Assembly (NCBI GenBank): GCA_947450025.1
Contig: CANFTW010000008.1
Span: forward strand, 1 to 64,000
Reading direction: 5' to 3'
Length of the DNA: 64,000 nucleotides
DNA from: Bacteroidota bacterium
GTDB taxonomy: Bacteria; Bacteroidota; Bacteroidia; B-17B0; Aurantibacillaceae
Part shown: positions 1 to 64,000 of the stretch, piece after piece
Layout: the number at the start of each line of letters is the position of its first letter
Position numbering within the stretch: position 1 is the stretch's first letter
Position numbers and translations under genes: made by a program
The notes under the pieces: generated by a model
What the model was told of the DNA's origin: nothing
The model's input: the letters and a program-made list of their open reading frames with translations, nothing else
The model's database searches: none

Positions 1-431
1 ACTCCATTTAACCACATAGTTGAATCGCTGCCTCTGTGAAAATCATAAGCAGCCATATCCCCTAATAAAGGTCTGTAGTTAGGAGTGGCATTAGCTCTTT
101 CTTTAATAACCCAAAAGACTGTTCTAATGGTATTGATCGAATTAAAGTTTACATAATCATCTATCCCATCAAATAAAATAGTTTTATGTCCACTGAGATT
201 GGTTTGACTCAGTTTAGGCTTTAAATTAGAGGAGAGTTGGAAGGCATGATTATGATTAGAGGATAAATCATAAATAGTATCAATATCTTGTGTTGCATTA
301 AGCTTTACATAATCTCCTGTTAGCCAAATTTGCAAGCCTGAAAGATTATTAGGAGAAAATGTCGTTTGTGAAAAATAATTAAATGAAATTATTAATAAAT
401 AAAAAAATATAATCTTTCTATAATACAACAT
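1..431 (-). CDS. secreted LamG-like protein, 5' part only
   Basis: The reverse frame from the ATG at 431 stays open to the window edge (143 complete codons), so the 3' end lies outside. Residues 1-22 form a signal peptide (MLYYRKIIF, then a hydrophobic core ending FNYFSQ). The mature part has a concanavalin/LamG-like stretch: GLQIWLTGDYV, then ILFDGIDDYVNF near residues 88-99. That FDGxDDYV motif is the usual hallmark of LamG-type jelly rolls in Bacteroidota surface proteins. Such proteins are normally exported and often end in a T9SS sorting tail, which cannot be checked here. It diverges from the glycan exporter gene across a 44-bp gap and is probably not part of that locus. The family call is good; the function is unknown. 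Confidence 0.72.
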   Translation of the reverse strand, partial: MLYYRKIIFFYLLIISFNYFSQTTFSPNNLSGLQIWLTGDYVKLNATQDIDTIYDLSSNHNHAFQLSSNLKPKLSQTNLSGHKTILFDGIDDYVNFNSINTIRTVFWVIKERANATPNYRPLLGDMAAYDFHRGSDSTMWLNG

Positions 432-475
432 TGAAAAATTTAATTACATTAGTATTTTAAAAGTAATAAATAAAT

Positions 476-1294
476 ATGGAATTTGAAATAAAATCTAAAA
501 ATAAATTCTCATTAGGACTTAAAGAATTATGGGAGTATAGAGAATTATTTTATTTTTTTACTTGGAGGGATATTAAGGTTAAATATAAGCAAACTTTTCT
601 TGGAATATTGTGGGCTGTTTTTCAACCGATGATTATGACTATTTTATTTACACTAGGTTTTGGTAAATTAATAAGTGATAGTTCTGTTTTAAATATTCCT
701 TATCCAGTTTTTGCTTTAAGTGGTTTTATGTTATGGAATGTTTTTTCTAGTGGTTTAACTAATGCAGGAAATAGTATGGTAAACAATGCGAGTATCATTA
801 AAAAAATTTATTTTCCGCGTTTAATTGTTCCTATTTCATCCATACTAGTTTCGCTCATTGATTTCATGATGGCCTTTATAGTATTTGTGCCAGTTTTGTA
901 TTACTATCATTGTTCATTCAAATTATCAGCTTTCCTCTTTGTTCCTCTTAGTTTGCTATTATGCTCTATCGCAACATTTGGATTAGGCACTTTTTTAGCC
1001 GCTGTAAATATTAAATACAGAGATTTTAGATATATTTTACCGTTTTTTATTCAAGCATTATTGTTTTTAACTCCAGTCATATATCCTTTGAATAAAGTGT
1101 CTAATAAATTTTTCGCCTTTGTTTTACAATTTAATCCAATGAATGCGCCAATTGAATTTTTTAGGTTTGGAATAACTGGTGAAAGTTTAAATTATTATTC
1201 TATATTTTATAGTATATTGTGTTCGTCAATATTATTAATTGCTGGAATAATTTATTTTAGAAAAACTGAAAGTTATTTTGCTGATTTAGCTTAA
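476..1294 (+). CDS. wzm: ABC-2 type polysaccharide/O-antigen export permease (Wzm-like)
   Basis: 272 residues, the usual length for Wzm/TagG-type permeases. A cytoplasmic N-terminus ending in FFTWRDIKVKYKQTFLG is followed by about six hydrophobic segments (roughly residues 45-65, 75-95, 115-135, 145-175, 185-205 and 235-260). The WRDIKVRYKQT-type amphipathic stretch and the LTPVIYP motif are characteristic of O-antigen and teichoic-acid permeases. It would form the inner-membrane channel exporting a lipid-linked polysaccharide to the periplasm. The next gene, its ATPase, starts on the base after this stop codon, so the two are translationally coupled. It heads a glycan locus running to about 17163. 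Confidence 0.93.
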   Translation: MEFEIKSKNKFSLGLKELWEYRELFYFFTWRDIKVKYKQTFLGILWAVFQPMIMTILFTLGFGKLISDSSVLNIPYPVFALSGFMLWNVFSSGLTNAGNSMVNNASIIKKIYFPRLIVPISSILVSLIDFMMAFIVFVPVLYYYHCSFKLSAFLFVPLSLLLCSIATFGLGTFLAAVNIKYRDFRYILPFFIQALLFLTPVIYPLNKVSNKFFAFVLQFNPMNAPIEFFRFGITGESLNYYSIFYSILCSSILLIAGIIYFRKTESYFADLA

Positions 1295-2470
1295 ATGAAA
1301 CCAATTTTAGAAATAAAAAATATAAGTAAAAAATTCATGATTAATCATGAATTGAATCATTATTTGAGTTTGCGAGACACTATTGTTAATGCGTTTAAGC
1401 CAAAATCAAGTAAAGAGGTTTTTTACGCATTAAAAGACGTTAGTTTTGATGTCATGCAAGGTGATTCTATTGGTATCATTGGTAAAAACGGCGCAGGAAA
1501 ATCAACTTTACTGAAAATTCTTTCAAAGATTACGCCTCCATCTGAAGGCAAAATTATTTCCCGTGGACGAATTGCTAGTTTATTGGAAGTAGGAACCGGT
1601 TTTCATCCCGAATTAAGTGGACGAGAAAACGTGTTTATGAATGGTTCTATTTTAGGCATGAGACGTGCAGAAATTTTAAAAAATTTCGATGCCATTGTCG
1701 ATTTTTCAGGCGTTGAAAAATTTATTGATACTCCTCTTAAACATTATAGTAGCGGTATGCAGTTACGATTAGCTTTTGCTGTTGCCGCATTTTTGGAAAA
1801 CGAAATTTTAATTATTGATGAGGTATTGGCTGTTGGAGATGCGGAATTTCAGAAAAAGTGTTTAGGTAAAATGAAGGACGTTACTAGTAACGGTAGGACT
1901 ATTTTATTTGTTAGTCACAATATGGCCGCTGTTAAAGCCTTATGCTCAAAGGGTATTTTTATGGCTAATGGACAAGTTACAGCAAATGGACACATAGAGG
2001 AGGTTGTGAATGAATATTTGAGTTTAGGGCATTCTACTTCAGCTTACGCTCCCGAAGTCATTAAAGCAGACGTTGATATTGCAATAAAAAAAATAGAGGT
2101 TTTAAATGAATTAGGTACATCATGTTCTCATTTTACCTGCGATGATTTGATAAATATTAAATTTGATTTTGAAATAAGAAGTATCAATCAGCCATATTCT
2201 TTGTTTGTGATTATTAAAGATAAATATGGCGTACCTGTTTTTTCTGCAGAGCAGTTCATTAAGCAAAATAGTCTTGTCCTCAAAATAAATAAAATGTTTT
2301 TAACGAGAGGTAGCTATCATATTCATTGTTTTGTGCATATTCCTAAAATTAAACAGTTTGATATAGCTGAAGATGTTTGTTATTTTGACATTGTTGATGT
2401 CTCTTCACCTTTTATTATTCATGGGGAGTATGATTACGGGAATGTCTTTGGAAATTATCAATGGGATTAA
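1295..2470 (+). CDS. wzt: polysaccharide ABC exporter ATPase with C-terminal carbohydrate-binding domain (Wzt-like)
   Basis: 391 residues. The nucleotide-binding domain has a Walker A (GKNGAGKST, 63-71), an ABC signature YSSGMQ (151-156), Walker B ILIIDE (171-176) and the switch His208 (FVSHN). It powers the permease encoded immediately upstream. Residues from about 250 to 391 form an extra beta-rich domain (for example LNEIGTSCSHFTCDDLINI-like strands and the end FGNYQWD). In Wzt proteins this C-terminal domain recognises the finished, end-capped glycan, which suggests export coupled to chain termination. The methyltransferase gene that follows 17 bp later could supply such a cap, but that is inference. 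Confidence 0.93.
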   Translation: MKPILEIKNISKKFMINHELNHYLSLRDTIVNAFKPKSSKEVFYALKDVSFDVMQGDSIGIIGKNGAGKSTLLKILSKITPPSEGKIISRGRIASLLEVGTGFHPELSGRENVFMNGSILGMRRAEILKNFDAIVDFSGVEKFIDTPLKHYSSGMQLRLAFAVAAFLENEILIIDEVLAVGDAEFQKKCLGKMKDVTSNGRTILFVSHNMAAVKALCSKGIFMANGQVTANGHIEEVVNEYLSLGHSTSAYAPEVIKADVDIAIKKIEVLNELGTSCSHFTCDDLINIKFDFEIRSINQPYSLFVIIKDKYGVPVFSAEQFIKQNSLVLKINKMFLTRGSYHIHCFVHIPKIKQFDIAEDVCYFDIVDVSSPFIIHGEYDYGNVFGNYQWD

Positions 2471-2487
2471 TTATTTAAGTAATACTT

Positions 2488-3237
2488 ATGCTAAAAAAAA
2501 TAAAAACATATTATAGAAATGGTGAAACTTTTTTAAACGATCCTTTCCATCTTGCCGTAAATAAATTAAATAGTATTGAAAGAAAAAAGCAACCACTTCG
2601 TTCGGATATCATTAATCATATTGCAAATTTTTTAAATAGAAAAATCACTTATTTAGAAATCGGCGTTCGAAATCCTAATGATAATTTTAATCTCATAAAA
2701 GCGGATATTAAGTATAGTGTTGATCCCGGCGTTGAGTTTATAGAAAATCCAGTTGACTTTAAAATGACTAGTGATGAGTTTTTTAATCAATTACGAGATG
2801 GTGTGGTTCTAGATAAAATGACTCGTTTCGATATTATATTTGTTGATGGATTGCATTTAGCAGATCAAGTAGAGCGTGATATTGAAAATGCACTCTGTTT
2901 TATAAAAGAAGATGGATTTATTATTTTACATGATTGTAATCCACCATCAGAATTTCATGCGAGAGAAGTTCTTCAATATAGTATTTCTCCTGCTATGCAA
3001 TATTGGAATGGGACTACCTGGAAAGCTTTTTTCAAAACTAGATTAAGAAATGATTTGTTTTCATGTTGTATAGATACGGATTGGGGGGTTGGCATTATTT
3101 CTAAATCAATTAATTTGGGTCCTCACTCTAATGTATCAAATCCTTTTTATGAATTTAAAACTTTTGAGCAAAACCGAAAGGATTCATTAAATTTAATGCA
3201 TTTCGATGAATTTGTAAGTCTTTTAAAATTAGTTTAA
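2488..3237 (+). CDS. class I SAM-dependent methyltransferase (Methyltransf_24-like)
   Basis: 249 residues. A Rossmann motif I, YLEIGVRNPNDNF (55-67), replaces the more usual glycine-rich loop. FDIIFVDGLHLADQV (114-128) and ILHDCNPPSEF (146-156) match the type-24 methyltransferases found in sugar and LPS loci, where the Asp and His residues sit near the SAM and metal site. It lies 17 bp behind the Wzt gene, so it is probably co-transcribed with the exporter. A role in methylating the polysaccharide, perhaps as a terminal cap read by the Wzt C-terminal domain, is plausible but not shown by sequence. Confidence 0.82.
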   Translation: MLKKIKTYYRNGETFLNDPFHLAVNKLNSIERKKQPLRSDIINHIANFLNRKITYLEIGVRNPNDNFNLIKADIKYSVDPGVEFIENPVDFKMTSDEFFNQLRDGVVLDKMTRFDIIFVDGLHLADQVERDIENALCFIKEDGFIILHDCNPPSEFHAREVLQYSISPAMQYWNGTTWKAFFKTRLRNDLFSCCIDTDWGVGIISKSINLGPHSNVSNPFYEFKTFEQNRKDSLNLMHFDEFVSLLKLV

Positions 3238-3299
3238 TTATGATAATGATAGGTATATTATAGTTTTATATTATTCTAATTTTATACTTTAATAGATAT

Positions 3300-4523
3300 A
3301 TGAATAAAATTAAATCTTTATTATTTGTTATTTTTTTTCTTATTTCATTTATATTGATAAAATTTATTTTTTTTCCTATATTATTTATTTATACTTTTTT
3401 TATTTTAAAAAAAACTCATTCAGCAAAATCAGTAATTTTTATTGAAAATTTTCCAATAGAAAATGCAGGTTATTATTACCGAGCAGAGGCTTGGGTTAAA
3501 AGGCTTAAGATTGATGGTTATTTAGCAAAAACAATTACGTTAATTGATGATAAAAAAACATGGGACTATTATGTTATTTATCATTTTAATTTTTTTTTAA
3601 TTTACACTCTTTGGAAAAGAACTTTTCAATTATTTGAAGTGTTAAAATTTGATGTCATTATTGTAAGGAGAGAATTATTATTTTTTAATGAGTATGGTGA
3701 TTTGTTTCTGGAAAAGTTTCTTATGAAAGTTCATCCAAATGTTATTTTGGATATTGACGATGATTTAGGAGCAGCAAAGGAAGAACCACGAAGAATTGTT
3801 AATTTATTTGGCAAGTTATTATTTGAGACTGGGAATAAATTTAATGATTCACTTTTATTATATTCAAAATTTATAGTTGGATCGGATTATTTAAAGAGTT
3901 TAGTGTTAAATAAAAATCCAAAAGCTAACATTATGATTTTACCTACTTGTGTTGAGTACCAAGAAGAAGATAAAAGTGATTTTTATTTAAAAGATAATCA
4001 ATCTCCTTTTGTATTTGGCTGGACAGGTATTTCAGGAAATCTTCACTTGCTCGATTTTTTAATACCAATATTTAATAAGTTTTCTGAAAAATATTCATTT
4101 AAATTGTTGATAATTAGCGGCCAAGTTTATAATCCAACTACAACACCAAAATTCGAAATTGTCAATATACCTTGGAGTTTATCTGATGATATTAAGAATA
4201 TATCCAAAATTGATATAGGACTAATGCCATTAATTGATACAATCTCAAATAGAGGAAAGTGTGGGTTTAAATTAATCCAGTATATGTCACTGGGTATTCC
4301 TTCAATAGGGCAGTCTATTACGGTTAATCTTGATATTATACCTAATGAGAAATATGGATGGTTAGTAAAAAGTGAATTAGATTGGGAGGAGGCAATTTTT
4401 GAAATACTTAACTCTCCTAGAGAAAATTTAAAAACTATTGGAGCGAATGCATCTGTGCATATTAATAAAAAATATTCATTTGATGCGAATTATAATGAAT
4501 TAAAAAACTATTTAGCGCATTAA
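3300..4523 (+). CDS. glycosyltransferase, membrane-anchored, GT-B type
   Basis: 407 residues. A strongly hydrophobic N-terminus (about 5-37, with long Phe/Ile runs) suggests membrane anchoring. The GT-B signs are GYYYRAEAWVKRL near 57-70, the acidic DIDDDLG stretch, WTGISGNLHLL in the second Rossmann domain, and the GT4-type C-terminal motif GFKLIQYMSLGIPSIG near 320-336. It probably adds one sugar to the exported glycan; donor and linkage cannot be read. The coding sequence is visibly richer in A/T homopolymers than the housekeeping genes downstream, as is common in exchanged glycan genes. Its 3' end overlaps the convergent acyltransferase gene by 12 bp. Confidence 0.83.
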   Translation: MNKIKSLLFVIFFLISFILIKFIFFPILFIYTFFILKKTHSAKSVIFIENFPIENAGYYYRAEAWVKRLKIDGYLAKTITLIDDKKTWDYYVIYHFNFFLIYTLWKRTFQLFEVLKFDVIIVRRELLFFNEYGDLFLEKFLMKVHPNVILDIDDDLGAAKEEPRRIVNLFGKLLFETGNKFNDSLLLYSKFIVGSDYLKSLVLNKNPKANIMILPTCVEYQEEDKSDFYLKDNQSPFVFGWTGISGNLHLLDFLIPIFNKFSEKYSFKLLIISGQVYNPTTTPKFEIVNIPWSLSDDIKNISKIDIGLMPLIDTISNRGKCGFKLIQYMSLGIPSIGQSITVNLDIIPNEKYGWLVKSELDWEEAIFEILNSPRENLKTIGANASVHINKKYSFDANYNELKNYLAH

Positions 4524-5219
4524 TTCATTAAATTTTTCTATAAAATCATCATCTATTTTTTTATTAAATAAACTGCTATTTTTTTTTATTTTTTCTATCG
4601 ACCAATTCCACCATTTTATCTCCTTTAAAAAACGAATAGTTTTTTCATTGAATCTGTATTTAATAACTATTGCTGGTGAACCAGCTGCTATTGCATAGTC
4701 TGGTATGTCTTTATTAACAACGCTATTGGAAGCAATAATAGCGCCATCTCCAATCTTTACTCCCGATAAAATAACACATTGGGTTCCTATCCAAACATCA
4801 TTTCCTAATTCTATTTTACCTTTTGAATTAATATCCTCAATGATATCTTTATTTAAGATAATATTATTTATCATTGAGGTCGAGATATTCTCAGTCTTAT
4901 GATAATATTCTTGAAATGAGACATTCCTAGCAATCGAACAGAATTTTCCAATACTAATTTCATTAATTTTGCTATAAAAATCAGTATTTGGCCCACTTAT
5001 ACTCGTGAATTTGTCAACTTTTATTTTACCACTCATATAAACTCCTTTTGTAATAATAACGTTTTCACCTATTTCAATATCACCTTCTAAATAAGCATCC
5101 TTTATAACAGCACTTGAATCTATTTTATTTAAGTCTAGAATATTGCTTTGATATGTATTTGATTTTGCATTTAAAATGTAAATGCTTAGCTTTGAAAGAA
5201 TGTAGTTAAATATGTTCAT
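4512..5219 (-). CDS. hexapeptide-repeat (left-handed beta-helix) acyltransferase, xenobiotic/LPS O-acetyltransferase type
   Basis: 235 residues and the only short reverse-strand gene in the left part of the glycan locus. It shows the [LIV]-G-x4 hexapeptide pattern in two blocks, IEIGENVIITKGVYMSG (about 47-63) and a C-terminal coil, IELGNDVWIGTQCVILSG followed by VKIGDGAIIASNSVV. A loop containing YYHKTENIST carries the probable catalytic His, and the tail DYAIAAGSPAIVIKYRF is typical of CatB/WbbJ-like acetyltransferases. It probably O- or N-acetylates a sugar of the exported polysaccharide. It diverges from the next glycosyltransferase across about 50 bp. Confidence 0.87.
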   Translation of the reverse strand: MNIFNYILSKLSIYILNAKSNTYQSNILDLNKIDSSAVIKDAYLEGDIEIGENVIITKGVYMSGKIKVDKFTSISGPNTDFYSKINEISIGKFCSIARNVSFQEYYHKTENISTSMINNIILNKDIIEDINSKGKIELGNDVWIGTQCVILSGVKIGDGAIIASNSVVNKDIPDYAIAAGSPAIVIKYRFNEKTIRFLKEIKWWNWSIEKIKKNSSLFNKKIDDDFIEKFNELMR

Positions 5220-5268
5220 TTTTTAATTTATTCTGCGATTTAGTATTTCTCTTATTGATTTGTATAGT

Positions 5269-6489
5269 ATGAAAAGAATATTGTTTTTAGTTGACGCTCC
5301 TTTAGAAAAAAATATTCGTGCATATAAGACTATTTCATCTCTTTCTAAGTTGTTTGAAATTACTGTTATACATCGAGTTAAATTAGAACAAAATTCATTA
5401 TACTATAATATTAAAAATACTAATTTTTTTACTATCCCTAATAGTATTGATGGTTTTTTTTTAAGAACATTCTTTTTAGGAAATGATTTTTCAAAAAGTT
5501 TTTATAAGTATTGTCATGATAATAATTTAAATTTTTTGGATTTTGAAATTATTTACTGTGTTGATCTTTGGACATTTCCTTTGGCAGTTTCAATTAAACA
5601 ACTTACAAAGGCAAAATTAATATATGATTCGTATGAGATTTGTGTTGAAACTATTAGTCAATATTATCCTCAGCAGAATAGTTTTATTCGTCAAATATTT
5701 TTTAAATCTTGGATTTATATAACAAAAAAAAATGCTTATTATATTGAAAGAAAGGCATTCAAAGAGGTTGATTTATTTGTTACAACTTGCAAAAGTTACT
5801 TGAATTATTTTAATGATCATTATTCAATTAAAAACTCTATTATTGTAATGAATTGTCCATATAAATTCGATAAAATAGAGCCTATTAATCTTCATAAAAA
5901 GTTTCAAATAGATATTAGTAAAACGATCTTACTCTATATAGGTAATTTTAATAGTGGACGTAAACTAGAATTAATTATTGAGTCCGCTAAACATCTAAAT
6001 TCTAATTGCCATATATTATTTTTAGGAGAAGGAACTTTAGGTGATAGTCTAAAAAAGCAATCTCAAAATCTTCCAAATGTATCCGTCGAAGGACCATTTG
6101 AAATGGCTAATACTTTGAATTTAATGAAGGGAGCTGATTTTGGTATTTTATTGCTTGAGACTTCTAATCTTTCTAAATATTATGCCTCTGCTAATAAAGT
6201 TTTTGATTTTTTACTTTTAGATAAACCAATGTTTTTGTCAAATACTCCTGAAAATTTATTAATTTCAAAAGAATCGAAAAAATTCATCATTTTAAACGAT
6301 GATAGGCCTGAAGCAATTGCTAAAATAATTGACAATTATATTTTGGAACAACATTGTAAACAAACCTTAAACTATCATAATGTTTTAAGTAATGATATTT
6401 ATACATGGGAAAATCAGGAAGTATTACTAATAAATGCTATTCAAAATGTAATTACTCAAAATAATTCTTGTAGTCTTGAGTCGACTTAG
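5269..6489 (+). CDS. glycosyltransferase family 4-like
   Basis: 406 residues from the ATG at 5269. An in-frame TTG at 5260 is possible, but MKRILFLVDAPL is the natural GT-B start strand. An N-terminal Rossmann half (ILFLVDAP, then RAYKTISSLSKLF) is followed by a linker and a C-terminal half with TILLYIGNFNSGRKLELII, ILFLGEGTLGDSLKK and ADFGILLLETSN. The acceptor-loop motif ASANKVFDFLLLDKPMF corresponds to the GT4 nucleotide-sugar site. It sits in the glycan locus, next to the acyltransferase on the other strand, and is AT-rich like its upstream neighbour. Donor and linkage are unknown. Confidence 0.84.
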   Translation: MKRILFLVDAPLEKNIRAYKTISSLSKLFEITVIHRVKLEQNSLYYNIKNTNFFTIPNSIDGFFLRTFFLGNDFSKSFYKYCHDNNLNFLDFEIIYCVDLWTFPLAVSIKQLTKAKLIYDSYEICVETISQYYPQQNSFIRQIFFKSWIYITKKNAYYIERKAFKEVDLFVTTCKSYLNYFNDHYSIKNSIIVMNCPYKFDKIEPINLHKKFQIDISKTILLYIGNFNSGRKLELIIESAKHLNSNCHILFLGEGTLGDSLKKQSQNLPNVSVEGPFEMANTLNLMKGADFGILLLETSNLSKYYASANKVFDFLLLDKPMFLSNTPENLLISKESKKFIILNDDRPEAIAKIIDNYILEQHCKQTLNYHNVLSNDIYTWENQEVLLINAIQNVITQNNSCSLEST

Positions 6490-6595
6490 TTTGTAAATTG
6501 TATTATAATAAACTTAATGATATGCACTTTTGATAACAAAGTTTAAGGCAAAAGACCACTTAAATGAATTGAAATTCTTAAATTCGTATTAAGTA

Positions 6596-7951
6596 ATGGT
6601 AAAAGTTTTAATATTGGCCTATGATTTCCCTCCTTACGTTTCTGTGGGCGGGCTTAGACCTTATGGATGGTTTAAGTATTTTCATCAGTTTGATATTTAT
6701 CCTATTGTGATTACTCGTCAATGGTCCAATCAGTATGGAAATTATTTAGATTATATTGCGCCAGGCGAATCAAATTCAGATATCATTGAAGAGACTTCTC
6801 AAGGTACTATTATTAGAACGCCCTATTTTCCTAATTTAGCTAATCGACTAATGCTAAAATACGGAGATTCTAAATATCGATTAGTTCGAAAATCTATTTC
6901 AGCCTTTTACGAATTTGCTCAATTTATAGTTCCGATAGGACCAAAGTCACAATTATATAAATCAGCCGACAGGTATTTATCCTCTCATAAGGTAGATATG
7001 ATTATCGCCACTGGGGATCCTTTTGTATTATTTAATTATGCTAAAAAGTTAAGTCACAAATATCATATTCCTTGGATAGCTGATTATCGTGATCCTTGGT
7101 CACAAAAAACAGACATACAAAATAATTTTTTATTAAAAAAATGGAACATGTTTTTTGAAAAGAAAATTGTAAGTGATGCGCATAGTGTCACAACAGTCTC
7201 TGAATTTTTAAAAGCATCTATTCAGTCAAATGTTCAACATCATAATATTCAAATCATAAAAAATGGTTACGATCCAGAAGCGATGGAGGCTGCTAAAGAA
7301 ATTAGTCAAAGAAATGATGTCTTAGGTATCGCTCTTGCTGGCTCTATTTATGATTGGCATCCACTTAAAAAAGTTCTGACTATTTTTTCTGAATTAATAA
7401 AAATAGACTCCGACGTAAAATTTGAAATCAACTTTTATGGGATAAATATTTACTCGAAACATATTCAATGTAATATTAATGAATTGATTTCTTCAGAGTT
7501 TCCGGATTTAAAAGAATTTATAAAAGTTCACAGTAAAATACCAAATGACAGGTTGCTAAAAGAATTAGCCAAACAAAATATCATGCTTTTATTTAATGAT
7601 TACTCAATTTTAGGAACAAAAATTTTTGATTATATCGGACTTCATCGAAATATTTTATTTTGTTTTGAAAATGATGAGGAAACTGAGAGTTTAAGGTCTA
7701 AATATTTTACACTACAAGAATCAAAATCCTTAAATCAAAAGTTACAGATAGATGCAATTCATGAAACAGATTCAGGATATATTATTCGTGATGGTATTCA
7801 TTTACTTGAAAAATTAAAAGAATTGAACTTAGAGTTTAAACAATATGGTTTTATTAAATCATATGCTATTCATACTGATCAATATTCTCGTATGCATCAA
7901 GTAGAACAATTGGCATCTTTAATAAAAACGATTTCATTACAGAAAAAATAG
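6596..7951 (+). CDS. glycosyltransferase, GT-B fold
   Basis: 451 residues. The N-terminus VLILAYDFPPYVSVGGLRP is the typical first strand and glycine loop of Bacteroidota GT4-like enzymes. Other landmarks are IPWIADYRDPWSQ (about 158-170), VTTVSEFLKASI, and a C-terminal half with IALAGSIYDWHPLKK and GTKIFDYIGLHRNIL. The 106-bp gap upstream holds no recognisable gene. The hisH-like gene begins 4 bp after this stop, so this enzyme and the amidotransferase trio are probably one transcript. It may handle the amidino sugar made by that trio, but this rests only on adjacency. Confidence 0.85.
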   Translation: MVKVLILAYDFPPYVSVGGLRPYGWFKYFHQFDIYPIVITRQWSNQYGNYLDYIAPGESNSDIIEETSQGTIIRTPYFPNLANRLMLKYGDSKYRLVRKSISAFYEFAQFIVPIGPKSQLYKSADRYLSSHKVDMIIATGDPFVLFNYAKKLSHKYHIPWIADYRDPWSQKTDIQNNFLLKKWNMFFEKKIVSDAHSVTTVSEFLKASIQSNVQHHNIQIIKNGYDPEAMEAAKEISQRNDVLGIALAGSIYDWHPLKKVLTIFSELIKIDSDVKFEINFYGINIYSKHIQCNINELISSEFPDLKEFIKVHSKIPNDRLLKELAKQNIMLLFNDYSILGTKIFDYIGLHRNILFCFENDEETESLRSKYFTLQESKSLNQKLQIDAIHETDSGYIIRDGIHLLEKLKELNLEFKQYGFIKSYAIHTDQYSRMHQVEQLASLIKTISLQKK

Positions 7952-7955
7952 TAGG

Positions 7956-8579
7956 ATGATGACAGGCCAAGTAGTTATTATAGATTATGGAATGGGAAAT
8001 ATTCACTCTATCCAAAAAAAATTAGCGCGATTAAAAATTAATTCTTTGGTGTCTTCTAGCCATCAAGATATAATAGCAGCAGATAAGATTATTTTACCAG
8101 GAGTTGGTCATTTTGGTCAGGCAATGGAAAAATTACACCAATTAGACTTGATTCATGTATTAAATGAAGAGGTGCTTCATAAAAAGAAACCGATTCTGGG
8201 TATTTGCTTAGGTATGCAATTAATGGCTTTAAGAAGTGAAGAAGGAAATGTGAATGGATTAGGATGGATAGATGCCGACGTCATAAAATTTAAAGTAAAA
8301 GAGAAATTAAAATATAAAATACCTCATACAGGTTGGAATGAAATTATAATCAAGAAAGAAAGTCCATTAATGAAAGGGATTCCTGATTTATCTGAATTTT
8401 ATTTTGTTCATTCCTATCATTTTAAAGCCCATCAATCAGAAGATATTTTAAATGAAACAGACTATGAAGAGCTTTTTGTTTCATCCATCCAACGTGATAA
8501 TATTTTTGGGGTTCAGTACCATCCCGAAAAAAGCCATGACGTTGGAGAATTAGTATTAAAAAACTTTATTCAGTTGTAA
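7956..8579 (+). CDS. hisH: HisH-family glutamine amidotransferase of a sugar-amidination trio
   Basis: 207 residues, class I glutaminase. The catalytic triad is visible: Cys84 in LGICLGMQ, His189 and Glu191 in VQYHPEK, with the oxyanion region PGVGHFG near 48-54. In histidine synthesis HisH releases ammonia from glutamine for HisF. Here the genes next door are a HisF paralogue lacking a key aspartate and a WbpG/PseA-type N-acetyl sugar amidotransferase. That set is known from Pseudomonas B-band LPS loci, where it makes acetamidino sugars. The stop is followed after 1 bp by hisF. No other histidine gene is in the window, so a glycan role is far more likely than histidine synthesis. Confidence 0.9.
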   Translation: MMTGQVVIIDYGMGNIHSIQKKLARLKINSLVSSSHQDIIAADKIILPGVGHFGQAMEKLHQLDLIHVLNEEVLHKKKPILGICLGMQLMALRSEEGNVNGLGWIDADVIKFKVKEKLKYKIPHTGWNEIIIKKESPLMKGIPDLSEFYFVHSYHFKAHQSEDILNETDYEELFVSSIQRDNIFGVQYHPEKSHDVGELVLKNFIQL

Positions 8580-8580
8580 A

Positions 8581-9345
8581 ATGTTTAGACCTAGAGTAAT
8601 TCCAGTTTTATTATTAAAAGACAACGGATTAGTGAAATCCAAAGTTTTTAAAGATTTCCGATATATTGGTGATCCTATTAATGCCGTTAAAATTTTTAAT
8701 GATTTAAGAGCCGATGAATTAGTATTTTTGGATATCACCGCATCTCGTGATAAACGTTTAGTGCCATTAGAATTGATTAAAAATATTGGTGAAGAAGCGA
8801 ATATGCCATTTGCCGTTGGAGGAGGAATAAGATCCATAGAGGATATTAGAAAAATTATTAGCGTCGGTGCCGAAAAAGTCATCATCAACACTTATGCTAT
8901 TGAAAATCCTAATTTCATAAAAGAAGCTGCAGATACATTTGGATCTTCGACCATTGCTGTTTGTATGGATGTTAAAAAGAAGCTATTTGGAAAAGAACAA
9001 GTTTGGGCTTTAAATGGTTCAAGAGCATCTGGCTATTCGCCTATTGATTTTGCTAAATTAATGGAGGAGAAAGGAGCTGGGGAACTTATTGTACAGTCTA
9101 TTGAAAAAGATGGATTAATGACGGGTTATGATATCCAATTGATTAAAAGTATTTCAATGGCAGTCTCGATTCCAGTAGTAGCCCTTGGAGGTGCTGGAAA
9201 TGTAGGACATTTAAAGCAAGCTTATCAAGAAGCTTTTGCCAATGGTTTAGCTGCCGGTAGTATGTTTGTTTATCAAGGAACAAAACAGGGCGTTTTGATT
9301 AATTATCCAGAAAAACGAGAATTAGAAATTATCAAGGTTTTATAA
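8581..9345 (+). CDS. hisF: HisF-like cyclase-family protein of the sugar-amidination trio
   Basis: 254 residues, a (beta/alpha)8 barrel of HisF length. The opening RVIPVLLLKDNGLVKS aligns with the canonical IPCLDVKDGRVVKG, but the catalytic Asp11 of true HisF is Leu11 here. The second catalytic Asp is kept (Asp130 in AVCMDVKK). The phosphate-site glycines are present (AVGGGIRS, ALGGAGN). This pattern matches glycan-locus HisF2 proteins, thought to pass ammonia from HisH to the sugar amidotransferase rather than make imidazole glycerol phosphate. It is tightly coupled to hisH (1 bp) and followed 36 bp later by the amidotransferase gene. Confidence 0.9.
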   Translation: MFRPRVIPVLLLKDNGLVKSKVFKDFRYIGDPINAVKIFNDLRADELVFLDITASRDKRLVPLELIKNIGEEANMPFAVGGGIRSIEDIRKIISVGAEKVIINTYAIENPNFIKEAADTFGSSTIAVCMDVKKKLFGKEQVWALNGSRASGYSPIDFAKLMEEKGAGELIVQSIEKDGLMTGYDIQLIKSISMAVSIPVVALGGAGNVGHLKQAYQEAFANGLAAGSMFVYQGTKQGVLINYPEKRELEIIKVL

Positions 9346-9381
9346 TAATAAAGTATTATTTTTGAGTATAAAAATTATTAT

Positions 9382-10515
9382 ATGAGCATTAAAACTTATC
9401 AAATATGTACACGATGCGTCATGGATACATCTGATCCTGGAATATCTTTTAATGAAGCTGGAGAATGTAATCTTTGTTCAGAGTTTTTAAGTAAACGCGC
9501 TAAGCATAATTATCATGGTGCTGAAAGTGATTTACAGTTCCGGAATCTCATTGAAGAAATGAAAATGGCTGGTAAAGGAAAAGACTATGATTGTGTTGTA
9601 GGATTAAGCGGAGGAGTTGATAGTAGTTATGTGGCCTATATTTGTAAAAAAAACGGGTTAAGAGTATTGTCAGTTCACATGGATAATGGATGGAACTCGG
9701 AAGAGGCTGTTTTAAATATTAGAAATATTGCCAAAAAATTAGAGATTGACTACGAAAGTTATGTGTTGGATTGGGAGGAGTTTAAAGATTTACAGTTAGC
9801 TTTTTTAAAAGCCTCAGTTCCTGAAGCGGAAACACCCACAGACATTGCTTTATTGGCAGCAGTTCATATTGTGGCTAATAAATATGGTATTAAACATGTA
9901 ATTAGCGGAGGCAATTTTGCCACAGAAGGAATTCTTCCGAAATTTTGGCATTATAATGCGAAAGACACCAGGTATTTCAATTTTATACAAAAAAAATTCG
10001 GCACCCGTCAACTAAAAAAGTTCCCTTTGTTTGGTTTCCAGCAAGAAATGTATTTCAAGTTGGTTAAAAAAATGAAAATCATTTATCTTTTAAATTATTT
10101 ACCATACTCAAAAAATGAGGCGATGGAACTTTTGACAAAAGAGTTAGATTGGCGTTATTATGGTGGAAAACATTATGAATCTATTTATACAGGATTTATT
10201 CAATCTTACTATCTATATAAAAAATTTGGCATCGATTATCGAAGAGCTACACTAGCGACTCAGATATGTACAGGAGAAACCACTCGTCAAGATGCTTTAA
10301 ATCAATTAGAAACATTACCGTATCAAGATGAAAAGTCTCAAAAAGAGAAGGAGTATATCGCTAAAAAATTAAGTATCCGTTTGTCTGATTTTGAAGATAT
10401 AATTAATCTCCCAGCTAAATGGTATACCGATTATCCGAATGATGAAAAACGATTGAATTTTATTTATGATTCGTATCGGAAATTATTTAAGAAAGATAAG
10501 CTGGGTAATTTTTAA
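9382..10515 (+). CDS. N-acetyl sugar amidotransferase (WbpG/PseA/LegG family)
   Basis: 377 residues. An N-terminal zinc-finger-like arrangement (Cys9, Cys12, Cys29, Cys32) precedes a PP-loop ATP pyrophosphatase motif, SGGVDSS (76-82). The family adenylates the N-acetyl carbonyl of an amino sugar and replaces its oxygen with ammonia to give an acetamidino group; HisH/HisF supply the ammonia. ISGGNFATEGILPKFWHYNAKD is a conserved family stretch, and the C-terminal half is typical in length. It is third in the hisH-hisF-wbpG order. Whether the substrate is a 2,3-diamino uronic acid or a nonulosonic acid cannot be decided here, because no Pse/Leg or WbpB/D/E genes are in the window. Confidence 0.9.
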   Translation: MSIKTYQICTRCVMDTSDPGISFNEAGECNLCSEFLSKRAKHNYHGAESDLQFRNLIEEMKMAGKGKDYDCVVGLSGGVDSSYVAYICKKNGLRVLSVHMDNGWNSEEAVLNIRNIAKKLEIDYESYVLDWEEFKDLQLAFLKASVPEAETPTDIALLAAVHIVANKYGIKHVISGGNFATEGILPKFWHYNAKDTRYFNFIQKKFGTRQLKKFPLFGFQQEMYFKLVKKMKIIYLLNYLPYSKNEAMELLTKELDWRYYGGKHYESIYTGFIQSYYLYKKFGIDYRRATLATQICTGETTRQDALNQLETLPYQDEKSQKEKEYIAKKLSIRLSDFEDIINLPAKWYTDYPNDEKRLNFIYDSYRKLFKKDKLGNF

Positions 10516-10533
10516 TCAAAGCCTTAGAAAACG

Positions 10534-11403
10534 ATGAAAGAACATTTAAGTTGTTTAGTATGTGGTTCTATTAATTTAAAAAAGTTAATAGGATATGAAA
10601 AAGCGCATTTATGTCAATGTGGGAAGTGCAGTTTTATCTTTTCAAAACGTATACCTTCTTCACAAGAATTAGATAATTATTATAAAGACTATGGAACAAA
10701 TAGTTATTTATCTCCCTTAACCATAAAACGTTATAACGAGATTTTAGATCAATTTGAGCCATTTCGTAAAACCAATAAAATATTGGACGTTGGTTGTGGG
10801 ATTGGTTATTTTTTAGAAGAAGCTAAAAAAAGAGGATGGGAAGTATACGGGACAGAGCTATCTGAAAAATCTGCCGAGATTTGTGCTCTGAAAAATATTC
10901 ATATTAAACAAGGAGCATTAAACGCCGATCATTATAAACAAGATATGTTTGATATTGTCACCTCGTTTGAAGTGATTGAGCATATTAATTATCCTTTAAT
11001 TGATTTAAAGAATATTCATTCTATTATGCGAAAGGGAGGTTTAGTATATGTCACGACACCTAACTTCAATTCCTTACTTCGTGTTAAGTTAAAATCTGCT
11101 TATAATGTTATTACCTATCCAGAGCATCTATCTTATTATACACCTAAAACATTAGAAAAAGTATTTAAAAGATCTGGATTTCAAAAACTAAAAATTGAAA
11201 CGACGGGTATCAGTATTACTCGACTTAGAACGAGTCAAGGAAAAAGTAATCAAAAAATCATCTCAGCTAAATCAGACGATGAGAAAATAAGAAATCAAAT
11301 GGATACTAAGTGGTATTTAAAATTTTTAAAAACGGTGATCAATACCTCATTAACGTCTCTTGGAAGAGGAGATAGTTTAAAAGGTTGGTTTGTAAAACAA
11401 TAA
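10534..11403 (+). CDS. class I SAM-dependent methyltransferase with N-terminal zinc ribbon
   Basis: 289 residues. Cys7/Cys10 and Cys29/Cys32 form a probable zinc ribbon at the N-terminus. The SAM-binding motif I is ILDVGCGIGYF (83-93), followed by VYGTELSEKSAEIC and FDIVTSFEVIEHINYP, the motif II region. YVTTPNFNSLLR and TYPEHLSYYTPKTLEKVF are typical of methyltransferases in LPS and glycan loci. It starts 18 bp after the amidotransferase and probably acts on the same sugar or glycan. It converges on the reverse-strand membrane-protein gene with a 2-bp gap. Confidence 0.86.
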   Translation: MKEHLSCLVCGSINLKKLIGYEKAHLCQCGKCSFIFSKRIPSSQELDNYYKDYGTNSYLSPLTIKRYNEILDQFEPFRKTNKILDVGCGIGYFLEEAKKRGWEVYGTELSEKSAEICALKNIHIKQGALNADHYKQDMFDIVTSFEVIEHINYPLIDLKNIHSIMRKGGLVYVTTPNFNSLLRVKLKSAYNVITYPEHLSYYTPKTLEKVFKRSGFQKLKIETTGISITRLRTSQGKSNQKIISAKSDDEKIRNQMDTKWYLKFLKTVINTSLTSLGRGDSLKGWFVKQ

Positions 11404-11405
11404 GG

Positions 11406-12758
11406 TTATTTTATTTTTATATCTAGTGTTCTGAATTTTATTGTTTCATCATAATGGTGTTTGATGATAAATAAACTTGCCACAAAAAAGGGTAGTTCCG
11501 GAATCCTTAATCGCACTAAGGATCCAAAGTTAGCTACGGTTAAACCTACCGAAAAAGCAAAGAAAATCGAGAACAAAATAGAAAAAAGCAGAAGGGAGTT
11601 TTTATTAATATATCTGAAAAATCCAAAAAACTTGAGTTTAATTAATAGGAATATGGTTAAAAATAGTAAATACGAATTTTCTAAGGCAGAAATAAGCATG
11701 ACTGCATTTCTTACATCCCAAAGCCCTGGCCGAAAAATGCCAGCAAAAATGGCTTGTGGGGCTTTTAAGGTAACTCCGCCAGCACTCGCGTCAAAATCTC
11801 CAATATCATAAGCGTTACCACCATAGTGATCAGCTTTCATATCTTGTTGCACAACAACTGCTTGATCTAAAACCTTGTCTACTTTATAAACCCCTAATGA
11901 ATCACCCATTTGATTTAAAGCAAAGAACCCCCCTATACCTGCAAAGCTCAATAAAAGTGGGGTCGCAATCATTCTAAGAAATGCATGGTTAATTTTTTTG
12001 ATGGTATTATTACTAAGCCATAAAATAGAGCCTGGTAAAATAGCGAAAAAGATATAGGGTTTAATGGCTAAGATTACAAAGGATGAAATAAATAAAAAGA
12101 CAATGTATTGTAGGTTTCGATTTTTTTTAATAAAAAAATGGTAAAAAGCATAGGTAAACCAACCGGTGGCGGATAAGGTGAATGAATCTTTCATTAAGCC
12201 TGATCCCCAAAAAACGCAGGAAGGAATAAACAAACAAGCGAGTGCTAATTCTCGTTTTAATTGAGGAAATTCTTGTAAAAACGTTTGGTATAATTTCCAA
12301 ATTCCACCATAAGTGATTAAGGCTGTTAACACCGCACTTGAAAAATAAGAGTAAAATCCCATAGTAACAATAGGAACTAATAATCTGACCACAAAAAAAG
12401 CATGACTGTCAGTTGGCCTATAAACCGGGTAACCGGTTGATTCATCAAAAGGTAAAAAGTAACTTTTGGCATTACCTAACCAACCTAAAAGAAAATCTTC
12501 TTTATTGACAAAGAATAATTTTGAATAGGCACAAGCTGTTTTGTGATAGTTAATGGTATCGCCGCCACCATAGTAAAAAAAGTAAACTAAGCCTAAGGCA
12601 ATGGCTCCAAAAATACGGATCATTAAACCTTTTGTAAAATAGGCATATTCAGGTCTGTTTTTTATATTCTTTTTTGTGACAGTATATGCATAGGCAAATG
12701 CTGCCAATACGTATAGTGGAGTTAATAAAAGATCAAATATGCTAAGATTAGGATGCAT
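11406..12758 (-). CDS. multi-pass membrane protein of the glycan locus, function unknown
   Basis: 450 residues with about ten hydrophobic segments. The first lies at 9-25 (LLLTPLYVLAAFAYAYT) and the next at 48-64 (IFGAIALGLVYFFYY). A large non-cytoplasmic loop around 65-120 carries GGGDTINYH and YPVYRPTDSHAFF. A charged loop near 295-330 (KVDKVLDQAVVVQQD) precedes the last membrane segments. The acidic pair in the first loop resembles GT-C type glycosyltransferases or O-antigen polymerases, but I see no diagnostic motif. It is the only long reverse-strand gene inside the locus and diverges from asnB across 119 bp, so it has its own promoter. A GT-C or polymerase role is a guess. Confidence 0.7.
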   Translation of the reverse strand: MHPNLSIFDLLLTPLYVLAAFAYAYTVTKKNIKNRPEYAYFTKGLMIRIFGAIALGLVYFFYYGGGDTINYHKTACAYSKLFFVNKEDFLLGWLGNAKSYFLPFDESTGYPVYRPTDSHAFFVVRLLVPIVTMGFYSYFSSAVLTALITYGGIWKLYQTFLQEFPQLKRELALACLFIPSCVFWGSGLMKDSFTLSATGWFTYAFYHFFIKKNRNLQYIVFLFISSFVILAIKPYIFFAILPGSILWLSNNTIKKINHAFLRMIATPLLLSFAGIGGFFALNQMGDSLGVYKVDKVLDQAVVVQQDMKADHYGGNAYDIGDFDASAGGVTLKAPQAIFAGIFRPGLWDVRNAVMLISALENSYLLFLTIFLLIKLKFFGFFRYINKNSLLLFSILFSIFFAFSVGLTVANFGSLVRLRIPELPFFVASLFIIKHHYDETIKFRTLDIKIK

Positions 12759-12877
12759 GCAAGTATAAAAATACTATTTTTACTTTAAAAAATAGGATAC
12801 TTTTATGAGTGTAATGTTTTTAAAGTACTTATTTGAAAATGGCTTATTAATTTTTTAAATTAACGATTTAATTTTTT

Positions 12878-14782
12878 ATGTGTGGTATATCAGGTTTTAT
12901 AGATTTTAAGCAAACGTCTTCATCAAAAGATTTGCAACAAATGACCGATTCATTAAAACATCGGGGACCTGATGGAAGTGGTTATGAGCTATTTCAAAAA
13001 TCAACGTGGCAGATAGGTTTAGGACATCGACGATTATCAATCATCGATTTAAGTGAAACTGGTAAACAGCCTATGAGATTTGAGCACCTATGGATTACTT
13101 TTAATGGAGAAGTGTATAATTATGCGGAAATTAAACAAGAGTTAATAGGTTTAAATCATCAATTTATTGGACACTCCGATACAGAAGTTATTTTGCATGC
13201 GTTTCAACAATGGGGTATTTCATGTATTGAACGATTTATAGGTATGTTTGCTTTTGTTATTTATGATACAAGCGCTGAAAAAATATATTGTGTGAGAGAT
13301 CGTGCTGGAATCAAGCCATTCTATTATTACTATCAAGATGGATTGTTTTTATTTTCTTCTGAATTAAAAGCTTTTCATCAGCACCCCCGGTTTCAAAAGA
13401 AAATCAATATTAATGCCGTAGCAGCCTTTATGCAATTTGGAAATGTTCCAACCCCTCATTGTATTTTTGAACATTGTTATAAATTAAAACCTGGCCATTT
13501 TTTAACCTTCCTTCTTCAGGAGTCTTCCTATTCTATCACTAAATATTGGGATGTGTATGATTCTTATAACAAACCTAAACATGAAATTTCATTTGAGGAA
13601 GCAAAAATAGAAACCGAAAAAATATTAAAATCTGCCTTTGATTATCGAATGGTATCAGATGTACCTGTGGGTGTATTTTTAAGTGGCGGATACGATAGTG
13701 CTTGTGTCACAGCATTACTTCAGAAAGATAGAACTGAAAAATTAAAAACATTTACGATTGGTGTACCTGATATTGGTTTAAACGAAGCGCCTTATGCAAA
13801 GGATGTTGCAAAGCATTTAGGTACTGAACATTATGAGTATCAATGTTCTCAAGCAGAAGCCTTAGAATTAATAGCAGAGTTGCCTTATTTTTATGATGAG
13901 CCTTTTGCTGATAGTAGTGCCATTCCAACAACTTTAGTTTGTAAAATGGCTAAAAAGCAAGTCACTGTGGCTTTAAGTGCAGATGCTGGTGATGAAATTT
14001 TTGCAGGATATAATCGTTATGATTATATGATGAAACATGGAAAAAAGCTTAATCAGTTGCCTAAGTTTTTAAGAAAAAGCGCTGCTAACTTAATGAATGT
14101 GATTCCTGCTCATCAAATACCTGGGTTTAAAAATCAGTACAATTTTGCTAACCGCTACGAGAAGTTGAAAGGACTCTTAAATGACCCTTCTGCTAAAAAT
14201 ATGATGTTAAGTTTAAGTAAACAGTTTACTGACACTCAATTAAAACAGGTTATCAAACATCATTTTTCTCACATCGAAACAGCTTATTTATCACATCAAT
14301 TGTTAAAAGATCATCATTCTCCTTTAGCCTATATGATGGCCATTGATTATCAAACCTACTTGGTGGATGATATTTTGCAAAAAGTGGATAGAGCTAGTAT
14401 GACCGCTAGTTTAGAGGGCAGGGAACCTTTTTTAGATCATCGTGTGATTGAATGGGCTGCACAGTTACCTGATGAATATAAATATTATAAAGGAAGCAAA
14501 AAACATATCTTAAAAGAAATTGTTCATCAATATGTTCCTAAGTCATTAATGGATCGTCCAAAAATGGGATTTGCTATTCCTATTGAAAAATGGTTAACGA
14601 CAGACTTAAAAGAAAATGTTTTATATTATTTAAATGATCAAACAATTGAGAAACAGGGGATTTTTAATGTGAATTATATTCAAAAATTAAAACATGATTT
14701 TTATAACGGTAAAAGAGAATTAGCTTTAAAATTATGGTATGCTTTAATGTTTCAAATGTGGTATGAGAAATGGATGAATTAA
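12878..14782 (+). CDS. asnB: asparagine synthase-type glutamine amidotransferase
   Basis: 634 residues with the N-terminal nucleophile Cys2 (MCGISGF), class II glutaminase motifs RGPDG, HRRLSIIDLS and FNGEVYNY, and a C-terminal synthetase domain. The PP-loop is SGGYDSA (269-275), where most family members have SGGxDSS. Pyrophosphate-site residues appear in LSADAGDEIFAGYNRY, and DDILQKVDRASMTASLEGREPFLDH is strongly conserved. It makes asparagine, or in glycan loci amidates a sugar carboxylate. Its position between glycan genes favours the latter, but sequence alone cannot separate the two. It diverges from the membrane-protein gene. Confidence 0.92.
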   Translation: MCGISGFIDFKQTSSSKDLQQMTDSLKHRGPDGSGYELFQKSTWQIGLGHRRLSIIDLSETGKQPMRFEHLWITFNGEVYNYAEIKQELIGLNHQFIGHSDTEVILHAFQQWGISCIERFIGMFAFVIYDTSAEKIYCVRDRAGIKPFYYYYQDGLFLFSSELKAFHQHPRFQKKININAVAAFMQFGNVPTPHCIFEHCYKLKPGHFLTFLLQESSYSITKYWDVYDSYNKPKHEISFEEAKIETEKILKSAFDYRMVSDVPVGVFLSGGYDSACVTALLQKDRTEKLKTFTIGVPDIGLNEAPYAKDVAKHLGTEHYEYQCSQAEALELIAELPYFYDEPFADSSAIPTTLVCKMAKKQVTVALSADAGDEIFAGYNRYDYMMKHGKKLNQLPKFLRKSAANLMNVIPAHQIPGFKNQYNFANRYEKLKGLLNDPSAKNMMLSLSKQFTDTQLKQVIKHHFSHIETAYLSHQLLKDHHSPLAYMMAIDYQTYLVDDILQKVDRASMTASLEGREPFLDHRVIEWAAQLPDEYKYYKGSKKHILKEIVHQYVPKSLMDRPKMGFAIPIEKWLTTDLKENVLYYLNDQTIEKQGIFNVNYIQKLKHDFYNGKRELALKLWYALMFQMWYEKWMN

Positions 14783-14874
14783 TTCTTTATGAGAAATAGT
14801 AGTTTTTTATGATTCATAAAAATACGTATCTCCATGTTTGTTTTGCTCTAAAAACCTTATTTTTACTATAAAAT

Positions 14875-16104
14875 ATGACTGCTACTAAAACCTTTCTATT
14901 TGTTTCTATTGATGGGATGACGGATCCTTTGGGACAGGCTCAGGTATTACCTTATTTAATAGGACTATCAAAGCAAGGATATAACATTGGAATCGTTAGT
15001 TGTGAAAAGCAAAGTAATTGGAACGCACATCATTCTGTTATTGAATCAATTGTTAAAGAAGCATCCATTACTTGGAATTATTGTTTTTATAAAACGGGTA
15101 CTCCATTCATTTCTCAGCAACAAAATTATATAGCACTTAAAAGAATCGTTTTTCAGCAAATTAAACATCATCCTGGGCAAACTATTTTACATTGTAGGAG
15201 TTATTTGGCAGGTTTAATTGGATTAAAAGCCAAACAAAAATTTAATACAGGATTTATATTTGACATGCGTGGTTTTTGGGCTGATGAAAGAGTGGAGGGG
15301 GGGATTTGGAAAAAATCAAATCCTATTAGTTCATTTTTATATTCGTATTTTAAGAAAAAAGAAAAGGAAATGATGAGTAAATCAGATGCTATTATTTCCT
15401 TGACCCATAAAGCTAAATCAATTATTTTGAATTGGGGGTTTGTTAACGATTCAAAAAAAATAACTGTAATACCATGTTGTGCTGATTTAATTCATTTTTC
15501 TAAAAAAAGCATTGACAATCATAAATTATCAATCATTAAAGAAAAATATCCTCAACTAAAAGATAATTTTGTGTTAAGTTATGTTGGTTCTTTGGGAACT
15601 TGGTATATGGCTGATGAAATGTTAGCTTTCTTTAAAGTATTATCCGAACATAAGCCATCTTTATTTTTAATTATTACCAAGGACAGTTCTGATTTAGTAT
15701 ACGAGGCGGCCAAAAAACAGGGGGTTTCTTCAGAGCAATTAATTATTGTGTCGGCAGCTCGTTCCGAAATGCCTTATTACATTTCATTGTCAGATGCTTC
15801 ATTGTTTTTTATTAGACCGTCATTTTCTAAATCAGCTTCTTCACCTACAAAAATGGGTGAATTATTATCTATGGGAGTTCCTGTAGTAACTAATGCAGGG
15901 GTGGGTGATGTTGATCAAATCGTTCAAGATACAGCATGCGGAGTAATTATACCAACATTCACACAAGCAAACTATCAACATGCTGTTTTAGAATTATTGA
16001 AAAATTTTAATGCCTATAAAGATCATACGGTGAGTACCGCTAATCAATATTTCTCCTTAGTTGATGGCGTGGAGCGTTATTCAAAAGTGTACCATTCATT
16101 TTAA
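14875..16104 (+). CDS. glycosyltransferase family 4-like
   Basis: 409 residues. The N-terminus FLFVSIDGMTDPLGQAQVLPYL carries the glycine/Gln loop typical of GT4 enzymes from Bacteroidota glycan loci. TGFIFDMRGFWADERVEGG (about 126-144) is a conserved acceptor-side motif. The C-terminal Rossmann half has LSYVGSLGTWYMADEM, then IRPSFSKSASSPTKMGELLSMGVPVV near 317-342, the E-x7-E-like nucleotide-sugar site. It lies 92 bp after asnB and 9 bp before galE, so it is probably co-expressed with galE. Donor unknown; galE next door hints at a galactose-type sugar. Confidence 0.88.
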   Translation: MTATKTFLFVSIDGMTDPLGQAQVLPYLIGLSKQGYNIGIVSCEKQSNWNAHHSVIESIVKEASITWNYCFYKTGTPFISQQQNYIALKRIVFQQIKHHPGQTILHCRSYLAGLIGLKAKQKFNTGFIFDMRGFWADERVEGGIWKKSNPISSFLYSYFKKKEKEMMSKSDAIISLTHKAKSIILNWGFVNDSKKITVIPCCADLIHFSKKSIDNHKLSIIKEKYPQLKDNFVLSYVGSLGTWYMADEMLAFFKVLSEHKPSLFLIITKDSSDLVYEAAKKQGVSSEQLIIVSAARSEMPYYISLSDASLFFIRPSFSKSASSPTKMGELLSMGVPVVTNAGVGDVDQIVQDTACGVIIPTFTQANYQHAVLELLKNFNAYKDHTVSTANQYFSLVDGVERYSKVYHSF

Positions 16105-16113
16105 TAAAAGATT

Positions 16114-17163
16114 ATGTCAACCCAAAATATATCAACCATTATTGTTACAGGAGGTGCAGGCTATATTGGATCCCATACAATTATCGAATTGCTTCAACAA
16201 ACGTCTTATAATATTGTTTCTATTGATAATTTTTCAAATTCAAATAAGGATACCTTTGATCGAATTAAAGCGATTACGGGTAAGAATATCGTAAATTACA
16301 ATGTGGATATTTGTCATCTAGAAGCTTTAGAAAAAACAATCAGTCAAATTGAAAATCCAATCGGGATTATTCATTTTGCTGCTTTTAAATCTGTACCGCA
16401 ATCTGTCGCTGAACCATTATTGTATTATCACAATAATTTAGGTTCCTTGATTAACATTTTAAAGATTTGTCAAAAATTTCATATTTCACATTTTATTTTT
16501 TCATCATCTTGTTCAGTTTATGGTAATGTCGAAAAATTACCTGTTACAGAGCAAACACCATTTTCCAATGCCGAATCTCCGTATGCTCAAACAAAACAAA
16601 TGGGCGAAGAGATTGTGACTAATTTTGCCAAAAGCCAATCTGGTTTTAATTCAGTATTGTTAAGGTATTTTAATCCTGTAGGTGCCCATCCATCAGGTTT
16701 AAATGGCGAATACCCTCGATCTAAACCAGATAATTTAGTGCCTTACATAACTCAAACAGCTATTGGTATTCTTCAAAAGTTAACTGTATTTGGTGGCGAT
16801 TACGATACACGAGATGGCTCTTGCATCCGTGATTATATTCACGTAAGTGATATTGCCGATGCTCATGTAAAAGCTTTAAATTATTTGATTGATCATAAAC
16901 AAAAAAAATCAACCTCTATTTTTAATTTAGGAACAGGCAATGGCGTGAGTGTTTTGGAGGCAGTTCATTCTTTTGAAAAAGTAACTCAACAAAAATTAAA
17001 TTATGAGGTAGGTCCTAGACGTGCGGGAGATGTGATCAATATCTATGCAAATAATGATTTAGTAAAAAAAGAATTGAATTGGGATCCAAAATATGATTTG
17101 GATGAAATGATGTTAAGTGCTTGGAAGTGGCAGCTAAACCTAGCTAACGAAAAGAATTCGTAG
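16114..17163 (+). CDS. galE: UDP-glucose 4-epimerase
   Basis: 349 residues, extended short-chain dehydrogenase fold. The NAD loop is TGGAGYIGSH (12-21). The catalytic Ser is in SSSCSVYG (130-137), with Tyr157 and Lys161 in SPYAQTK. The C-terminal GPRRAGDV and the GalE-specific RYFNPVGAHPSG, GGDYDTRDGSCIRDYIHV and NLGTGNGVSVLE are present. It interconverts UDP-glucose and UDP-galactose, or the N-acetyl forms, and closes the glycan locus. The convergent queG gene ends 3 bp away, leaving no room for a separate terminator. Confidence 0.94.
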   Translation: MSTQNISTIIVTGGAGYIGSHTIIELLQQTSYNIVSIDNFSNSNKDTFDRIKAITGKNIVNYNVDICHLEALEKTISQIENPIGIIHFAAFKSVPQSVAEPLLYYHNNLGSLINILKICQKFHISHFIFSSSCSVYGNVEKLPVTEQTPFSNAESPYAQTKQMGEEIVTNFAKSQSGFNSVLLRYFNPVGAHPSGLNGEYPRSKPDNLVPYITQTAIGILQKLTVFGGDYDTRDGSCIRDYIHVSDIADAHVKALNYLIDHKQKKSTSIFNLGTGNGVSVLEAVHSFEKVTQQKLNYEVGPRRAGDVINIYANNDLVKKELNWDPKYDLDEMMLSAWKWQLNLANEKNS

Positions 17164-17166
17164 TTT

Positions 17167-18090
17167 TTATGATACTTTAATAAATTCTAAGTTTCTTTTT
17201 AAGCCTTTATATTTAGTTCGTTTTATAGCACTTTTTTTGAATATCTTTTGAAATGTTTCTTCAGTTAATTCATGCCATTCCTTTGTCGTTAAATTTAATA
17301 AGCCAGTTTGATTGTGAAATTGTAGTTCATGATGAGGTGAACTAAATCTATTCCAAGGACAAACATCTTGGCAGATATCACAGCCAAAGGCCCAATTATC
17401 CATTTTGTTTTTAAAATCACCAGGTATAGCTTCCTTTAGTTCAATCGTTAAATAACTGATGCATTTGCTACCATCTACAATAAAAGGTTCTACAATTGCT
17501 TCAGTAGGACAGGCATCTATGCATTTAGTGCATGTTCCACAATAATCTTTTATTGGCCCATCGTATTCTAATTCTAAATCAATGATTAGTTCGGCTATAA
17601 AAAAAAAGGAACCATGTTGTTTATTAATTAAATTCGCATTTTTTCCAATCCAACCTAGCCCACTTTTTTTTGCCCAAGCTTTGTCCATTACTGGAGCACT
17701 ATCAACAAAAGCACGTCCATTGATGTCTCCAATTTTTTCTTTTAGTGAATTTAAAAATTCATTTAATTTTTCTTTAACAACCTCATGGTAATCATAACCG
17801 TATGCATATTTAGAAATCTTTGGTGCTTCGGGATTTTGAATTTGTTGAGGATAATAATTAAAGAGTAGTGAGATGACTGATTTAGCATCATCTACTAGTA
17901 AGGTTGGATTTAAACGTTTATCAAAATGGTTTTCCATATATTCCATTTTGCCATGCATTCCTGCTTTTAGCCAATTCTCTAATCTTGGAGCTTCTTCTTC
18001 TAAAAATTCTGCTTTGCTAATACCACAGAAATCAAAACCAAGTCTTTTAGCTTCATTCTTTATGATATGACTACGTTGTGATAATAGCAT
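17167..18090 (-). CDS. queG: epoxyqueuosine reductase
   Basis: 307 residues. It performs the last step of queuosine tRNA modification, reducing epoxyqueuosine with a cobalamin cofactor and two [4Fe-4S] clusters. The clusters are visible as C184-x2-C187-x2-C190-x3-C194 ([12 protein letters not shown]) and C237-x2-C240-x3-C244 ([11 protein letters not shown]), with extra Cys210. The putative catalytic Asp130 sits in [14 protein letters not shown], and GLGWIGKNA is the family hallmark. It is a soluble cytoplasmic enzyme. It is the first housekeeping gene after the glycan locus and converges on galE. Confidence 0.95.
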
Positions 18091-18114
18091 GGGTTAGGGA
18101 ATACTGATAAAAGT

Positions 18115-18432
18115 TTAATCTTCAAATTTTTTTTTGAAAACTTCTTTTAATAAGTCAATAATCGAACTATTTAATGAACTATCCTTGTCTTTTGAAAATA
18201 TTAGGCTACCAATTGTTTTCACAATCGTTACAGTTGATTTAAAAATATCTCCATTTAGTATCCCTGAAATGATTTTATTTGTACCTACTGATACGATTTC
18301 TTCAGGAAGTGTTTTAAACTGTTCTTTTAAAGCTTTTTCATGAACTTTCAAACGTTTTTTTACACGTATTTCCTCACGATCTAAATCATCATAAGAATGA
18401 ATATAATAGTTATTCTCCATCTTCAATATCAT
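18115..18432 (-). CDS. small hypothetical protein of the YtxH/holin-family operon
   Basis: 105 residues from the ATG at 18432; an internal ATG at 18420 (MENNYYIHS) is an equally good start and would reduce the overlap with the upstream gene from 23 to 11 bp. The N-terminal half is highly charged (YDDLDREEIRVKKRLKVHEK). A mildly hydrophobic middle (KSTVTIVKTIGSLIF) is followed by a charged C-terminus. It is last of three overlapping small genes, an order often seen in Bacteroidota: YtxH protein, holin-family membrane protein, then this type. I recognise no catalytic motif; it may be a membrane-associated partner of the two proteins upstream. Confidence 0.62.
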   Translation of the reverse strand: MILKMENNYYIHSYDDLDREEIRVKKRLKVHEKALKEQFKTLPEEIVSVGTNKIISGILNGDIFKSTVTIVKTIGSLIFSKDKDSSLNSSIIDLLKEVFKKKFED

Positions 18433-18793
18433 TTAAATAATTGGTGTCTTTATCAAAAAATGTTAGAGTAATCGCATTCATAATTTTCTTAGATAATGAT
18501 AATTTAAAAATCATCATGAAAAATAAAATGGCTAGAAAATACATACCCGCTATGATACTAAACCCATAAAATAAACTTCCTGTTAAATCAGAAAAAAAGT
18601 AGCCTAACATAATGCTAATAAATAGTAGCAGAAAAAAAAACAGCACGGAAATGACTGAAATATAAACAGCTTGGCTGATAATTTTACTTGTTTTTTTTGC
18701 TGTTTGAATTTTTAATAACAATAATCTGTCATCAGAATATTTCTTAAGAAGTTCATATGTATGATCAAAATATTCTTCATGTGAATTACTCAT
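18410..18793 (-). CDS. phage-holin/DUF1469-family small membrane protein
   Basis: 127 residues with two long hydrophobic helices (about 40-64, AVYISVISVLFFFLLLFIS, and 70-97, SLFYGFSIIAGMYFLAILFF), a charged N-terminal helix and an acidic tail, DIEDGE. This two-helix layout matches the so-called phage holin superfamily III or DUF1469 proteins. Despite the name, these are chromosomal envelope proteins in Bacteroidota, and I see no phage genes nearby. It overlaps the downstream gene by 23 bp and lies 18 bp after the YtxH-like gene. The family call is moderately sure. Confidence 0.74.
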   Translation of the reverse strand: MSNSHEEYFDHTYELLKKYSDDRLLLLKIQTAKKTSKIISQAVYISVISVLFFFLLLFISIMLGYFFSDLTGSLFYGFSIIAGMYFLAILFFMMIFKLSLSKKIMNAITLTFFDKDTNYLNDIEDGE

Positions 18794-18811
18794 ATCGTAT
18801 AATTTTAGAAT

Positions 18812-19045
18812 TTAAATGGATGTTTTGTTCTCAGAATGGTCGTCGGAAAGTTTCACTAATAATTCAGATAGCTCATGCTCCATTTTTTTGATTTTATTTT
18901 TCAAGTCGTTAATAGCTTCTAATGATTTTTCTTTAGTGTTTTCAATGAAATCTTCCCCTTTTTTAGAATCTAGAAATTTCAATAAGGCAATACCAGAAAT
19001 GACTCCTATGGCGAAAGTGAAAAACATTTTAGATCTGTTATCCAT
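18812..19045 (-). CDS. YtxH-like small membrane-anchored coiled-coil protein
   Basis: 77 residues. A single N-terminal membrane segment (KMFFTFAIGVISGIALLKFL, about 5-24) is followed by a charged helix likely to form a coiled coil (ENTKEKSLEAINDLKNKIKK). This is the YtxH/gas-vesicle-like layout of small stress-associated envelope proteins. It heads a three-gene reverse-strand operon with the holin-family gene 18 bp downstream. The near-consensus box TAACTTTA on the reverse strand at 19068-19075 lies about 22 bp upstream of the ATG and could be its promoter. It diverges from the AI-2E family gene. Confidence 0.75.
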   Translation of the reverse strand: MDNRSKMFFTFAIGVISGIALLKFLDSKKGEDFIENTKEKSLEAINDLKNKIKKMEHELSELLVKLSDDHSENKTSI

Positions 19046-19108
19046 AACTTATTATTAGTATTTTTACTAAAGTTACACAAAAAACCAACAAGTCTAAAAA
19101 TATTTATA

Positions 19109-20209
19109 ATGCAAAATACCGCCGAATTTAAAAGAGATAGAACGATTTTTCTCGCCATAATTATCGTTTTTGGTTTATTACTTTTATATTCTTTAAGAGA
19201 GTATTTTACAGCGTTTTTAGGTGCTTTAATGTTCTATGTTCTGTTTAAAGAATGGATGACTCGTTTAGTGAAGCTTCGCAAGTTTAAAAAAGGAAGAGCG
19301 GCATTATTGATTGTGTTATCATCATTTTTAATCGTGCTAATTCCATTATTTTTGTTTTTTAGCATGATTTATTTTAAGATGGCTCCTATTATAAATCAAC
19401 CGCAGGTTCTTAAAGATATGGTGCATCAGGCAGATTCTACCATTACTGAAAAAATAGGCATACAACTTCTTACTGCAGATAATGTTAAGCAGATAGAGTC
19501 TTCTGCTTCAAAAATGGTATCTGGTGTTTTGAATGAAGGATTGAATTTTTTCACCTCAATTGTCATGATGTGTTTTTTCTTGTATTTCATGTTGATTAAG
19601 TTTAATAGAATGGAGGCAACTGTTTTATTAAGTTTACCTTTTAGTAACTGTAAAATAAAAATGTTTGGAAAGGAACTTAAGGCGCAAACTTTTAGTAATG
19701 CCGTTGGCATACCTTTAATAGCTATTGTTCAAGGTTTTTTTGCATATGGTGTTTATTTAGTGGTAGGATTGCCTCAGGCTGGCTTTTGGGCTTTTTTAAC
19801 AGGCTTTAGCTCTGTTATACCTATTGTTGGAACTGGTATTATTTGGGTGCCAGTTTGTATTTATATGTTTTCGATGGGTAATACGTGGCAAGGTATAACG
19901 GTATTGTTGTGGTGTGCCATCGTTATGGGAAGTATGGATAATGTAATCAGATTTGTTTTAGCAAAGAAGATGGCAGATGTTCATCCTGTTGTGACGGTTT
20001 TAGGGATTATCCTAGGCTTAAAATTTTTAGGTATAACAGGTTTAATTTTTGGTCCATTAATCATTTCATATTTCATCATATTAATGAAAATTTACTACGC
20101 TGATTATCGTAATGTTTCCAGTAAAGAGAAACCAAGAGAAAATGTTTTAGAACTAGGTGTTCCGTTCATTTATACAAAAAAAATAATTGATACTAGTGAA
20201 GATGAATAA
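19109..20209 (+). CDS. AI-2E family (PerM/UPF0118) transporter
   Basis: 366 residues with about eight membrane segments: two at the N-terminus (14-50), one near 66-93, then after a soluble loop (95-145) a cluster from 150 to 335. The late motifs QGFFAYGVYLVVGLPQAGFW, TGFSSVIPIVGTGIIWVP and GLKFLGITGLIFGPL are typical of the family. Members have been tied to autoinducer or ion efflux; the substrate cannot be read here. Its stop is directly adjacent to the convergent ruvB stop (20209/20210) with no intervening base. Confidence 0.9.
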   Translation: MQNTAEFKRDRTIFLAIIIVFGLLLLYSLREYFTAFLGALMFYVLFKEWMTRLVKLRKFKKGRAALLIVLSSFLIVLIPLFLFFSMIYFKMAPIINQPQVLKDMVHQADSTITEKIGIQLLTADNVKQIESSASKMVSGVLNEGLNFFTSIVMMCFFLYFMLIKFNRMEATVLLSLPFSNCKIKMFGKELKAQTFSNAVGIPLIAIVQGFFAYGVYLVVGLPQAGFWAFLTGFSSVIPIVGTGIIWVPVCIYMFSMGNTWQGITVLLWCAIVMGSMDNVIRFVLAKKMADVHPVVTVLGIILGLKFLGITGLIFGPLIISYFIILMKIYYADYRNVSSKEKPRENVLELGVPFIYTKKIIDTSEDE

Positions 20210-21238
20210 TTAATCTTCAAATAATCCACCCATTCGTCCTCTGTATGATTTGCCTAAATGTTTGTAGGCTTTTTCGGTAGCTTCACGCCCGCGTGGTGTT
20301 CGGCTCATATAGCCTTCTTGTATTAAAAAGGGTTCATACACCTCTTCAATTGTCCCTGACTCTTCTCCAACGGCGGTACTAATAGTTGTAATACCAACTG
20401 GTCCACCTTTAAATTTATCGATAATGGCTGATAAAATACGGATATCCATTTCATCTAATCCATTTTTATCAACGTTTAAAGCTTTTAATCCATATGTTGC
20501 AATATCAATATTAATTGTACCATCGCCTTTTATTTGTGCAAAATCTCTTACGCGTCTTAATAGAGCATTTGCAATACGTGGTGTTCCTCTGCTTCTTCTG
20601 GCAATTTCATATGCCGCTTCATCAGCAATTTCAACTCCTAAGATGTCGGAACTACGTTGAACTATTCCAGTTAATACTTTACTGTCGTAATAATTTAATC
20701 GCGAGGTAATGCCAAAACGAGCTCTTAGCGGAGCAGTTAGTAAACCGCTACGGGTTGTTGCGCCAACTAATGTAAAGGGATTTAATTTAATTTGAACCGT
20801 TCTGGCATTCGGTCCACTATCAATCATAATATCAATTTTATAATCTTCCATCGCAGAGTATAAATACTCTTCTACAATAGGACTTAAACGATGAATTTCA
20901 TCTACAAATAGCACATCAAATGGTTCGAGGTTAGTTAATAATCCCGCTAAATCACCAGGTTTATCTAATACAGGTCCGCTAGTTACTTTTAAATTAACGC
21001 CTAAATCATTCGAAATAATATGAGCTAAAGTTGTTTTACCTAAACCTGGAGGTCCATGTAATAATACATGATCAAGTGCTTCTTCTCGTTGTTTGGCTGC
21101 TTGAACGAATACGCGTAAATTATCCACCACAGACTCTTGTCCACTAAAGTCGTTAAACTCAACTGGGCGTAATGCTTTTTCGTAGTCTTTATCTGTGTTC
21201 GATAACTTATCGTTATTAGCGTCTAAATTTTCATTCAT
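20210..21238 (-). CDS. ruvB: Holliday junction branch-migration helicase RuvB
   Basis: 342 residues, full length for RuvB. Walker [10 protein letters not shown] (62-70), Walker [10 protein letters not shown] (110-118), sensor 1 GATTRSG, and the arginine-finger and C-terminal winged-helix motifs [18 protein letters not shown] and [16 protein letters not shown] are intact. It forms hexameric rings that drive RuvA-bound Holliday junctions. Neither ruvA nor ruvC is in the window, so the genes are unlinked here. The next gene on this strand begins 64 bp away and is unrelated. recG, another branch-migration helicase, lies less than 1 kb away. Confidence 0.97.
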
Positions 21239-21301
21239 TAACGTAAAAATACGAATTTAATAAGTAGCTAACTGCTATATTTTGTAGCATTTTGAAAGAG
21301 C

Positions 21302-21970
21302 TTACCAATAAGCTGGACCAAATTTTTGAGTTATTTTTGATTTTGGAAAGGTCATATAAAAAATTTGATCGAGCCAAATTAATAATTTTGGAGCTAAAAC
21401 AAACGAGTTAAGTTTTGTGCCAACATATTTCGTGTTTCTTAAAGCTAACCTTGCACACACGTCCAATCCTAAGCCGCACCATTTCGTTATTTTAAATTGA
21501 ACAGTGATACCAGGTTCATAAAACAATAACAATCTTTGTTTTGATTTAATGGTTTTAGAACCATCTCTGTATTGAGTCCAATATAGGCCTGTTCCAACTT
21601 GTATAGGAACACTTAATTGCCAACGTTTTGTTTTGTGAAATACAAAATCTGCATAATAACAGATATAGCCAAATTTTAAATAGTCTTCAACATATTTAGT
21701 ATTGCCAGAGGCATCTGTAATTAATTTAGAATCACCAACAGGTGTATCTAGCCAACTATATCCTATACCTACACGAAGCTTTCTTCTAAAACTCAATCCT
21801 AATCTTATACCACTAACTTTTGTTGCATTGTGGTTTAAAAAAGAGTAACGAGATTCTAAGCGAGCATCAATACTTGGTTTGGAATTTAGAAATACTTTAA
21901 ATGTATCTAAAAATTGCCCTTTCATAAAAAATGACAGATTTAAAAATACAATAAAGATGAAAGGTTTCAT
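21302..21970 (-). CDS. exported hypothetical protein, probable outer-membrane beta-barrel
   Basis: 222 residues. The N-terminus (MKPFIFIVFLNLSFFMKGQ) looks like a signal peptide with Gln after the likely cut. The rest alternates polar and aromatic residues in short strands (for example IRLGLSFRRKLRVGIGYSW, YYADFVFHKTKRW, GTGLYWTQYRDG), the pattern of an outer-membrane barrel. I do not recognise a family beyond that. A reverse-strand TATTTTTG box at 21975-21982 sits only 4 bp from the ATG, so the mRNA may have almost no leader. It diverges from recG. Confidence 0.68.
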   Translation of the reverse strand: MKPFIFIVFLNLSFFMKGQFLDTFKVFLNSKPSIDARLESRYSFLNHNATKVSGIRLGLSFRRKLRVGIGYSWLDTPVGDSKLITDASGNTKYVEDYLKFGYICYYADFVFHKTKRWQLSVPIQVGTGLYWTQYRDGSKTIKSKQRLLLFYEPGITVQFKITKWCGLGLDVCARLALRNTKYVGTKLNSFVLAPKLLIWLDQIFYMTFPKSKITQKFGPAYW

Positions 21971-21974
21971 GATA

Positions 21975-21982
21975 CAAAAATA
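21975..21982 (-). promoter_or_regulatory. -7 box of the exported hypothetical gene
   Basis: CAAAAATA on the + strand is TATTTTTG on the reverse strand, an exact TAnnTTTG match. It lies 4 bp upstream of the ATG at 21970, implying a leaderless or nearly leaderless mRNA. No good -33 TTTG is seen at the usual 17-23 bp spacing, so support is moderate. Confidence 0.45.
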
Positions 21983-22018
21983 ACAGAGATTGATTGTTTA
22001 TAAATTGATGTTTCAAAA

Positions 22019-22049
22019 TTGTATTAACAGCAGATGTGTATTAATTTTG
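22019..22049 (+). promoter_or_regulatory. Bacteroidota-type promoter of recG
   Basis: TTG at 22019-22021, a 20-bp spacer, then TAATTTTG at 22042-22049, an exact match to TAnnTTTG. The expected transcription start (about 4-8 bp after the box) falls at 22053-22057, right on the ATG at 22055. This favours that ATG over the upstream in-frame ATG at 22034, which would lie inside the spacer. Confidence 0.6.
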
Positions 22050-22054
22050 CTAAA

Positions 22055-24163
22055 ATGACACCTTCTTTTTTAGATACTCCCATTGAATACCTCAAAGGTA
22101 TTGGTCCGCAAAGGGCTGAATTACTGCAAAAAGAATTATTCATCTTCACTTATAAAGATTTACTAACGCATTATCCTTTTAGGTATGTTGATAGAACTCA
22201 ATTTCATAGTGTAAGAGAGGTTATTGAAGATTCGGCTTACTATCAGTTACGTGGTCATATTATTGAGATTGATTTTATAGGTGACAAGCGCACTAAACGA
22301 TTAGTCGCTAAATTTAGAGATAGTTCAGGTGTTATTGAATTAGTTTGGTTTCAAGGCGCTAAATGGATGGCAGAGAAACTAAAATCAAATACAGAATACA
22401 TCGTATATGGAAAAGCAACATCGTTTATGGGGCGCTTTAATATGGCTCATCCTGAAATTAATGTCGTAACACCAGAACTTTTAGCAAGCCAGTCCTCTTT
22501 TCAATCGGTTTATAATAGTACTGAAAAATTAAAATTTCGAAATTTAGATAGTGATGGTATTCGTAAATGTATGCGTTTACTAAGTGTTCAATTAAATGAA
22601 CATCATATTTCAGAGACTTTAACCAAAACAGTTATTCTAGATTTTAATTTATTGTCTAAGCTTGAGGCTTTAAGGCAAATACATTTTCCTGATTCTAAAG
22701 AATTATTAGAACGTGCAAAGTTCAGATTAAAATTTGAAGAACTATTTTATGTGCAGCTTCGATTGTTAAGAAGCAATTTAGTCCGCCATCAAATTACACA
22801 AGGCTTTGTATTTAGTAAAGTTGGCGAAGTGTTTAATGATTTTTACAATCATCATTTACCATTTCAATTAACCAATGCTCAAAAGCGTGTGGTGAAAGAA
22901 ATTAGAATAGATATGGGCTCAGGAAAACAAATGAGTCGTTTAGTGCAAGGTGATGTGGGAAGCGGAAAAACATTAGTAGCCTTATTAAGTATGTTGTTGG
23001 CTATTGATAATGGATTTCAATCGTGTTTAATGGCACCAACAGAAATTTTGGCAAAACAACATTTTGAAACTATTTCAGAGTTAGTAAAACCATTAGGGAT
23101 ACAAGTGGCATTATTAACCGGTTCTTCAAAAACCAAAGCAAGACGGGAATTACATGCGGCTTTAGAATCAGGAACTATTGATATTTTAATTGGCACTCAT
23201 GCATTAATTGAAGACGTGGTTGTTTTTAAAAATTTAGGACTTGTTGTTATTGATGAGCAACACCGTTTTGGCGTTGCTCAGCGAGGTAAATTGCATAAAA
23301 AAAACATTCAACCGCCACACGTTTTGATTATGACGGCTACTCCAATTCCAAGAACGTTAGCCATGACGTTATATGGCGATTTGGATACCTCTGTGATTGA
23401 TGAATTACCACCTGGGCGAAAACCTATAACAACCATGCACTTTATGGAAAGTCAGCGTTTGCGATTAATTGGGTTTATAAAACAAGAAATCGCTTTAGGT
23501 AGACAAGTTTATATTGTGTATCCTTTGATTCAGGAAAGTGAAAAAATGGATTATCAAAATTTAGAGCGGGGTTATGATGCACTATTACATGATTTTCAGC
23601 CACCGCACTATCAAATTAGTATTGTGCATGGAAAGCTAACGTCACAACAAAAAGAATTTGAAATGCAACGTTTTATTAAACGTGAAACACAAATTATGGT
23701 AGCAACAACGGTTATTGAAGTTGGTGTTAATATTCCGAACGCCTCGGTGATGGTGATTGAAAGCGCTGAACGTTTTGGCTTATCTCAATTACACCAATTA
23801 AGAGGAAGAGTAGGGCGTGGTGCAGATAAATCATATTGTATATTAATGACGTCCTATAAATTAGGCGCTGATAGTAAACTGCGAATGGAAACCATGGTAA
23901 GGACCAATGATGGCTTTGAAATTAGTGAGGTAGATTTGAAATTACGAGGACCTGGAGATTTAGATGGAACTCAACAAAGTGGAGTCATGGATTTAAAAAT
24001 AGCAGATTTAGCTCAAGACGGCCAAATTTTATCTTTAGCACGCTCTTCGGCACAAGCTATTTTAAATGAAGACCCGAATTTATCTGGTCAAGAGAATCAA
24101 TTATTGATTAGCCAACTTCATGCTCAGGGTAAAACCAGGTCTTCTTGGAGTAAAATAGGTTAG
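22055..24163 (+). CDS. recG: ATP-dependent DNA helicase RecG
   Basis: 702 residues from the ATG at 22055 (MTPSFLDTPIEYLKGIGPQR), the usual start context for RecG. An in-frame ATG at 22034 adds seven residues but lies upstream of the predicted transcription start. The N-terminal wedge/OB part (RGHIIEIDFIGDKRTKRLVA) precedes the helicase motor: Walker A GDVGSGKT (299-306), motif II DEQH (400-403), TATPIPRTLAMTLYGDL and QLRGRVGRG. RecG reverses stalled forks and remodels D- and R-loops. It diverges from an exported-protein gene and has its own promoter. Confidence 0.96.
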   Translation: MTPSFLDTPIEYLKGIGPQRAELLQKELFIFTYKDLLTHYPFRYVDRTQFHSVREVIEDSAYYQLRGHIIEIDFIGDKRTKRLVAKFRDSSGVIELVWFQGAKWMAEKLKSNTEYIVYGKATSFMGRFNMAHPEINVVTPELLASQSSFQSVYNSTEKLKFRNLDSDGIRKCMRLLSVQLNEHHISETLTKTVILDFNLLSKLEALRQIHFPDSKELLERAKFRLKFEELFYVQLRLLRSNLVRHQITQGFVFSKVGEVFNDFYNHHLPFQLTNAQKRVVKEIRIDMGSGKQMSRLVQGDVGSGKTLVALLSMLLAIDNGFQSCLMAPTEILAKQHFETISELVKPLGIQVALLTGSSKTKARRELHAALESGTIDILIGTHALIEDVVVFKNLGLVVIDEQHRFGVAQRGKLHKKNIQPPHVLIMTATPIPRTLAMTLYGDLDTSVIDELPPGRKPITTMHFMESQRLRLIGFIKQEIALGRQVYIVYPLIQESEKMDYQNLERGYDALLHDFQPPHYQISIVHGKLTSQQKEFEMQRFIKRETQIMVATTVIEVGVNIPNASVMVIESAERFGLSQLHQLRGRVGRGADKSYCILMTSYKLGADSKLRMETMVRTNDGFEISEVDLKLRGPGDLDGTQQSGVMDLKIADLAQDGQILSLARSSAQAILNEDPNLSGQENQLLISQLHAQGKTRSSWSKIG

Positions 24164-24194
24164 TTTGTTTAATTCGTTAAAAGTATTATTTTTG
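24164..24194 (+). promoter_or_regulatory. promoter of the small exported-protein gene
   Basis: TTTG at 24164-24167, a 19-bp spacer and TATTTTTG at 24187-24194 fit TTTG-N19-TAnnTTTG very well. The box begins directly after the recG stop codon. Transcription should start near 24199-24202, so ATGs at 24210 or 24216 are more likely starts than those upstream. Confidence 0.6.
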
Positions 24195-24209
24195 ATGAAG
24201 TTAAATCTA

Positions 24210-24497
24210 ATGACAATGAAAGTAGTTGTTTTTATATACATATTTATCTTTGCAAGTTTGTTTAAATTACAGGCTTCTCAAAAACATTTATTCATTCAAC
24301 AACATCCTAAGGATTGTGTTAAGCATCCTCAAATATTAAAACCTCAGAGTGCTGAAAAAAATAAGGCATCTGCGGAAAAGATTGTTAAAAATGGCTCGTC
24401 GGCTAAAAGCAGTGCTTCGATCCCTCATTTTAGCGTACTAAATTTCATTAACTTCTTTTATACAAAAGATACTTTGGATAATTTACATGTGATGTAA
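24210..24497 (+). CDS. small exported protein, unknown function
   Basis: 95 residues from the ATG at 24210; an ATG at 24195 abuts the promoter box and is unlikely, and 24216 is a close alternative. A signal peptide (MTMKVVVFIYIFIFASLFKLQA) is followed by SQKHLF, again with Gln near the likely cut. A low-complexity Lys/Ser/Ala middle (KPQSAEKNKASAEKIV) follows, then a short hydrophobic end, FSVLNFINFFY. I recognise no family. The strong promoter just upstream and the signal peptide argue that it is expressed. It lies directly behind recG but is probably transcribed separately. Confidence 0.5.
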   Translation: MTMKVVVFIYIFIFASLFKLQASQKHLFIQQHPKDCVKHPQILKPQSAEKNKASAEKIVKNGSSAKSSASIPHFSVLNFINFFYTKDTLDNLHVM

Positions 24498-24649
24498 TTC
24501 TCATGTTTCGTTTAGCTTTACCTTGTAATTACTACATTTAAATAAGTAAATGACTTTTTGTGTTTGGAAATTTTTATTAATTTTAGATTACATTAATGGT
24601 TCTAAATTGTTCTAAAATTTTTACTCAATTATTATTTTACATCAAGCGT

Positions 24650-25618
24650 ATGAAAAATCAACTTTTTACCTTTTATTTTATAATTGCTGCATCAGTTGCA
24701 TTAGCGCAGATTAAAAGTAGCGATATTGTAAATCTAAAAAACACAAAAATTAGTTCAATTGCTTGCGGTTTATCAACTACTGGAAGTTGCAGTGCTCCAA
24801 ACCTAATAGCAATAGGAACTGGAACAAATGTTAACCCAAGTACTAGCTATCCTGCAATCTATAGTAATTGGTATAAGAATGCTCGACATCAAATATTATA
24901 TTTAGCAAGTGAGTTAGCCGCTGCCGGTGTATTACCTGGTAAAATTTCAAGCATCTCTTGGAATATAATTACGATTAATGGAACCACTACCTATCCTAAC
25001 TTTTCAATAAAAATGAAATGTACCAATGAAATTGATTTAGTTCCAACTAGTCCATTTGATAGCATAGGTTTGACGCAAGTTTATTTTACTCCAAATAGTA
25101 ATATCACAACTGGTTGGAATACTTATAATTTTCAAAACGCTTATGTATGGGATGGTGTATCGAACCTTTTAATTGATGTATGTACTGATTTTACAACTAT
25201 ATATACAAATAATTCATCATCGCCCTACACGGCAACTTCATTTAATTCAGTCAAATGGGTTAATAGTGATATAACACAAGCTTGTGGTTTGAATTCATAT
25301 TCATCTGGATATACTACAAATACAACTTACAGACCAAATATTAAATTTGGTAATTGTGATGATTTAACAAGTACTGGTGAGCAAATTAAGCAAACTGCTA
25401 ATCTTATTATTTATCCAAATCCAACAAGTGGTGAAATAACACTAAACATAGATGATTCAAATAATGCACATGAATACAGCGTTTATGATCAATTAGGAAG
25501 AGAGGTTAAAAATGGTAAGCTTCAGTCTAATAAATCTACTATAAATCTTGATTTACAATCAGGCTTATATTTTATTGCAATTGGTAATCGTGTTGCAAAG
25601 ATTCAGGTAATAAACTAA
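24650..25618 (+). CDS. T9SS-exported protein with C-terminal sorting domain
   Basis: 322 residues. Of two possible starts, the ATG at 24650 gives a clean signal peptide (MKNQLFTFYFIIAASVALA, cut before Gln20); the in-frame ATG at 24596 would put a polar stretch before it. The mature region is Ser/Thr/Asn-rich with few cysteines (ACGLSTTGSCSAPN at its start). The last 70 or so residues from LIIYPNPTSGEITLN to GLYFIAIGNRVAKIQVIN form a type A sorting tail. No enzymatic motif is seen. It is probably a surface or secreted adhesin-like protein. Confidence 0.85.
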   Translation: MKNQLFTFYFIIAASVALAQIKSSDIVNLKNTKISSIACGLSTTGSCSAPNLIAIGTGTNVNPSTSYPAIYSNWYKNARHQILYLASELAAAGVLPGKISSISWNIITINGTTTYPNFSIKMKCTNEIDLVPTSPFDSIGLTQVYFTPNSNITTGWNTYNFQNAYVWDGVSNLLIDVCTDFTTIYTNNSSSPYTATSFNSVKWVNSDITQACGLNSYSSGYTTNTTYRPNIKFGNCDDLTSTGEQIKQTANLIIYPNPTSGEITLNIDDSNNAHEYSVYDQLGREVKNGKLQSNKSTINLDLQSGLYFIAIGNRVAKIQVIN

Positions 25619-25716
25619 AATTAAAGACCAGAAAAGAAAGTGCTAAAATGCAAAAGTTGATAGTTGTAACTTCAAAAAAAATTAATTCTATTGTCTAATT
25701 TGTGATGTTTCTATTT

Positions 25717-26433
25717 TTACTTCAAATCAAATAAATTTTCTACACCAATATATCGATTAACGGTAAATCCTTCTGCATAAGCACAATTAATACTTCTTCC
25801 TAAAATTATATTTTTTGATTTTACAGAATCAATAAAGTGTTGACTAGATATTGGAGTTTCTGGCTCTTTTGAATTTGGATTAAAAAATTGTGATGAATAC
25901 GCTAAGATAGATTCTAATTTTTTATCCATATGTGCACTGATGTCAACTACAAAATCAGGCTCTATAAAATGGTCTTGTATGTAATGGTAAACCGCTTTTG
26001 GACGCCAAACGGTTTGAATGAGATTTTGGTCTCTTGTTTCTATTTTTGATAGTCCGCTATAAAAGCAAGCGTCTGCCGCTAATTTAGCTGACCGACCATG
26101 ATCAGGGTGCCTATCAGATATGGCGTTGCATAATACGATTTCTGGTTGGTATTTTCTGATGATTTGAATAATTTGTTTTTGATATATTTCATTGTTTTCA
26201 AAAAAACCATCCGGCATATCTAATTGCTCTCTCACAGAAACTCCTAAAATTTTTGCGGCCTCGTTGGCTTCTTCAGTTCTTAAATTAGCACTTCCTCGAG
26301 TTCCTAATTCTCCTTTGGTTAAATCTAATAAGCCTACGGTTTTCCCTAAAGCAATATGTTTTAAAATAGTTCCTGATGCCGATAACTCAACATCATCTGG
26401 GTGAACACCTATTGCTAATATATCTAGTTTCAT
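25717..26433 (-). CDS. bshB1: bacillithiol biosynthesis deacetylase BshB1
   Basis: 238 residues of the LmbE/PIG-L zinc deacetylase family. The metal and acid/base motif is HPDD (11-14) in AIGVHPDDVELSASG, with a second metal His in SDRHPDHGRSAKLAADACFYSGL. The latter stretch and GELGTRGSANLRTEEA are specific to BshB1. It removes acetyl from GlcNAc-malate in bacillithiol synthesis, the low-molecular-weight thiol of many Bacteroidota. Other bsh genes are not in the window. A near-perfect palindrome separates it from the macroglobulin gene upstream on the same strand. Confidence 0.94.
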   Translation of the reverse strand: MKLDILAIGVHPDDVELSASGTILKHIALGKTVGLLDLTKGELGTRGSANLRTEEANEAAKILGVSVREQLDMPDGFFENNEIYQKQIIQIIRKYQPEIVLCNAISDRHPDHGRSAKLAADACFYSGLSKIETRDQNLIQTVWRPKAVYHYIQDHFIEPDFVVDISAHMDKKLESILAYSSQFFNPNSKEPETPISSQHFIDSVKSKNIILGRSINCAYAEGFTVNRYIGVENLFDLK

Positions 26434-26443
26434 ATGTTTTTAT

Positions 26444-26480
26444 TTAGACCCGAAAGGTTTTTAAAACCTTTCGGGTCTAA
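26444..26480. repeat. 18-bp perfect inverted repeat, possible terminator or dispersed palindrome
   Basis: TTAGACCCGAAAGGTTTT (26444-26461) and its exact reverse complement (26463-26480) are separated by one base. It lies between the end of the macroglobulin gene and the start of bshB1, both on the reverse strand. It could form a strong hairpin in either direction, but it lacks a clean poly-T tail beyond the arms. It may be a terminator, or a copy of a dispersed palindromic element. Confidence 0.7.
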
Positions 26481-26492
26481 AGTTATTTATTT

Positions 26493-29400
26493 TTACTGTA
26501 TTTCTCCTTGTTTTTTTACGGTAACCCATTTGCCAGATACGTGAGCACTGACGCTATTATCGTACATAGCTTCGCAATTCACTCCTGGTAAATAGTATGT
26601 TCCATTATAAGAAGCATTTAATAATACTTTAAATGTTTTTACGGAACCTGCTCCTAAATCAAAATAAGAGTAAACCCTATCATCTCTGATGTCTTGATAT
26701 GTAGGAATATCTCCTTTTACATAAGTGATGTTATCTAAGCGTTGGTTACGAATTTCCCAGCCACTCGCAAATATTTGAGACAAGGCTAGGTTGCGATACA
26801 TACCTCTTACTCCAGGGTTTTTAATAGTAACCTCCGCCATAAAATCAGTTCCTTGTTCTAGGTTTGAAACATCAATTGGATTGCCATTTAATGTTTTGTA
26901 ATTCACGATTAATTCTAAATTACTAAATTTATCTACTTCCATTCCTGCTTTTGGAATACCTTGTTTTACTAGGCGGACAAATAAATTACCAATACCTTTT
27001 ACAGTTACTTTAATTGGCGCATTGTTATTGGCATTTTTCAATTCAATCATTTTGAATTTTGTTTTTGAAAAATCAGAAACGGTAATGGCTTCACTTCCAA
27101 TTTTTACATCAGCCGTTACGTTTGAATTTGCTCCATTAACTTTCGCATACTTGCTGATGGCCATTAAACAGTATGCGGTTGATTGTGTGCTGAACCAATA
27201 GTCGTTATTACCCAACTTAGCAGCTAATGCTTTTACTTTTAAGAACGCATTGCTATTATCCTTTAATAAAGTCATGGTTTCTAAAATCATGGCATCATCA
27301 CGTTCTAAACTTCCATAAGTGTAGTAATAATCTTGGTAGGTTTTTGGAGTTGACGGCACATTATAAATCATTTTTTTAGCCACTTCTGTTTGACCAATTA
27401 ACGCATAAGCTGCTGATAAACGCCATTTGGCTTCGTTAGATAAACTTGCTTTTTCTTTTAAACGATTCATAGCACCTAATTCTGGAGCGCCAGCTAATGC
27501 CAACGTATACAAACGGTAGGCTTGCGTTAAGTCTTCGCCATAGTAGGCTGTACTTTTATTGCTAGTAAAATTTTGCGCTTTTTGTTTTTGGTATTTTTTC
27601 CAATTATCTAACAATCCATAAGGTAATGAGTAGCCTTTTGTTTTTGCTTCAATTAAAAAATGCCCAGCATAATTAGTTCCCCATTCATCTGCGCTATTTA
27701 ATCCTGGCCAGTAGGATAAACCTCCACTTGATGTTTGGAATCCTTTCAATCGATTAATAGCAGCCTTTGTTGCTTTGTCAATAAAATCTTTTTGGGCATT
27801 ACTTAAATCTGTAATATCATTTAAGAACAATCCTGCAAAAACCGATGAGGTTGTTTGCTCTACACAACCGTGCGGGTATTGAACTAAATAATCTAGTCGC
27901 TGTGATAAATTAATAGAAGGTAAAGTTGATAATTCAACATAGGCTTTATTAGTACCTGTGATACCTATTGGAACATAATTAATTGATATGTTTTTATTAG
28001 CCGTTAATACGTATTCATCTGCATCGGTTACAATGGGATTGTTAGCACGCACAGCAATTTCAATAGTTTCACTTGATGTTTCTCCCGCACCTTTAGCTAC
28101 AATTTTAATTTTTGATAAACCTAAAGCATCCTTAATTTTTAATTTAAAATTAATCACTTTGTCGCCAATAGCATTAAAACTAACTGTTTGCGAATTACCA
28201 TCTATAGATTGAATTAATTTGTCTGTAGTAATAGTTACGGTTGCATTTTTCACTTTTTTCTCCATTGCAAAAACAGTCACTGGTAAATTCACTTCTTCAC
28301 CAGGACCTAACACTCTAGGTAGAGTTGATAAAATCATTAATGGTTTACGAACCGGCACTGCTTTTTCGGCATTGCCATAAGCACCTTGATAACCAGCTAC
28401 CACCATTACTCTTACAGAACCTACGTATTGTGGAATGTCAATTTTATGAGAGGCTGTTTCACCTTTCTTTAAATGGAATGGTCCCACAAAACGCACCATT
28501 GGTTTAAAACGTAAAGCACTATTTTCTGGTTTATTGTTTGTGGCATCATCTCCACCAATAGATAAAATACGACTCATGGCATTTCCAAAAGCACCAATGA
28601 CATTATCATAAATATCCCATGTTTTTACACCAAGAGCTTCTTTTGCATAAAATGCTTTCCAAGGATCAGGTGTTTTAAAACGCGTAATATCTAATAATCC
28701 TTCATCAACAATAGCTAAGGTATAAGCCATTTCTTTCCCATTTTCTTCGCTCACTTTTACAATAGCTTGACTTTCTGGTTTCCAAACAGCATCTGTTTTT
28801 ATTTTTGGTTTTAAAATCGTGTTCTCATCTTTAATCATTAATGAAGCCACACCATATAAACGAATCGGTAAATCATTGACAGTTTGTGCATGTGGTTGAA
28901 TTAAATGAACAAATACATAAATATTAGGCGTCATTTCTTTGGTTACTGAAAATTCATATTCTGTTACACCTTCTTTGGTATCAATCCATTTACTCAATAA
29001 TGTTCGACTTCCGTTTTCAATATTAATTAAGGCTTTACCACCTTTAGGACTTGGGATTAAAATTTTTGCTTTCTCTCCAACTTTATATTCGTCTTTATCA
29101 GTATTTACAGTTAATACATTACTTCCTTCATTTCCTTTTGGTGATTTACCTGCCCAGCTTGGCCAATCGATAAATACAACCTTTCCGCAGGCATGTCCGC
29201 TTTCTACATCTTTCACGTACACTAAATATCTTCCCCAAGACGGGCGATTCACGCGTAATTTGAAATTTGCTTTTCCGTTTGATGAAGAAACTTGTTCTGT
29301 ATAAATTGGTTCGTGGTAATTACTTCCAATATAAGATGATAAATCTTGGTTATAATTATCCCACCACCAGCGCCAATCTAATTTATAAACTTTTACTTCG

Positions 29401-32120
29401 ATGTTAGAACGAGAAGTTGCTTTACCAAATTCATCAACTGTTGCGATTTCTACATTGTGAGCAATATCCGTTTCTAAATATTGTTCATCATCCTTTGTTT
29501 CAGGAACTTTAACACCCACATAATTGGTGAATGGAGAAACCGGAATAGTGAATCTATCCGTGCTAAAAGAACCACCTTCTTCAAATGCTCTAATGGTAAA
29601 GTTAGCTGCTAAAAATCCTGGTGCATCTTTTGTGTCACTTAACTGTGCGTTCACAGAGGTTGCTCCATTATCATCTGTTCGCCCACTAAAAATAGTTTGT
29701 GTTTCTGAATAAAAATTTTGAGCAGGATTATCAAATGTATATCCTTTATAACCTTTAAACTCAGTGGTAATTTGAGAAAGCGATACATCAATTTTTGTTT
29801 CTAAATTTCTACCAGGTGCTCCATGCAACCAATTAATATACAGATTACTATTTAAGGTTAAATCGCTACTGTAAATTTTATCTTTTTTATAATCCAAATT
29901 GATTTTTAAACGATTTGGCATAATCGTTTCTATACGAATATTTTTAGTAAACACAGCACCACCAACTTTTACTTTTGCTAAATACACTCCTGTAGGCGCA
30001 GCATTTTCGGTTTTAGTAGAAAAATTATAAAAACCATCAACGTGTTTGGTGCGTGTTAATTTTTGAACCACTTGTCCTTGAGGGTTTATTAACTCTAATG
30101 ATGCGGGATAGTTTTCTGGAAATGCTTTTGTTTTGTTTTCTAAAATAAAAGATAAAAACAAACTATCTCCCGGTCGCCACACGCCACGTTCTCCGTAAAT
30201 AAAACCTTTGATTCCTTTTTGAACCACATCGCCGTCTACTTCAAACGAACTTAATGATAATGAATTACCGTCATCTAATTTTAAGTAAGTGCGTTCTTGA
30301 CCGCGTTTTGCAATTAGGACAAATGGTTTTTGTCTGGTTTCTAAAACAGCAATGCCTTCACTGTTAGTAGTCACTTGTTTTAATTTTTGTTGCTGGTAAT
30401 CAAAAGCTTCAATAACAATATTACCTAATGGTTTTGTAGAAATTAGATCAGAAGTAAATACACTGATTTGCCCATTATTACCTCGTTTAGCAATTAAACC
30501 AATATTGGTTGCTAAGATATTTCTGTTAACCGATTTGTTGTTGTAGTAAGCGCGAGAGCAAGGATTATTTCTTTCAGAATAATCGTAGTAATAATAATCG
30601 TCATAATAATCATCGTATGAATTGTAATAATCCCAATCTCTTTCATTTTCAGTAGATTCATTATCAACATACACATCTTCTTCTCCTTTTGAACTTGTAT
30701 CGCCTTGGCAGTTGTAGGTTGAGTAATTGCGATTAAAACTTAAACGAATGTTGTATAAAGCTCCAGGTTCAGCTTTTATTAAGGATGATAAATCAATAGA
30801 ATATTTATTCCATTTGTTACGAGTTGGGTTGCCATTGTTTTGTAAAGCAATTTTCTTTTTGATTATTAATTTTCCAACACGTCTTAGCTCCTGATTTCCA
30901 TCAAGACTATTGACTTGTAAAAATTGTAACATGTTATTTTCGTAAATACGAGTAATGCGAACATCAACTGCATTTAAGTTTACCGCCTCAAAAGGAAAAA
31001 TTAATCCATTAGAGCTTGGCATAATCACACCTTTTCCAACTAAACGTACATTTGGTTTTAAATCTTCAAAAAATAACGGATAGGTTATGGCCTCTTTTAA
31101 ATGTTTCCCATCAGTATTTTTCACCCCATTGCTAATATTTAATTCTCTGCTGTCAACAAAGCGTTCGTTGGTGTATATTTTAATAGAATTATTTTCAATT
31201 AAGTAGGTTAATTTTGATTCCTTAACAGGTAATTTCTCATTGTTATTTTCGCTATAATCATATTCAGAAACGGTTGCTGCGCCATTTGGATTTGCAATAG
31301 AAATTAGTCCATCAAGATTTTGATTAGGATCAATTTTATCAGAAAATTGTAAAGTCACATATTGATCAGGTTCATTATTAATAATGACATTTAATAATGT
31401 AAATTCGTTTGCTTGAGGTATTTTAATTTCTTGAGTGTTTTTTTCTGAAGCGCCAATTGCCTCGCCATTGTATGCAATAGAAACATTACCTTTTCCTTTA
31501 ATCACATTATGGATACTGAAATGATGAGTGGTTGAGTTTTCGTGCAACCATTTTATTTGCAGGGAGTTTGAGCCTTGTGTGGCCTGAGTCGTTTTTTCTA
31601 CTAGCACATTATCTGCAAAATCGGCGGTAGTTAAAGTTCCTTCAATTTGTAAATTGTTTTTTTCATCGGTTTTAAATTCATCAATAGATATTTCCATTGC
31701 TTGCTTTGGTGTCGAGAATTCAAATTCAAATTCTTTTAATTCATCGCTTACTGTTAGCACATTTCCTAAGTGGAAACTAGCTTTGTAAGTTTGATTGCTA
31801 TTTAAATTTGCAGATGGTTTAAACTCAATGGTTTTTTTATCAATCCAAGTTAATTTCCCTTCTATGCCTGGACTAAACTCAAATAATGTATTTTCAACTT
31901 CTTTTCCTTCTTCAATATCCAAAGTTGTTTCTTCTTGCAAAACAATTAACACTTTACTTTCCACTGAAACATATCCAGCTGTGTATGCAGCAATGTATTC
32001 CTTGTAAGCAGGATTAATATATCCTGAATCATTTTTTGCAGAAGTAGAAGTATAGTAAGTTAATCCGCAAATGGATAATGCTGTGATAAAGAACACAGCT
32101 AAAATTGATTTAATTGACAT
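26493..32120 (-). CDS. alpha-2-macroglobulin family protein with thioester motif
   Basis: 1875 residues, a bacterial macroglobulin. The N-terminus has one membrane segment (SILAVFFITALSICGLTYY) with no proper lipobox, so it is probably anchored in the inner membrane facing the periplasm. MG-type beta domains follow, including GFIYGERGVWRPGDSLF near 640-655, typical of this family. The thioester motif CVEQ (Cys1419-Gln1422, in PHGCVEQTTSS) and the alpha/alpha-toroid after it (GGLSYWPGLNSADEWGTNYA) are intact. Such proteins trap invading proteases. A Tyr/Asp-rich insert lies at about 493-518. The pbpC gene that often accompanies these proteins is not adjacent. Confidence 0.93.
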   Translation of the reverse strand: MSIKSILAVFFITALSICGLTYYTSTSAKNDSGYINPAYKEYIAAYTAGYVSVESKVLIVLQEETTLDIEEGKEVENTLFEFSPGIEGKLTWIDKKTIEFKPSANLNSNQTYKASFHLGNVLTVSDELKEFEFEFSTPKQAMEISIDEFKTDEKNNLQIEGTLTTADFADNVLVEKTTQATQGSNSLQIKWLHENSTTHHFSIHNVIKGKGNVSIAYNGEAIGASEKNTQEIKIPQANEFTLLNVIINNEPDQYVTLQFSDKIDPNQNLDGLISIANPNGAATVSEYDYSENNNEKLPVKESKLTYLIENNSIKIYTNERFVDSRELNISNGVKNTDGKHLKEAITYPLFFEDLKPNVRLVGKGVIMPSSNGLIFPFEAVNLNAVDVRITRIYENNMLQFLQVNSLDGNQELRRVGKLIIKKKIALQNNGNPTRNKWNKYSIDLSSLIKAEPGALYNIRLSFNRNYSTYNCQGDTSSKGEEDVYVDNESTENERDWDYYNSYDDYYDDYYYYDYSERNNPCSRAYYNNKSVNRNILATNIGLIAKRGNNGQISVFTSDLISTKPLGNIVIEAFDYQQQKLKQVTTNSEGIAVLETRQKPFVLIAKRGQERTYLKLDDGNSLSLSSFEVDGDVVQKGIKGFIYGERGVWRPGDSLFLSFILENKTKAFPENYPASLELINPQGQVVQKLTRTKHVDGFYNFSTKTENAAPTGVYLAKVKVGGAVFTKNIRIETIMPNRLKINLDYKKDKIYSSDLTLNSNLYINWLHGAPGRNLETKIDVSLSQITTEFKGYKGYTFDNPAQNFYSETQTIFSGRTDDNGATSVNAQLSDTKDAPGFLAANFTIRAFEEGGSFSTDRFTIPVSPFTNYVGVKVPETKDDEQYLETDIAHNVEIATVDEFGKATSRSNIEVKVYKLDWRWWWDNYNQDLSSYIGSNYHEPIYTEQVSSSNGKANFKLRVNRPSWGRYLVYVKDVESGHACGKVVFIDWPSWAGKSPKGNEGSNVLTVNTDKDEYKVGEKAKILIPSPKGGKALINIENGSRTLLSKWIDTKEGVTEYEFSVTKEMTPNIYVFVHLIQPHAQTVNDLPIRLYGVASLMIKDENTILKPKIKTDAVWKPESQAIVKVSEENGKEMAYTLAIVDEGLLDITRFKTPDPWKAFYAKEALGVKTWDIYDNVIGAFGNAMSRILSIGGDDATNNKPENSALRFKPMVRFVGPFHLKKGETASHKIDIPQYVGSVRVMVVAGYQGAYGNAEKAVPVRKPLMILSTLPRVLGPGEEVNLPVTVFAMEKKVKNATVTITTDKLIQSIDGNSQTVSFNAIGDKVINFKLKIKDALGLSKIKIVAKGAGETSSETIEIAVRANNPIVTDADEYVLTANKNISINYVPIGITGTNKAYVELSTLPSINLSQRLDYLVQYPHGCVEQTTSSVFAGLFLNDITDLSNAQKDFIDKATKAAINRLKGFQTSSGGLSYWPGLNSADEWGTNYAGHFLIEAKTKGYSLPYGLLDNWKKYQKQKAQNFTSNKSTAYYGEDLTQAYRLYTLALAGAPELGAMNRLKEKASLSNEAKWRLSAAYALIGQTEVAKKMIYNVPSTPKTYQDYYYTYGSLERDDAMILETMTLLKDNSNAFLKVKALAAKLGNNDYWFSTQSTAYCLMAISKYAKVNGANSNVTADVKIGSEAITVSDFSKTKFKMIELKNANNNAPIKVTVKGIGNLFVRLVKQGIPKAGMEVDKFSNLELIVNYKTLNGNPIDVSNLEQGTDFMAEVTIKNPGVRGMYRNLALSQIFASGWEIRNQRLDNITYVKGDIPTYQDIRDDRVYSYFDLGAGSVKTFKVLLNASYNGTYYLPGVNCEAMYDNSVSAHVSGKWVTVKKQGEIQ

Positions 32121-32288
32121 AGTTTTTGAGGGAAATTTTAAACAAAATTAAATAAAAAAAACGCTCAAAATCAAGTCTAACCGAAGTTTATTTTATTGTA
32201 AAAAGGAAAAAATTTAAAAATAGCTTAACCTCACACAATAAAGTCCATTGGCATTCGTTTTTAAATATATTAACCCCTTAAACTGCCT

Positions 32289-32474
32289 ATGCAAAAAACA
32301 TTTACTCTTGTTTCTAAATCATTAAAAATTAATAAAAACAAGCATCTAAAGACATTTTTAGTTGACGACATGGAGCCCTCGGACTCCTTAATCCAGAATA
32401 TTTTAAATTATTCTAAGTCCTTAAAGGTTAAAAAATCGAATTCCATTGGATTTATTGAAATGATAGCTAGTTAA
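32289..32474 (+). CDS. small conserved-type hypothetical protein
   Basis: 61 residues. A basic N-terminus (MQKTFTLVSKSLKINKNKHLK) is followed by FLVDDMEPSDSLIQNILNYSKSLKVKKS and the end IGFIEMIAS. The EPS-x5-NILNYSKSL pattern resembles small helix-forming proteins I associate with Bacteroidota genomes, but this is recollection, not a search. It diverges from the macroglobulin gene and is followed by a separate promoter for the E2 gene. It has a complete start, a plausible fold and no competing gene on either strand. The function is unknown. Confidence 0.55.
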   Translation: MQKTFTLVSKSLKINKNKHLKTFLVDDMEPSDSLIQNILNYSKSLKVKKSNSIGFIEMIAS

Positions 32475-32541
32475 TTAATCCTTATTGCCATTATTGAATC
32501 ACACTGAAATAGGGGTTCGGTAAAAAACTTGAATAATAAAA

Positions 32542-32572
32542 TTTGTGTAATAGCTATATTACCTTATTTTTG
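32542..32572 (+). promoter_or_regulatory. Bacteroidota-type promoter of the E2 gene
   Basis: TTTG at 32542-32545, a 19-bp spacer and TATTTTTG at 32565-32572 match the phylum consensus at both boxes. The expected start near 32578 leaves a leader of about 18 bases before the ATG at 32596. Confidence 0.68.
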
Positions 32573-32595
32573 CGTTTTACATTAATTTACTGACC

Positions 32596-33930
32596 ATGGC
32601 TCAATATGAATTAACAATGCCTAAAATGGGCGAAAGTGTTGCAGAAGCAACGATTATTAAGTGGACAAAAAACGAAGGGGATTCAATAAAAATTGATGAA
32701 ACTGTGTTAGAAATAGCAACCGATAAGGTTGATTCTGAAATTCCTTCACCATTTGAAGGTAAATTAATTAAAAAGTTATTTAATGAAAATGATGTTGTTC
32801 AAGTAGGTGCTGTTATTGCCATTATCTCTTCTGATGCAAATGCTTCAGTAGCTGAGACGCCGAAAACGGCTGCTCCAGCTCAAACGGCTACAGCAACTTC
32901 TGCCCCTACAACTGCTTCAACTCCTGCAGATGTTGATTTTTCAGGTTCAGATAAATTCTATTCTCCTTTAGTAAAAAGTATAGCTAAAGAAGAAGGTATT
33001 TCTATAGTTGAACTTGATTCAATTAAAGGAACTGGTCAGGATGGAAGAGTAACAAAAGCCGATATTTTAGCTTATTTACCAAATAGAAATAAACAGGTTG
33101 TTTCTGACCCTGTAGCAGCAACTTCAAGTCCTGCTGCTTCATCAGCAGCAAAATCAACAGTTGGTGTTCCTGATAATACAGTATTAGTTCAACGTCCTGC
33201 TGTTTCAGTTGGTGCTGGCGACGAGATCATTGAAATGGATCGTATGCGTAAAATCATTGCCGATAATATGGTAATGAGTAAGCATGTGTCTCCGCACGTA
33301 ACCTCATTTGTTGAGGCTGATGTTACTAACTTAGTTCAATGGAGAGATAGAATTAAAAAAGATTTCGAAAAGCGTGAAGGTGAAAAAATTACATTTACTC
33401 CATTATTTATTGAATGTGTAGCAAAAGCAATTAAAGATTTCCCTTTAATAAATGTATCTGTTGATCAAACAGGAACAAAAATCATCAAACGTAAAAATAT
33501 TAATGTAGGTATGGCTGCGGCATTGCCTTCAGGTAATTTAATTGTGCCAGTTATTAAAAATGCAGATCAAAAGAATTTAGTAGGAATTACTAAAGATGTA
33601 AATGATTTAGCTACTAGAGCTCGTGCTAATAAGTTAGCGCCAGATGAGATTCAAGGAGGAACTTTCACATTAACAAATGTTGGTGGTTTTGGTAATGTTA
33701 TGGGTACTCCAATTATTTTACAACCACAAGTTGCTATTTTAGCGGTGGGTACAATTAAGAAGAAACCAGCCGTGATTGAAACTCCTCAAGGTGATGTTAT
33801 TGCTATTAGACATTTCATGTTCTTGTCGTTATCTTATGATCACAGAGTCGTTGATGGTTCTTTAGGAGGTAGTTTCTTAAGAAAAGTCGCTGATTATATG
33901 GAAAATTGGGATACCACCAGAATCTCATAA
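32596..33930 (+). CDS. 2-oxoacid dehydrogenase complex E2 (dihydrolipoamide acyltransferase)
   Basis: 444 residues. The lipoyl domain (1-75) has the modified lysine Lys44 in EIATDKVDSE. An Ala/Pro/Thr-rich linker leads to the E3-binding domain (about 115-155, SPLVKSIAKEEGISIVELD and GRVTKADIL). A second linker precedes the acyltransferase core, with catalytic His416 and Asp420 in SYDHRVVDG. The MGESVAEATIIKW lipoyl start is common to branched-chain and 2-oxoglutarate type E2 in Bacteroidota, so the exact complex (pyruvate, branched-chain or oxoglutarate) is unsettled. No E1 or E3 gene is adjacent. It has its own promoter. Confidence 0.92.
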   Translation: MAQYELTMPKMGESVAEATIIKWTKNEGDSIKIDETVLEIATDKVDSEIPSPFEGKLIKKLFNENDVVQVGAVIAIISSDANASVAETPKTAAPAQTATATSAPTTASTPADVDFSGSDKFYSPLVKSIAKEEGISIVELDSIKGTGQDGRVTKADILAYLPNRNKQVVSDPVAATSSPAASSAAKSTVGVPDNTVLVQRPAVSVGAGDEIIEMDRMRKIIADNMVMSKHVSPHVTSFVEADVTNLVQWRDRIKKDFEKREGEKITFTPLFIECVAKAIKDFPLINVSVDQTGTKIIKRKNINVGMAAALPSGNLIVPVIKNADQKNLVGITKDVNDLATRARANKLAPDEIQGGTFTLTNVGGFGNVMGTPIILQPQVAILAVGTIKKKPAVIETPQGDVIAIRHFMFLSLSYDHRVVDGSLGGSFLRKVADYMENWDTTRIS

Positions 33931-33952
33931 GTGTCATTTTATTTCTAAATTG

Positions 33953-33981
33953 TTGTTTTTTACTGAATAATGCTAATTTTG
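33953..33981 (+). promoter_or_regulatory. Bacteroidota-type promoter of the TPR/PD40 envelope gene
   Basis: TTG at 33953-33955, an 18-bp spacer (another TTG at 33950 gives 21), and TAATTTTG at 33974-33981. The predicted start near 33987 leaves about 18 bases to the ATG at 34005. It also excludes the longer in-frame ATG at 33906, which overlaps the end of the E2 gene. Confidence 0.58.
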
Positions 33982-34004
33982 TTAACCAGTTAACAGAAAT
34001 CAAA

Positions 34005-36317
34005 ATGAAGAAGAACTATATAATAATTTTAGTATTAATTTTTTGTACTAACATTATTCAAGCACAACTTCCGAAGGGGAAGTATTCCGACTACTTTAGA
34101 GAAGGCATTTTTTTAATTGCAGAGGAAAACTATGATATGGCCTTGAAAAATTTTTTAGAGGCATATAAATTAGATTCTTCATCAGCCAATATTAATTTTA
34201 ATGTAGGTTTTAGCTATTTATTTTCTTCAAAAGATAAGGGACAAGCCGAGCGTTATTTAGCAAAGTCAGTTTTAGGTATTTCAAAAAAATATAAGGTTGA
34301 TGATCCAACTGAAAAATCTGCGCCACCAATAGCTTTATTTTATTATGCAAAGTCATTACACTTTAATTACAAATTTGATGAAGCTATAGACCAGTATAAT
34401 AATTTTAATAAAAATTGCGCAAAAGATAAAGAAACTAAATTAGAGGTCGCTAATTCTATAGAGCAATCAACGTATGCTAAGGGACTAGTGGCTGTGCCAA
34501 TTAATTTAAAAATAGAATCTTTAGGGGATAGTATTAATAGTCCTTATCCTGATTATAGCCCTGTTTTAAGTGCAGATGAATCTACCTTAATATATACAAC
34601 CAGAAGAAATACCAGTACTGGTGGAGAAAAAACACCAGATGGACAATATTATGAAGATATTGTTATTTCATACAAAGATCAAAATGGCGTATGGTCTTCA
34701 CCAAAACCAATTGGTCCTTTTGTTAATTCAATTGGGCATGAAGGCTCTGTAAATTTATCATCTGATGGGCAAACCTTAATTGTATACAAAGATGATAGTG
34801 GAGATGGCAATGTGTATTATAGTACTTGGGACGGAAGAGACTGGAGTTCTTTACAAAATTTTGGATCAGATATTAATTCAAAATATTGGGAGAGTCATGC
34901 TTGCTTAAGTGCCGATAATAACATATTATATTTTGTGTCTGATAGGCCGGGTGGATATGGTGGTAGAGATATTTATCGCTGTGTGAAATTGCCAAATGGC
35001 GCATGGAGTAAAGCCATGAATCTTGGCCCACAAATTAATACCAAATATGATGATGATGGTCCGTTTATGCACCCAGATGGCGTAACCTTATTATATGCCT
35101 CAAAGGGTCATCAATCGATGGGTGGATTTGATATATTTTTTGCTACACTTGGCGAAGATGGAAAATTTTCTGAACCTATAAATATGGGTTATCCAATTAA
35201 TACACCAGATGATGATGTGTTTTTTGTGACTTCGCCTGATGGTAAGCGAGGTTATTTTTCTTCTGCTGCAGCTGGTGGTCTTGGAGAAAAAGATATATAT
35301 AAAATGTTTATCCCTGATTCTCGAGAAAAACCTTTGGCACTATTTAAAGGCTCTATAGTTCCTGCGGACGGAGAGAAATTGCCAGAGGATTTAGAAGTTG
35401 TGGTAACTGATAAAGAGACTGGAGAATTAATAGGAAGATATCGCCCAAGAGAGAATGGAAGTTTTTCTACGATTTTAGCACCTAGCAAAAATTATAATTT
35501 TTCTTATCAGTCAAAAGGACAAGAGTTTTATAATGAAGATGTATTTGTAACTAACGAATATGTTTATCAAGAAATTAAAAAAGAAATTAATTTAGATCCA
35601 GTAAATCTATTGGGGAATGTTAAAACTAAGAACAAAGCGCTCTTATTAAATTTAGTTGTATTAAATAATATCAAAGATAAAAAACCAGTTCCTGATGCTA
35701 AAGTAACTTTAAAAGAAAGTGCTAGTGCAGATATGTTTGTGAGCGTTAATGAAAAAGGAAGAAAAGAAGGGGTGGTTTTAACTGCTGATAGAACCTATGT
35801 TGTATATGCAGAATCTCAAGGGAAACAATCTGCCGTTACAAGATTTAACACAAACGATGTAAAAGTAGATAAAGTGATTACCCAAGTCGTTTATATTGAT
35901 TCAACAACACAAGTTGTTGATAATACATCTAAACCAAATGTCGCTTGTGGCTCGCCAGTTAAGTACAAACATCGTTTTGCATATAATCAGAATAATGTCG
36001 AGGATGCAAAAGATTGGGATATTTTAATAGATGGAATTATCAGTAAAACCAAAGAATGTAATCCTACTGTTAAAATTATGTCAAGTGCCTCTCAAGTTCC
36101 TACAAAGGCATTTGGCGGCAATAATAAAAAATTAGCATCTTCTAGAGCTGATAAAATGGAAGAAAAGATTAAAGCAGCTGTAACAGCTAAAGGAGGCGAT
36201 GCTAGTAAAATTATATTTAAAAAGCACGCAGCAGTAAGAGGTCCAATTTATGAGGCTGATTTTCAAAATACTAAAAAATATAGTCCTTATCAATACGTGC
36301 AGGTTATTGCAAGATAA
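34005..36317 (+). CDS. TPR/PD40 beta-propeller envelope protein with OmpA-like C-terminus (PorE-like layout)
   Basis: 770 residues from the ATG at 34005, which opens a signal peptide (MKKNYIIILVLIFCTNIIQA, then Gln21). TPR helices follow (FREGIFLIAEENYDMALKNF, about 30-150). A WD40-like PD40 propeller (about 165-440) has repeats such as PDYSPVLSADESTLIYTTRR and SSDGQTLIVYKDD. Next comes a carboxypeptidase-regulatory-like domain (about 445-520). The C-terminal part keeps a weak OmpA pattern (ASQVPTKAFGGNNKKLASSRADKM) that would bind peptidoglycan. PorE of the T9SS has the same order, but paralogues are common, so a direct T9SS role is uncertain. A terminator follows. Confidence 0.85.
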   Translation: MKKNYIIILVLIFCTNIIQAQLPKGKYSDYFREGIFLIAEENYDMALKNFLEAYKLDSSSANINFNVGFSYLFSSKDKGQAERYLAKSVLGISKKYKVDDPTEKSAPPIALFYYAKSLHFNYKFDEAIDQYNNFNKNCAKDKETKLEVANSIEQSTYAKGLVAVPINLKIESLGDSINSPYPDYSPVLSADESTLIYTTRRNTSTGGEKTPDGQYYEDIVISYKDQNGVWSSPKPIGPFVNSIGHEGSVNLSSDGQTLIVYKDDSGDGNVYYSTWDGRDWSSLQNFGSDINSKYWESHACLSADNNILYFVSDRPGGYGGRDIYRCVKLPNGAWSKAMNLGPQINTKYDDDGPFMHPDGVTLLYASKGHQSMGGFDIFFATLGEDGKFSEPINMGYPINTPDDDVFFVTSPDGKRGYFSSAAAGGLGEKDIYKMFIPDSREKPLALFKGSIVPADGEKLPEDLEVVVTDKETGELIGRYRPRENGSFSTILAPSKNYNFSYQSKGQEFYNEDVFVTNEYVYQEIKKEINLDPVNLLGNVKTKNKALLLNLVVLNNIKDKKPVPDAKVTLKESASADMFVSVNEKGRKEGVVLTADRTYVVYAESQGKQSAVTRFNTNDVKVDKVITQVVYIDSTTQVVDNTSKPNVACGSPVKYKHRFAYNQNNVEDAKDWDILIDGIISKTKECNPTVKIMSSASQVPTKAFGGNNKKLASSRADKMEEKIKAAVTAKGGDASKIIFKKHAAVRGPIYEADFQNTKKYSPYQYVQVIAR

Positions 36318-36336
36318 TTATAAGGAATTATTGTAA

Positions 36337-36370
36337 AAAAACACCGAGCTTTTATAGTTCGGTGTTTTTG
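36337..36370 (+). terminator. rho-independent terminator after the TPR/PD40 gene
   Basis: ACACCGA (36341-36347) pairs with TCGGTGT (36359-36365), with an 11-base loop, an A-run before and a T-run after. It lies 20 bp past the stop codon. Confidence 0.82.
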
Positions 36371-36376
36371 TTTTAA

Positions 36377-36384
36377 TACCTTTG
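36377..36384 (+). promoter_or_regulatory. -7 box upstream of the methyltransferase gene
   Basis: TACCTTTG matches TAnnTTTG exactly and ends 6 bp before the ATG at 36391, which would give a leaderless or near-leaderless mRNA. The -33 region is occupied by the terminator arm (TTC rather than TTG), so only one box is supported. Confidence 0.45.
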
Positions 36385-36390
36385 TGGTCT

Positions 36391-37122
36391 ATGCAAAAAG
36401 AGTGGTTCTCATCTTGGTTTGATACACCTTATTATCATATCCTTTATAAAAATAGGGATTATTCTGAGGCGTCATTATTTATGGATACAATCTCTGATTT
36501 CTTGAAATTAAAATCTAATGATGTGTGCTGGGATTTATGCTGTGGAAAAGGTAGGCATAGCATACATTTGAATAAAAAAGGGTTTTCTGTGATTGGAACT
36601 GATTTATCAGAACAAAGCATTATAGAGGCAAATAAAAGTGCAAATAACACTTTGGAGTTTTATACGCATGATATGCGTAAGTTGTTTCGTACGAATTATT
36701 TTGATGTGGTGTTTAATGTGTTTACCAGTTTTGGCTATTTTGAAAAACGAGAAGATGATTTGAACGTGTTTAATGCAGTTCAGAAATCTTTAAAGCCTAA
36801 TGGATTATTTGTATTTGATTATTTAAATTCTGAATTCGTCAAAAATCAATTAATTGAATCTGATTTAAAATCTATTGATGGAATTGATTTCTCTATTTCT
36901 AAAAAAATCGTGAATAATACCGTTATTAAACACATTGATTTTTCAAACCAAGGACATGAATTTCATTATGAAGAACGGGTCAAATTGTTTGATAAATCTT
37001 ATTTTGATAATTTAGCTAAAGAATGTGGTTTGACAATCTTACATACTTTTGGTAATTACGAATTGCAAGAGTTTAATGCACCTACTTCTCCGCGTTTAAT
37101 TTTAGTATTACAAAAAAAATGA
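36391..37122 (+). CDS. class I SAM-dependent methyltransferase
   Basis: 243 residues from the ATG at 36391 (MQKEWFSSWFDTPYYHILY); the in-frame TTG at 36382 lies inside the promoter box. Motif I is VCWDLCCGKGRHSIHL (about 43-58), with the acidic GTDLSEQSI next and DVVFNVFTSFGYFE as motif II. The N-terminal WFDTPYYHILYKNRD signature is shared by a Bacteroidota group of Methyltransf_11/25 proteins of unknown substrate. It overlaps the ZIP gene by 4 bp (ATGA), so the two are translationally coupled, and priA follows directly. Confidence 0.86.
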   Translation: MQKEWFSSWFDTPYYHILYKNRDYSEASLFMDTISDFLKLKSNDVCWDLCCGKGRHSIHLNKKGFSVIGTDLSEQSIIEANKSANNTLEFYTHDMRKLFRTNYFDVVFNVFTSFGYFEKREDDLNVFNAVQKSLKPNGLFVFDYLNSEFVKNQLIESDLKSIDGIDFSISKKIVNNTVIKHIDFSNQGHEFHYEERVKLFDKSYFDNLAKECGLTILHTFGNYELQEFNAPTSPRLILVLQKK

Positions 37123-37865
37123 GTCTTTGGTTATTAACGATATTATTGTCACTACCTGTTTTAATAACGGGGTTTGTTTTTTTGTCTTTAAAAATTAAGC
37201 CACAAAACCTACGTTTTTTATTAGCATTTAGTGCGGCTTATTTATTTGCTATTTCTGTCACGCATTTATTACCTGAGTGTTATGAAGGTACTAATACCAA
37301 AACAATAGGCATATTTATTTTAATTGGTTTTTTTATACAAATTGTTCTAGAATATTTTAGTGCTGGTATTGAGCATGGTCATACGCATGCGCATTCTCAT
37401 TCTTGCGAAAAGCATTTGCCTTTTGGAATGATTACTGGCTTGTATTTACATTCCTTATTAGAAGGATTGCCTATCTATCAAAGTGGTATTATTGAAGCAA
37501 ACACCCATGCAGTATTATCGACTCAGCAATCTTTAGTTTTTGGAATTACTATTCATAATATCCCCATCGCTATTGCTTTTGTAACCTTATTATTAGAACA
37601 CAAAACATCTAAACTAAAAACAATTTTATTGTTATTAGGCTTTGCATTAATGGCTCCTCTTGGCTGTTTAATAAGTTATATACTAAATTCTATCGGAGTT
37701 CAAAATTACGATGGATTTTTAAAATTATCGTTTGCATTAGTCATAGGTATTTTCCTGCACATATCCACTGCTATTATGTTTGAAACAGGAGAAAATCATC
37801 GATACAATTTAGCTAAAATCATGTCGATGATAGCTGGTGTGTTTTTGGCCGCTTTAATTAGTTAA
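37119..37865 (+). CDS. ZIP family metal (zinc) transporter
   Basis: 248 residues with eight membrane segments. The His-rich loop GHTHAHSHSCEKH (about 88-100) between segments 3 and 4 is typical of ZIP. The transport-site residues appear in TGLYLHSLLEGLPIY (His, Glu) and TIHNIPIAIAF (His-Asn). The first membrane segments include a conserved SVTHLLPECYEG. It would import zinc or a related divalent metal across the inner membrane. It overlaps the methyltransferase by 4 bp and priA by 1 bp, forming a compact three-gene unit. Confidence 0.9.
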   Translation: MSLWLLTILLSLPVLITGFVFLSLKIKPQNLRFLLAFSAAYLFAISVTHLLPECYEGTNTKTIGIFILIGFFIQIVLEYFSAGIEHGHTHAHSHSCEKHLPFGMITGLYLHSLLEGLPIYQSGIIEANTHAVLSTQQSLVFGITIHNIPIAIAFVTLLLEHKTSKLKTILLLLGFALMAPLGCLISYILNSIGVQNYDGFLKLSFALVIGIFLHISTAIMFETGENHRYNLAKIMSMIAGVFLAALIS

Positions 37866-40372
37866 TGATGGAGAGTAACGATACATTATTTATAGATGTG
37901 ATTGTTCCGCTATCTGTAGCTAATAAATTTACGTATCGTATTCCAAAAGACATGAATGAGTTTATCGCGGTTGGTAAACGCGTCATTGTTCAGTTTGGAA
38001 AATCTAAATTTTACACAGGCATTGTTTATGCCATTCACTCAAATCCACCTAAGGATTATGTGGCTAAGTATATTGAAACTATTTTAGATGATGAGCCTAT
38101 TGTTACTGATGCTCAGTTGAAATTATGGGACTGGATAGCGCATTATTATTTGTGTAATCCTGGTGACGTGATGAATGCAGCTTTACCAAGTGGTTTAAAA
38201 TTAAGCAGTACGTCTCATATTACCTTAAATCCAGAGTTTAGTTTGGATGAAATGCCCTATGATTTTTTTACTGATAAAGAGCATACGGTTTTAGAAGCAC
38301 TTCAAACTTCGGCCTCTTTGAGTTTTGAAGATGTGAGTGTGATGCTTTCTATTAAAACAGTTCAGGTATTTATTAGTAAGCTAATTAAAAAAGGGGCAAT
38401 TGTTATTTACGAAGAAATTAAAGATAAATACAAACCTAAACTGGTAGACTATATTGGAGTTAATCCTGATTTATTAACGAATGAATTAAAACTCAAGGAA
38501 GTTTTAGATACTCTAGAAAAAAAAGCCTTTAAACAAGCAGAGGTATTATTATCGGTTTTACATTTGCTTAAGACAGATGAAACCGCTAAACAATTAGGCT
38601 TAGTGAAGAAGTCAATACTTTTAAAATCCTTTGACACCTCTGTTATTAAGGGCTTAGTAAAAAAAGAAATTTTCATTGAAACTGAATTAGAAACGAGTCG
38701 CTTGTTATTTGATCACAAAGAAAAAACAAATAAGACTTTAAACGATTTTCAAATACAAGCCGTAAAAGACATTGAACAGCAATTCGAAACCAAACAAGCT
38801 GTTTTATTACATGGGGTCACGGGTAGTGGAAAAACAGAAATTTATTCTAATTTAATTGATAAAGTGATTGCACAAGGGAAGCAAGTCTTGTATTTAGTCC
38901 CCGAAATTGCTTTAACTACTCAGCTAATTAATCGTATACGAGCAGTGTTTGGAAATTCAGTTGGTATCTATCATTCTAAGTTTAGCGAAAACGAACGTGT
39001 TGAAATATGGGATTCTATTTTACATGAAAATGATTCTAGGCAGGATGCTAAACATTTTGATATTGTTTTAGGAACACGCTCTGCGTTATTTTTACCATTT
39101 AATCATTTAGGCTTAATTATTATTGATGAGGAACATGATAATTCTTATAAGCAACAAGACCCTGCACCTCGCTATCATGCGCGTGATGCAGCCATGTACT
39201 TAGCTAATTTGCATCAGGCAAAGGTATTATTAGGTACAGCCACTCCTTCTTTTGAAAGTTATTACAATGCTTTACATCAAAAGTTTGGATTAGTGAGAGT
39301 TGCAGAACGCCATGGGAATGCCACCATGCCTCATATGGTGGTGTGTGATTTAAAAAAGGAAACGCAGCAGCAACAAAATAAATCTATTTTCTCTCACCAA
39401 TTAGTAGATGCGATTACACAAGCCCTCGCTAAAAAAGAGCAGGTAATTTTATTTCAAAATCGAAGAGGCTTTGCTCCTTACACAGAATGTACGAGTTGTA
39501 ATTGGATACCGCATTGCACGCATTGTGATGTGGCTTTAATTTACCATAAACAATCAAATAAATTAAGTTGCCATTATTGTGGTTATTCCATGCAACCTCC
39601 AACTAGTTGTGGTGCTTGCGGAAACAATAATTTAAAATATAAAGGTTTTGGTACCGAGAAAATTGAAGAAGAAATTGAAATTCTTTTCCCCTCGGCTAAA
39701 GTAGCTCGTATGGATTTAGATACCACACGTAGTAAATATGCCTATAAGCAATTAATTGATGAATTTGAATTAGGCAATATTGATATTTTAGTTGGCACAC
39801 AAATGGTTACCAAAGGCTTAGATTTTGATCATGTGAGTGTGGTTGGGGTGTTAAATGTGGATAGCGTCTTAAATTTCCCTGATTTCAGATCTTTTGAAAA
39901 AGCATATCAGTTAATTGTGCAAGTAAGTGGTAGGGCAGGGCGTAAGGATAAAAAAGGAACGGTGTATATTCAAACAAATCAGCCAGAGCATTCAGTGATT
40001 AATCATGTGTTAGCCGATAATTATTTGCAGTTCTATCAATCGCAAATTCATGAACGTGAGCAATTTCATTATCCACCGTTTACGCGAGTGATTGAATTGT
40101 CGGTAGTTTCTAAAGAGGTGAATGTGGTGAATGATATTGCTCAACAACTCGCTAATCAGTTAAAGCCATTATTTGGAGGCATGATGTTGGGACCAGAATT
40201 TCCTTTAGTGGCTAAAATAAAAGACCAATACCATAAACGGATTCTTTTAAAAATCAATCGCGAATATTCGCCGACTCAAGTGCGTAATTTATTGAAACAA
40301 GAAATTGATATTCTTCAATACAACAATAAAAAAAGTCTTTATCGATTACAGATAGATGCTGATCCGGTTTAG
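37865..40372 (+). CDS. priA: primosomal replication restart helicase PriA
   Basis: 835 residues. The N-terminal DNA-binding part (VIVPLSVANKFTYRIP) precedes the motor: Walker A GVTGSGKT (317-324), motif II DEEH (421-424) and TATPSFESYY. A zinc-binding insert with paired cysteines (CTSCNWIPHCTHC and CHYCGYSMQPPTSCGACG) lies near 541-590. The late helicase motifs GTEKIEEEIEILFP and VSGRAGRK are intact. PriA reloads the replisome at stalled forks. The start ATG shares one base with the ZIP stop; a second ATG follows immediately. A 350-bp non-coding stretch follows. Confidence 0.96.
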   Translation: MMESNDTLFIDVIVPLSVANKFTYRIPKDMNEFIAVGKRVIVQFGKSKFYTGIVYAIHSNPPKDYVAKYIETILDDEPIVTDAQLKLWDWIAHYYLCNPGDVMNAALPSGLKLSSTSHITLNPEFSLDEMPYDFFTDKEHTVLEALQTSASLSFEDVSVMLSIKTVQVFISKLIKKGAIVIYEEIKDKYKPKLVDYIGVNPDLLTNELKLKEVLDTLEKKAFKQAEVLLSVLHLLKTDETAKQLGLVKKSILLKSFDTSVIKGLVKKEIFIETELETSRLLFDHKEKTNKTLNDFQIQAVKDIEQQFETKQAVLLHGVTGSGKTEIYSNLIDKVIAQGKQVLYLVPEIALTTQLINRIRAVFGNSVGIYHSKFSENERVEIWDSILHENDSRQDAKHFDIVLGTRSALFLPFNHLGLIIIDEEHDNSYKQQDPAPRYHARDAAMYLANLHQAKVLLGTATPSFESYYNALHQKFGLVRVAERHGNATMPHMVVCDLKKETQQQQNKSIFSHQLVDAITQALAKKEQVILFQNRRGFAPYTECTSCNWIPHCTHCDVALIYHKQSNKLSCHYCGYSMQPPTSCGACGNNNLKYKGFGTEKIEEEIEILFPSAKVARMDLDTTRSKYAYKQLIDEFELGNIDILVGTQMVTKGLDFDHVSVVGVLNVDSVLNFPDFRSFEKAYQLIVQVSGRAGRKDKKGTVYIQTNQPEHSVINHVLADNYLQFYQSQIHEREQFHYPPFTRVIELSVVSKEVNVVNDIAQQLANQLKPLFGGMMLGPEFPLVAKIKDQYHKRILLKINREYSPTQVRNLLKQEIDILQYNNKKSLYRLQIDADPV

Positions 40373-40722
40373 AAAATTACTTTCTTATTGGAGGTGCCAA
40401 TTATACATCAGCCGTTTGCCAATAAAAACCAATTTTTTAGGCGTTTATTTTATTTTTCAACCATTATTGAATCATGACATGAAGCAACAAATCGTACAAA
40501 TTATGCTAGTTTTGTGTTTTTATATGAAAAAATAAATTTCTGTGTTTTTATAACTATCTGATAATCATTTGAAAAAATACATTGAAACCAAAACGAAACC
40601 GATTTGAAACCGAAAAAAAATGAAATTACTTTTTTACTGTATTAATTTGTTTTAATTTGAAATAATAAGCAACCGATTACCTTCAAATTACTTTTTATTG
40701 CAGTAACCCTTAACAATGATAT
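40373..40722. other. 350-bp intergenic region with operator-like repeats
   Basis: No gene is visible in this stretch on either strand. It holds a direct repeat TGTGTTTTTATA (40513-40524 and 40541-40552), the three GAAACC repeats at 40584-40611, and an AT-rich stretch with TTAATTTG at 40642-40649 that resembles the segment ahead of the LamG gene at 42121. It is therefore probably the promoter and operator of the regulator gene at 40723. Confidence 0.6.
40584..40611 (+). promoter_or_regulatory. triple 11-bp-spaced GAAACC repeat, putative operator
   Basis: GAAACC occurs at 40584-40589, 40595-40600 and 40606-40611, exactly 11 bp apart, about one helical turn, so all three face the same side of the DNA. 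Each is preceded by T or C. The same arrangement recurs at 42039-42066 ahead of the next gene. A protein-binding site is the simplest reading. Confidence 0.7.
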
Positions 40723-42003
40723 ATGACCTATTTTTTAAAAAAATGCTTTTTGTTGATTTTAAGTATTGCCACCACTTTATGTAGTTTTGCGCAAACCTTA
40801 ACGCCTAAACAAGACCAATTTATTCGCAAAACCATTGCCACGCAATATGGTGATATGTATAACAAAGAAGTATTAGAAAAAGGACAGGATGTATTTGCAA
40901 TTGTTGGTAAAGATACGATATATAACCCGCATGGATATCATTATGTATTTAAATTAGCAAGTGATACAGCCCAGCGTCTCGATCATTGTGTATGGCATGG
41001 AGGAAATTTTAGGCGATTTTTATTTGCTTATGACGATAATTTGTATGCCTTAGGTGGCTATGGTTTTTTTAACACAAATAATAATTTAGAATATTTTAAT
41101 GCTAAAATTCAAGAGTGGTCTTTTAAACCCACTTTTGGGCAAGTACCACCTTATATTTTAGGCTTGTGTTTTAAAAAAGGGGATACAGTATATAGCCTGA
41201 ACAATTTAAAAAGCGGAAATGGCACCTCGCCTGATGTATATGATACCTGTGTGTATCAATTGAATTTAAAAACCATGAACTGGGAAGCCTTTACAATGCA
41301 AGATAGATGCCCTAGTTTTAATGGGGTTACTTATTATCTTAAAGACTATGTATTTCAGCTTGGTTTTACTAATCAATCATTATTAGTTAAATCAGCCGAA
41401 ATGAAATATTTATTAATAAATAATGAAGATTACGGTTTTTTGAGAGCTTATAACTTTAAGAGAATACGCTACAATTCAATTGACTTAAGATCATTAGGCA
41501 CATCACATGATACGCTTTTTGACAACATTGATTTTGATACCATATGGCAAAAAAATAAAGCAAAAGCCAAATCATTTAATTTAAAACCCATTGCAAAAGC
41601 ATCAAACACACAAAGCCTAACGTGGTTATATGTAGTAATGGGAGCCACCATGTTGTGTTTACTTGCCTTATTAATTTATATCAAACGTCAAGCTGTAAAT
41701 ACCCAAATGACATTAACCGAGGAAGATGTTTTAATAGAGCATGAACCCAAAACCTCGTCATTAAACACTGAATTGCCAATCGATTTATATGCGCTATTAT
41801 GCCAAAGCGATAAAACCATTTTAGTGACGGAAGAGTTGGATGAATTATTGGGCATTGCTCATTTAGAGCCCGACAGTAAAAAATTAAAACGCCACCGTTT
41901 ATTAAGTGAACTCGAAAAAAATCATCCCGGATTTATTAGCCGAACAAAAGATCCTATTGATAAACGACGTTTTACCTACCAACTTACCAAACCTACTCAT
42001 TAA
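40723..42003 (+). CDS. candidate transmembrane one-component regulator: Kelch-like sensor, TM helix, winged-helix-like tail
   Basis: 426 residues. A signal peptide (about 1-23, cut before Gln24) is followed by a periplasmic part with Kelch-like strands (NLYALGGYGFFNTNNN at 106-121, then EYFNAKIQEWSF). One membrane helix lies at about 300-320 (WLYVVMGATMLCLLALLIYI), then KRQ. The cytoplasmic tail (about 350-424) reads as two or three helices plus a wing: ELDELLGIAHL, SKKLKRHRLLSELEK, then ISRTKDPIDKRRFTYQL, similar to winged-helix regulators. No kinase or receiver domain is present. Triple GAAACC repeats precede both this gene and its downstream neighbour, suggesting autoregulation plus one target. 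The regulator role is inference. Confidence 0.66.
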   Translation: MTYFLKKCFLLILSIATTLCSFAQTLTPKQDQFIRKTIATQYGDMYNKEVLEKGQDVFAIVGKDTIYNPHGYHYVFKLASDTAQRLDHCVWHGGNFRRFLFAYDDNLYALGGYGFFNTNNNLEYFNAKIQEWSFKPTFGQVPPYILGLCFKKGDTVYSLNNLKSGNGTSPDVYDTCVYQLNLKTMNWEAFTMQDRCPSFNGVTYYLKDYVFQLGFTNQSLLVKSAEMKYLLINNEDYGFLRAYNFKRIRYNSIDLRSLGTSHDTLFDNIDFDTIWQKNKAKAKSFNLKPIAKASNTQSLTWLYVVMGATMLCLLALLIYIKRQAVNTQMTLTEEDVLIEHEPKTSSLNTELPIDLYALLCQSDKTILVTEELDELLGIAHLEPDSKKLKRHRLLSELEKNHPGFISRTKDPIDKRRFTYQLTKPTH

Positions 42004-42038
42004 GCTATAAGCTTGATAATCACCGATACTAATTAATT

Positions 42039-42066
42039 GAAACCGTTTTGAAACCGAAACGAAACC
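42039..42066 (+). promoter_or_regulatory. second triple GAAACC repeat, putative operator of the LamG gene
   Basis: GAAACC at 42039-42044, 42050-42055 and 42061-42066, again with exact 11-bp spacing and the same orientation as the set at 40584. A shared TTAATTTG follows at 42088-42095, and the ATG is 54 bp after the last repeat. The linker bases differ from the first set, so the hexamers look selected rather than recently copied. Confidence 0.7.
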
Positions 42067-42120
42067 AATAAACTTGGGATTTCATGTTTAATTTGTTTTT
42101 AAATTTAAAAAGTAAATAAC

Positions 42121-43383
42121 ATGAAAAAAATAATGATTTTAGTAATGACTGCCTTTTGCAGTTTAAGTGCTTTGGCACAAACCGTCCCTGCTTATGTTCC
42201 GAGCAATGGTTTAGTGGGTTGGTGGCCTTTTAATGGCAATGCTATTGATGAAAGTATTAATAGCAACAATGGTATAGTTAATGGCGCAACCTTAACTACT
42301 AATAGATTTGGAATTGCAAATAGTTCCTATAGCTTTGATGGAGTAGATGATTTAATCGACATTAATAACATAACAAATACTATTAATGATTGGTCTATTT
42401 CTTTTTGGTTTAATTCTTTGAATAGTTCTATTTTTGGAATTCAAAATCCATTAGGAATTGGACCGCCTATGGCAACATATGGTGGGGCTGGATTTTCGAT
42501 TTATGGAGGAGTCGCCCCAGGACAATGTCCAATATTTAATTCGATCCCAAATAAAATGTTAATATGTGATAATACTCAAACCTGTGGTAATTTAATTTTT
42601 GCTGATACGTGGTTAAATAATATTTGGTATAATATTACTATTTTGAAAGTAAATACAACTTATTCTATTTATGTTAATGGTATATTAAATGTAACTGGTA
42701 CAATAAACAATATTAGTCCAACAGAATTACATTTTGGAAACAAAGCTCAATTAACATTTCAATATTTTAGTGGTAAATTAGATGATATCGGTATTTGGGA
42801 TCGTGCCTTAACACAGCAAGAAATTACTAATTTATATAATTCTTGCACTCAAACTTCAATAGCATCTCAACCAACCAATCAAACAATTTTATCGGGTACT
42901 AATGCTGTCTTTACAGTATCAGAGACTACTGGTGCATTATTGCAATGGCAAACTAATTTAGGTCTAGGGTATCAAAATTTAAGCAATGCGGGTCAGTATA
43001 GTGGAGTTAATACCCAAACCCTTACAATAAGTAATGTCAGTGCTAGCAATACTAACCAAACTTTTAGATGTATAGTTGGAACAGGTTCTTGTAGCGATAC
43101 AACTGATGTTGTTGCCTTGAGTTTATCTCCAGTAAGCATTGAAGAATTAGCTTTATTGAAAAACATCGAAGTATATCCTAATCCAACTAGCTCCCAGGTA
43201 AATATTAATACTGACGCTAAATTTTCATCTATTCAAATTATAAATAGTGTAGGTCAATTAGTATTTACTAAAGAGGCAAGTTATACCTTGGATGTATCCT
43301 CATTAAGCCATGGTATTTATTTTATCAAATTATACAATGAGCAAGGTCAACTTTTAAAGGCTTCAAAATTTGTAAAAGAGTAA
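42121..43383 (+). CDS. T9SS-exported LamG-domain protein
   Basis: 420 residues. The signal peptide is MKKIMILVMTAFCSLSALA, cut before Gln20. A LamG/concanavalin-like domain (about 32-242) begins GLVGWWPFNGNAIDES, has SYSFDGVDDLIDI near 70-82 and ends KLDDIGIWDRALTQQEI. An Ig-like stretch follows (about 245-340, TNQTILSGTNAVFTVSETTG, with a Cys pair). The last 72 residues from IEVYPNPTSSQVNI to the Lys-Glu end form the T9SS sorting tail. It is probably a surface glycan-binding or adhesion protein. The triple GAAACC repeat upstream ties it to the regulator gene before it. A terminator follows at 43405. Confidence 0.9.
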   Translation: MKKIMILVMTAFCSLSALAQTVPAYVPSNGLVGWWPFNGNAIDESINSNNGIVNGATLTTNRFGIANSSYSFDGVDDLIDINNITNTINDWSISFWFNSLNSSIFGIQNPLGIGPPMATYGGAGFSIYGGVAPGQCPIFNSIPNKMLICDNTQTCGNLIFADTWLNNIWYNITILKVNTTYSIYVNGILNVTGTINNISPTELHFGNKAQLTFQYFSGKLDDIGIWDRALTQQEITNLYNSCTQTSIASQPTNQTILSGTNAVFTVSETTGALLQWQTNLGLGYQNLSNAGQYSGVNTQTLTISNVSASNTNQTFRCIVGTGSCSDTTDVVALSLSPVSIEELALLKNIEVYPNPTSSQVNINTDAKFSSIQIINSVGQLVFTKEASYTLDVSSLSHGIYFIKLYNEQGQLLKASKFVKE

Positions 43384-43403
43384 ATGCGCTTACCGTTACT
43401 AAA

Positions 43404-43497
43404 CAAAAAACCCGAAGTATTTACTTCGGGTTTTTTAATGATAGTTAAAACTTTCTAAACTTATAAAGTTCCTCTTAATGCTTGCTCTCTTTCAATC
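43404..43497. repeat. direct repeat copy 1: displaced hppD 3' end and terminator
   Basis: 94 bp matching 44111-44230 except for a 25-bp deletion between two AACTTTC repeats, a one-base T-run difference and a few substitutions. On the reverse strand it still encodes residues 376-386 of HppD (IEREQALRGTL and stop), with one synonymous change (Leu TTG to TTA). Confidence 0.88.
43405..43436. terminator. bidirectional terminator, copy 1
   Basis: AAAAAACCCGAAGTA (43405-43419) and its exact complement TACTTCGGGTTTTTT (43422-43436) form a hairpin with A/T tails on both sides. It can end both the LamG gene (+) and the ORF6N gene (-). It is nearly identical to the terminator at 44112. Confidence 0.88.
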
Positions 43498-44036
43498 TAT
43501 TTTTTCGGTAATTTATAGCCAATTTTAGTCCTTGGTTTTGCTGTCTCTTTTTTTGCTGTTAGTTCATCAAAGTATTGAAAAACAACATCTATATTTTTTG
43601 TATTATTATCTGTTTTCTTTTCTAGTTTCTCTATTGCTAAACGTATTTCAGTGTTATCCATCAATAATTGTCTGATACGAGCAAAAACTCGCATAATTTG
43701 AATATTAACATATATAGCTCTATCACTGCTCAATACTCCTGATAGCATTGCTAAACCTTGTTCTGTGAAAACTAATGGTAGTTTTCGTGTACCGCCCCAA
43801 CTTGATGTCACATGTTGTGATATCAAGTTTTCAAATTCAGGTTCTGTTAACTGAAACATAAAATCATCAGGAAAGCGTTTTATATTTCTTTTTACTTGCT
43901 GGTTTAAAACCCTTGTTTCTACTTGGTATAATTCAGCTAAATCTCTATCTAGCATCACTTTTTGGTTTCTAATAATATAAATCTTATTTGTAACTACATC
44001 GTCAGGAATTAGTTGTAAATTTTCTTTTTCTGGCAT
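43497..44036 (-). CDS. ORF6N domain protein (phage antirepressor-like)
   Basis: 179 residues. The ORF6N domain spans about 10-95: IYIIRNQKVMLDRDLAELYQ, TRVLNQQVKRNIKRFPDDFM and FTEQGLAMLSGVL. It is followed by a helical, coiled-coil-like segment and a basic tail, KIGYKLPKK. ORF6N domains are DNA-binding modules first described in phage regulators and are common as lone genes in Bacteroidota. No other phage gene is nearby. The stop TAG aligns with the Ser375 codon TCG of the duplicated hppD end, and the next codons continue in the HppD frame, so the gene's stop lies at the repeat junction. Target and role are unknown. Confidence 0.88.
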   Translation of the reverse strand: MPEKENLQLIPDDVVTNKIYIIRNQKVMLDRDLAELYQVETRVLNQQVKRNIKRFPDDFMFQLTEPEFENLISQHVTSSWGGTRKLPLVFTEQGLAMLSGVLSSDRAIYVNIQIMRVFARIRQLLMDNTEIRLAIEKLEKKTDNNTKNIDVVFQYFDELTAKKETAKPRTKIGYKLPKK

Positions 44037-44110
44037 TTTCTTTTAAATTATAAAAGCAAAGTAAAGTAATAAAATAGCAGCATGTTGCCACAAAATATAG
44101 CAATATAAAG

Positions 44111-44230
44111 CAAAAAACCCGAAGTATTTACTTCGGGTTTTTTTAATTATAGTTAAAACTTTCTTAACTTTTTAACCTTCCAACTTTCTAAACTTATAAA
44201 GTTCCTCTCAATGCTTGCTCTCTTTCAATC
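44111..44230. repeat. direct repeat copy 2: functional hppD 3' end and terminator
   Basis: 120 bp including the last 11 codons of hppD, a short spacer and the terminator. It pairs with 43404-43497. The 25-bp segment missing from copy 1 lies between AACTTTC repeats in this copy, so copy 1 is probably the degraded one. Confidence 0.88.
44112..44143. terminator. bidirectional terminator of hppD, copy 2
   Basis: AAAAAACCCGAAGTA (44112-44126) pairs exactly with TACTTCGGGTTTTTT (44129-44143). It lies just after the hppD stop on the reverse strand and upstream of the ORF6N gene. Confidence 0.87.
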
Positions 44231-45354
44231 GATTCGAACAAGGCTTTAAAGTTACCAGCGCCAAAACCTTTAGCACCCATACGTTGGATGATTTCGTAGA
44301 ATAACGTTGGTCTGTCTTCTACTGGTTTAGTGAAGATTTGTAACAAATATCCTTCTTCATCGGCATCTACTAGAATTGATAATTTTTGAAGTTCTTTAAT
44401 ATCCTCTTTCATCATATCCATGTGCACGCCTAATCTTCTTGGAATATCATCATAGTATGCTTGAGGAGGAGGAGGTAAGAACTCAACACCACGTGCTTTT
44501 AAATCAGCAACGGTTTTAATGATGTCATCCGTTGCTAAGGCTAAATGTTGAACGCCAGCCCCTTCATAAAAATCAATATACTCTTCAATTTGAGATTTTT
44601 TCTTTCCTTCTGCTGGTTCGTTAATTGGAAATTTAATTCTACCATTTCCGTTACTCATGACCTTACTCATTAAAGCAGAGTACTCAGTGGTAATTTGTTT
44701 GTCATCAAAGGTTAAAAAGTTAACAAATCCCATAACGTCTTCATACCATTTCACAGTCGCATTCATTTGGTTCCAACCCACATTACCAACCATGTGATCA
44801 ATAAATTTTAAACCAACAGCTGCTGGGTTATAGTCACTTTTCCATTCTCTAAATCCTGGTAAAAATTCTCCTTTGTAATTTTTACGTTCCACAAACATGT
44901 GTACAGTTTCTCCGTAAGTATAAATACCAGCACGCACCACTTCACCATGTTCATCTTTTTCTACTACAGGTTCCATGTAAACTTTAGCGCCACGCTTTAC
45001 TGTTTCTTCAAATGATTTACGAGCGTCTTCCACCCATAAAGCAATGACCTTAACGCCATCACCATGTTTTTTAACATGCTCACCAATTGGCGAATCGCTG
45101 GTCAATGCTGTTGTTAATACTAAACGAATTTTGTCTTGTTTTAAAACATAAGATACTCTGTCTTTTAACCCTGTTTCTAACCCGGCATACGCATAAGATT
45201 GGAAACCAAAAGCCGTTTTATAATAGTGTGCAGATTGTTTGGCGTTACCTACGTAAAACTCTACATAATCAGTTCCTAATAAAGGCAAGAAATCTTGCGC
45301 TCCTTCAAATATTTTTTCTAGTCCGTATTCTACGTTTTTTACTTCTTTAGCCAT
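44194..45354 (-). CDS. hppD: 4-hydroxyphenylpyruvate dioxygenase
   Basis: 386 residues. This non-heme iron enzyme converts 4-hydroxyphenylpyruvate to homogentisate using O2, the second step of tyrosine breakdown. The iron ligands are visible: His187 in FIDHMVGNV, His270 in GVQHLALATDD and Glu354 in LFYEIIQRMG. The C-terminal helix GFGAGNFKALFESIEREQ, which closes the active site, is intact. hmgA, for the next step, lies upstream on the same strand with one small gene between. The last codons and terminator are duplicated beyond the ORF6N gene downstream. Confidence 0.96.
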   Translation of the reverse strand: MAKEVKNVEYGLEKIFEGAQDFLPLLGTDYVEFYVGNAKQSAHYYKTAFGFQSYAYAGLETGLKDRVSYVLKQDKIRLVLTTALTSDSPIGEHVKKHGDGVKVIALWVEDARKSFEETVKRGAKVYMEPVVEKDEHGEVVRAGIYTYGETVHMFVERKNYKGEFLPGFREWKSDYNPAAVGLKFIDHMVGNVGWNQMNATVKWYEDVMGFVNFLTFDDKQITTEYSALMSKVMSNGNGRIKFPINEPAEGKKKSQIEEYIDFYEGAGVQHLALATDDIIKTVADLKARGVEFLPPPPQAYYDDIPRRLGVHMDMMKEDIKELQKLSILVDADEEGYLLQIFTKPVEDRPTLFYEIIQRMGAKGFGAGNFKALFESIEREQALRGTL

Positions 45355-45364
45355 ATAATTTTAA

Positions 45365-45394
45365 TTTGATAATTAGCTGATTTGATAATTAGCT
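45365..45394. repeat. two tandem copies of TTTGATAATTAGCT
   Basis: The 14-mer occurs at 45365-45378 and 45381-45394 (16-bp period), in the gap between hppD and the four-helix-bundle gene. A related ATTAGCTTATTG sits on the far side of that gene near 45828. The repeats may mark the edges of an inserted segment. Confidence 0.6.
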
Positions 45395-45420
45395 AATAGG
45401 TTTAACTTATTTTTAAATAA

Positions 45421-45783
45421 TTATTTTTTTGTTTTTGATGTTCCTATTATTTTGTTTAATATTTTAATGATACTGATTAATTTTTCAAGTATTTCGGAAG
45501 TATCTGGATAATCTTTCGAGTGTTTGCATAGCATAAGCCAGTATTCGGTTTCATCAGCCTCCTTTATTGCAATTTTCATTTTATGAATAAAGTCTGCTTT
45601 GCTTTCTGCATTCTGCGCCTCTTTTACATTAGCTCCTATACTTGTGCCACTTCTGAATAATTGATTACTTAAATTATATTTTTTTAATTCATTTAATGTT
45701 TCTGAAAATGCCATAATATTCAAAGAAAATTCAAAAGTAAGATTTACAATTAAATTATCTTTATATCTGGGGTTTTCTGACAT
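45421..45783 (-). CDS. four-helix-bundle protein (S23/23S rRNA intervening-sequence family)
   Basis: 120 residues with the family signature: YKDNLIVNLTFEFSLNI, a helix, then LSNQLFRSGTSIGANVKEAQNAES and FIHKMKIAIKEADETEYWL. Members fold as a four-helix bundle that can assemble into pentamers. They were first noticed inside 23S rRNA intervening sequences, but in Bacteroidota they occur as scattered single genes. Here it splits the hmgA-hppD pair and is flanked by AT-rich repeats, which suggests late insertion. It lies on the same strand as its neighbours and need not break transcription. The function is unknown. Confidence 0.9.
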   Translation of the reverse strand: MSENPRYKDNLIVNLTFEFSLNIMAFSETLNELKKYNLSNQLFRSGTSIGANVKEAQNAESKADFIHKMKIAIKEADETEYWLMLCKHSKDYPDTSEILEKLISIIKILNKIIGTSKTKK

Positions 45784-45838
45784 TACTTTTTTGTAATTTA
45801 CAATTATCTTATTATCTAATCAACATATTAGCTTATTG

Positions 45839-46996
45839 TTATTCTGTCCAACTTTTATAGTATTTGCCATCATCAATTCCCATGGCATCTTCAGTTACCA
45901 TTAAAGGTCTAAAGGTATCAACCATCACTGCTAATTCTTGTGTAACAGTTTGCCCAATGCTACGTTCCATAGCTCCTGGCGCAGGCCCATGAGGAATACC
46001 TTTTGGATGTAATGTAATATGACCTTGTTCAATATTATTTCGGCTCATAAAATCACCATCTACATAATATAATACTTCATCACTATCAATGTTACTGTGA
46101 TTATATGGAGCAGGAATAGATTGCGGGTGATAATCGTATAAACGCGGAACAAATGAGCACACTACAAAAGTAGAAGTTTCAAATGTTTGGTGCACTGGAG
46201 GCGGCTGATGGACACGACCAGTAATTGGTTCAAAATTATGAATGCTAAATCCGTATGGGAAATTATAGCCATCCCAACCAACTACATCAAATGGATGAGT
46301 AGCATAAACAACTTCATGAATCATTCCCTCTTTTTTGATTTTGATGATGAAATCACCTTTTTGGTCATACGTTTCTAATTCAGTTGGTAATTTAAAATCA
46401 CGTTCGCAAAATGGAGAGTGTTCTAATAATTGACCAGATGAACTCTTGTATCTTTTTGGTGTATAAAATGGAGCAAATGATTCAACATAAAATAAACGGT
46501 TTTCACTTGTTTCAAATTCTATTTGATAAATCATTCCTCTTGGAATAATTAAATAATCGCCATACTCAAAATTAATATTCCCTAAAAAGGTTCTTAATTT
46601 CCCTTTGCCTTTATGAATAAAAATCATTTCATCGGCATCAGCATTTTTATAAAAGTATGTTGTTAAACTTTCTGTTGGCGCTGCTAAACCAATATGGCAA
46701 TCACCATTTAATAAAACTGTTTTTCTGCTTTCTAAAAAATCAGCGGTTGGTTTAATATCAAATCCTTTTAATAAAAGTGATTTAATGTTTTTATCAATGG
46801 CAATTTTTGGTTGAACAGAATAGCTTTTTAAAATTTCTTTTACTTGTGTAGGTCTATGAACATGGTACGATAATGTCGAATGTCCATTAAATCCTTCGGT
46901 ACCAAATAATTGTTCGTAATAAAAATTTCCTTTAGGAGATTTAAATACGGTATGGCGTTTTTGAGGGATATGACCTAAGTGATGATAAATTGGCAT
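45839..46996 (-). CDS. hmgA: homogentisate 1,2-dioxygenase
   Basis: 385 residues, cupin-fold iron dioxygenase that opens the homogentisate ring to maleylacetoacetate. Family stretches include YHVHRPTQVKEI, IPRGMIYQIEFET, DVVGWDGYNFPYGFSIHNFEP, and the late metal-site region HPKGIPHGPAPGAME. It is somewhat shorter than the mammalian and proteobacterial enzymes (about 430-445), as is usual for the Bacteroidota branch. It starts 5 bp after the trhO stop and shares the strand with hppD. The genes for the last two steps (maleylacetoacetate isomerase, fumarylacetoacetase) are not in the window. Confidence 0.93.
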   Translation of the reverse strand: MPIYHHLGHIPQKRHTVFKSPKGNFYYEQLFGTEGFNGHSTLSYHVHRPTQVKEILKSYSVQPKIAIDKNIKSLLLKGFDIKPTADFLESRKTVLLNGDCHIGLAAPTESLTTYFYKNADADEMIFIHKGKGKLRTFLGNINFEYGDYLIIPRGMIYQIEFETSENRLFYVESFAPFYTPKRYKSSSGQLLEHSPFCERDFKLPTELETYDQKGDFIIKIKKEGMIHEVVYATHPFDVVGWDGYNFPYGFSIHNFEPITGRVHQPPPVHQTFETSTFVVCSFVPRLYDYHPQSIPAPYNHSNIDSDEVLYYVDGDFMSRNNIEQGHITLHPKGIPHGPAPGAMERSIGQTVTQELAVMVDTFRPLMVTEDAMGIDDGKYYKSWTE

Positions 46997-47001
46997 ATAT
47001 A

Positions 47002-48081
47002 CTATTTTAGTTTATTTAAAGATAAATCATTTTTTATAATTTCGGCTAAGTTCGGACGCAATCTACTTTTGTAAACCGATAAACATTCAGGGCCGTTTTT
47101 AATTCGTCCTTTTCTTAACTCACGCTGCATTTCAATAGGTAATGCGGCTATTTCTTGGCATTTAGGAGTGCAGCAGCCTTGCATTTTTTCAGCGCATTCA
47201 TCACATTGTATAAATAATAAATGGCAATCATCGTTTTTGCAATTAACATGTGTATCGCATGGTTTACCACACTGATGGCATTGACTTAAAACATCATTGG
47301 TAATACGCTCTCCAATACGTTCGTCAAATACAAAGTTAATTCCTCTGAATTTGCTTTCTAAACCTTGTTCTTTAACTTCTTTTGCATATTGAATAATTCC
47401 TCCATGCAAGTGGTTTACGTCCTTAAAGCCTTTATGTTTTAAATATGCACTTGCTTTTTCGCAACGTATTCCGCCTGTGCAATACATCAATACTTTTTTA
47501 TCTTCTTGGCCTTTAAGGTGTTCAACTACCAATGGCAATTCCTCTCTAAAAGTATCAGCATCTGGACAAAAAGCTTTATCAAAACGTCCAACTTCACTTT
47601 CGTAGTGATTTCTCATATCTACTACGATCGTATTTGGGTCTTCAATTGCTTTATTAAAACCTTCGGCATTTAAATAGGTTCCTGTATTAGCAGCATCAAA
47701 TGTAGGATCGTTAATTCCATCTGCCACCACTTTTTCTTTGACTTTAATAATCAGTTTGTAGAAAGATTTCCCATTTCCGTCAACCGCAATTTTAAAAGGA
47801 ATATTTAAAAAGCGCTCATCGCTATATAATTGTTTTATAAATGTTTCCCAATTTTCTTTAGGAATATTCATTTGCGCATTAATACCTTCATGAGCAACAT
47901 ATATTCTTCCAAAACAATTTAAATTGGTCCATTGGATAAATAGGTGATCTCTTAATTCTTTTGGATTCTCAATTTTTACATATCTGTAAAAAGAGAAAGT
48001 AACACGCTCAATATTTTCTTGAGCTAAACGAGCTTTAAGCTCATCTTTGTTGATACGGTTTCTTAATTCTGGCATTTTCAT
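47002..48081 (-). CDS. trhO: tRNA uridine(34) hydroxylase, rhodanese-like
   Basis: 359 residues of the TrhO/YceA family, which hydroxylates U34 of certain tRNAs using molecular oxygen. An N-terminal acylphosphatase-like domain (VTFSFYRYVKIENP to GTYLNAEGF) precedes the rhodanese domain. Its catalytic Cys201 is in LMYCTGGIRCEKA, followed by HLHGGIIQY. A C-terminal Cys-rich zinc-type tail has CHQCGKPCDTHVNC and CDECAEKMQGCCTPKC. An ATG six bases downstream is an alternative start. It heads the operon with hmgA, 5 bp away; both enzymes need O2. Confidence 0.93.
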   Translation of the reverse strand: MKMPELRNRINKDELKARLAQENIERVTFSFYRYVKIENPKELRDHLFIQWTNLNCFGRIYVAHEGINAQMNIPKENWETFIKQLYSDERFLNIPFKIAVDGNGKSFYKLIIKVKEKVVADGINDPTFDAANTGTYLNAEGFNKAIEDPNTIVVDMRNHYESEVGRFDKAFCPDADTFREELPLVVEHLKGQEDKKVLMYCTGGIRCEKASAYLKHKGFKDVNHLHGGIIQYAKEVKEQGLESKFRGINFVFDERIGERITNDVLSQCHQCGKPCDTHVNCKNDDCHLLFIQCDECAEKMQGCCTPKCQEIAALPIEMQRELRKGRIKNGPECLSVYKSRLRPNLAEIIKNDLSLNKLK

Positions 48082-48164
48082 AATAGATATAATTGCAGGT
48101 TATACTATCCTTTTGTTTTGTTAAAATTAAAAAGGTTTGATTTTCAAATCAGCACATTTTTAAT

Positions 48165-48180
48165 TACGTTTGCAAAGGTA
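48165..48180. promoter_or_regulatory. overlapping divergent -7 boxes for trhO and the threonine dehydrogenase gene
   Basis: TACGTTTG on the + strand (48165-48172) and TACCTTTG on the - strand (48173-48180) are back to back, making a near-palindrome TACGTTTGCAAAGGTA. Both match TAnnTTTG exactly. The -33 positions are weaker on each side, so a regulator could favour one direction. Confidence 0.55.
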
Positions 48181-48251
48181 GTAAAAAACTAAACGATTAG
48201 AATAAACACTTTTCTGATTTTTAGGAAGTCTAAGCATTAAAAAACACTTGT

Positions 48252-49196
48252 ATGACATATAATAAAGAAGATAAAATTTTAATTATTGGAGCCGGTGGCC
48301 AAATAGGTATTGAATTAGTTCAAGAATTAAGTATAATATATGGTTCAAGTAATGTGATAGCAGCAGATGTGAAGCCAATCCCTGCGCTAGAACTGAATCC
48401 ATTTGAAAAATTGGATGTATTAGATAAAGACGCTTTATTAAATGTGGTTAAAAAACACGGTGTGTCACATGTTTATTTATTAGCGGCCTTATTATCAGCT
48501 ACAGGTGAGCAAAATCCTATGTTTGCATGGAAGTTAAACATGGAAGGCTTATTTAATGTTTTAGATTTAGCTAAGGAAAAACATATTTCAAGAGTGTACT
48601 GGCCAAGTTCTATTGCTGTTTTTGGACCAACGACTCCAAGAATAGAAACTCCTCAATATACGGTCATGGAACCATCAACGGTTTATGGCATTAGTAAACA
48701 AGCTGGTGAACGTTGGTGTGAGTGGTATCATAATAAATTTGGAGTAGATGTGAGAAGCTTACGTTACCCAGGGTTAATTGGTTGGAAATCTGCTCCAGGT
48801 GGAGGAACAACAGATTACGCCGTTCATATTTTCCATCAGGCTCTAAAAACCAAGTCTTATGAATGTTTTTTAAGTGCTGAAACGGCTTTGCCTATGATGC
48901 ATATGGAAGATGCTATTAGAGCAACAATCGAAATTATGCATGCGCCTTCCGAGCAAATTAAAATAAGAGGAAGTTATAATTTAGCAGGCATTAGTTTTAC
49001 TCCGGCTCAAATTGCGGCTGAAATCCAAAAACACATTCCTGATTTTACAATTTCTTATAATTCGGACTTTAGACAAGCTATTGCTGATAGTTGGCCTCAA
49101 AGTATTAATGAAGATAGAGCAATAAAAGATTGGAATTGGTCGTCAAAATATAATCTTTCGTCACTAGTTATTAATATGCTTGAAAATTTGGCATAA
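48252..49196 (+). CDS. L-threonine 3-dehydrogenase, short-chain (extended SDR) type
   Basis: 314 residues. The NAD loop is GAGGQIG (13-19) and the catalytic Tyr145/Lys149 are in STVYGISKQAGE. The stretches YLLAALLSATGEQNP, VYWPSSIAVFGP, SLRYPGLIGWKSAPGGGTTDYAV and ALPMMHMEDAIRATI are hallmarks of the GalE-like threonine dehydrogenases rather than of sugar epimerases. It oxidises threonine to 2-amino-3-ketobutyrate, feeding glycine synthesis. No kbl gene is adjacent. It diverges from trhO and shares its promoter region. A sugar-epimerase function is less likely because the SAPGGGTTDYA motif is present. Confidence 0.9.
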   Translation: MTYNKEDKILIIGAGGQIGIELVQELSIIYGSSNVIAADVKPIPALELNPFEKLDVLDKDALLNVVKKHGVSHVYLLAALLSATGEQNPMFAWKLNMEGLFNVLDLAKEKHISRVYWPSSIAVFGPTTPRIETPQYTVMEPSTVYGISKQAGERWCEWYHNKFGVDVRSLRYPGLIGWKSAPGGGTTDYAVHIFHQALKTKSYECFLSAETALPMMHMEDAIRATIEIMHAPSEQIKIRGSYNLAGISFTPAQIAAEIQKHIPDFTISYNSDFRQAIADSWPQSINEDRAIKDWNWSSKYNLSSLVINMLENLA

Positions 49197-49357
49197 TATA
49201 TGCAACAAAATTGGAACAATTTTTGTTATGTCACTTACAACAATTAGTGTTTAAACAAAAACAGTTTTAAAAAAATCATCGTTAAAATTTGTTGTTTTGT
49301 CTAATTTTTTAAAAAAGCTACAATAATATTACATATTTTAGTACAAGATATTTGCCT

Positions 49358-50263
49358 ATGAAAAAAATATACTTAATACTGGTGTTTTTGGTTTATCAAA
49401 TAAGCCATGGTCAATCTCAATCATATGAGATGGGAGGACCTAAAGGTAAGGATACTATTAATTTGATTGATGCTTTGGGTAAAAAACAAGGTAAATGGAT
49501 TATTAAGGGTAAACACAAGCCTGGTACATGTTTTGCGCCTGAGCAAAAAATTGAGGAAGGTAAATACACTGATAACCGTAAGATAGGCAAATGGTTAGAG
49601 TATTACTGCAATGGAAACATGAAAAATCAATTAACTTTCCAAAATGGTCGCCCTGATGGTTATGCCATTATGTATCATGAAAATGGTAAAATATCGGAAG
49701 AAGGCAATTGGAAAAATAATCGTTGGACAGGTTCTTATAAGTTGTATTATGAAAATGGGCAGCCTCAACATGAATTCATTTTTAATGCAAGTGGAAAAAG
49801 AGAAGGGCCAGTGAAATATTATTATGAAAATGGTCAAGTTGCCATTGAGGGTAATTTTGTGAATGGTAAAGAATCTGGAGTGATTAAAGAATATCACGAA
49901 AATGGCGAAATAAAAGCTGAAAAGACCTATAATGATGGTGCGGTAGATGTAGCTTCAATTAAGGAATTCGAACCTAAAAAACCAATTGTGAAGTCTAAAG
50001 ATGCACCATTAGATAATGCTCCGAAAATTGTTTTAAAAGCTGATGAAAAACCTAACGGAGTAACAGCGTCTAAAGGACCAATGATTTTAAATGGCGATCA
50101 TATTACTTACAATAAAAACAAACAAATTACCAAAGACGGATTTTTTAAAGATAATCGTCTAATGGATGGTAAAGCTTATATCTATGATGAAAATGGAATC
50201 TTACAAAGAATTTCAGTATACAGAAATGGATTATATGTTGGAGATGCTCCTGTAGAAAATTAA
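49358..50263 (+). CDS. exported MORN-like/YwqK-family repeat protein
   Basis: 301 residues from the ATG at 49358; an upstream TTG at 49352 is less likely because the signal peptide starts MKKIYLILVFLVYQISHG, followed by Gln19. The body has at least six MORN-type repeats with YxENGQ or YxDNG cores (KWLEYYCNGNMKN, AIMYHENGKISEEGNW, KLYYENGQPQHEF, KYYYENGQVAIEGNF, KEYHENGEIKAEK, then YDENGILQ). The YwqK name in databases implies an antitoxin, but no toxin gene is adjacent and this protein is exported, so I do not adopt that role. A terminator follows. Confidence 0.85.
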   Translation: MKKIYLILVFLVYQISHGQSQSYEMGGPKGKDTINLIDALGKKQGKWIIKGKHKPGTCFAPEQKIEEGKYTDNRKIGKWLEYYCNGNMKNQLTFQNGRPDGYAIMYHENGKISEEGNWKNNRWTGSYKLYYENGQPQHEFIFNASGKREGPVKYYYENGQVAIEGNFVNGKESGVIKEYHENGEIKAEKTYNDGAVDVASIKEFEPKKPIVKSKDAPLDNAPKIVLKADEKPNGVTASKGPMILNGDHITYNKNKQITKDGFFKDNRLMDGKAYIYDENGILQRISVYRNGLYVGDAPVEN

Positions 50264-50286
50264 TTGCAAAAAAGTATTAAATAATG

Positions 50287-50313
50287 AAAAGACGGCACCT
50301 GCCGTCTTTTTTT
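50287..50313 (+). terminator. rho-independent terminator after the MORN-like gene
   Basis: GACGGC (50291-50296) pairs with GCCGTC (50301-50306), with a 4-base loop ACCT, an A-run before and a T-run after. It separates the MORN-like gene from cysS. Confidence 0.9.
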
Positions 50314-50342
50314 ATTTACTAAATTTAGATTCTAATAATCGT

Positions 50343-51806
50343 ATGGAAAAATTATATATATATAATACACTTAGTAGATCAAAAGAAGAATTTAAAGCCA
50401 TTAATGCCCCTTTTTTAGGAATGTATGTTTGTGGTCCAACTGTTTATAGCGATGTGCATTTAGGTAATTGTCGCACATTTATGTCCTTTGATATTATTTA
50501 TCGTTATTTATTGCATTTAGGATATAAAGTGCGGTATGTGCGAAACATTACCGATGCTGGACATTTAGAAGGTGATGCCGATGTTGGTGAGGATAAAATT
50601 TCTAAAAAAGCGAAATTGTCTCAATTAGAGCCAATGGAAATTGTACAACAATACACGGTTGGGTTTAGAGATATTATGGCTATGTTTAATACATTACCTC
50701 CAAGCATTGAGCCTACGGCTACTGGTCATATTATTGAACAACAAGAAATAGCGAAACAAATTATTAAAAATGGTTTAGCTTATGAACATAATGGCACTGT
50801 TTATTTTGACGTAGAAAAATTCGCGAAAACAAATAACTACACTGTCTTAACTAATCGTAAACTTGAAGAGTTGTTAGAGAACACTCGTGATTTGGATGGG
50901 CAAGAGGATAAAAAAGGGAGATTGGATTTTGCATTATGGATTAAAGCAAAGCCAGAACATTTAATGAAATGGCCAAGCCCTTGGGGAGTTGGTTTTCCTG
51001 GTTGGCACATCGAATGTTCTGCTATGAGCACTAAATATTTAGGAGAACAATTTGATATACATGGTGGTGGTATGGATTTGCAAGCCACCCATCACACGAA
51101 TGAAATTGCTCAAAACATTGCATATTGCGGCAAAAGCCCAGCTAACTATTGGATGCATACAAACATGCTAACCGTTAATGGCCAAAAGATGAGTAAATCT
51201 TTAGGGAATAGTTTTTTACCCATGGAGTTATTTACGGGAAATCATCCTTTATTAACCAAAGGCTTTAGTCCAATGGCCGTTAGATTTTTTATGATGCAAA
51301 CGCATTACCGCAGTACGCTTGATTTTAGTAACGAGGCTTTAACAGCATCAGAAAAAGCGTATACACGTTTAATAGATAGTTATAAGACGCTTCAAACATT
51401 AAAAGCATCTGATGCGTCTACCGAAAACGTGCATGCATTAGAAAGAGAATGTTATCATGCAATGAATGATGATTTTAATACTCCTGTATTAATTGCTAAT
51501 TTATTCGATGCCATTCGCATGATTAATTCTGCTAATGATAAAAAATCAAGTTTGACGCAAGAAGATATTGATTTGTTAAATAAAATTTATCAGCATTTTG
51601 TGTTTGATGTGATGGGATTGAAAAAAGAAGAAGAAACAGGAAAAGCGAATACAGCTTTGGAAGGCGTGATGCAATTGGTTTTAGAATTAAGAGATAAAGC
51701 AAAAGTCAATAAAGATTTTGCAACATCTGATGACATTAGAAATAAACTAACCGCCGCTCATATACAAGTAAAGGATACAAAAGAAGGAACGACATGGAGT
51801 ATTTAA
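50343..51806 (+). CDS. cysS: cysteinyl-tRNA synthetase
   Basis: 487 residues, class I synthetase. The zinc ligand Cys30 lies in YVCGPTVYSDVHLGN, with the HIGH motif as HLGN (39-42). KMSKS is at 282-286 in GQKMSKSLGNS. The other zinc residues fall in the WHIECSAMSTKYLG and DLQATHHTNEIAQ stretches. The C-terminal helical anticodon-binding part is complete. It charges tRNA-Cys in the cytoplasm. It follows a terminator, and the glutaminyl cyclase gene comes 33 bp later on the same strand. Confidence 0.97.
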   Translation: MEKLYIYNTLSRSKEEFKAINAPFLGMYVCGPTVYSDVHLGNCRTFMSFDIIYRYLLHLGYKVRYVRNITDAGHLEGDADVGEDKISKKAKLSQLEPMEIVQQYTVGFRDIMAMFNTLPPSIEPTATGHIIEQQEIAKQIIKNGLAYEHNGTVYFDVEKFAKTNNYTVLTNRKLEELLENTRDLDGQEDKKGRLDFALWIKAKPEHLMKWPSPWGVGFPGWHIECSAMSTKYLGEQFDIHGGGMDLQATHHTNEIAQNIAYCGKSPANYWMHTNMLTVNGQKMSKSLGNSFLPMELFTGNHPLLTKGFSPMAVRFFMMQTHYRSTLDFSNEALTASEKAYTRLIDSYKTLQTLKASDASTENVHALERECYHAMNDDFNTPVLIANLFDAIRMINSANDKKSSLTQEDIDLLNKIYQHFVFDVMGLKKEEETGKANTALEGVMQLVLELRDKAKVNKDFATSDDIRNKLTAAHIQVKDTKEGTTWSI

Positions 51807-51839
51807 TTTGTAGATAGTTTATAAATTTAAAAAGTTAAA

Positions 51840-52676
51840 ATGAAAAAATTTAGTTTAATCATATCTCTTGTTGTCATAGCTTTTGTTATAACTTCTTGTG
51901 AACCAGACAAACCAACAGAAAATAAAGTAACACCTCCTGTGGTTGAAAATGAACCGGAAATTCCAAGTATTCAATTCTCAGTTCAAAATCAATATCCTCA
52001 TGATTTAAATTCGTTTACAGAAGGTTTTTTATTTCATGATGGAAAATTATATGAAAGCACAGGTGCTCCAGATAATTTACCTCAAACAAAATCCTTGTTT
52101 GGAGAGGTTGATTTAAAAACAGGTAAGATTGATGTCAAAGCGGAATTAGACAGAGCTATTTATTTTGGAGAAGGCATTGCTTTTTTAAATGGTAAAATTT
52201 TTCAGTTAACCTATAAAAATCAAACAGGCTTTATCTATGATGCTAAAACATTTAAATCAATTGGTAAATTTTCTTACACCAATAAAGAAGGTTGGGGATT
52301 GACCACAGATGGTAAAAGTTTAATTATGAGTGATGGCACTAGATACATTACTTACCTTGATCCAACTAGTTTTGCCGTAACCAAAGTATTAGAAGTCGCA
52401 GAAAATAATTATATCGTTGAAAATATTAATGAACTAGAATACATCAATGGATTTATTTATGCTAATGTATGGATGACAAGCACCATTATTAAAATAGATC
52501 CAACTACAGGTGATGTGGCTGGTAAAATGGATTTAAGTAATTTGTTAGCAGAAAGTAAAACTAAAAATCCTGCATCATTAGAAATGAATGGCATAGCTTA
52601 CGATTCTGTTTCTGATAAAATTTTAGTGACCGGAAAGCTTTGGCCAACTATTTACGATATCAAATTTCCACACTAA
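51840..52676 (+). CDS. glutaminyl-peptide cyclotransferase (glutamine cyclotransferase family), lipoprotein
   Basis: 278 residues. The N-terminus is a lipoprotein signal with lipobox ITSC (Cys20), so it is anchored after export. The body is the five-bladed propeller of plant-type glutaminyl cyclases: QNQYPHDLNSFTEGFLFHDGKLYESTG and GEVDLKTGK near the start, ELEYINGFIYANVWMTSTIIKID and EMNGIAYDSVSDKILVTGKLWPTIY at the end. It converts N-terminal Gln of exported proteins to pyroglutamate. At least six exported proteins in this window show Gln just after the likely signal-peptide cut, making them natural substrates. Confidence 0.92.
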   Translation: MKKFSLIISLVVIAFVITSCEPDKPTENKVTPPVVENEPEIPSIQFSVQNQYPHDLNSFTEGFLFHDGKLYESTGAPDNLPQTKSLFGEVDLKTGKIDVKAELDRAIYFGEGIAFLNGKIFQLTYKNQTGFIYDAKTFKSIGKFSYTNKEGWGLTTDGKSLIMSDGTRYITYLDPTSFAVTKVLEVAENNYIVENINELEYINGFIYANVWMTSTIIKIDPTTGDVAGKMDLSNLLAESKTKNPASLEMNGIAYDSVSDKILVTGKLWPTIYDIKFPH

Positions 52677-52739
52677 ATACATGAACTAGTTTTTTACTAT
52701 TCATGAATACTATATTTTTTAAAATCTCAAATTCACCTC

Positions 52740-55583
52740 ATGCTTACAAAAGATACTCCCAAAAAATTATTTTTACTGGATGCATTCGCTTTAATTTATA
52801 GGGCTTATTTTGCTTTTAGTAGTAATCCTCGTGTTAGTTCAAAAGGATTGAATACTTCTGCTATTTTTGGATTTACTAATACCTTATTGGAAATATTAAA
52901 TAAAGAAAAGCCAACCCACATAGCCGTGGTATTTGATACGCCAGAAGCCACTATTAGACATACTGAATTTGTGGAGTATAAAGCGCAGCGTGAAGAAATG
53001 CCTGAAGACTTAAGAACTTGTATCCCATACATTATTCAATTAATTGAAGGTTTTAATATTTCAATTATTAAAACACCTGGTTTTGAAGCGGATGATGCGA
53101 TTGGAACCTTGGCAAAAATTGCCGAACAACAAGGCTTTACAACCTATATGATGACTCCGGATAAAGATTACGGACAGTTAGTAGATGAAAATACATTTAT
53201 ATATAAACCTGCGCGTTTAGGTAATGGCGCTGAAATTTTAGGTGTTGAAGAAATATGTAAAAAGTGGGATATCCGTAATGTAGCGGAATTAATAGATATA
53301 CTTGGATTGATGGGCGATAAGGTAGATAACATACCTGGTATACCTGGAGTAGGAGAGAAGACTGCTATTCAATTAGTAAAAGATTTCGGAACGATTGAAA
53401 ATTTATTAGAAAATACCGATAAGTTAAAAGGCAAACTAAAAGAAAAAGTTGAGAATAATAAAGAAAAAGCCTTGCAGTCAAAATGGTTAGCAACCATTAT
53501 TTTAGATGTGCCTATTGAATTTAATGAAGCAGAATTAACTCGCAAAGACATTAATAAAGAGGCTTTAAAAGAATTGTTTACGGAATTAGAATTTAGAGGC
53601 ATTGCTCAAAAAGTATTAGGCGAAGATATTGGTGGTGCAAAAGATTCGGCAAGTTTTGCTAATTCTAAACCAAAAGAAGAAGTTAAAGCAAAGCCTGATT
53701 TATTTAATGGTGGAGATTTATTTAGTGAAGCACACCTCGAAGCGATTGCTGAAGCTGATGCTAAAGTATTTAAGACGATTAAGGATATTAATCCAAATTA
53801 TATCTTATGTAATACCACAGAATCAATCAATCACTTAATAACCATTTTGCATGCTTGCCCAGAGTATTGTTTTGATTCGGAAACAACCGATTTAAATACC
53901 ATTAATGCTGAGGTAGTGGGTATGTCGTTTGCTGTAAAAGTGAATGAGGCTTATTATGTTCCTGTTTCAGCAAATAGAGAAGAAGCGCAAACTTTGATTG
54001 ATTTATTTAAACCAATTTTTGAAAACGAAACTAAAGTATTAATTGGCCAAAATATAAAATACGATTTACAGGTTTTAAAAAACTACGGTGTAGAAATTAA
54101 AAATAAGTTGTGGGATACCATGGTAGCTCATTTCCTGTTTATGCCTGATATGCGGCATAACATGAACATATTAGCAGAAACCTATTTAGATTATTCGCCT
54201 ATTAGCATTGAAGAATTAATTGGTAAAAAAGGAAAAGATCAAATGAGTATGCGTGATGTTCCTTTGGATATTATAAAAGATTACGCTGCCGAAGATGCTG
54301 ATGTGACCTTGAAATTAAAACAAGCCTTTGTTTCTAAATTACAAGAATCGGGAACCGAAAAATTATTTCATGAGGTAGAGTTACCTTTGATTGAAGCCTT
54401 AGCGGGTATGGAGCGTGAAGGAATTAATGTAGACGTGAAAGGCTTAAATGAATTCTCAGCACAACTGCAAGAAGATATTACTAAAGTAGATGCAGAGATT
54501 CAAGCATTAGCTGGTACTAAGTTTAATATTTCTTCGCCAAAACAAGTGGGTGAAATTTTATTTGAGTACTTAAAAATTATTGATAAACCTAAGAAAACAA
54601 AAACAGGCCAGTATGCAACTGGCGAAGATATTTTATCGAAACTAGAAGGTAAACATCCAATCGTTGCTAAGATTTTAGATTATCGTGAATTGGTAAAATT
54701 AAAATCAACATACGTGGATACCTTGCCTTTATTAGTGAACGAAAAAACGCATCGTATTCATACTACATTTAATCAAGTGGTTGCTGTGACTGGGCGGTTG
54801 AGTAGCGATAATCCTAACTTACAAAACATTCCTATTCGAACAGAACGTGGCCGACAAATTCGTAAAGCCTTTATCCCGCGTAACGAAGAGTATATTTTAT
54901 TAAGTGCCGATTACTCGCAAATTGAATTACGTATTGTAGCTTCTATTAGTGGGGATCCTAATATGTGCGAAGCCTTTAATTTAGGAAAGGATATTCACAC
55001 GGCTACTGCGGCTAAGGTATATGGAATTGAAGAAAGCGAAGTCACTAAAGAAATGCGATATAAAGCTAAGAGTGTCAACTTTGGTATTATATACGGACAA
55101 GGTGCTTTTGGTTTAGCTGATAATTTAAATATCCCTCGTGCCGAAGCCAAACAATTAATTGATAATTACTTTGCGCAATACACCTCTATTAAAACGTATA
55201 TGGACCATGAAATTAACTTTGCTAAAGAGCACGGTTATGTCCAAACTTTATTAGGACGTAAACGTTGGTTAAAAGACATTAACTCCAATAATGCCACAGT
55301 GCGTTCTTTTGCTGAGCGAAATGCCATTAACGCTCCTATTCAAGGTTCTGCTGCTGATATGATTAAAGTGGCCATGATTAATATTCATAATGAATTAAAA
55401 GGGATGAATATTAAATCTCGTATGATTTTGCAAGTGCATGATGAGTTAGTGTTTGATGTTTATAAACCAGAATTGGATATCATAAAACCAATCATTGAAA
55501 AACACATGAAACATGCTTTACCATTAAATGTTCCTGTAGAAGTGGGAATGGGAGTTGGTAATAATTGGTTAGAGGCGCATTAA
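52740..55583 (+). CDS. polA: DNA polymerase I
   Basis: 947 residues with all three domains. The N-terminal 5' nuclease (LLDAFALIYRAYFAFS, GFEADDAIGTLAK, LMGDKVDNIPGIPGVGEKTA) covers about 1-295. The 3'-5' exonuclease keeps its acidic residues: Asp379 and Glu381 in CFDSETTD, then GQNIKYDLQVL and YAAEDADVT. The polymerase part has SADYSQIELR (Asp724), KSVNFGIIYGQG and VHDELVFD (His900-Asp901). Proofreading therefore looks active, unlike in some Gram-positive PolA. It removes RNA primers and fills gaps. A bidirectional terminator follows. Confidence 0.97.
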   Translation: MLTKDTPKKLFLLDAFALIYRAYFAFSSNPRVSSKGLNTSAIFGFTNTLLEILNKEKPTHIAVVFDTPEATIRHTEFVEYKAQREEMPEDLRTCIPYIIQLIEGFNISIIKTPGFEADDAIGTLAKIAEQQGFTTYMMTPDKDYGQLVDENTFIYKPARLGNGAEILGVEEICKKWDIRNVAELIDILGLMGDKVDNIPGIPGVGEKTAIQLVKDFGTIENLLENTDKLKGKLKEKVENNKEKALQSKWLATIILDVPIEFNEAELTRKDINKEALKELFTELEFRGIAQKVLGEDIGGAKDSASFANSKPKEEVKAKPDLFNGGDLFSEAHLEAIAEADAKVFKTIKDINPNYILCNTTESINHLITILHACPEYCFDSETTDLNTINAEVVGMSFAVKVNEAYYVPVSANREEAQTLIDLFKPIFENETKVLIGQNIKYDLQVLKNYGVEIKNKLWDTMVAHFLFMPDMRHNMNILAETYLDYSPISIEELIGKKGKDQMSMRDVPLDIIKDYAAEDADVTLKLKQAFVSKLQESGTEKLFHEVELPLIEALAGMEREGINVDVKGLNEFSAQLQEDITKVDAEIQALAGTKFNISSPKQVGEILFEYLKIIDKPKKTKTGQYATGEDILSKLEGKHPIVAKILDYRELVKLKSTYVDTLPLLVNEKTHRIHTTFNQVVAVTGRLSSDNPNLQNIPIRTERGRQIRKAFIPRNEEYILLSADYSQIELRIVASISGDPNMCEAFNLGKDIHTATAAKVYGIEESEVTKEMRYKAKSVNFGIIYGQGAFGLADNLNIPRAEAKQLIDNYFAQYTSIKTYMDHEINFAKEHGYVQTLLGRKRWLKDINSNNATVRSFAERNAINAPIQGSAADMIKVAMINIHNELKGMNIKSRMILQVHDELVFDVYKPELDIIKPIIEKHMKHALPLNVPVEVGMGVGNNWLEAH

Positions 55584-55596
55584 AACGTGTTTTAAT

Positions 55597-55629
55597 AAAA
55601 AAGCCTTCATGATTAGCGAAGGCTTTTTT
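55597..55629. terminator. bidirectional terminator between polA and the DEAD-box gene
   Basis: AAAAAAGCCTTC (55597-55608) pairs exactly with GAAGGCTTTTTT (55618-55629) around a 9-base loop. Poly-A and poly-T flanks allow termination of both convergent genes. Confidence 0.9.
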
Positions 55630-55642
55630 ATTTAATATTTTC

Positions 55643-56980
55643 TTAAAAAGGTTTGGTTCTCGCATTTTTTTCTGCGATACGTCTTAAATTTTCTTGTCGG
55701 CGTTTACCACCTAAGTTTACTTTTTTGTTTTTATCTTTCTTTTCATGGAAAGCACCACCACCAGAGAATTGAGTTGTGCTTGGTAGTTTTTTTAAACTCT
55801 TATCTCTCGTTACAGGCTTTTCATCTTGTGTTAAATTTTCCGATATTTCAACAGCCTCAGGCATATCTAGTATCACTAATTTTTTCTTCATTAATGTTTC
55901 AATCTCCTTTTGCATCGCTGCATCTTTTTTGGTAATAAAACTAATGGCAATACCTGTTTTATCTGCACGGCCTGTTCTACCAATACGATGAATATAGGCA
56001 CTTGCTTCTTTGGAGGGCATATCAAAATTAATAACGTGTGTTACATCCTTTAAATCTAATCCACGCGCAATCACATCGGTTGCAATTAATAAACGGTGTG
56101 TGCCTTCATCAAATTTTTTAACGGCACTAAAACGTTGCGGTTGTGATTTGTTAGAATGAATCACACCAATGTCTTCAGAAAACTCACCTTCTAAAGATTT
56201 ATAAATTTCATCCGCTATTTTTTTATTCTTCACAAACAGCAATACTTTACTAAAAGCATTTTCGGTTTGTAATAAGTATTCGAGCAAGTTTACTTTAGTA
56301 TAAAAATTAGGAACCTGATAGGCATGCTGAATAATTTTTTCTAAAGGCGTTCCTCTACTAATTAACTCAACATATTCAGGTTTTTTAAAATAATTGTCAA
56401 TCATTAATTCTACATCTTCATTTAAAGTTGCAGAAAACATGAGGTTTTGTCGTTTTTCAGGAAGGATATCTAATATTTTAATCAATTGTGCACGAAAACC
56501 TAAATTCAACATTTCATCCACCTCGTCAATCACTAATTTCTGAATACTATTAAACTGAAGTGTTCGGCTTAAGGTTAAATCAATCAGTCTTCCAGGGGTA
56601 GCTACTAAAATATCAATCCCATCATATACTTTTTGTTTTTGAATATTGATATTACCTCCACCATACACTCCAGTGCATCTCGCCTGCATGTAGGTTGATA
56701 ATTTAGCAACTTCATCAACCACTTGTAAAACTAATTCACGTGTTGGTACGACTATTAATACACGTGGTTGTCGTTGTTCTGAATACGTTAATTGTCGTAA
56801 AATGGGTAACAAATACGCAAAGGTTTTTCCGGTACCAGTTTGTGCTATCCCTACCGTATCTTTACCAGACATAATTACAGGAAATGCTTTTTCTTGAATA
56901 GGTGTTGGATTTTCAAAGCCAATATCGCTTAAAGCATTTATTAATTGTTTCGTCAGGTTTAAGTCTTTAAAAGTAGTCAT
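55643..56980 (-). CDS. DEAD-box RNA helicase with DEVD motif II
   Basis: 445 residues from the ATG at 56980; a TTG two codons upstream is possible but less likely. Q motif NPTPIQEKAF (24-33), Walker A AQTGTGKT (46-53), PTRELVLQV, TPGR, motif II DEVD (152-155) where most have DEAD, motif III SAT (183-185), and HRIGRTGR are present. The basic C-terminal tail (KKVNLGGKRRQENLRR) should bind RNA. It probably unwinds RNA in ribosome assembly or decay. The upstream -7 box TATCTTTG is at 57000-57007. Confidence 0.92.
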   Translation of the reverse strand: MTTFKDLNLTKQLINALSDIGFENPTPIQEKAFPVIMSGKDTVGIAQTGTGKTFAYLLPILRQLTYSEQRQPRVLIVVPTRELVLQVVDEVAKLSTYMQARCTGVYGGGNINIQKQKVYDGIDILVATPGRLIDLTLSRTLQFNSIQKLVIDEVDEMLNLGFRAQLIKILDILPEKRQNLMFSATLNEDVELMIDNYFKKPEYVELISRGTPLEKIIQHAYQVPNFYTKVNLLEYLLQTENAFSKVLLFVKNKKIADEIYKSLEGEFSEDIGVIHSNKSQPQRFSAVKKFDEGTHRLLIATDVIARGLDLKDVTHVINFDMPSKEASAYIHRIGRTGRADKTGIAISFITKKDAAMQKEIETLMKKKLVILDMPEAVEISENLTQDEKPVTRDKSLKKLPSTTQFSGGGAFHEKKDKNKKVNLGGKRRQENLRRIAEKNARTKPF

Positions 56981-56999
56981 AGCCAATCTGTATATTTGG

Positions 57000-57007
57000 C
57001 AAAGATA
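57000..57007 (-). promoter_or_regulatory. -7 box of the DEAD-box helicase gene
   Basis: CAAAGATA on + is TATCTTTG on the reverse strand, an exact TAnnTTTG match lying 19 bp before the ATG at 56980. No clear -33 TTTG is seen. Confidence 0.5.
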
Positions 57008-57104
57008 CGTTAAAATAAATTAAGCTTAAAGTTTGATTTCATTGTCTGTTCGAACCAAGTTGAGAACAATGACTAATGCCACTCATTTACCGCATAATCT
57101 TGCT

Positions 57105-57125
57105 CAAAAGTTCATTGAACTTTTG
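57105..57125. repeat. 21-bp near-perfect palindrome downstream of the DUF3820 gene
   Basis: CAAAAGTTCA (57105-57114) and its complement TGAACTTTTG (57116-57125) flank one base. It lies 22 bp past the stop of the DUF3820 gene and may help end that transcript, but the central stem is AT-rich and the T-run short. Confidence 0.5.
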
Positions 57126-57146
57126 CCGTGCTAGAACTGACAGAAT

Positions 57147-57362
57147 CTAAAGTTTTTTTAAGGGCTCTAACAAATACTCTAATCCATTGGATTTAATTTC
57201 ATACATCGTTGCTAACATCATCCCTAGTTTTCCATCAGGAAAACCTTTACGTTGAAACCATTCTAAATAAGATACAGGTAAATTAGCCAAAGTATAGCCT
57301 TTATAGCGACCAAAAGGCATTTTTACTTTAACGAGTTCTAAGAGTATTTCGGAGTTATGCAA
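57147..57362 (-). CDS. DUF3820-family small protein
   Basis: 71 residues. The family signature is intact: MPFGRYKGYTLANLPVSYLEWFQRKGFPDGKLG, with a short C-terminal helix (EYLLEPLKKL). DUF3820 proteins are small and soluble and resemble a nucleic-acid-associated module; no firm function is known. It begins 2 bp after the lepB stop on the same strand, so it is probably the last gene of the lepB transcript. The 160-bp gap to the helicase gene carries no other gene. Confidence 0.83.
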   Translation of the reverse strand: MHNSEILLELVKVKMPFGRYKGYTLANLPVSYLEWFQRKGFPDGKLGMMLATMYEIKSNGLEYLLEPLKKL

Positions 57363-57364
57363 GT

Positions 57365-59146
57365 CTATTTTTTTGCGTTCTTTTTTTCTTTGCGTTTACT
57401 CCAAAAATTATAACCAAATGCCATTAATACAAAAATAGCTACAGGAATTTTCCAAGATACTAAATCATCTTCTCCCACATAACACATAAAGCGATCCCAG
57501 CGGAATTTACCATCATGAGAGTTTTTAGTTAATGAGCCTAAAATTGATTTACCAGTAATAGGATTGTTTTTAGGATCTTTCATACTAAACCAAACAAAAA
57601 CTGGTCGACCCACAATATGATCAAATGGTACAACTCCCCAACTACGACTATCGGCTGAGTTATGACGGTTGTCACCCATCATCCAATAGTAACCTTGTTT
57701 AAAGGTGTATGACGTTATCGGTTTTCCATCATATAATACTTGTGCTCCAGATTTAGTAATCTGATGAATTCCATTATCATAGGTGCTTAACATTTTTTCA
57801 TACAAGCAAATATTACCGGTATCAATTTTAATAGTCATTCCTTCAGACGGTAAAACTAATGGCCCGAAATTATCATTGTTCCATGCATAGCTGTTGTTGT
57901 GAGGAAAAATTCTTGGGTCGCGTTGGCCTTTTGCTTCAACCTCTTTATTCACAGAGTATACTCCTGGTAGTTGTTTAATTTTACTAGCCACATCAGCTGG
58001 CATGTTTAAATTATAATACGCAGTGTCGTTACGTGTTAAGCTATCAATTTTTGATGCTTCCGTTACATAAATATCATATTCTTCTAATAAATCAAAATTA
58101 GAAAGTACCATTTCTCTTGATTGTGTTTGAGCGTTTTCTCCAAACATACTGCCTTTAGTTGCTACAATATAATGATGTTGAGCATGCTCAGGCATGTCTT
58201 GTTTTTTATCATTAATATATAACTCGCCGTCTTTAATTTCTAATTTATCACCTGCAATCCCAACACAACGTTTTACATAATGCTCTCTTTTATCCACTGG
58301 TCGGCCAGTAACACCACCAAATGGTTTTTGCGGACCATTGACATAATTCCAAGCTTGATCTAAATATATTTGCTCGGATTTTTTGCCACCGTCTTCAGTT
58401 TTTATATTAGCTGCTATCTCTCTTACTAATTGATAGTAACTCATGTTCTGCATTCCCAAGGCTACAGTATCGCCATCAGGATAATTAAATACGATGATTT
58501 CTCCATTTTTAGGTTTAGAGTAACCGGGTAATCTGAAGTAAGGGATTTTAATCCACTCTAAATACGATTTGGTACTTTCTGTAAAAGGAAGGGTGTGATG
58601 GGCAAAAGGAAATGCAATGGGTGTTTGAGGAACTTTTGCACCGTAACAGACTTTATTCACAAATAAAAAATCACCAACCATTAATGATTTTTCTAAAGAT
58701 GATGTTGGAATAGTAAACGCTTCGAAAAAGAACCCTCGAATAATAGAGGCTGCTACGACTGCAAAAATAATTGGGTCGGCCCAATTTTTAATGAACGAAG
58801 ATTCTGATTTAATATCGGAAACGCCAAAATATTTAATGTCTTTATTAAAACCTAAATACGCAAAGTAGATGTAAGGCATTAAGGAAGCATATACTAAATC
58901 ATTATTCATACGTTTTTTAAAGGCACGCGCTAAATGAAAACCATATACACCATACATGATTAAATTAACACCAGGCACAATCATAATTAATCCCCACCAT
59001 TTTGGACGATTGATAATGGTACCTACCAACCAAAAATTATATACGGGAATTAATGCTTTCCATGCAGGTAATCCTGCTTTTTCAAAAATTTTATATAAAC
59101 CAACAAATGATATTAAAACGAGTATTAAAAAAATGATGTTGCCCAT
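57365..59146 (-). CDS. lepB: signal peptidase I, long Bacteroidota form
   Basis: 593 residues, much longer than the roughly 324-residue E. coli enzyme but usual for this phylum. An N-terminal membrane region (1-100, with PAWKALIPVYNFWLVG) precedes the S26 catalytic part. The nucleophile Ser150 is in AFTIPTSSLEKSLMVGDFLF, the Lys is near 290 in HYVKRCVGIAGDKLEI, and GYYWMMGDNRHNSADSRSWG is the conserved box near the end of the domain. An insert of about 130 residues lies between these last two motifs. A final membrane helix closes the protein. It cuts signal peptides at the inner membrane. dapB lies 47 bp upstream. Confidence 0.95.
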   Translation of the reverse strand: MGNIIFLILVLISFVGLYKIFEKAGLPAWKALIPVYNFWLVGTIINRPKWWGLIMIVPGVNLIMYGVYGFHLARAFKKRMNNDLVYASLMPYIYFAYLGFNKDIKYFGVSDIKSESSFIKNWADPIIFAVVAASIIRGFFFEAFTIPTSSLEKSLMVGDFLFVNKVCYGAKVPQTPIAFPFAHHTLPFTESTKSYLEWIKIPYFRLPGYSKPKNGEIIVFNYPDGDTVALGMQNMSYYQLVREIAANIKTEDGGKKSEQIYLDQAWNYVNGPQKPFGGVTGRPVDKREHYVKRCVGIAGDKLEIKDGELYINDKKQDMPEHAQHHYIVATKGSMFGENAQTQSREMVLSNFDLLEEYDIYVTEASKIDSLTRNDTAYYNLNMPADVASKIKQLPGVYSVNKEVEAKGQRDPRIFPHNNSYAWNNDNFGPLVLPSEGMTIKIDTGNICLYEKMLSTYDNGIHQITKSGAQVLYDGKPITSYTFKQGYYWMMGDNRHNSADSRSWGVVPFDHIVGRPVFVWFSMKDPKNNPITGKSILGSLTKNSHDGKFRWDRFMCYVGEDDLVSWKIPVAIFVLMAFGYNFWSKRKEKKNAKK

Positions 59147-59193
59147 AGGATTAGTTGTGAATTAAGAGTTTGGAGTTATGAGTTTTTTATAAA

Positions 59194-59901
59194 TTAAATT
59201 AAATCATTCATGGTAAATATACCTTTTTTACCTTTAATATATTCTGCTGCAATGACTGCTCCAAGGGCAAATCCCTTTCTGTTATGAGCTTTGTGCATAA
59301 TTTCAATGTCATCTACTACAGAGGTGTATTTGATAATATGTGTACCTGGCACTTCGCCTTCTCGCACATCTTTAATAAATAGTGTTTCAGGATTCGTATC
59401 AGTGATACTCCATTGTTTTTTTCGTTCAATCTTTTCAATAATTTGATTGGCTAATGTGATGGCGGTACCACTAGGTTTATCAAGTTTGTGGATGTGATGA
59501 ATTTCTTCCATTTCAACTTGATAGGAATCGTACTTATTCATTAACTCGGCTAAGTATGCATTTACTTTAAAAAACAAGTTAACGCCTAAACTAAAATTTG
59601 TTGAATGAAATAAAGCGGCATTAAGTTGCTTGCATTCTTTTTCAATTTTATGAAAAGAATCATACCAGCCTGTGGTGCCTACTACAATTGGGATTTGAGC
59701 TTCAAAACATTTCTTCATATTTGAAATCACAGTATGAGGTGTGCTAAATTCAATAGCCACATCCACTTTTTGTAAATCTTCTTTTGAAAAAGACGATGCA
59801 TTACTTTCATCTACTTTTAAAACAATTGTATGCCCTCTTTGCAAAGCAATAGATTCTATCTCTTTTCCCATTTTACCATATCCAAGTAATGCAATATTCA
59901 T
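59194..59901 (-). CDS. dapB: 4-hydroxy-tetrahydrodipicolinate reductase
   Basis: 235 residues. The NAD(P) loop is LLGYGKMGKEI (4-14). The acceptor motifs VGTTGWYDS and HHIHKLDKPSGTAITLA match the family; the latter contains the catalytic His and Lys. VREGEVPGTHII is the conserved late stretch. It reduces the cyclic product of DapA in lysine and diaminopimelate synthesis. It is among the shorter members, as usual for Bacteroidota. It starts 4 bp after the stop of the DUF5683 gene, in the conserved order parA-parB-DUF5683-dapB-lepB. Confidence 0.95.
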   Translation of the reverse strand: MNIALLGYGKMGKEIESIALQRGHTIVLKVDESNASSFSKEDLQKVDVAIEFSTPHTVISNMKKCFEAQIPIVVGTTGWYDSFHKIEKECKQLNAALFHSTNFSLGVNLFFKVNAYLAELMNKYDSYQVEMEEIHHIHKLDKPSGTAITLANQIIEKIERKKQWSITDTNPETLFIKDVREGEVPGTHIIKYTSVVDDIEIMHKAHNRKGFALGAVIAAEYIKGKKGIFTMNDLI

Positions 59902-59905
59902 GATA

Positions 59906-60490
59906 TTATTTAAACCTTAATTTTAAAGTTAATCCAGCTTGTAATTTATTATTGTAATCAAAGTTTGAATAAGGATTAATTTGCAAACTTAAATCATCAC
60001 TCACATCAAATGTTTTTAAGTGGGCATCAACATTAGCATCAATAATGTTTAATAAGTATACCAATGCTCCAGCCATAATCGCCATATCTCTGTACTTTCT
60101 GTAATAGCGTTTTTGAGTTATGAGTTGATCACTACTATAATTGGTTGTGTTAATTGTATTAGCATCGTTATCATAAATCGCTTTTAAGTTATTACTGTAA
60201 TAATTATATTTAATTTGATTGTTAACCCCCCAATAGCTTATTCCCCCTAAAGCAGCATAAATAATAGGTGCTTTCCAGTATTTCTTATTATAAATCTGAC
60301 CTAAGCCTGGAAAACAGGCACTCATAATGGTTGTTTTACGAGCATTAGCATAGATAGCTTTATTGACTGCACGTTTGCTTTGAATAGAATCTTGACTAGA
60401 TGAAGGATTTGAGGAATTGTTTCGTTGTGCTTGAGCAAATAGACAAAAGCAAGTCAATAATACAACTAAATATGATAACGAAATCTTCAA
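59906..60490 (-). CDS. DUF5683 exported protein
   Basis: 194 residues, beginning at a TTG (60490): there is no in-frame ATG between the upstream stop and the signal peptide, which reads MKISLSYLVVLLTCFCLFAQA and is followed by Gln. A Ser/Asn/Gln-rich stretch precedes a hydrophobic core: MSACFPGLGQIYNKKYWKAPIIYAAL, the hallmark of this family, and MAIMAGALVYLLNIIDANVDAH. It is a small envelope protein of unknown function that travels with parAB and dapB across Bacteroidota. A hairpin between it and parB suggests a separate or attenuated transcript. Confidence 0.86.
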   Translation of the reverse strand: MKISLSYLVVLLTCFCLFAQAQRNNSSNPSSSQDSIQSKRAVNKAIYANARKTTIMSACFPGLGQIYNKKYWKAPIIYAALGGISYWGVNNQIKYNYYSNNLKAIYDNDANTINTTNYSSDQLITQKRYYRKYRDMAIMAGALVYLLNIIDANVDAHLKTFDVSDDLSLQINPYSNFDYNNKLQAGLTLKLRFK

Positions 60491-60587
60491 ATGTAGTGAC
60501 TGTAGTTTTTAACGATTATTTGGTCTACTCATTTTAACTTTTTGTTTTGATTATGAAAAGAAGATGAGTATTTACCTAGTCAAAAAT

Positions 60588-60623
60588 AATCACAAGAAAT
60601 CAAACGAATGATTTCTTGTGATT
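60588..60623 (-). terminator. hairpin terminator after parB
   Basis: AATCACAAGAAATC (60588-60601) pairs exactly with GATTTCTTGTGATT (60610-60623) around an 8-base loop. Read on the reverse strand it follows the parB stop by about 10 bases and ends in a short T-run. Confidence 0.72.
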
Positions 60624-60632
60624 AGCGGTTAG

Positions 60633-61526
60633 TTAATTTATGTCAAAAAATGATAAAATGTGCTCTAATTCAGTGTCGTTACTAAAGCTCAAAGTGATAG
60701 AGCCAGAGCCTTTTGGACTTCGTTTGAAGTCGAATGATTTACTAAATATTTTTTCTAGTTTTTTTGCTATTTGTTTATCCTCTATTGTTAATGGTTTTTC
60801 TACACGAGTGGTTTTTGGTTTGAATTGTAATTTTTCTCCACGTGCTAGTTCTTCAACTTGACGAACTGATAATTCATTTTCAACAGTCATGGCAAAGATA
60901 GCAAGTTGCTTATCTTCATTTTCAATGCTTAATAAAGCACGAGCATGTCCCATTGAAATATCTTTATCACGCACCGCTTTTTGAATCACTGCCGGTAATT
61001 TCAATAAACGTAAAAAGTTGGTTACCGTACTACGTTGTTTATTTACCTTCTCGCTTAATTGTTCTTGTGTGATGCTACATTCATCAATTAAACGCTTATA
61101 ACTTAAAGAAACTTCAATTGGATCTAAATCTTCACGTTGAATATTTTCAATTAATCCCATTTCCAACATCGCTTGATCATTAGCTACGCGAATGTAAGCT
61201 GGTATTTCTGTTAGCTCTGCTAATTGCGAAGCTCTGAATCGACGTTCACCAGAAATTAATTGGTATTTGTCATATCCAAGTTTACGAACAGTGATTGGTT
61301 GAATGATACCGTGTTGCTTGATTGATTCTGATAATTCCTGTAAAGCAATTTCTTCGAAATTGGTTCTTGGTTGAAACGGATTGGTTTCAATATTTTTTAT
61401 TTTAATAATAGCGATTGAGCCCACAACAGGGGTGCCATCGCCACTTTGTTTGGTTGTAATATCTGTTTTAGCATTTTCTAACAATGCGCTTAATCCTCTT
61501 CCTAATGCTGGTTTTTTGTTGCTCAT
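60633..61526 (-). CDS. parB: chromosome partitioning protein ParB
   Basis: 297 residues. The N-terminus KPALGRGLSALLE is standard for chromosomal ParB. The CTP-binding/nuclease-like domain has PFQPRTNFEEIALQELSESI and the GERRFRASQLAE box. The helix-turn-helix region (TQEQLSEKVNKQRSTVTNFLRLLKLP) reads parS. The C-terminal dimerisation segment is short. ParB loads as a sliding clamp at parS near the origin and is moved by ParA. I found no clear parS-like palindrome in the window. parA ends 1 bp before this start. Confidence 0.96.
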   Translation of the reverse strand: MSNKKPALGRGLSALLENAKTDITTKQSGDGTPVVGSIAIIKIKNIETNPFQPRTNFEEIALQELSESIKQHGIIQPITVRKLGYDKYQLISGERRFRASQLAELTEIPAYIRVANDQAMLEMGLIENIQREDLDPIEVSLSYKRLIDECSITQEQLSEKVNKQRSTVTNFLRLLKLPAVIQKAVRDKDISMGHARALLSIENEDKQLAIFAMTVENELSVRQVEELARGEKLQFKPKTTRVEKPLTIEDKQIAKKLEKIFSKSFDFKRSPKGSGSITLSFSNDTELEHILSFFDIN

Positions 61527-61527
61527 T

Positions 61528-62361
61528 TTATCCTTCGTTAAATTCTGATTCTTCTTGTGTAAATGTCATGGTGCGATCTTCATCGCTAATTTTAGTTAAT
61601 CCATTGCGTTGCAATATTTCTCGTGCAAGGTTTAAATAGTTTACAGATCCTTTTCCAATGGCATCATGCATAATAATGGTTTTACCATGGCTTGGCGCTT
61701 CTGCTAATTTAGTGTTACGCTGAACAATGGTATTAAATACCATATTTTGAAAATGCATTTTCACTTCTTCTACCACTTGATTCGCTAATTTTAAGCGAGG
61801 GTCATACATGGTTAATAAAACGCCTTCTATATCTAATTCCGTATTGATGTGAGCTTGAACTAATTTAATAGTTTGTAATAATTTACCCATTCCTTCTAAG
61901 GCGAAGTATTCACATTGAACAGGAATAATTACGCTATCAGAAGCAGCAAGGGAATTAATCACCGTTAATCCTAAAGATGGACAACAATCAATGATGATAA
62001 AATCATAGTCATCCTTTATTTTATTTAATGCCGCCTTCATCATGTAATCTCTGTTTGGAAGATTAACAATTTCTAATTCAATCGCAACTAAATCTGTATT
62101 AGTAGGAAGCAAAAATAAATTAGGGGTTTCCGTTTCTAAAATAACTTCGTTAGGATGTTTATTATCAATGATACATTCGTATAAACCTGATTTTACATTT
62201 TTAGGTTCAATACCAACTCCTGACGTGGCATTAGCTTGAGGGTCAGCATCCACTAAAAGTGTTTTATATTCTAAAACAGCTAATGAGGCCGCTAAATTAA
62301 TAGCTGACGTTGTTTTTCCTACTCCTCCTTTTTGATTGGCTATTGCTATTATTTTTCCCAT
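61528..62361 (-). CDS. parA: chromosome partitioning ATPase ParA
   Basis: 277 residues with the deviant Walker A KGGVGKTTSA (11-20) preceded by IIAIANQ, the switch DADPQANAT (39-47), and IIDCCPSLG as Walker B. Late motifs VQCEYFALEGMGKLLQTI and LTMYDPRLKLANQVVEEV are those of chromosomal Soj/ParA. The ATPase binds DNA as a dimer and drives ParB-parS segregation. It is translationally close to parB (1 bp). The metallo-hydrolase gene upstream ends 4 bp before this start, so the three may be co-transcribed. Confidence 0.96.
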   Translation of the reverse strand: MGKIIAIANQKGGVGKTTSAINLAASLAVLEYKTLLVDADPQANATSGVGIEPKNVKSGLYECIIDNKHPNEVILETETPNLFLLPTNTDLVAIELEIVNLPNRDYMMKAALNKIKDDYDFIIIDCCPSLGLTVINSLAASDSVIIPVQCEYFALEGMGKLLQTIKLVQAHINTELDIEGVLLTMYDPRLKLANQVVEEVKMHFQNMVFNTIVQRNTKLAEAPSHGKTIIMHDAIGKGSVNYLNLAREILQRNGLTKISDEDRTMTFTQEESEFNEG

Positions 62362-62365
62362 ATGT

Positions 62366-63049
62366 TTATTTGCTAATCGTTTCCCCTATTTCTAAAAGCG
62401 TTAATTTGTTCCCTTGTATTTTAAATTTCCGGATAGCTTCTTGTTTGTCTATCTTAATGTATTCATTAGTGTCAAAATGCATTCCTATCACATCATTACA
62501 ATTGATGAAATCTTTGCAACAAATAATGGCATTGTCAACACCCATGGTAAAATTGTCGCCAATAGGTAATATGGCAAAATCGATTTTACGGTATTGGCCT
62601 ATCAATTTCATATCATAGGTTAGTGCTGTATCTCCAGCGAAGTAAAAGTTTTTATCACTGCTTTCAATCACAAATCCCATTGGATTGCCTCCGTAAGAGC
62701 CGTCTGGTAAACTACTACTGTGAACTGCATTCACACATTTAATTGAACCGAAGTCAAATATTTTTTTTCCACCAATATTCATTGGATGAACATTTTCGAG
62801 ACCTTGTTTTTTTAACCATTCTGTAATTTCATAAACAGAAATAACGAGAGCATTAGTTCGTTTGGCAATTTCTATAGCATCCGCAAGATGATCCCAATGA
62901 CCGTGAGAGATTAAAATATAATCCGCCTTAATTTTCGAAATATCGATGTGGCTAGCAAGTGGGTTATGCGAAATGAATGGATCAAACAACAAATGTTTGC
63001 CATTAATTTCTACTTCAAAACAAGAGTGTCCGTAAAATGTAATATTCAT
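62366..63049 (-). CDS. metal-dependent hydrolase, UPF0173/beta-lactamase-like fold
   Basis: 227 residues. The metallo-beta-lactamase signature is SHGHWDHLADA (near 48-58); further metal ligands are in NAVHSSSLPDGSYGG, YFAGDTALTYDMKLIG and IGMHFDTNEY. The start MNITFYGHSCFEVEI is typical for UPF0173. It is probably a phosphodiesterase or ribonuclease-like hydrolase; the substrate is not known. It heads the parA-parB strand group, 4 bp upstream of parA, and diverges from the FMN reductase gene across about 120 bp. Confidence 0.9.
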   Translation of the reverse strand: MNITFYGHSCFEVEINGKHLLFDPFISHNPLASHIDISKIKADYILISHGHWDHLADAIEIAKRTNALVISVYEITEWLKKQGLENVHPMNIGGKKIFDFGSIKCVNAVHSSSLPDGSYGGNPMGFVIESSDKNFYFAGDTALTYDMKLIGQYRKIDFAILPIGDNFTMGVDNAIICCKDFINCNDVIGMHFDTNEYIKIDKQEAIRKFKIQGNKLTLLEIGETISK

Positions 63050-63170
63050 GGTAAAAATGATAAAAAATTAGTGCTTTTTGTATTGAGTAAATTTAAACTA
63101 TTTAGGGGTTTTATCTGTTTTTAGTTTTTAACAGTAAAATTCATAACTTCGTCAAAATGTTAATAATATA

Positions 63171-63698
63171 ATGCACTCAATTACAATCATATCAGCTACA
63201 AACAGATTAGATAGCAATACTGAAAAAGTGGCTAATTATTATTTTTCAGCCCTAAAAAGCAAGGGAGCCGATGCTAAGCTATTTAGTTTGAAAGATTTAC
63301 CCGAATCTGTTTTGCATTCTGATTTATATGGCAAACGTTCTGAGACGTTTCAGAAAATTATTGACACGTATGTTGAGCAACAAACAAAGTTTGTCTTTAT
63401 AGCACCTGAATATAATGGAAGTTTTGCAGGTGTTTTAAAAGTGTTTTTAGATGCTGTTCCCCCTAAAACGTGGACTGAAAATAAAGCATGTTTGGTGGGA
63501 GTTTCTACAGGTAGGGCTGGTAATTTAAGAGGAATGGAACACTTAACTAATATTTTAAATTATTTAAAAATCAACGTCTATCATAACAAGTTGCCAATAA
63601 GTAGAGTCGATACTTTATTGGATGAGCAAGGCAGTTTAACAGATGCCGATACCTTAAAAGTAATTGATTGGCAGTTAGAAGGATTTCTGAAATTTTAA
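63171..63698 (+). CDS. NADPH-dependent FMN reductase family protein
   Basis: 175 residues, flavodoxin-like fold. SATNRLDSNTEKVANYY is the phosphate-binding loop, followed by FIAPEYNGSFAGVLKVFLDAVPP, whose PEYN motif contacts the flavin. LVGVSTGRAGNLRGMEHL is also conserved. It would reduce quinones, azo compounds or other substrates via FMN; the true substrate is unknown. The 3' end overlaps the convergent RNase H gene by 4 bp. Confidence 0.9.
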   Translation: MHSITIISATNRLDSNTEKVANYYFSALKSKGADAKLFSLKDLPESVLHSDLYGKRSETFQKIIDTYVEQQTKFVFIAPEYNGSFAGVLKVFLDAVPPKTWTENKACLVGVSTGRAGNLRGMEHLTNILNYLKINVYHNKLPISRVDTLLDEQGSLTDADTLKVIDWQLEGFLKF

Positions 63699-64000
63699 AT
63701 TCCCAAATCATTTCTTTTTTTACTCAATTCATATCCTTCATCAATCAGTAAATTCTTGCTTTTGCTGGCGGCTACGGCTAATTCGTCGCATCTGTTGTTT
63801 TCTTGATTAGAAGCATGACCTTTTACCCAAATAAATTTGATATGTTGTTTTTTTTGAATTTCGAGAAAGCGTTTCCATAAGTCAGGGTTTGCTTTATCTT
63901 TAAAACCTTTTTTTGCCCAACCATATACCCAACCTAGATTTATAGAATCAATCACGTATTTGGAATCGGAGTAAACAACCACATTTGAATTTTCTTTTTT
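63695..64000 (-). CDS. rnhA: ribonuclease HI, C-terminal part (5' end outside window)
   Basis: The frame runs open from the stop at 63695 to the window edge (101 codons), so the start lies beyond 64000. An in-frame GTG near 63982 is inside the domain and not a start. Catalytic Asp is seen in VVVYSDSKYVIDSI, then WVYGWAKKGFKDKANPDLW, FIWVKGHASNQENNRCDELA with the later catalytic His and Asp. The missing N-terminal part should hold the first Asp and Glu. It removes RNA from RNA-DNA hybrids. It converges on and overlaps the FMN reductase gene. Confidence 0.92.
   Translation of the reverse strand, partial: KKENSNVVVYSDSKYVIDSINLGWVYGWAKKGFKDKANPDLWKRFLEIQKKQHIKFIWVKGHASNQENNRCDELAVAASKSKNLLIDEGYELSKKRNDLGI

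Follow-up and report, generated by a model that had tools for sequence, protein, structure and literature searches.

A putative Kelch–winged-helix membrane regulator and tandem GAAACC arrays ahead of its own gene and an adjacent T9SS LamG gene in Bacteroidia

The stretch of DNA analysed here, a window of 64,000 nt on contig CANFTW010000008.1 of a Bacteroidota bacterium, carries a putative regulator gene followed by a gene for a LamG surface protein, each preceded by three tandem GAAACC hexamers (Table 1). The open reading frames at 40723 and 42121 are as described in an earlier note made from the letters alone, with 426 and 420 codons for amino acids. That note ascribed to the first product a signal peptide, which hydropathy makes probable, a transmembrane (TM) helix at about residues 300–320, for which a hydrophobic segment was found at 298–322, and a Kelch-like part. 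The predicted propeller does fit Kelch structures, with Z up to 11.7 at 5.7 Å over 228 residues, though at 25.9 bits the Kelch match stays under the 50 bits that Pfam requires. No receiver, Trans_reg_C or histidine kinase domain was detected by Pfam in the window proteins or in the family proteins. The second product is, as proposed, a LamG protein with a sorting tail: Laminin_G_3 and Por_Secre_tail are both above cut-off, and the tail scores 51.9 bits (cut-off 27) with the latter and 42.3 (cut-off 23) with TIGR04183.

Table 1. Features of the regulator–LamG locus, in coordinates of the window
Feature	Position	Strand	Basis or remark
Operator array 1 (predicted), GAAACC x3 at 11-bp steps: GAAACCAAAACGAAACCGATTTGAAACC	40584..40611	+	upstream of regulator gene
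TTAATTTG, putative -7 box of regulator promoter	40642..40649	+	TTTG ends 38 nt past array 1; imperfect consensus match
Regulator gene (putative), 426 aa	40723..42003	+	ORF
Hydrophobic N-terminal stretch (residues about 4-27), probably a signal peptide	40732..40803	+	hydropathy
Kelch-like beta-propeller, residues 27-278, presumed periplasmic	40801..41556	+	Pfam search and predicted structure
Single transmembrane helix, residues 298-324	41614..41694	+	hydropathy and predicted structure
C-terminal winged-helix domain (predicted), ~75-79 residues, 348-426; recognition helix about 383-400, wing 405-421	41764..42000	+	
Operator array 2 (predicted), GAAACC x3 at 11-bp steps: GAAACCGTTTTGAAACCGAAACGAAACC	42039..42066	+	upstream of LamG gene
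TTAATTTG, putative -7 box of LamG promoter	42088..42095	+	TTTG ends 29 nt past array 2
Gene for a LamG surface protein (420 aa) bearing a T9SS sorting tail	42121..43383	+	ORF and Pfam
Laminin_G_3 domain, above cut-off	42337..42825	+	Pfam
Por_Secre_tail sorting domain, above cut-off	43171..43356	+	Pfam and NCBIfam
Likely terminator, stem then T run, 3' of LamG gene	43401..43436	.	by eye; repeat also listed

The C-terminal tail of the first product, likened in the earlier note to a winged helix, is predicted to be one by its structure model (pLDDT 82), which has the winged-helix element order H-E-H-H-E-E, and the fold search points to the MarR type. The 50 listed of its 623 Foldseek matches are MarR-type regulators (probability 0.96–1.00, best E 2.8e-3), several of which we take from their names to belong to the MarR family; no match reaches E <0.001, VIA Z is at most 6.9, and other winged helices and unrelated folds are interspersed among the structure matches of the tail. 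In sequence searches, the tail returns sub-threshold MarR/SarA matches as well as unrelated chains. The MarR model PF01047 gives the window tail 13.5 bits (cut-off 24.6) and matches 2 of 11 tails at E up to 10, and no Pfam or NCBIfam DNA-binding model scores above cut-off for the tail (11 tails by Pfam; 21 full proteins). Across 21 sequences, an Asp and an Arg of the wing are the sole invariant columns.

The two same-strand arrays with 11-bp steps, as first described, are confirmed as a real observation, coordinates and layout included. Nor does the window hold a third: a search allowing ≤2 mismatches gives 2 matches in the 64 kb, against 0 in 100 dinucleotide shuffles. Lone GAAACC occurs 33 times in the window (mean 26 expected; ≥33 in 8 of 100 shuffles) and is thus not clearly enriched, so that the signal of the arrays is their tandem spacing. 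Scanned genome-wide, arrays of this layout proved to be rare, to lie at the regulator family and to recur in relatives. The exact triple is found at two places in the whole 3.2-Mb genome, both in the window, and a dispersed regulon was accordingly rejected.

Downstream of both arrays lies the shared sequence TTAATTTG that the earlier note had pointed out, with a second copy ahead of the regulator gene at 40652–40659. It differs from the −7 box consensus TAnnTTTG (PMC9723704, excerpt). From the end of the array to the end of the TTTG there are 29 or 38–39 nt in all eight array promoters measured, which are non-independent and come from the window, L017, L018 and G220 (the inverted-type loci L016 and L019–L024 lie outside this sample). 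This spacing is partly selected, because the script picked a TTTG 28–30 or 37–40 nt from the array and extra TTTGs are present in four of the six promoters displayed (window upstream, L017 downstream, L018 downstream and G220, the last at 70 nt); in L018, moreover, the spacing is 29 only when the last unit is counted at a 10-bp step, and is otherwise 39. A TTG 15–24 nt ahead of the −7 box, that is, at −33 spacing, occurs in none of the eight. Since a −7-type box follows the arrays while the −33 TTG is missing, activation is suggested: judged by promoter geometry, these promoters look weak unaided. Repression through the same operators is possible but unlikely. The array would then cover the −33 region and the bound protein would block RNA polymerase until a periplasmic cue frees it. 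An array adjoining the promoter fits such exclusion equally well, and the folds nearest to the tail are MarR-type winged helices, which are often repressors. However, lacking the −33-spaced TTG, the eight measured promoters look weak without help, and SusR, the nearest kind by layout, is an activator (PMC3878776, excerpt).

A profile of the tail, searched against 395 genomes of the class (197 genera), picked up members in 10 of them, from 9 genera, the genome of the window counted. The 10 complete ORFs so obtained encode proteins of 381–463 aa that carry the tail C-terminally. Among 21 aligned family members, a TM-like segment falls within residues 269–353 in 20, the Kelch model PF24681 of Pfam matches 16 (E up to 0.01), and 13 have an N-terminal hydrophobic segment above cut-off; beyond the TM segment the charge is mixed. 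As for the sample, L015 was dropped because it shares a contig with L017, G361 (a partial ORF) was omitted from the 23 loci, L011/L026 (more distantly related, with a tail score of 4.8 bits) from alignments and counts, and L022 (a near copy of L021) from alignment A3, and G464 and G443 are counted in the 23 loci but stand outside alignments A3 and A4.

Within the close group, GAAACC is found on both flanks in 9 of 10 family genes, window counted, and in another taxonomic family arrays lie ahead of a LamG gene and ahead of the gene following the regulator. The relaxed pair RAAACY-N5/6-RAAACY occurs, over 11 loci, 19 times in 4,780 nt of flanks against 5 times in 192,000 nt elsewhere. RAAACY x3 at 11 bp gives 8 matches in 31 genomes and 0 for the reversed control, five of them at family loci and the other three consisting of AAAAC units. 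For GAAACC-N5-GAAACC in 22 genomes, the places are telling (7 of 12 matches at family loci, 5 elsewhere) and the total is not, because the reversed control gives 11. The looser AACC x3 stays at chance level (15 matches, 4 at family loci; control 20), and GGTTTC-N10-RAAACC has numerous scattered matches beyond those at family loci, two of which (G000:C9 and G055:C49) were dismissed as lying inside long ORFs. The exact triple is kept in 3 of the 16 family-bearing genomes searched; elsewhere the repeats are rearranged or different, and in L016, L019 and L020–L024 (L020 being of another genus) the rearranged half-sites are still at the family gene. GAAACC as a family-wide motif is unsupported, because, of the 11 members that fall outside the close group, 10 have none within 250 nt of the gene; the arrays of G220 lie beyond 250 nt. 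A repeat common to the upstream and downstream flanks exceeds 20 resampled controls in 8 of 20 loci, L016, L023 and L024 not among them. Inverted or other repeats were seen at G184b and G166a, and plain occurrences of GGTAA words in G432 and G430.

These distributions also bear on the improbable reading that some other, unlinked protein uses the arrays as its operators, the membrane protein being merely one target. It draws on the fact that binding by the tail is predicted and that no known DNA-binding family exceeds its sequence cut-off, but the GAAAC-type triples (5 of the 8 matches) occur only at family loci among the 31 genomes, 16 of which have the family gene. A general regulator would have further targets, and the half-sites stay with the family gene even where rearranged.

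A T9SS-tailed LamG gene adjoins the family gene in 6 of 23 loci, from three taxonomic families (binomial P 9e-8, assuming a chance rate of 1%). In the other 17 the immediate neighbour is something else, and LamG as an invariant partner was therefore rejected; in some loci, one neighbour lies past the contig end. In L023, LamG is the second gene downstream of the regulator, and a Pfam scan of the neighbours in L020 and L024 gave no match. It is very improbable that the repeats simply arose from duplication, in which tandem copying or cassette-like movement of the regulator with its flank would have left flanks similar only through descent: the L018 gene is bracketed by a 174-bp direct repeat (89%) whose upstream copy retains a remnant of the gene 3′ end, and LamG plus regulator in L125 by a 586-bp repeat (89%), yet no long direct repeat brackets the gene in the window or L017, where the sequence between array and TTTG differs while half-sites, 11-bp step and distance are kept. 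Duplication may instead be a route to new targets and, as such, no rival of operator function.

The architecture of the protein, its conservation, the arrays, their distance to a −7-like box and the LamG neighbourhood are read from sequence or prediction; the membrane orientation, binding of the tail to the repeats, activation and the sensed cue we infer. On this footing, we consider it probable that the first gene encodes a SusR-like inner-membrane one-component activator of its own gene and of the adjacent surface gene. The Kelch propeller would receive a cue in the periplasm and the single TM helix would relay it inward, where the C-terminal winged helix would bind the tandem half-sites in head-to-tail order, almost on a single face of the DNA. 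So bound, the regulator would substitute for the absent −33 contact, most likely activating its own promoter and that of the T9SS-exported LamG protein. The proposal of the earlier note, that one protein senses a periplasmic or surface cue and regulates itself and its neighbour, gains support from the predicted winged helix, the rare but recurrent arrays and the LamG neighbourhood. Neither of the two findings that the note would have counted as refuting it has turned up.

A far broader and doubtful extension is that membrane-tethered regulators throughout Bacteroidia polymerise head to tail on 11-bp arrays and keep the promoters of T9SS surface proteins close to the membrane, with a propeller that reads how the cargo under its control passes the periplasm or stands at the surface. 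If true, this would amount to a one-protein feedback loop for surface display, and new cargo would be gained when the operator–promoter is copied ahead of further surface genes. The findings suggest a one-protein switch for cell-surface genes and put forward a candidate for a regulator specific to T9SS surface proteins, in a family discovered via operators legible in the raw sequence. Since no Pfam or NCBIfam model marks the tail, domain-based surveys would probably overlook the family. Binding site, promoter geometry and target are predicted at base resolution for one membrane-bound regulator, so that the way such proteins act from the membrane can be put to a direct test using a single protein and a single DNA fragment.

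Among known systems, the MarR family offers the nearest folds for the tail and a weak local sequence match over the wing, with Asp-x-Arg common to both. MarR proteins dimerise through further helices, whereas the 79-residue tail model is without MarR-type dimerisation helices, the half-sites are tandem and the Pfam score is sub-cut-off. ToxR and CadC have their DNA-binding domain at the N terminus, whereas the predicted one is C-terminal here, after a putative signal peptide. Like these transmembrane transcription regulators (TTRs), which are one-component DNA-binding proteins anchored in the cytoplasmic membrane (PMC10269533, excerpt), the protein joins a TM segment to a DNA-binding domain, by prediction; a Pfam-recognised DNA-binding domain was found in none of the 11 tails and 21 full proteins. 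The TTR survey located DNA-binding domains through Pfam models (PMC10269533) and, since none recognises the tail, would probably have missed the family. Response regulators such as OmpR, PhoB and PhoP are also winged helices on direct repeats of 11-bp period (for PhoP, a 7-bp motif plus a 4-bp spacer; PMC4832192, excerpt), but here there is no receiver-domain or Trans_reg_C match and the protein is predicted to be membrane-bound. The histidine kinase and receiver domains of a hybrid two-component system (HTCS) are likewise absent by Pfam.

In a literature search judged by titles and abstract openings, none of the papers listed described a Kelch–TM–winged-helix regulator in Bacteroidetes, and we found no earlier description of what, by sequence, appears to be a regulator family. 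The claim that no described system has this exact composition holds to that extent, but the general kind is known. The SusR-like regulators of Bacteroides (SusR and BT3705) have a layout that the predicted domain order would fit: they are membrane one-component proteins with a periplasmic sensor and a cytoplasmic C-terminal DNA-binding domain, which is reported to be unlike other known families (PMC3878776, excerpt). They too have predicted direct-repeat sites; for SusR, these are a pair of boxes whose centres lie 67 or 77 bp from each other, whereas here there are three contiguous 11-bp units, and more in L018. SusR activates susA and susBCDEFG (PMC3878776, excerpt), and the targets of its kind are starch or dextran systems, in contrast to the putative ones here, LamG and other envelope or secreted proteins. 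As Bacteroidetes are thus known to have one-component regulators of the inner membrane whose DNA-binding domain is C-terminal, the system proposed here would be a variant of them and not a new category.

The earlier note had proposed that two successive genes, encoding a candidate membrane regulator and a LamG surface protein, are each preceded by three GAAACC hexamers on a common strand, and sequence inspection together with a pattern search confirmed both arrays, with 11-bp steps that are exact. Single GAAACC hexamers occur near expectation in the window (33 vs 26 expected); the triple with up to two mismatches has two matches in the 64 kb and none in 100 shuffles, and the exact triple is found twice in the whole 3.2-Mb genome, both times as the window arrays. 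TTAATTTG stands 3' of both.

Coordinates of the arrays, genes and direct repeat in the window
Feature	Position	Strand	Remark
Array 1	40584-40611		GAAACC x3
Regulator gene	40723-42003	+	
Array 2	42039-42066		GAAACC x3
LamG gene	42121-43383	+	T9SS sorting tail
Direct repeat, first copy	43401-43501		
Enclosed gene	43497-44036	minus	presumably ORF6N-type
Direct repeat, second copy	44108-44234		
Neighbouring gene	44194-45354		presumably dioxygenase-like

The regulator belongs to a family, of which 23 full-length loci were examined, the window among them. With the own genome counted throughout, a full-length search placed the family in 8 of 100 genomes, one of them (L011) by a Kelch-only match in a more divergent member, while a profile of the C-terminal tail matched 10 of 395 genomes (9 of 197 genera) in the class and, in the order, 9 of 87 genomes. 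A relative on contig CAITNS010000077, from an uncultured Bacteroidetes bacterium, and the T9SS tails suggest Bacteroidia as the host group. A second copy in the own genome, on contig C1, is 39% identical.

Repeats of the same kind flank related genes. A close group comprises ten family genes, those of the window and L016-L024, L020 belonging to a different genus in the same taxonomic family. Nine of them have GAAACC, on either strand, within 250 nt on each flank (151 nt searched upstream of L020), and L024 has it downstream only; as counter-evidence, GAAACC is absent within 250 nt in 10 of 11 members outside this group. L017 has 11-bp arrays on both sides (GAAACC-GAAACC-GCAACC upstream, GAAACC three times downstream), and the ORF that follows it, small and lipoprotein-like, is not LamG. 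By eye, either flank of L018 shows six NNACC units at 11-bp steps followed by a seventh after a 10-bp step, and L016, L019 and L020-L023 show inverted plus direct half-sites. In another taxonomic family, genome G220 (loci L056/L125) carries AAAACC-GAAACT-GAAACC at 11-bp steps upstream of the LamG gene and also of the gene following the regulator, the partial product of which looks secreted; TAGTTTTG and TAATTTTG stand 3' of these arrays. Across 11 loci, RAAACY-N5/6-RAAACY occurs 19 times in 4,780 nt of flanks vs 5 times in 192,000 nt elsewhere, L018 and L025 contributing no match. The strict triple occurs five times in the 21 loci (321,547 nt), each time on the flank of a family gene, and at eight places in 31 genomes, five of them at family loci (reversed control, none); as counter-evidence, it is present in only 3 of 16 family-bearing genomes. 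Also on that side, a repeat common to both flanks exceeds 20 resampled controls at 8 of 20 loci (window, L017-L022 and G166a), and does not at L016, L023, L024 and nine others.

The distance from the last array base to the end of TTTG in eight array promoters is 38 nt upstream in the window and L017, 29 nt downstream in both and on both sides of L018 (39 without the last unit, at the 10-bp step), and 39 nt at both G220 promoters, a spacing that is partly selected because TTTG was sought at 28-30 or 37-40 nt only and other TTTGs are present (0.013 per nt in these regions). Nor are the eight independent, L018 and G220 being duplicated pairs and the window and L017 homologous. TTG is found 15-24 nt 5' of the −7 box in none of the eight. 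The window boxes, both TTAATTTG, match imperfectly TAnnTTTG, the sigma-A −7 consensus reported for a flavobacterium (PMC9723704). This geometry fits an activator standing in for the −33 contact, and is compatible with repression as well.

The regulator itself, of 426 aa, is hydrophobic at its N terminus and continues with a predicted propeller (residues 27-278) and, by hydropathy, a TM segment (residues 298-322); among 21 aligned members, hydropathy finds the TM segment in 20 and an N-terminal hydrophobic segment in 13. Kelch domains are among the best structural matches of the propeller (Z up to 11.7 over 228 residues, 5.7 A). The tail, modelled alone from 21 sequences, has a pLDDT of 82 and the order helix-strand-helix-helix-strand-strand. 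Of the 623 PDB matches that Foldseek gives for it at E up to 10, the best 50 belong to MarR-type regulators, several being DNA-bound structures and several presumably of that family going by their names; the best E is 2.8e-3, none falling below 0.001, with probabilities of 0.96-1.00 among the 50. A slower structural aligner (Z up to 6.9) returned mixed winged helices, including ToxR and ArlR, and some other folds, so the modelled tail is most likely a winged helix, of uncertain kinship. No Pfam or NCBIfam DNA-binding model scored above cut-off in 11 tails or 21 full proteins.

LamG proteins with a T9SS tail are immediate neighbours at 6 of the 23 loci: the window, L018, L019, G220 (upstream), and G430 and G464 (both divergent). 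The number of Laminin_G_3 matches in the 16 family-bearing genomes ranges from 0 to 12, which puts chance adjacency at no more than about 0.8% per gene, assuming some 3,000 genes per genome; at a 1% chance rate the binomial P is 9e-8, related loci not being independent. Among the remaining neighbours, Pfam identifies an outer-membrane barrel protein and a large T9SS protein, and others are lipoproteins judging from their N termini; the neighbours of L020 and L024 have no Pfam match. A DUF805 RNA (RF03081) lies downstream of the family gene in several relatives (L017 and L020-L023), between the regulator and a following gene, and at L017 it stands ahead of later genes; sub-threshold DUF805b matches occupy the space between regulator and next gene at L016, L019 and L024, and no Rfam family reaches its gathering score in the window. 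This RNA is possibly a second layer of control on the target.

Repeats bracket two loci. At L018, a 174-bp repeat (89%) does so, its upstream copy retaining a fragment of the 3' end of the regulator gene itself, and in G220 (L125, on contig C59) a 586-bp direct repeat of 89% identity encloses the LamG gene and the regulator, each copy containing array and promoter. It is likely, we infer, that new neighbours are brought under control through copying of operator and promoter, with or without the regulator gene. Separately, the window's direct repeat (76% over 127 columns) combines a stem resembling a terminator with the 3' end of the neighbouring gene, and the gene enclosed looks as if inserted together with a copy of that end; by eye, a lookalike lies directly 5' of the regulator homologue in L021 and L022. 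Tandem pairs of regulator genes with inverted repeats nearby occur at L058 (genome G184; AGGTAACA...TGTTACCT, between the two genes) and L060 (genome G166; TAAAGATATGAAA...TTTCATATCTTTA, upstream of the first).

A 2023 survey of membrane transcription regulators found DNA-binding domains via Pfam models (PMC10269533), and its count therefore probably missed this family, which yields unusually specific predictions open to testing. The closest comparison is SusR, described as a membrane protein with a periplasmic sensor, a cytoplasmic DNA-binding domain and direct-repeat sites (PMC3878776). The window regulator resembles it in predicted layout and probable action; as the likeness is one of layout, it is not classed as SusR. 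The family differs from SusR in sensor, in targets and in its sites, which are contiguous 11-bp units, whereas SusR is predicted to use a pair of boxes separated by 67 or 77 bp, centre to centre (PMC3878776).
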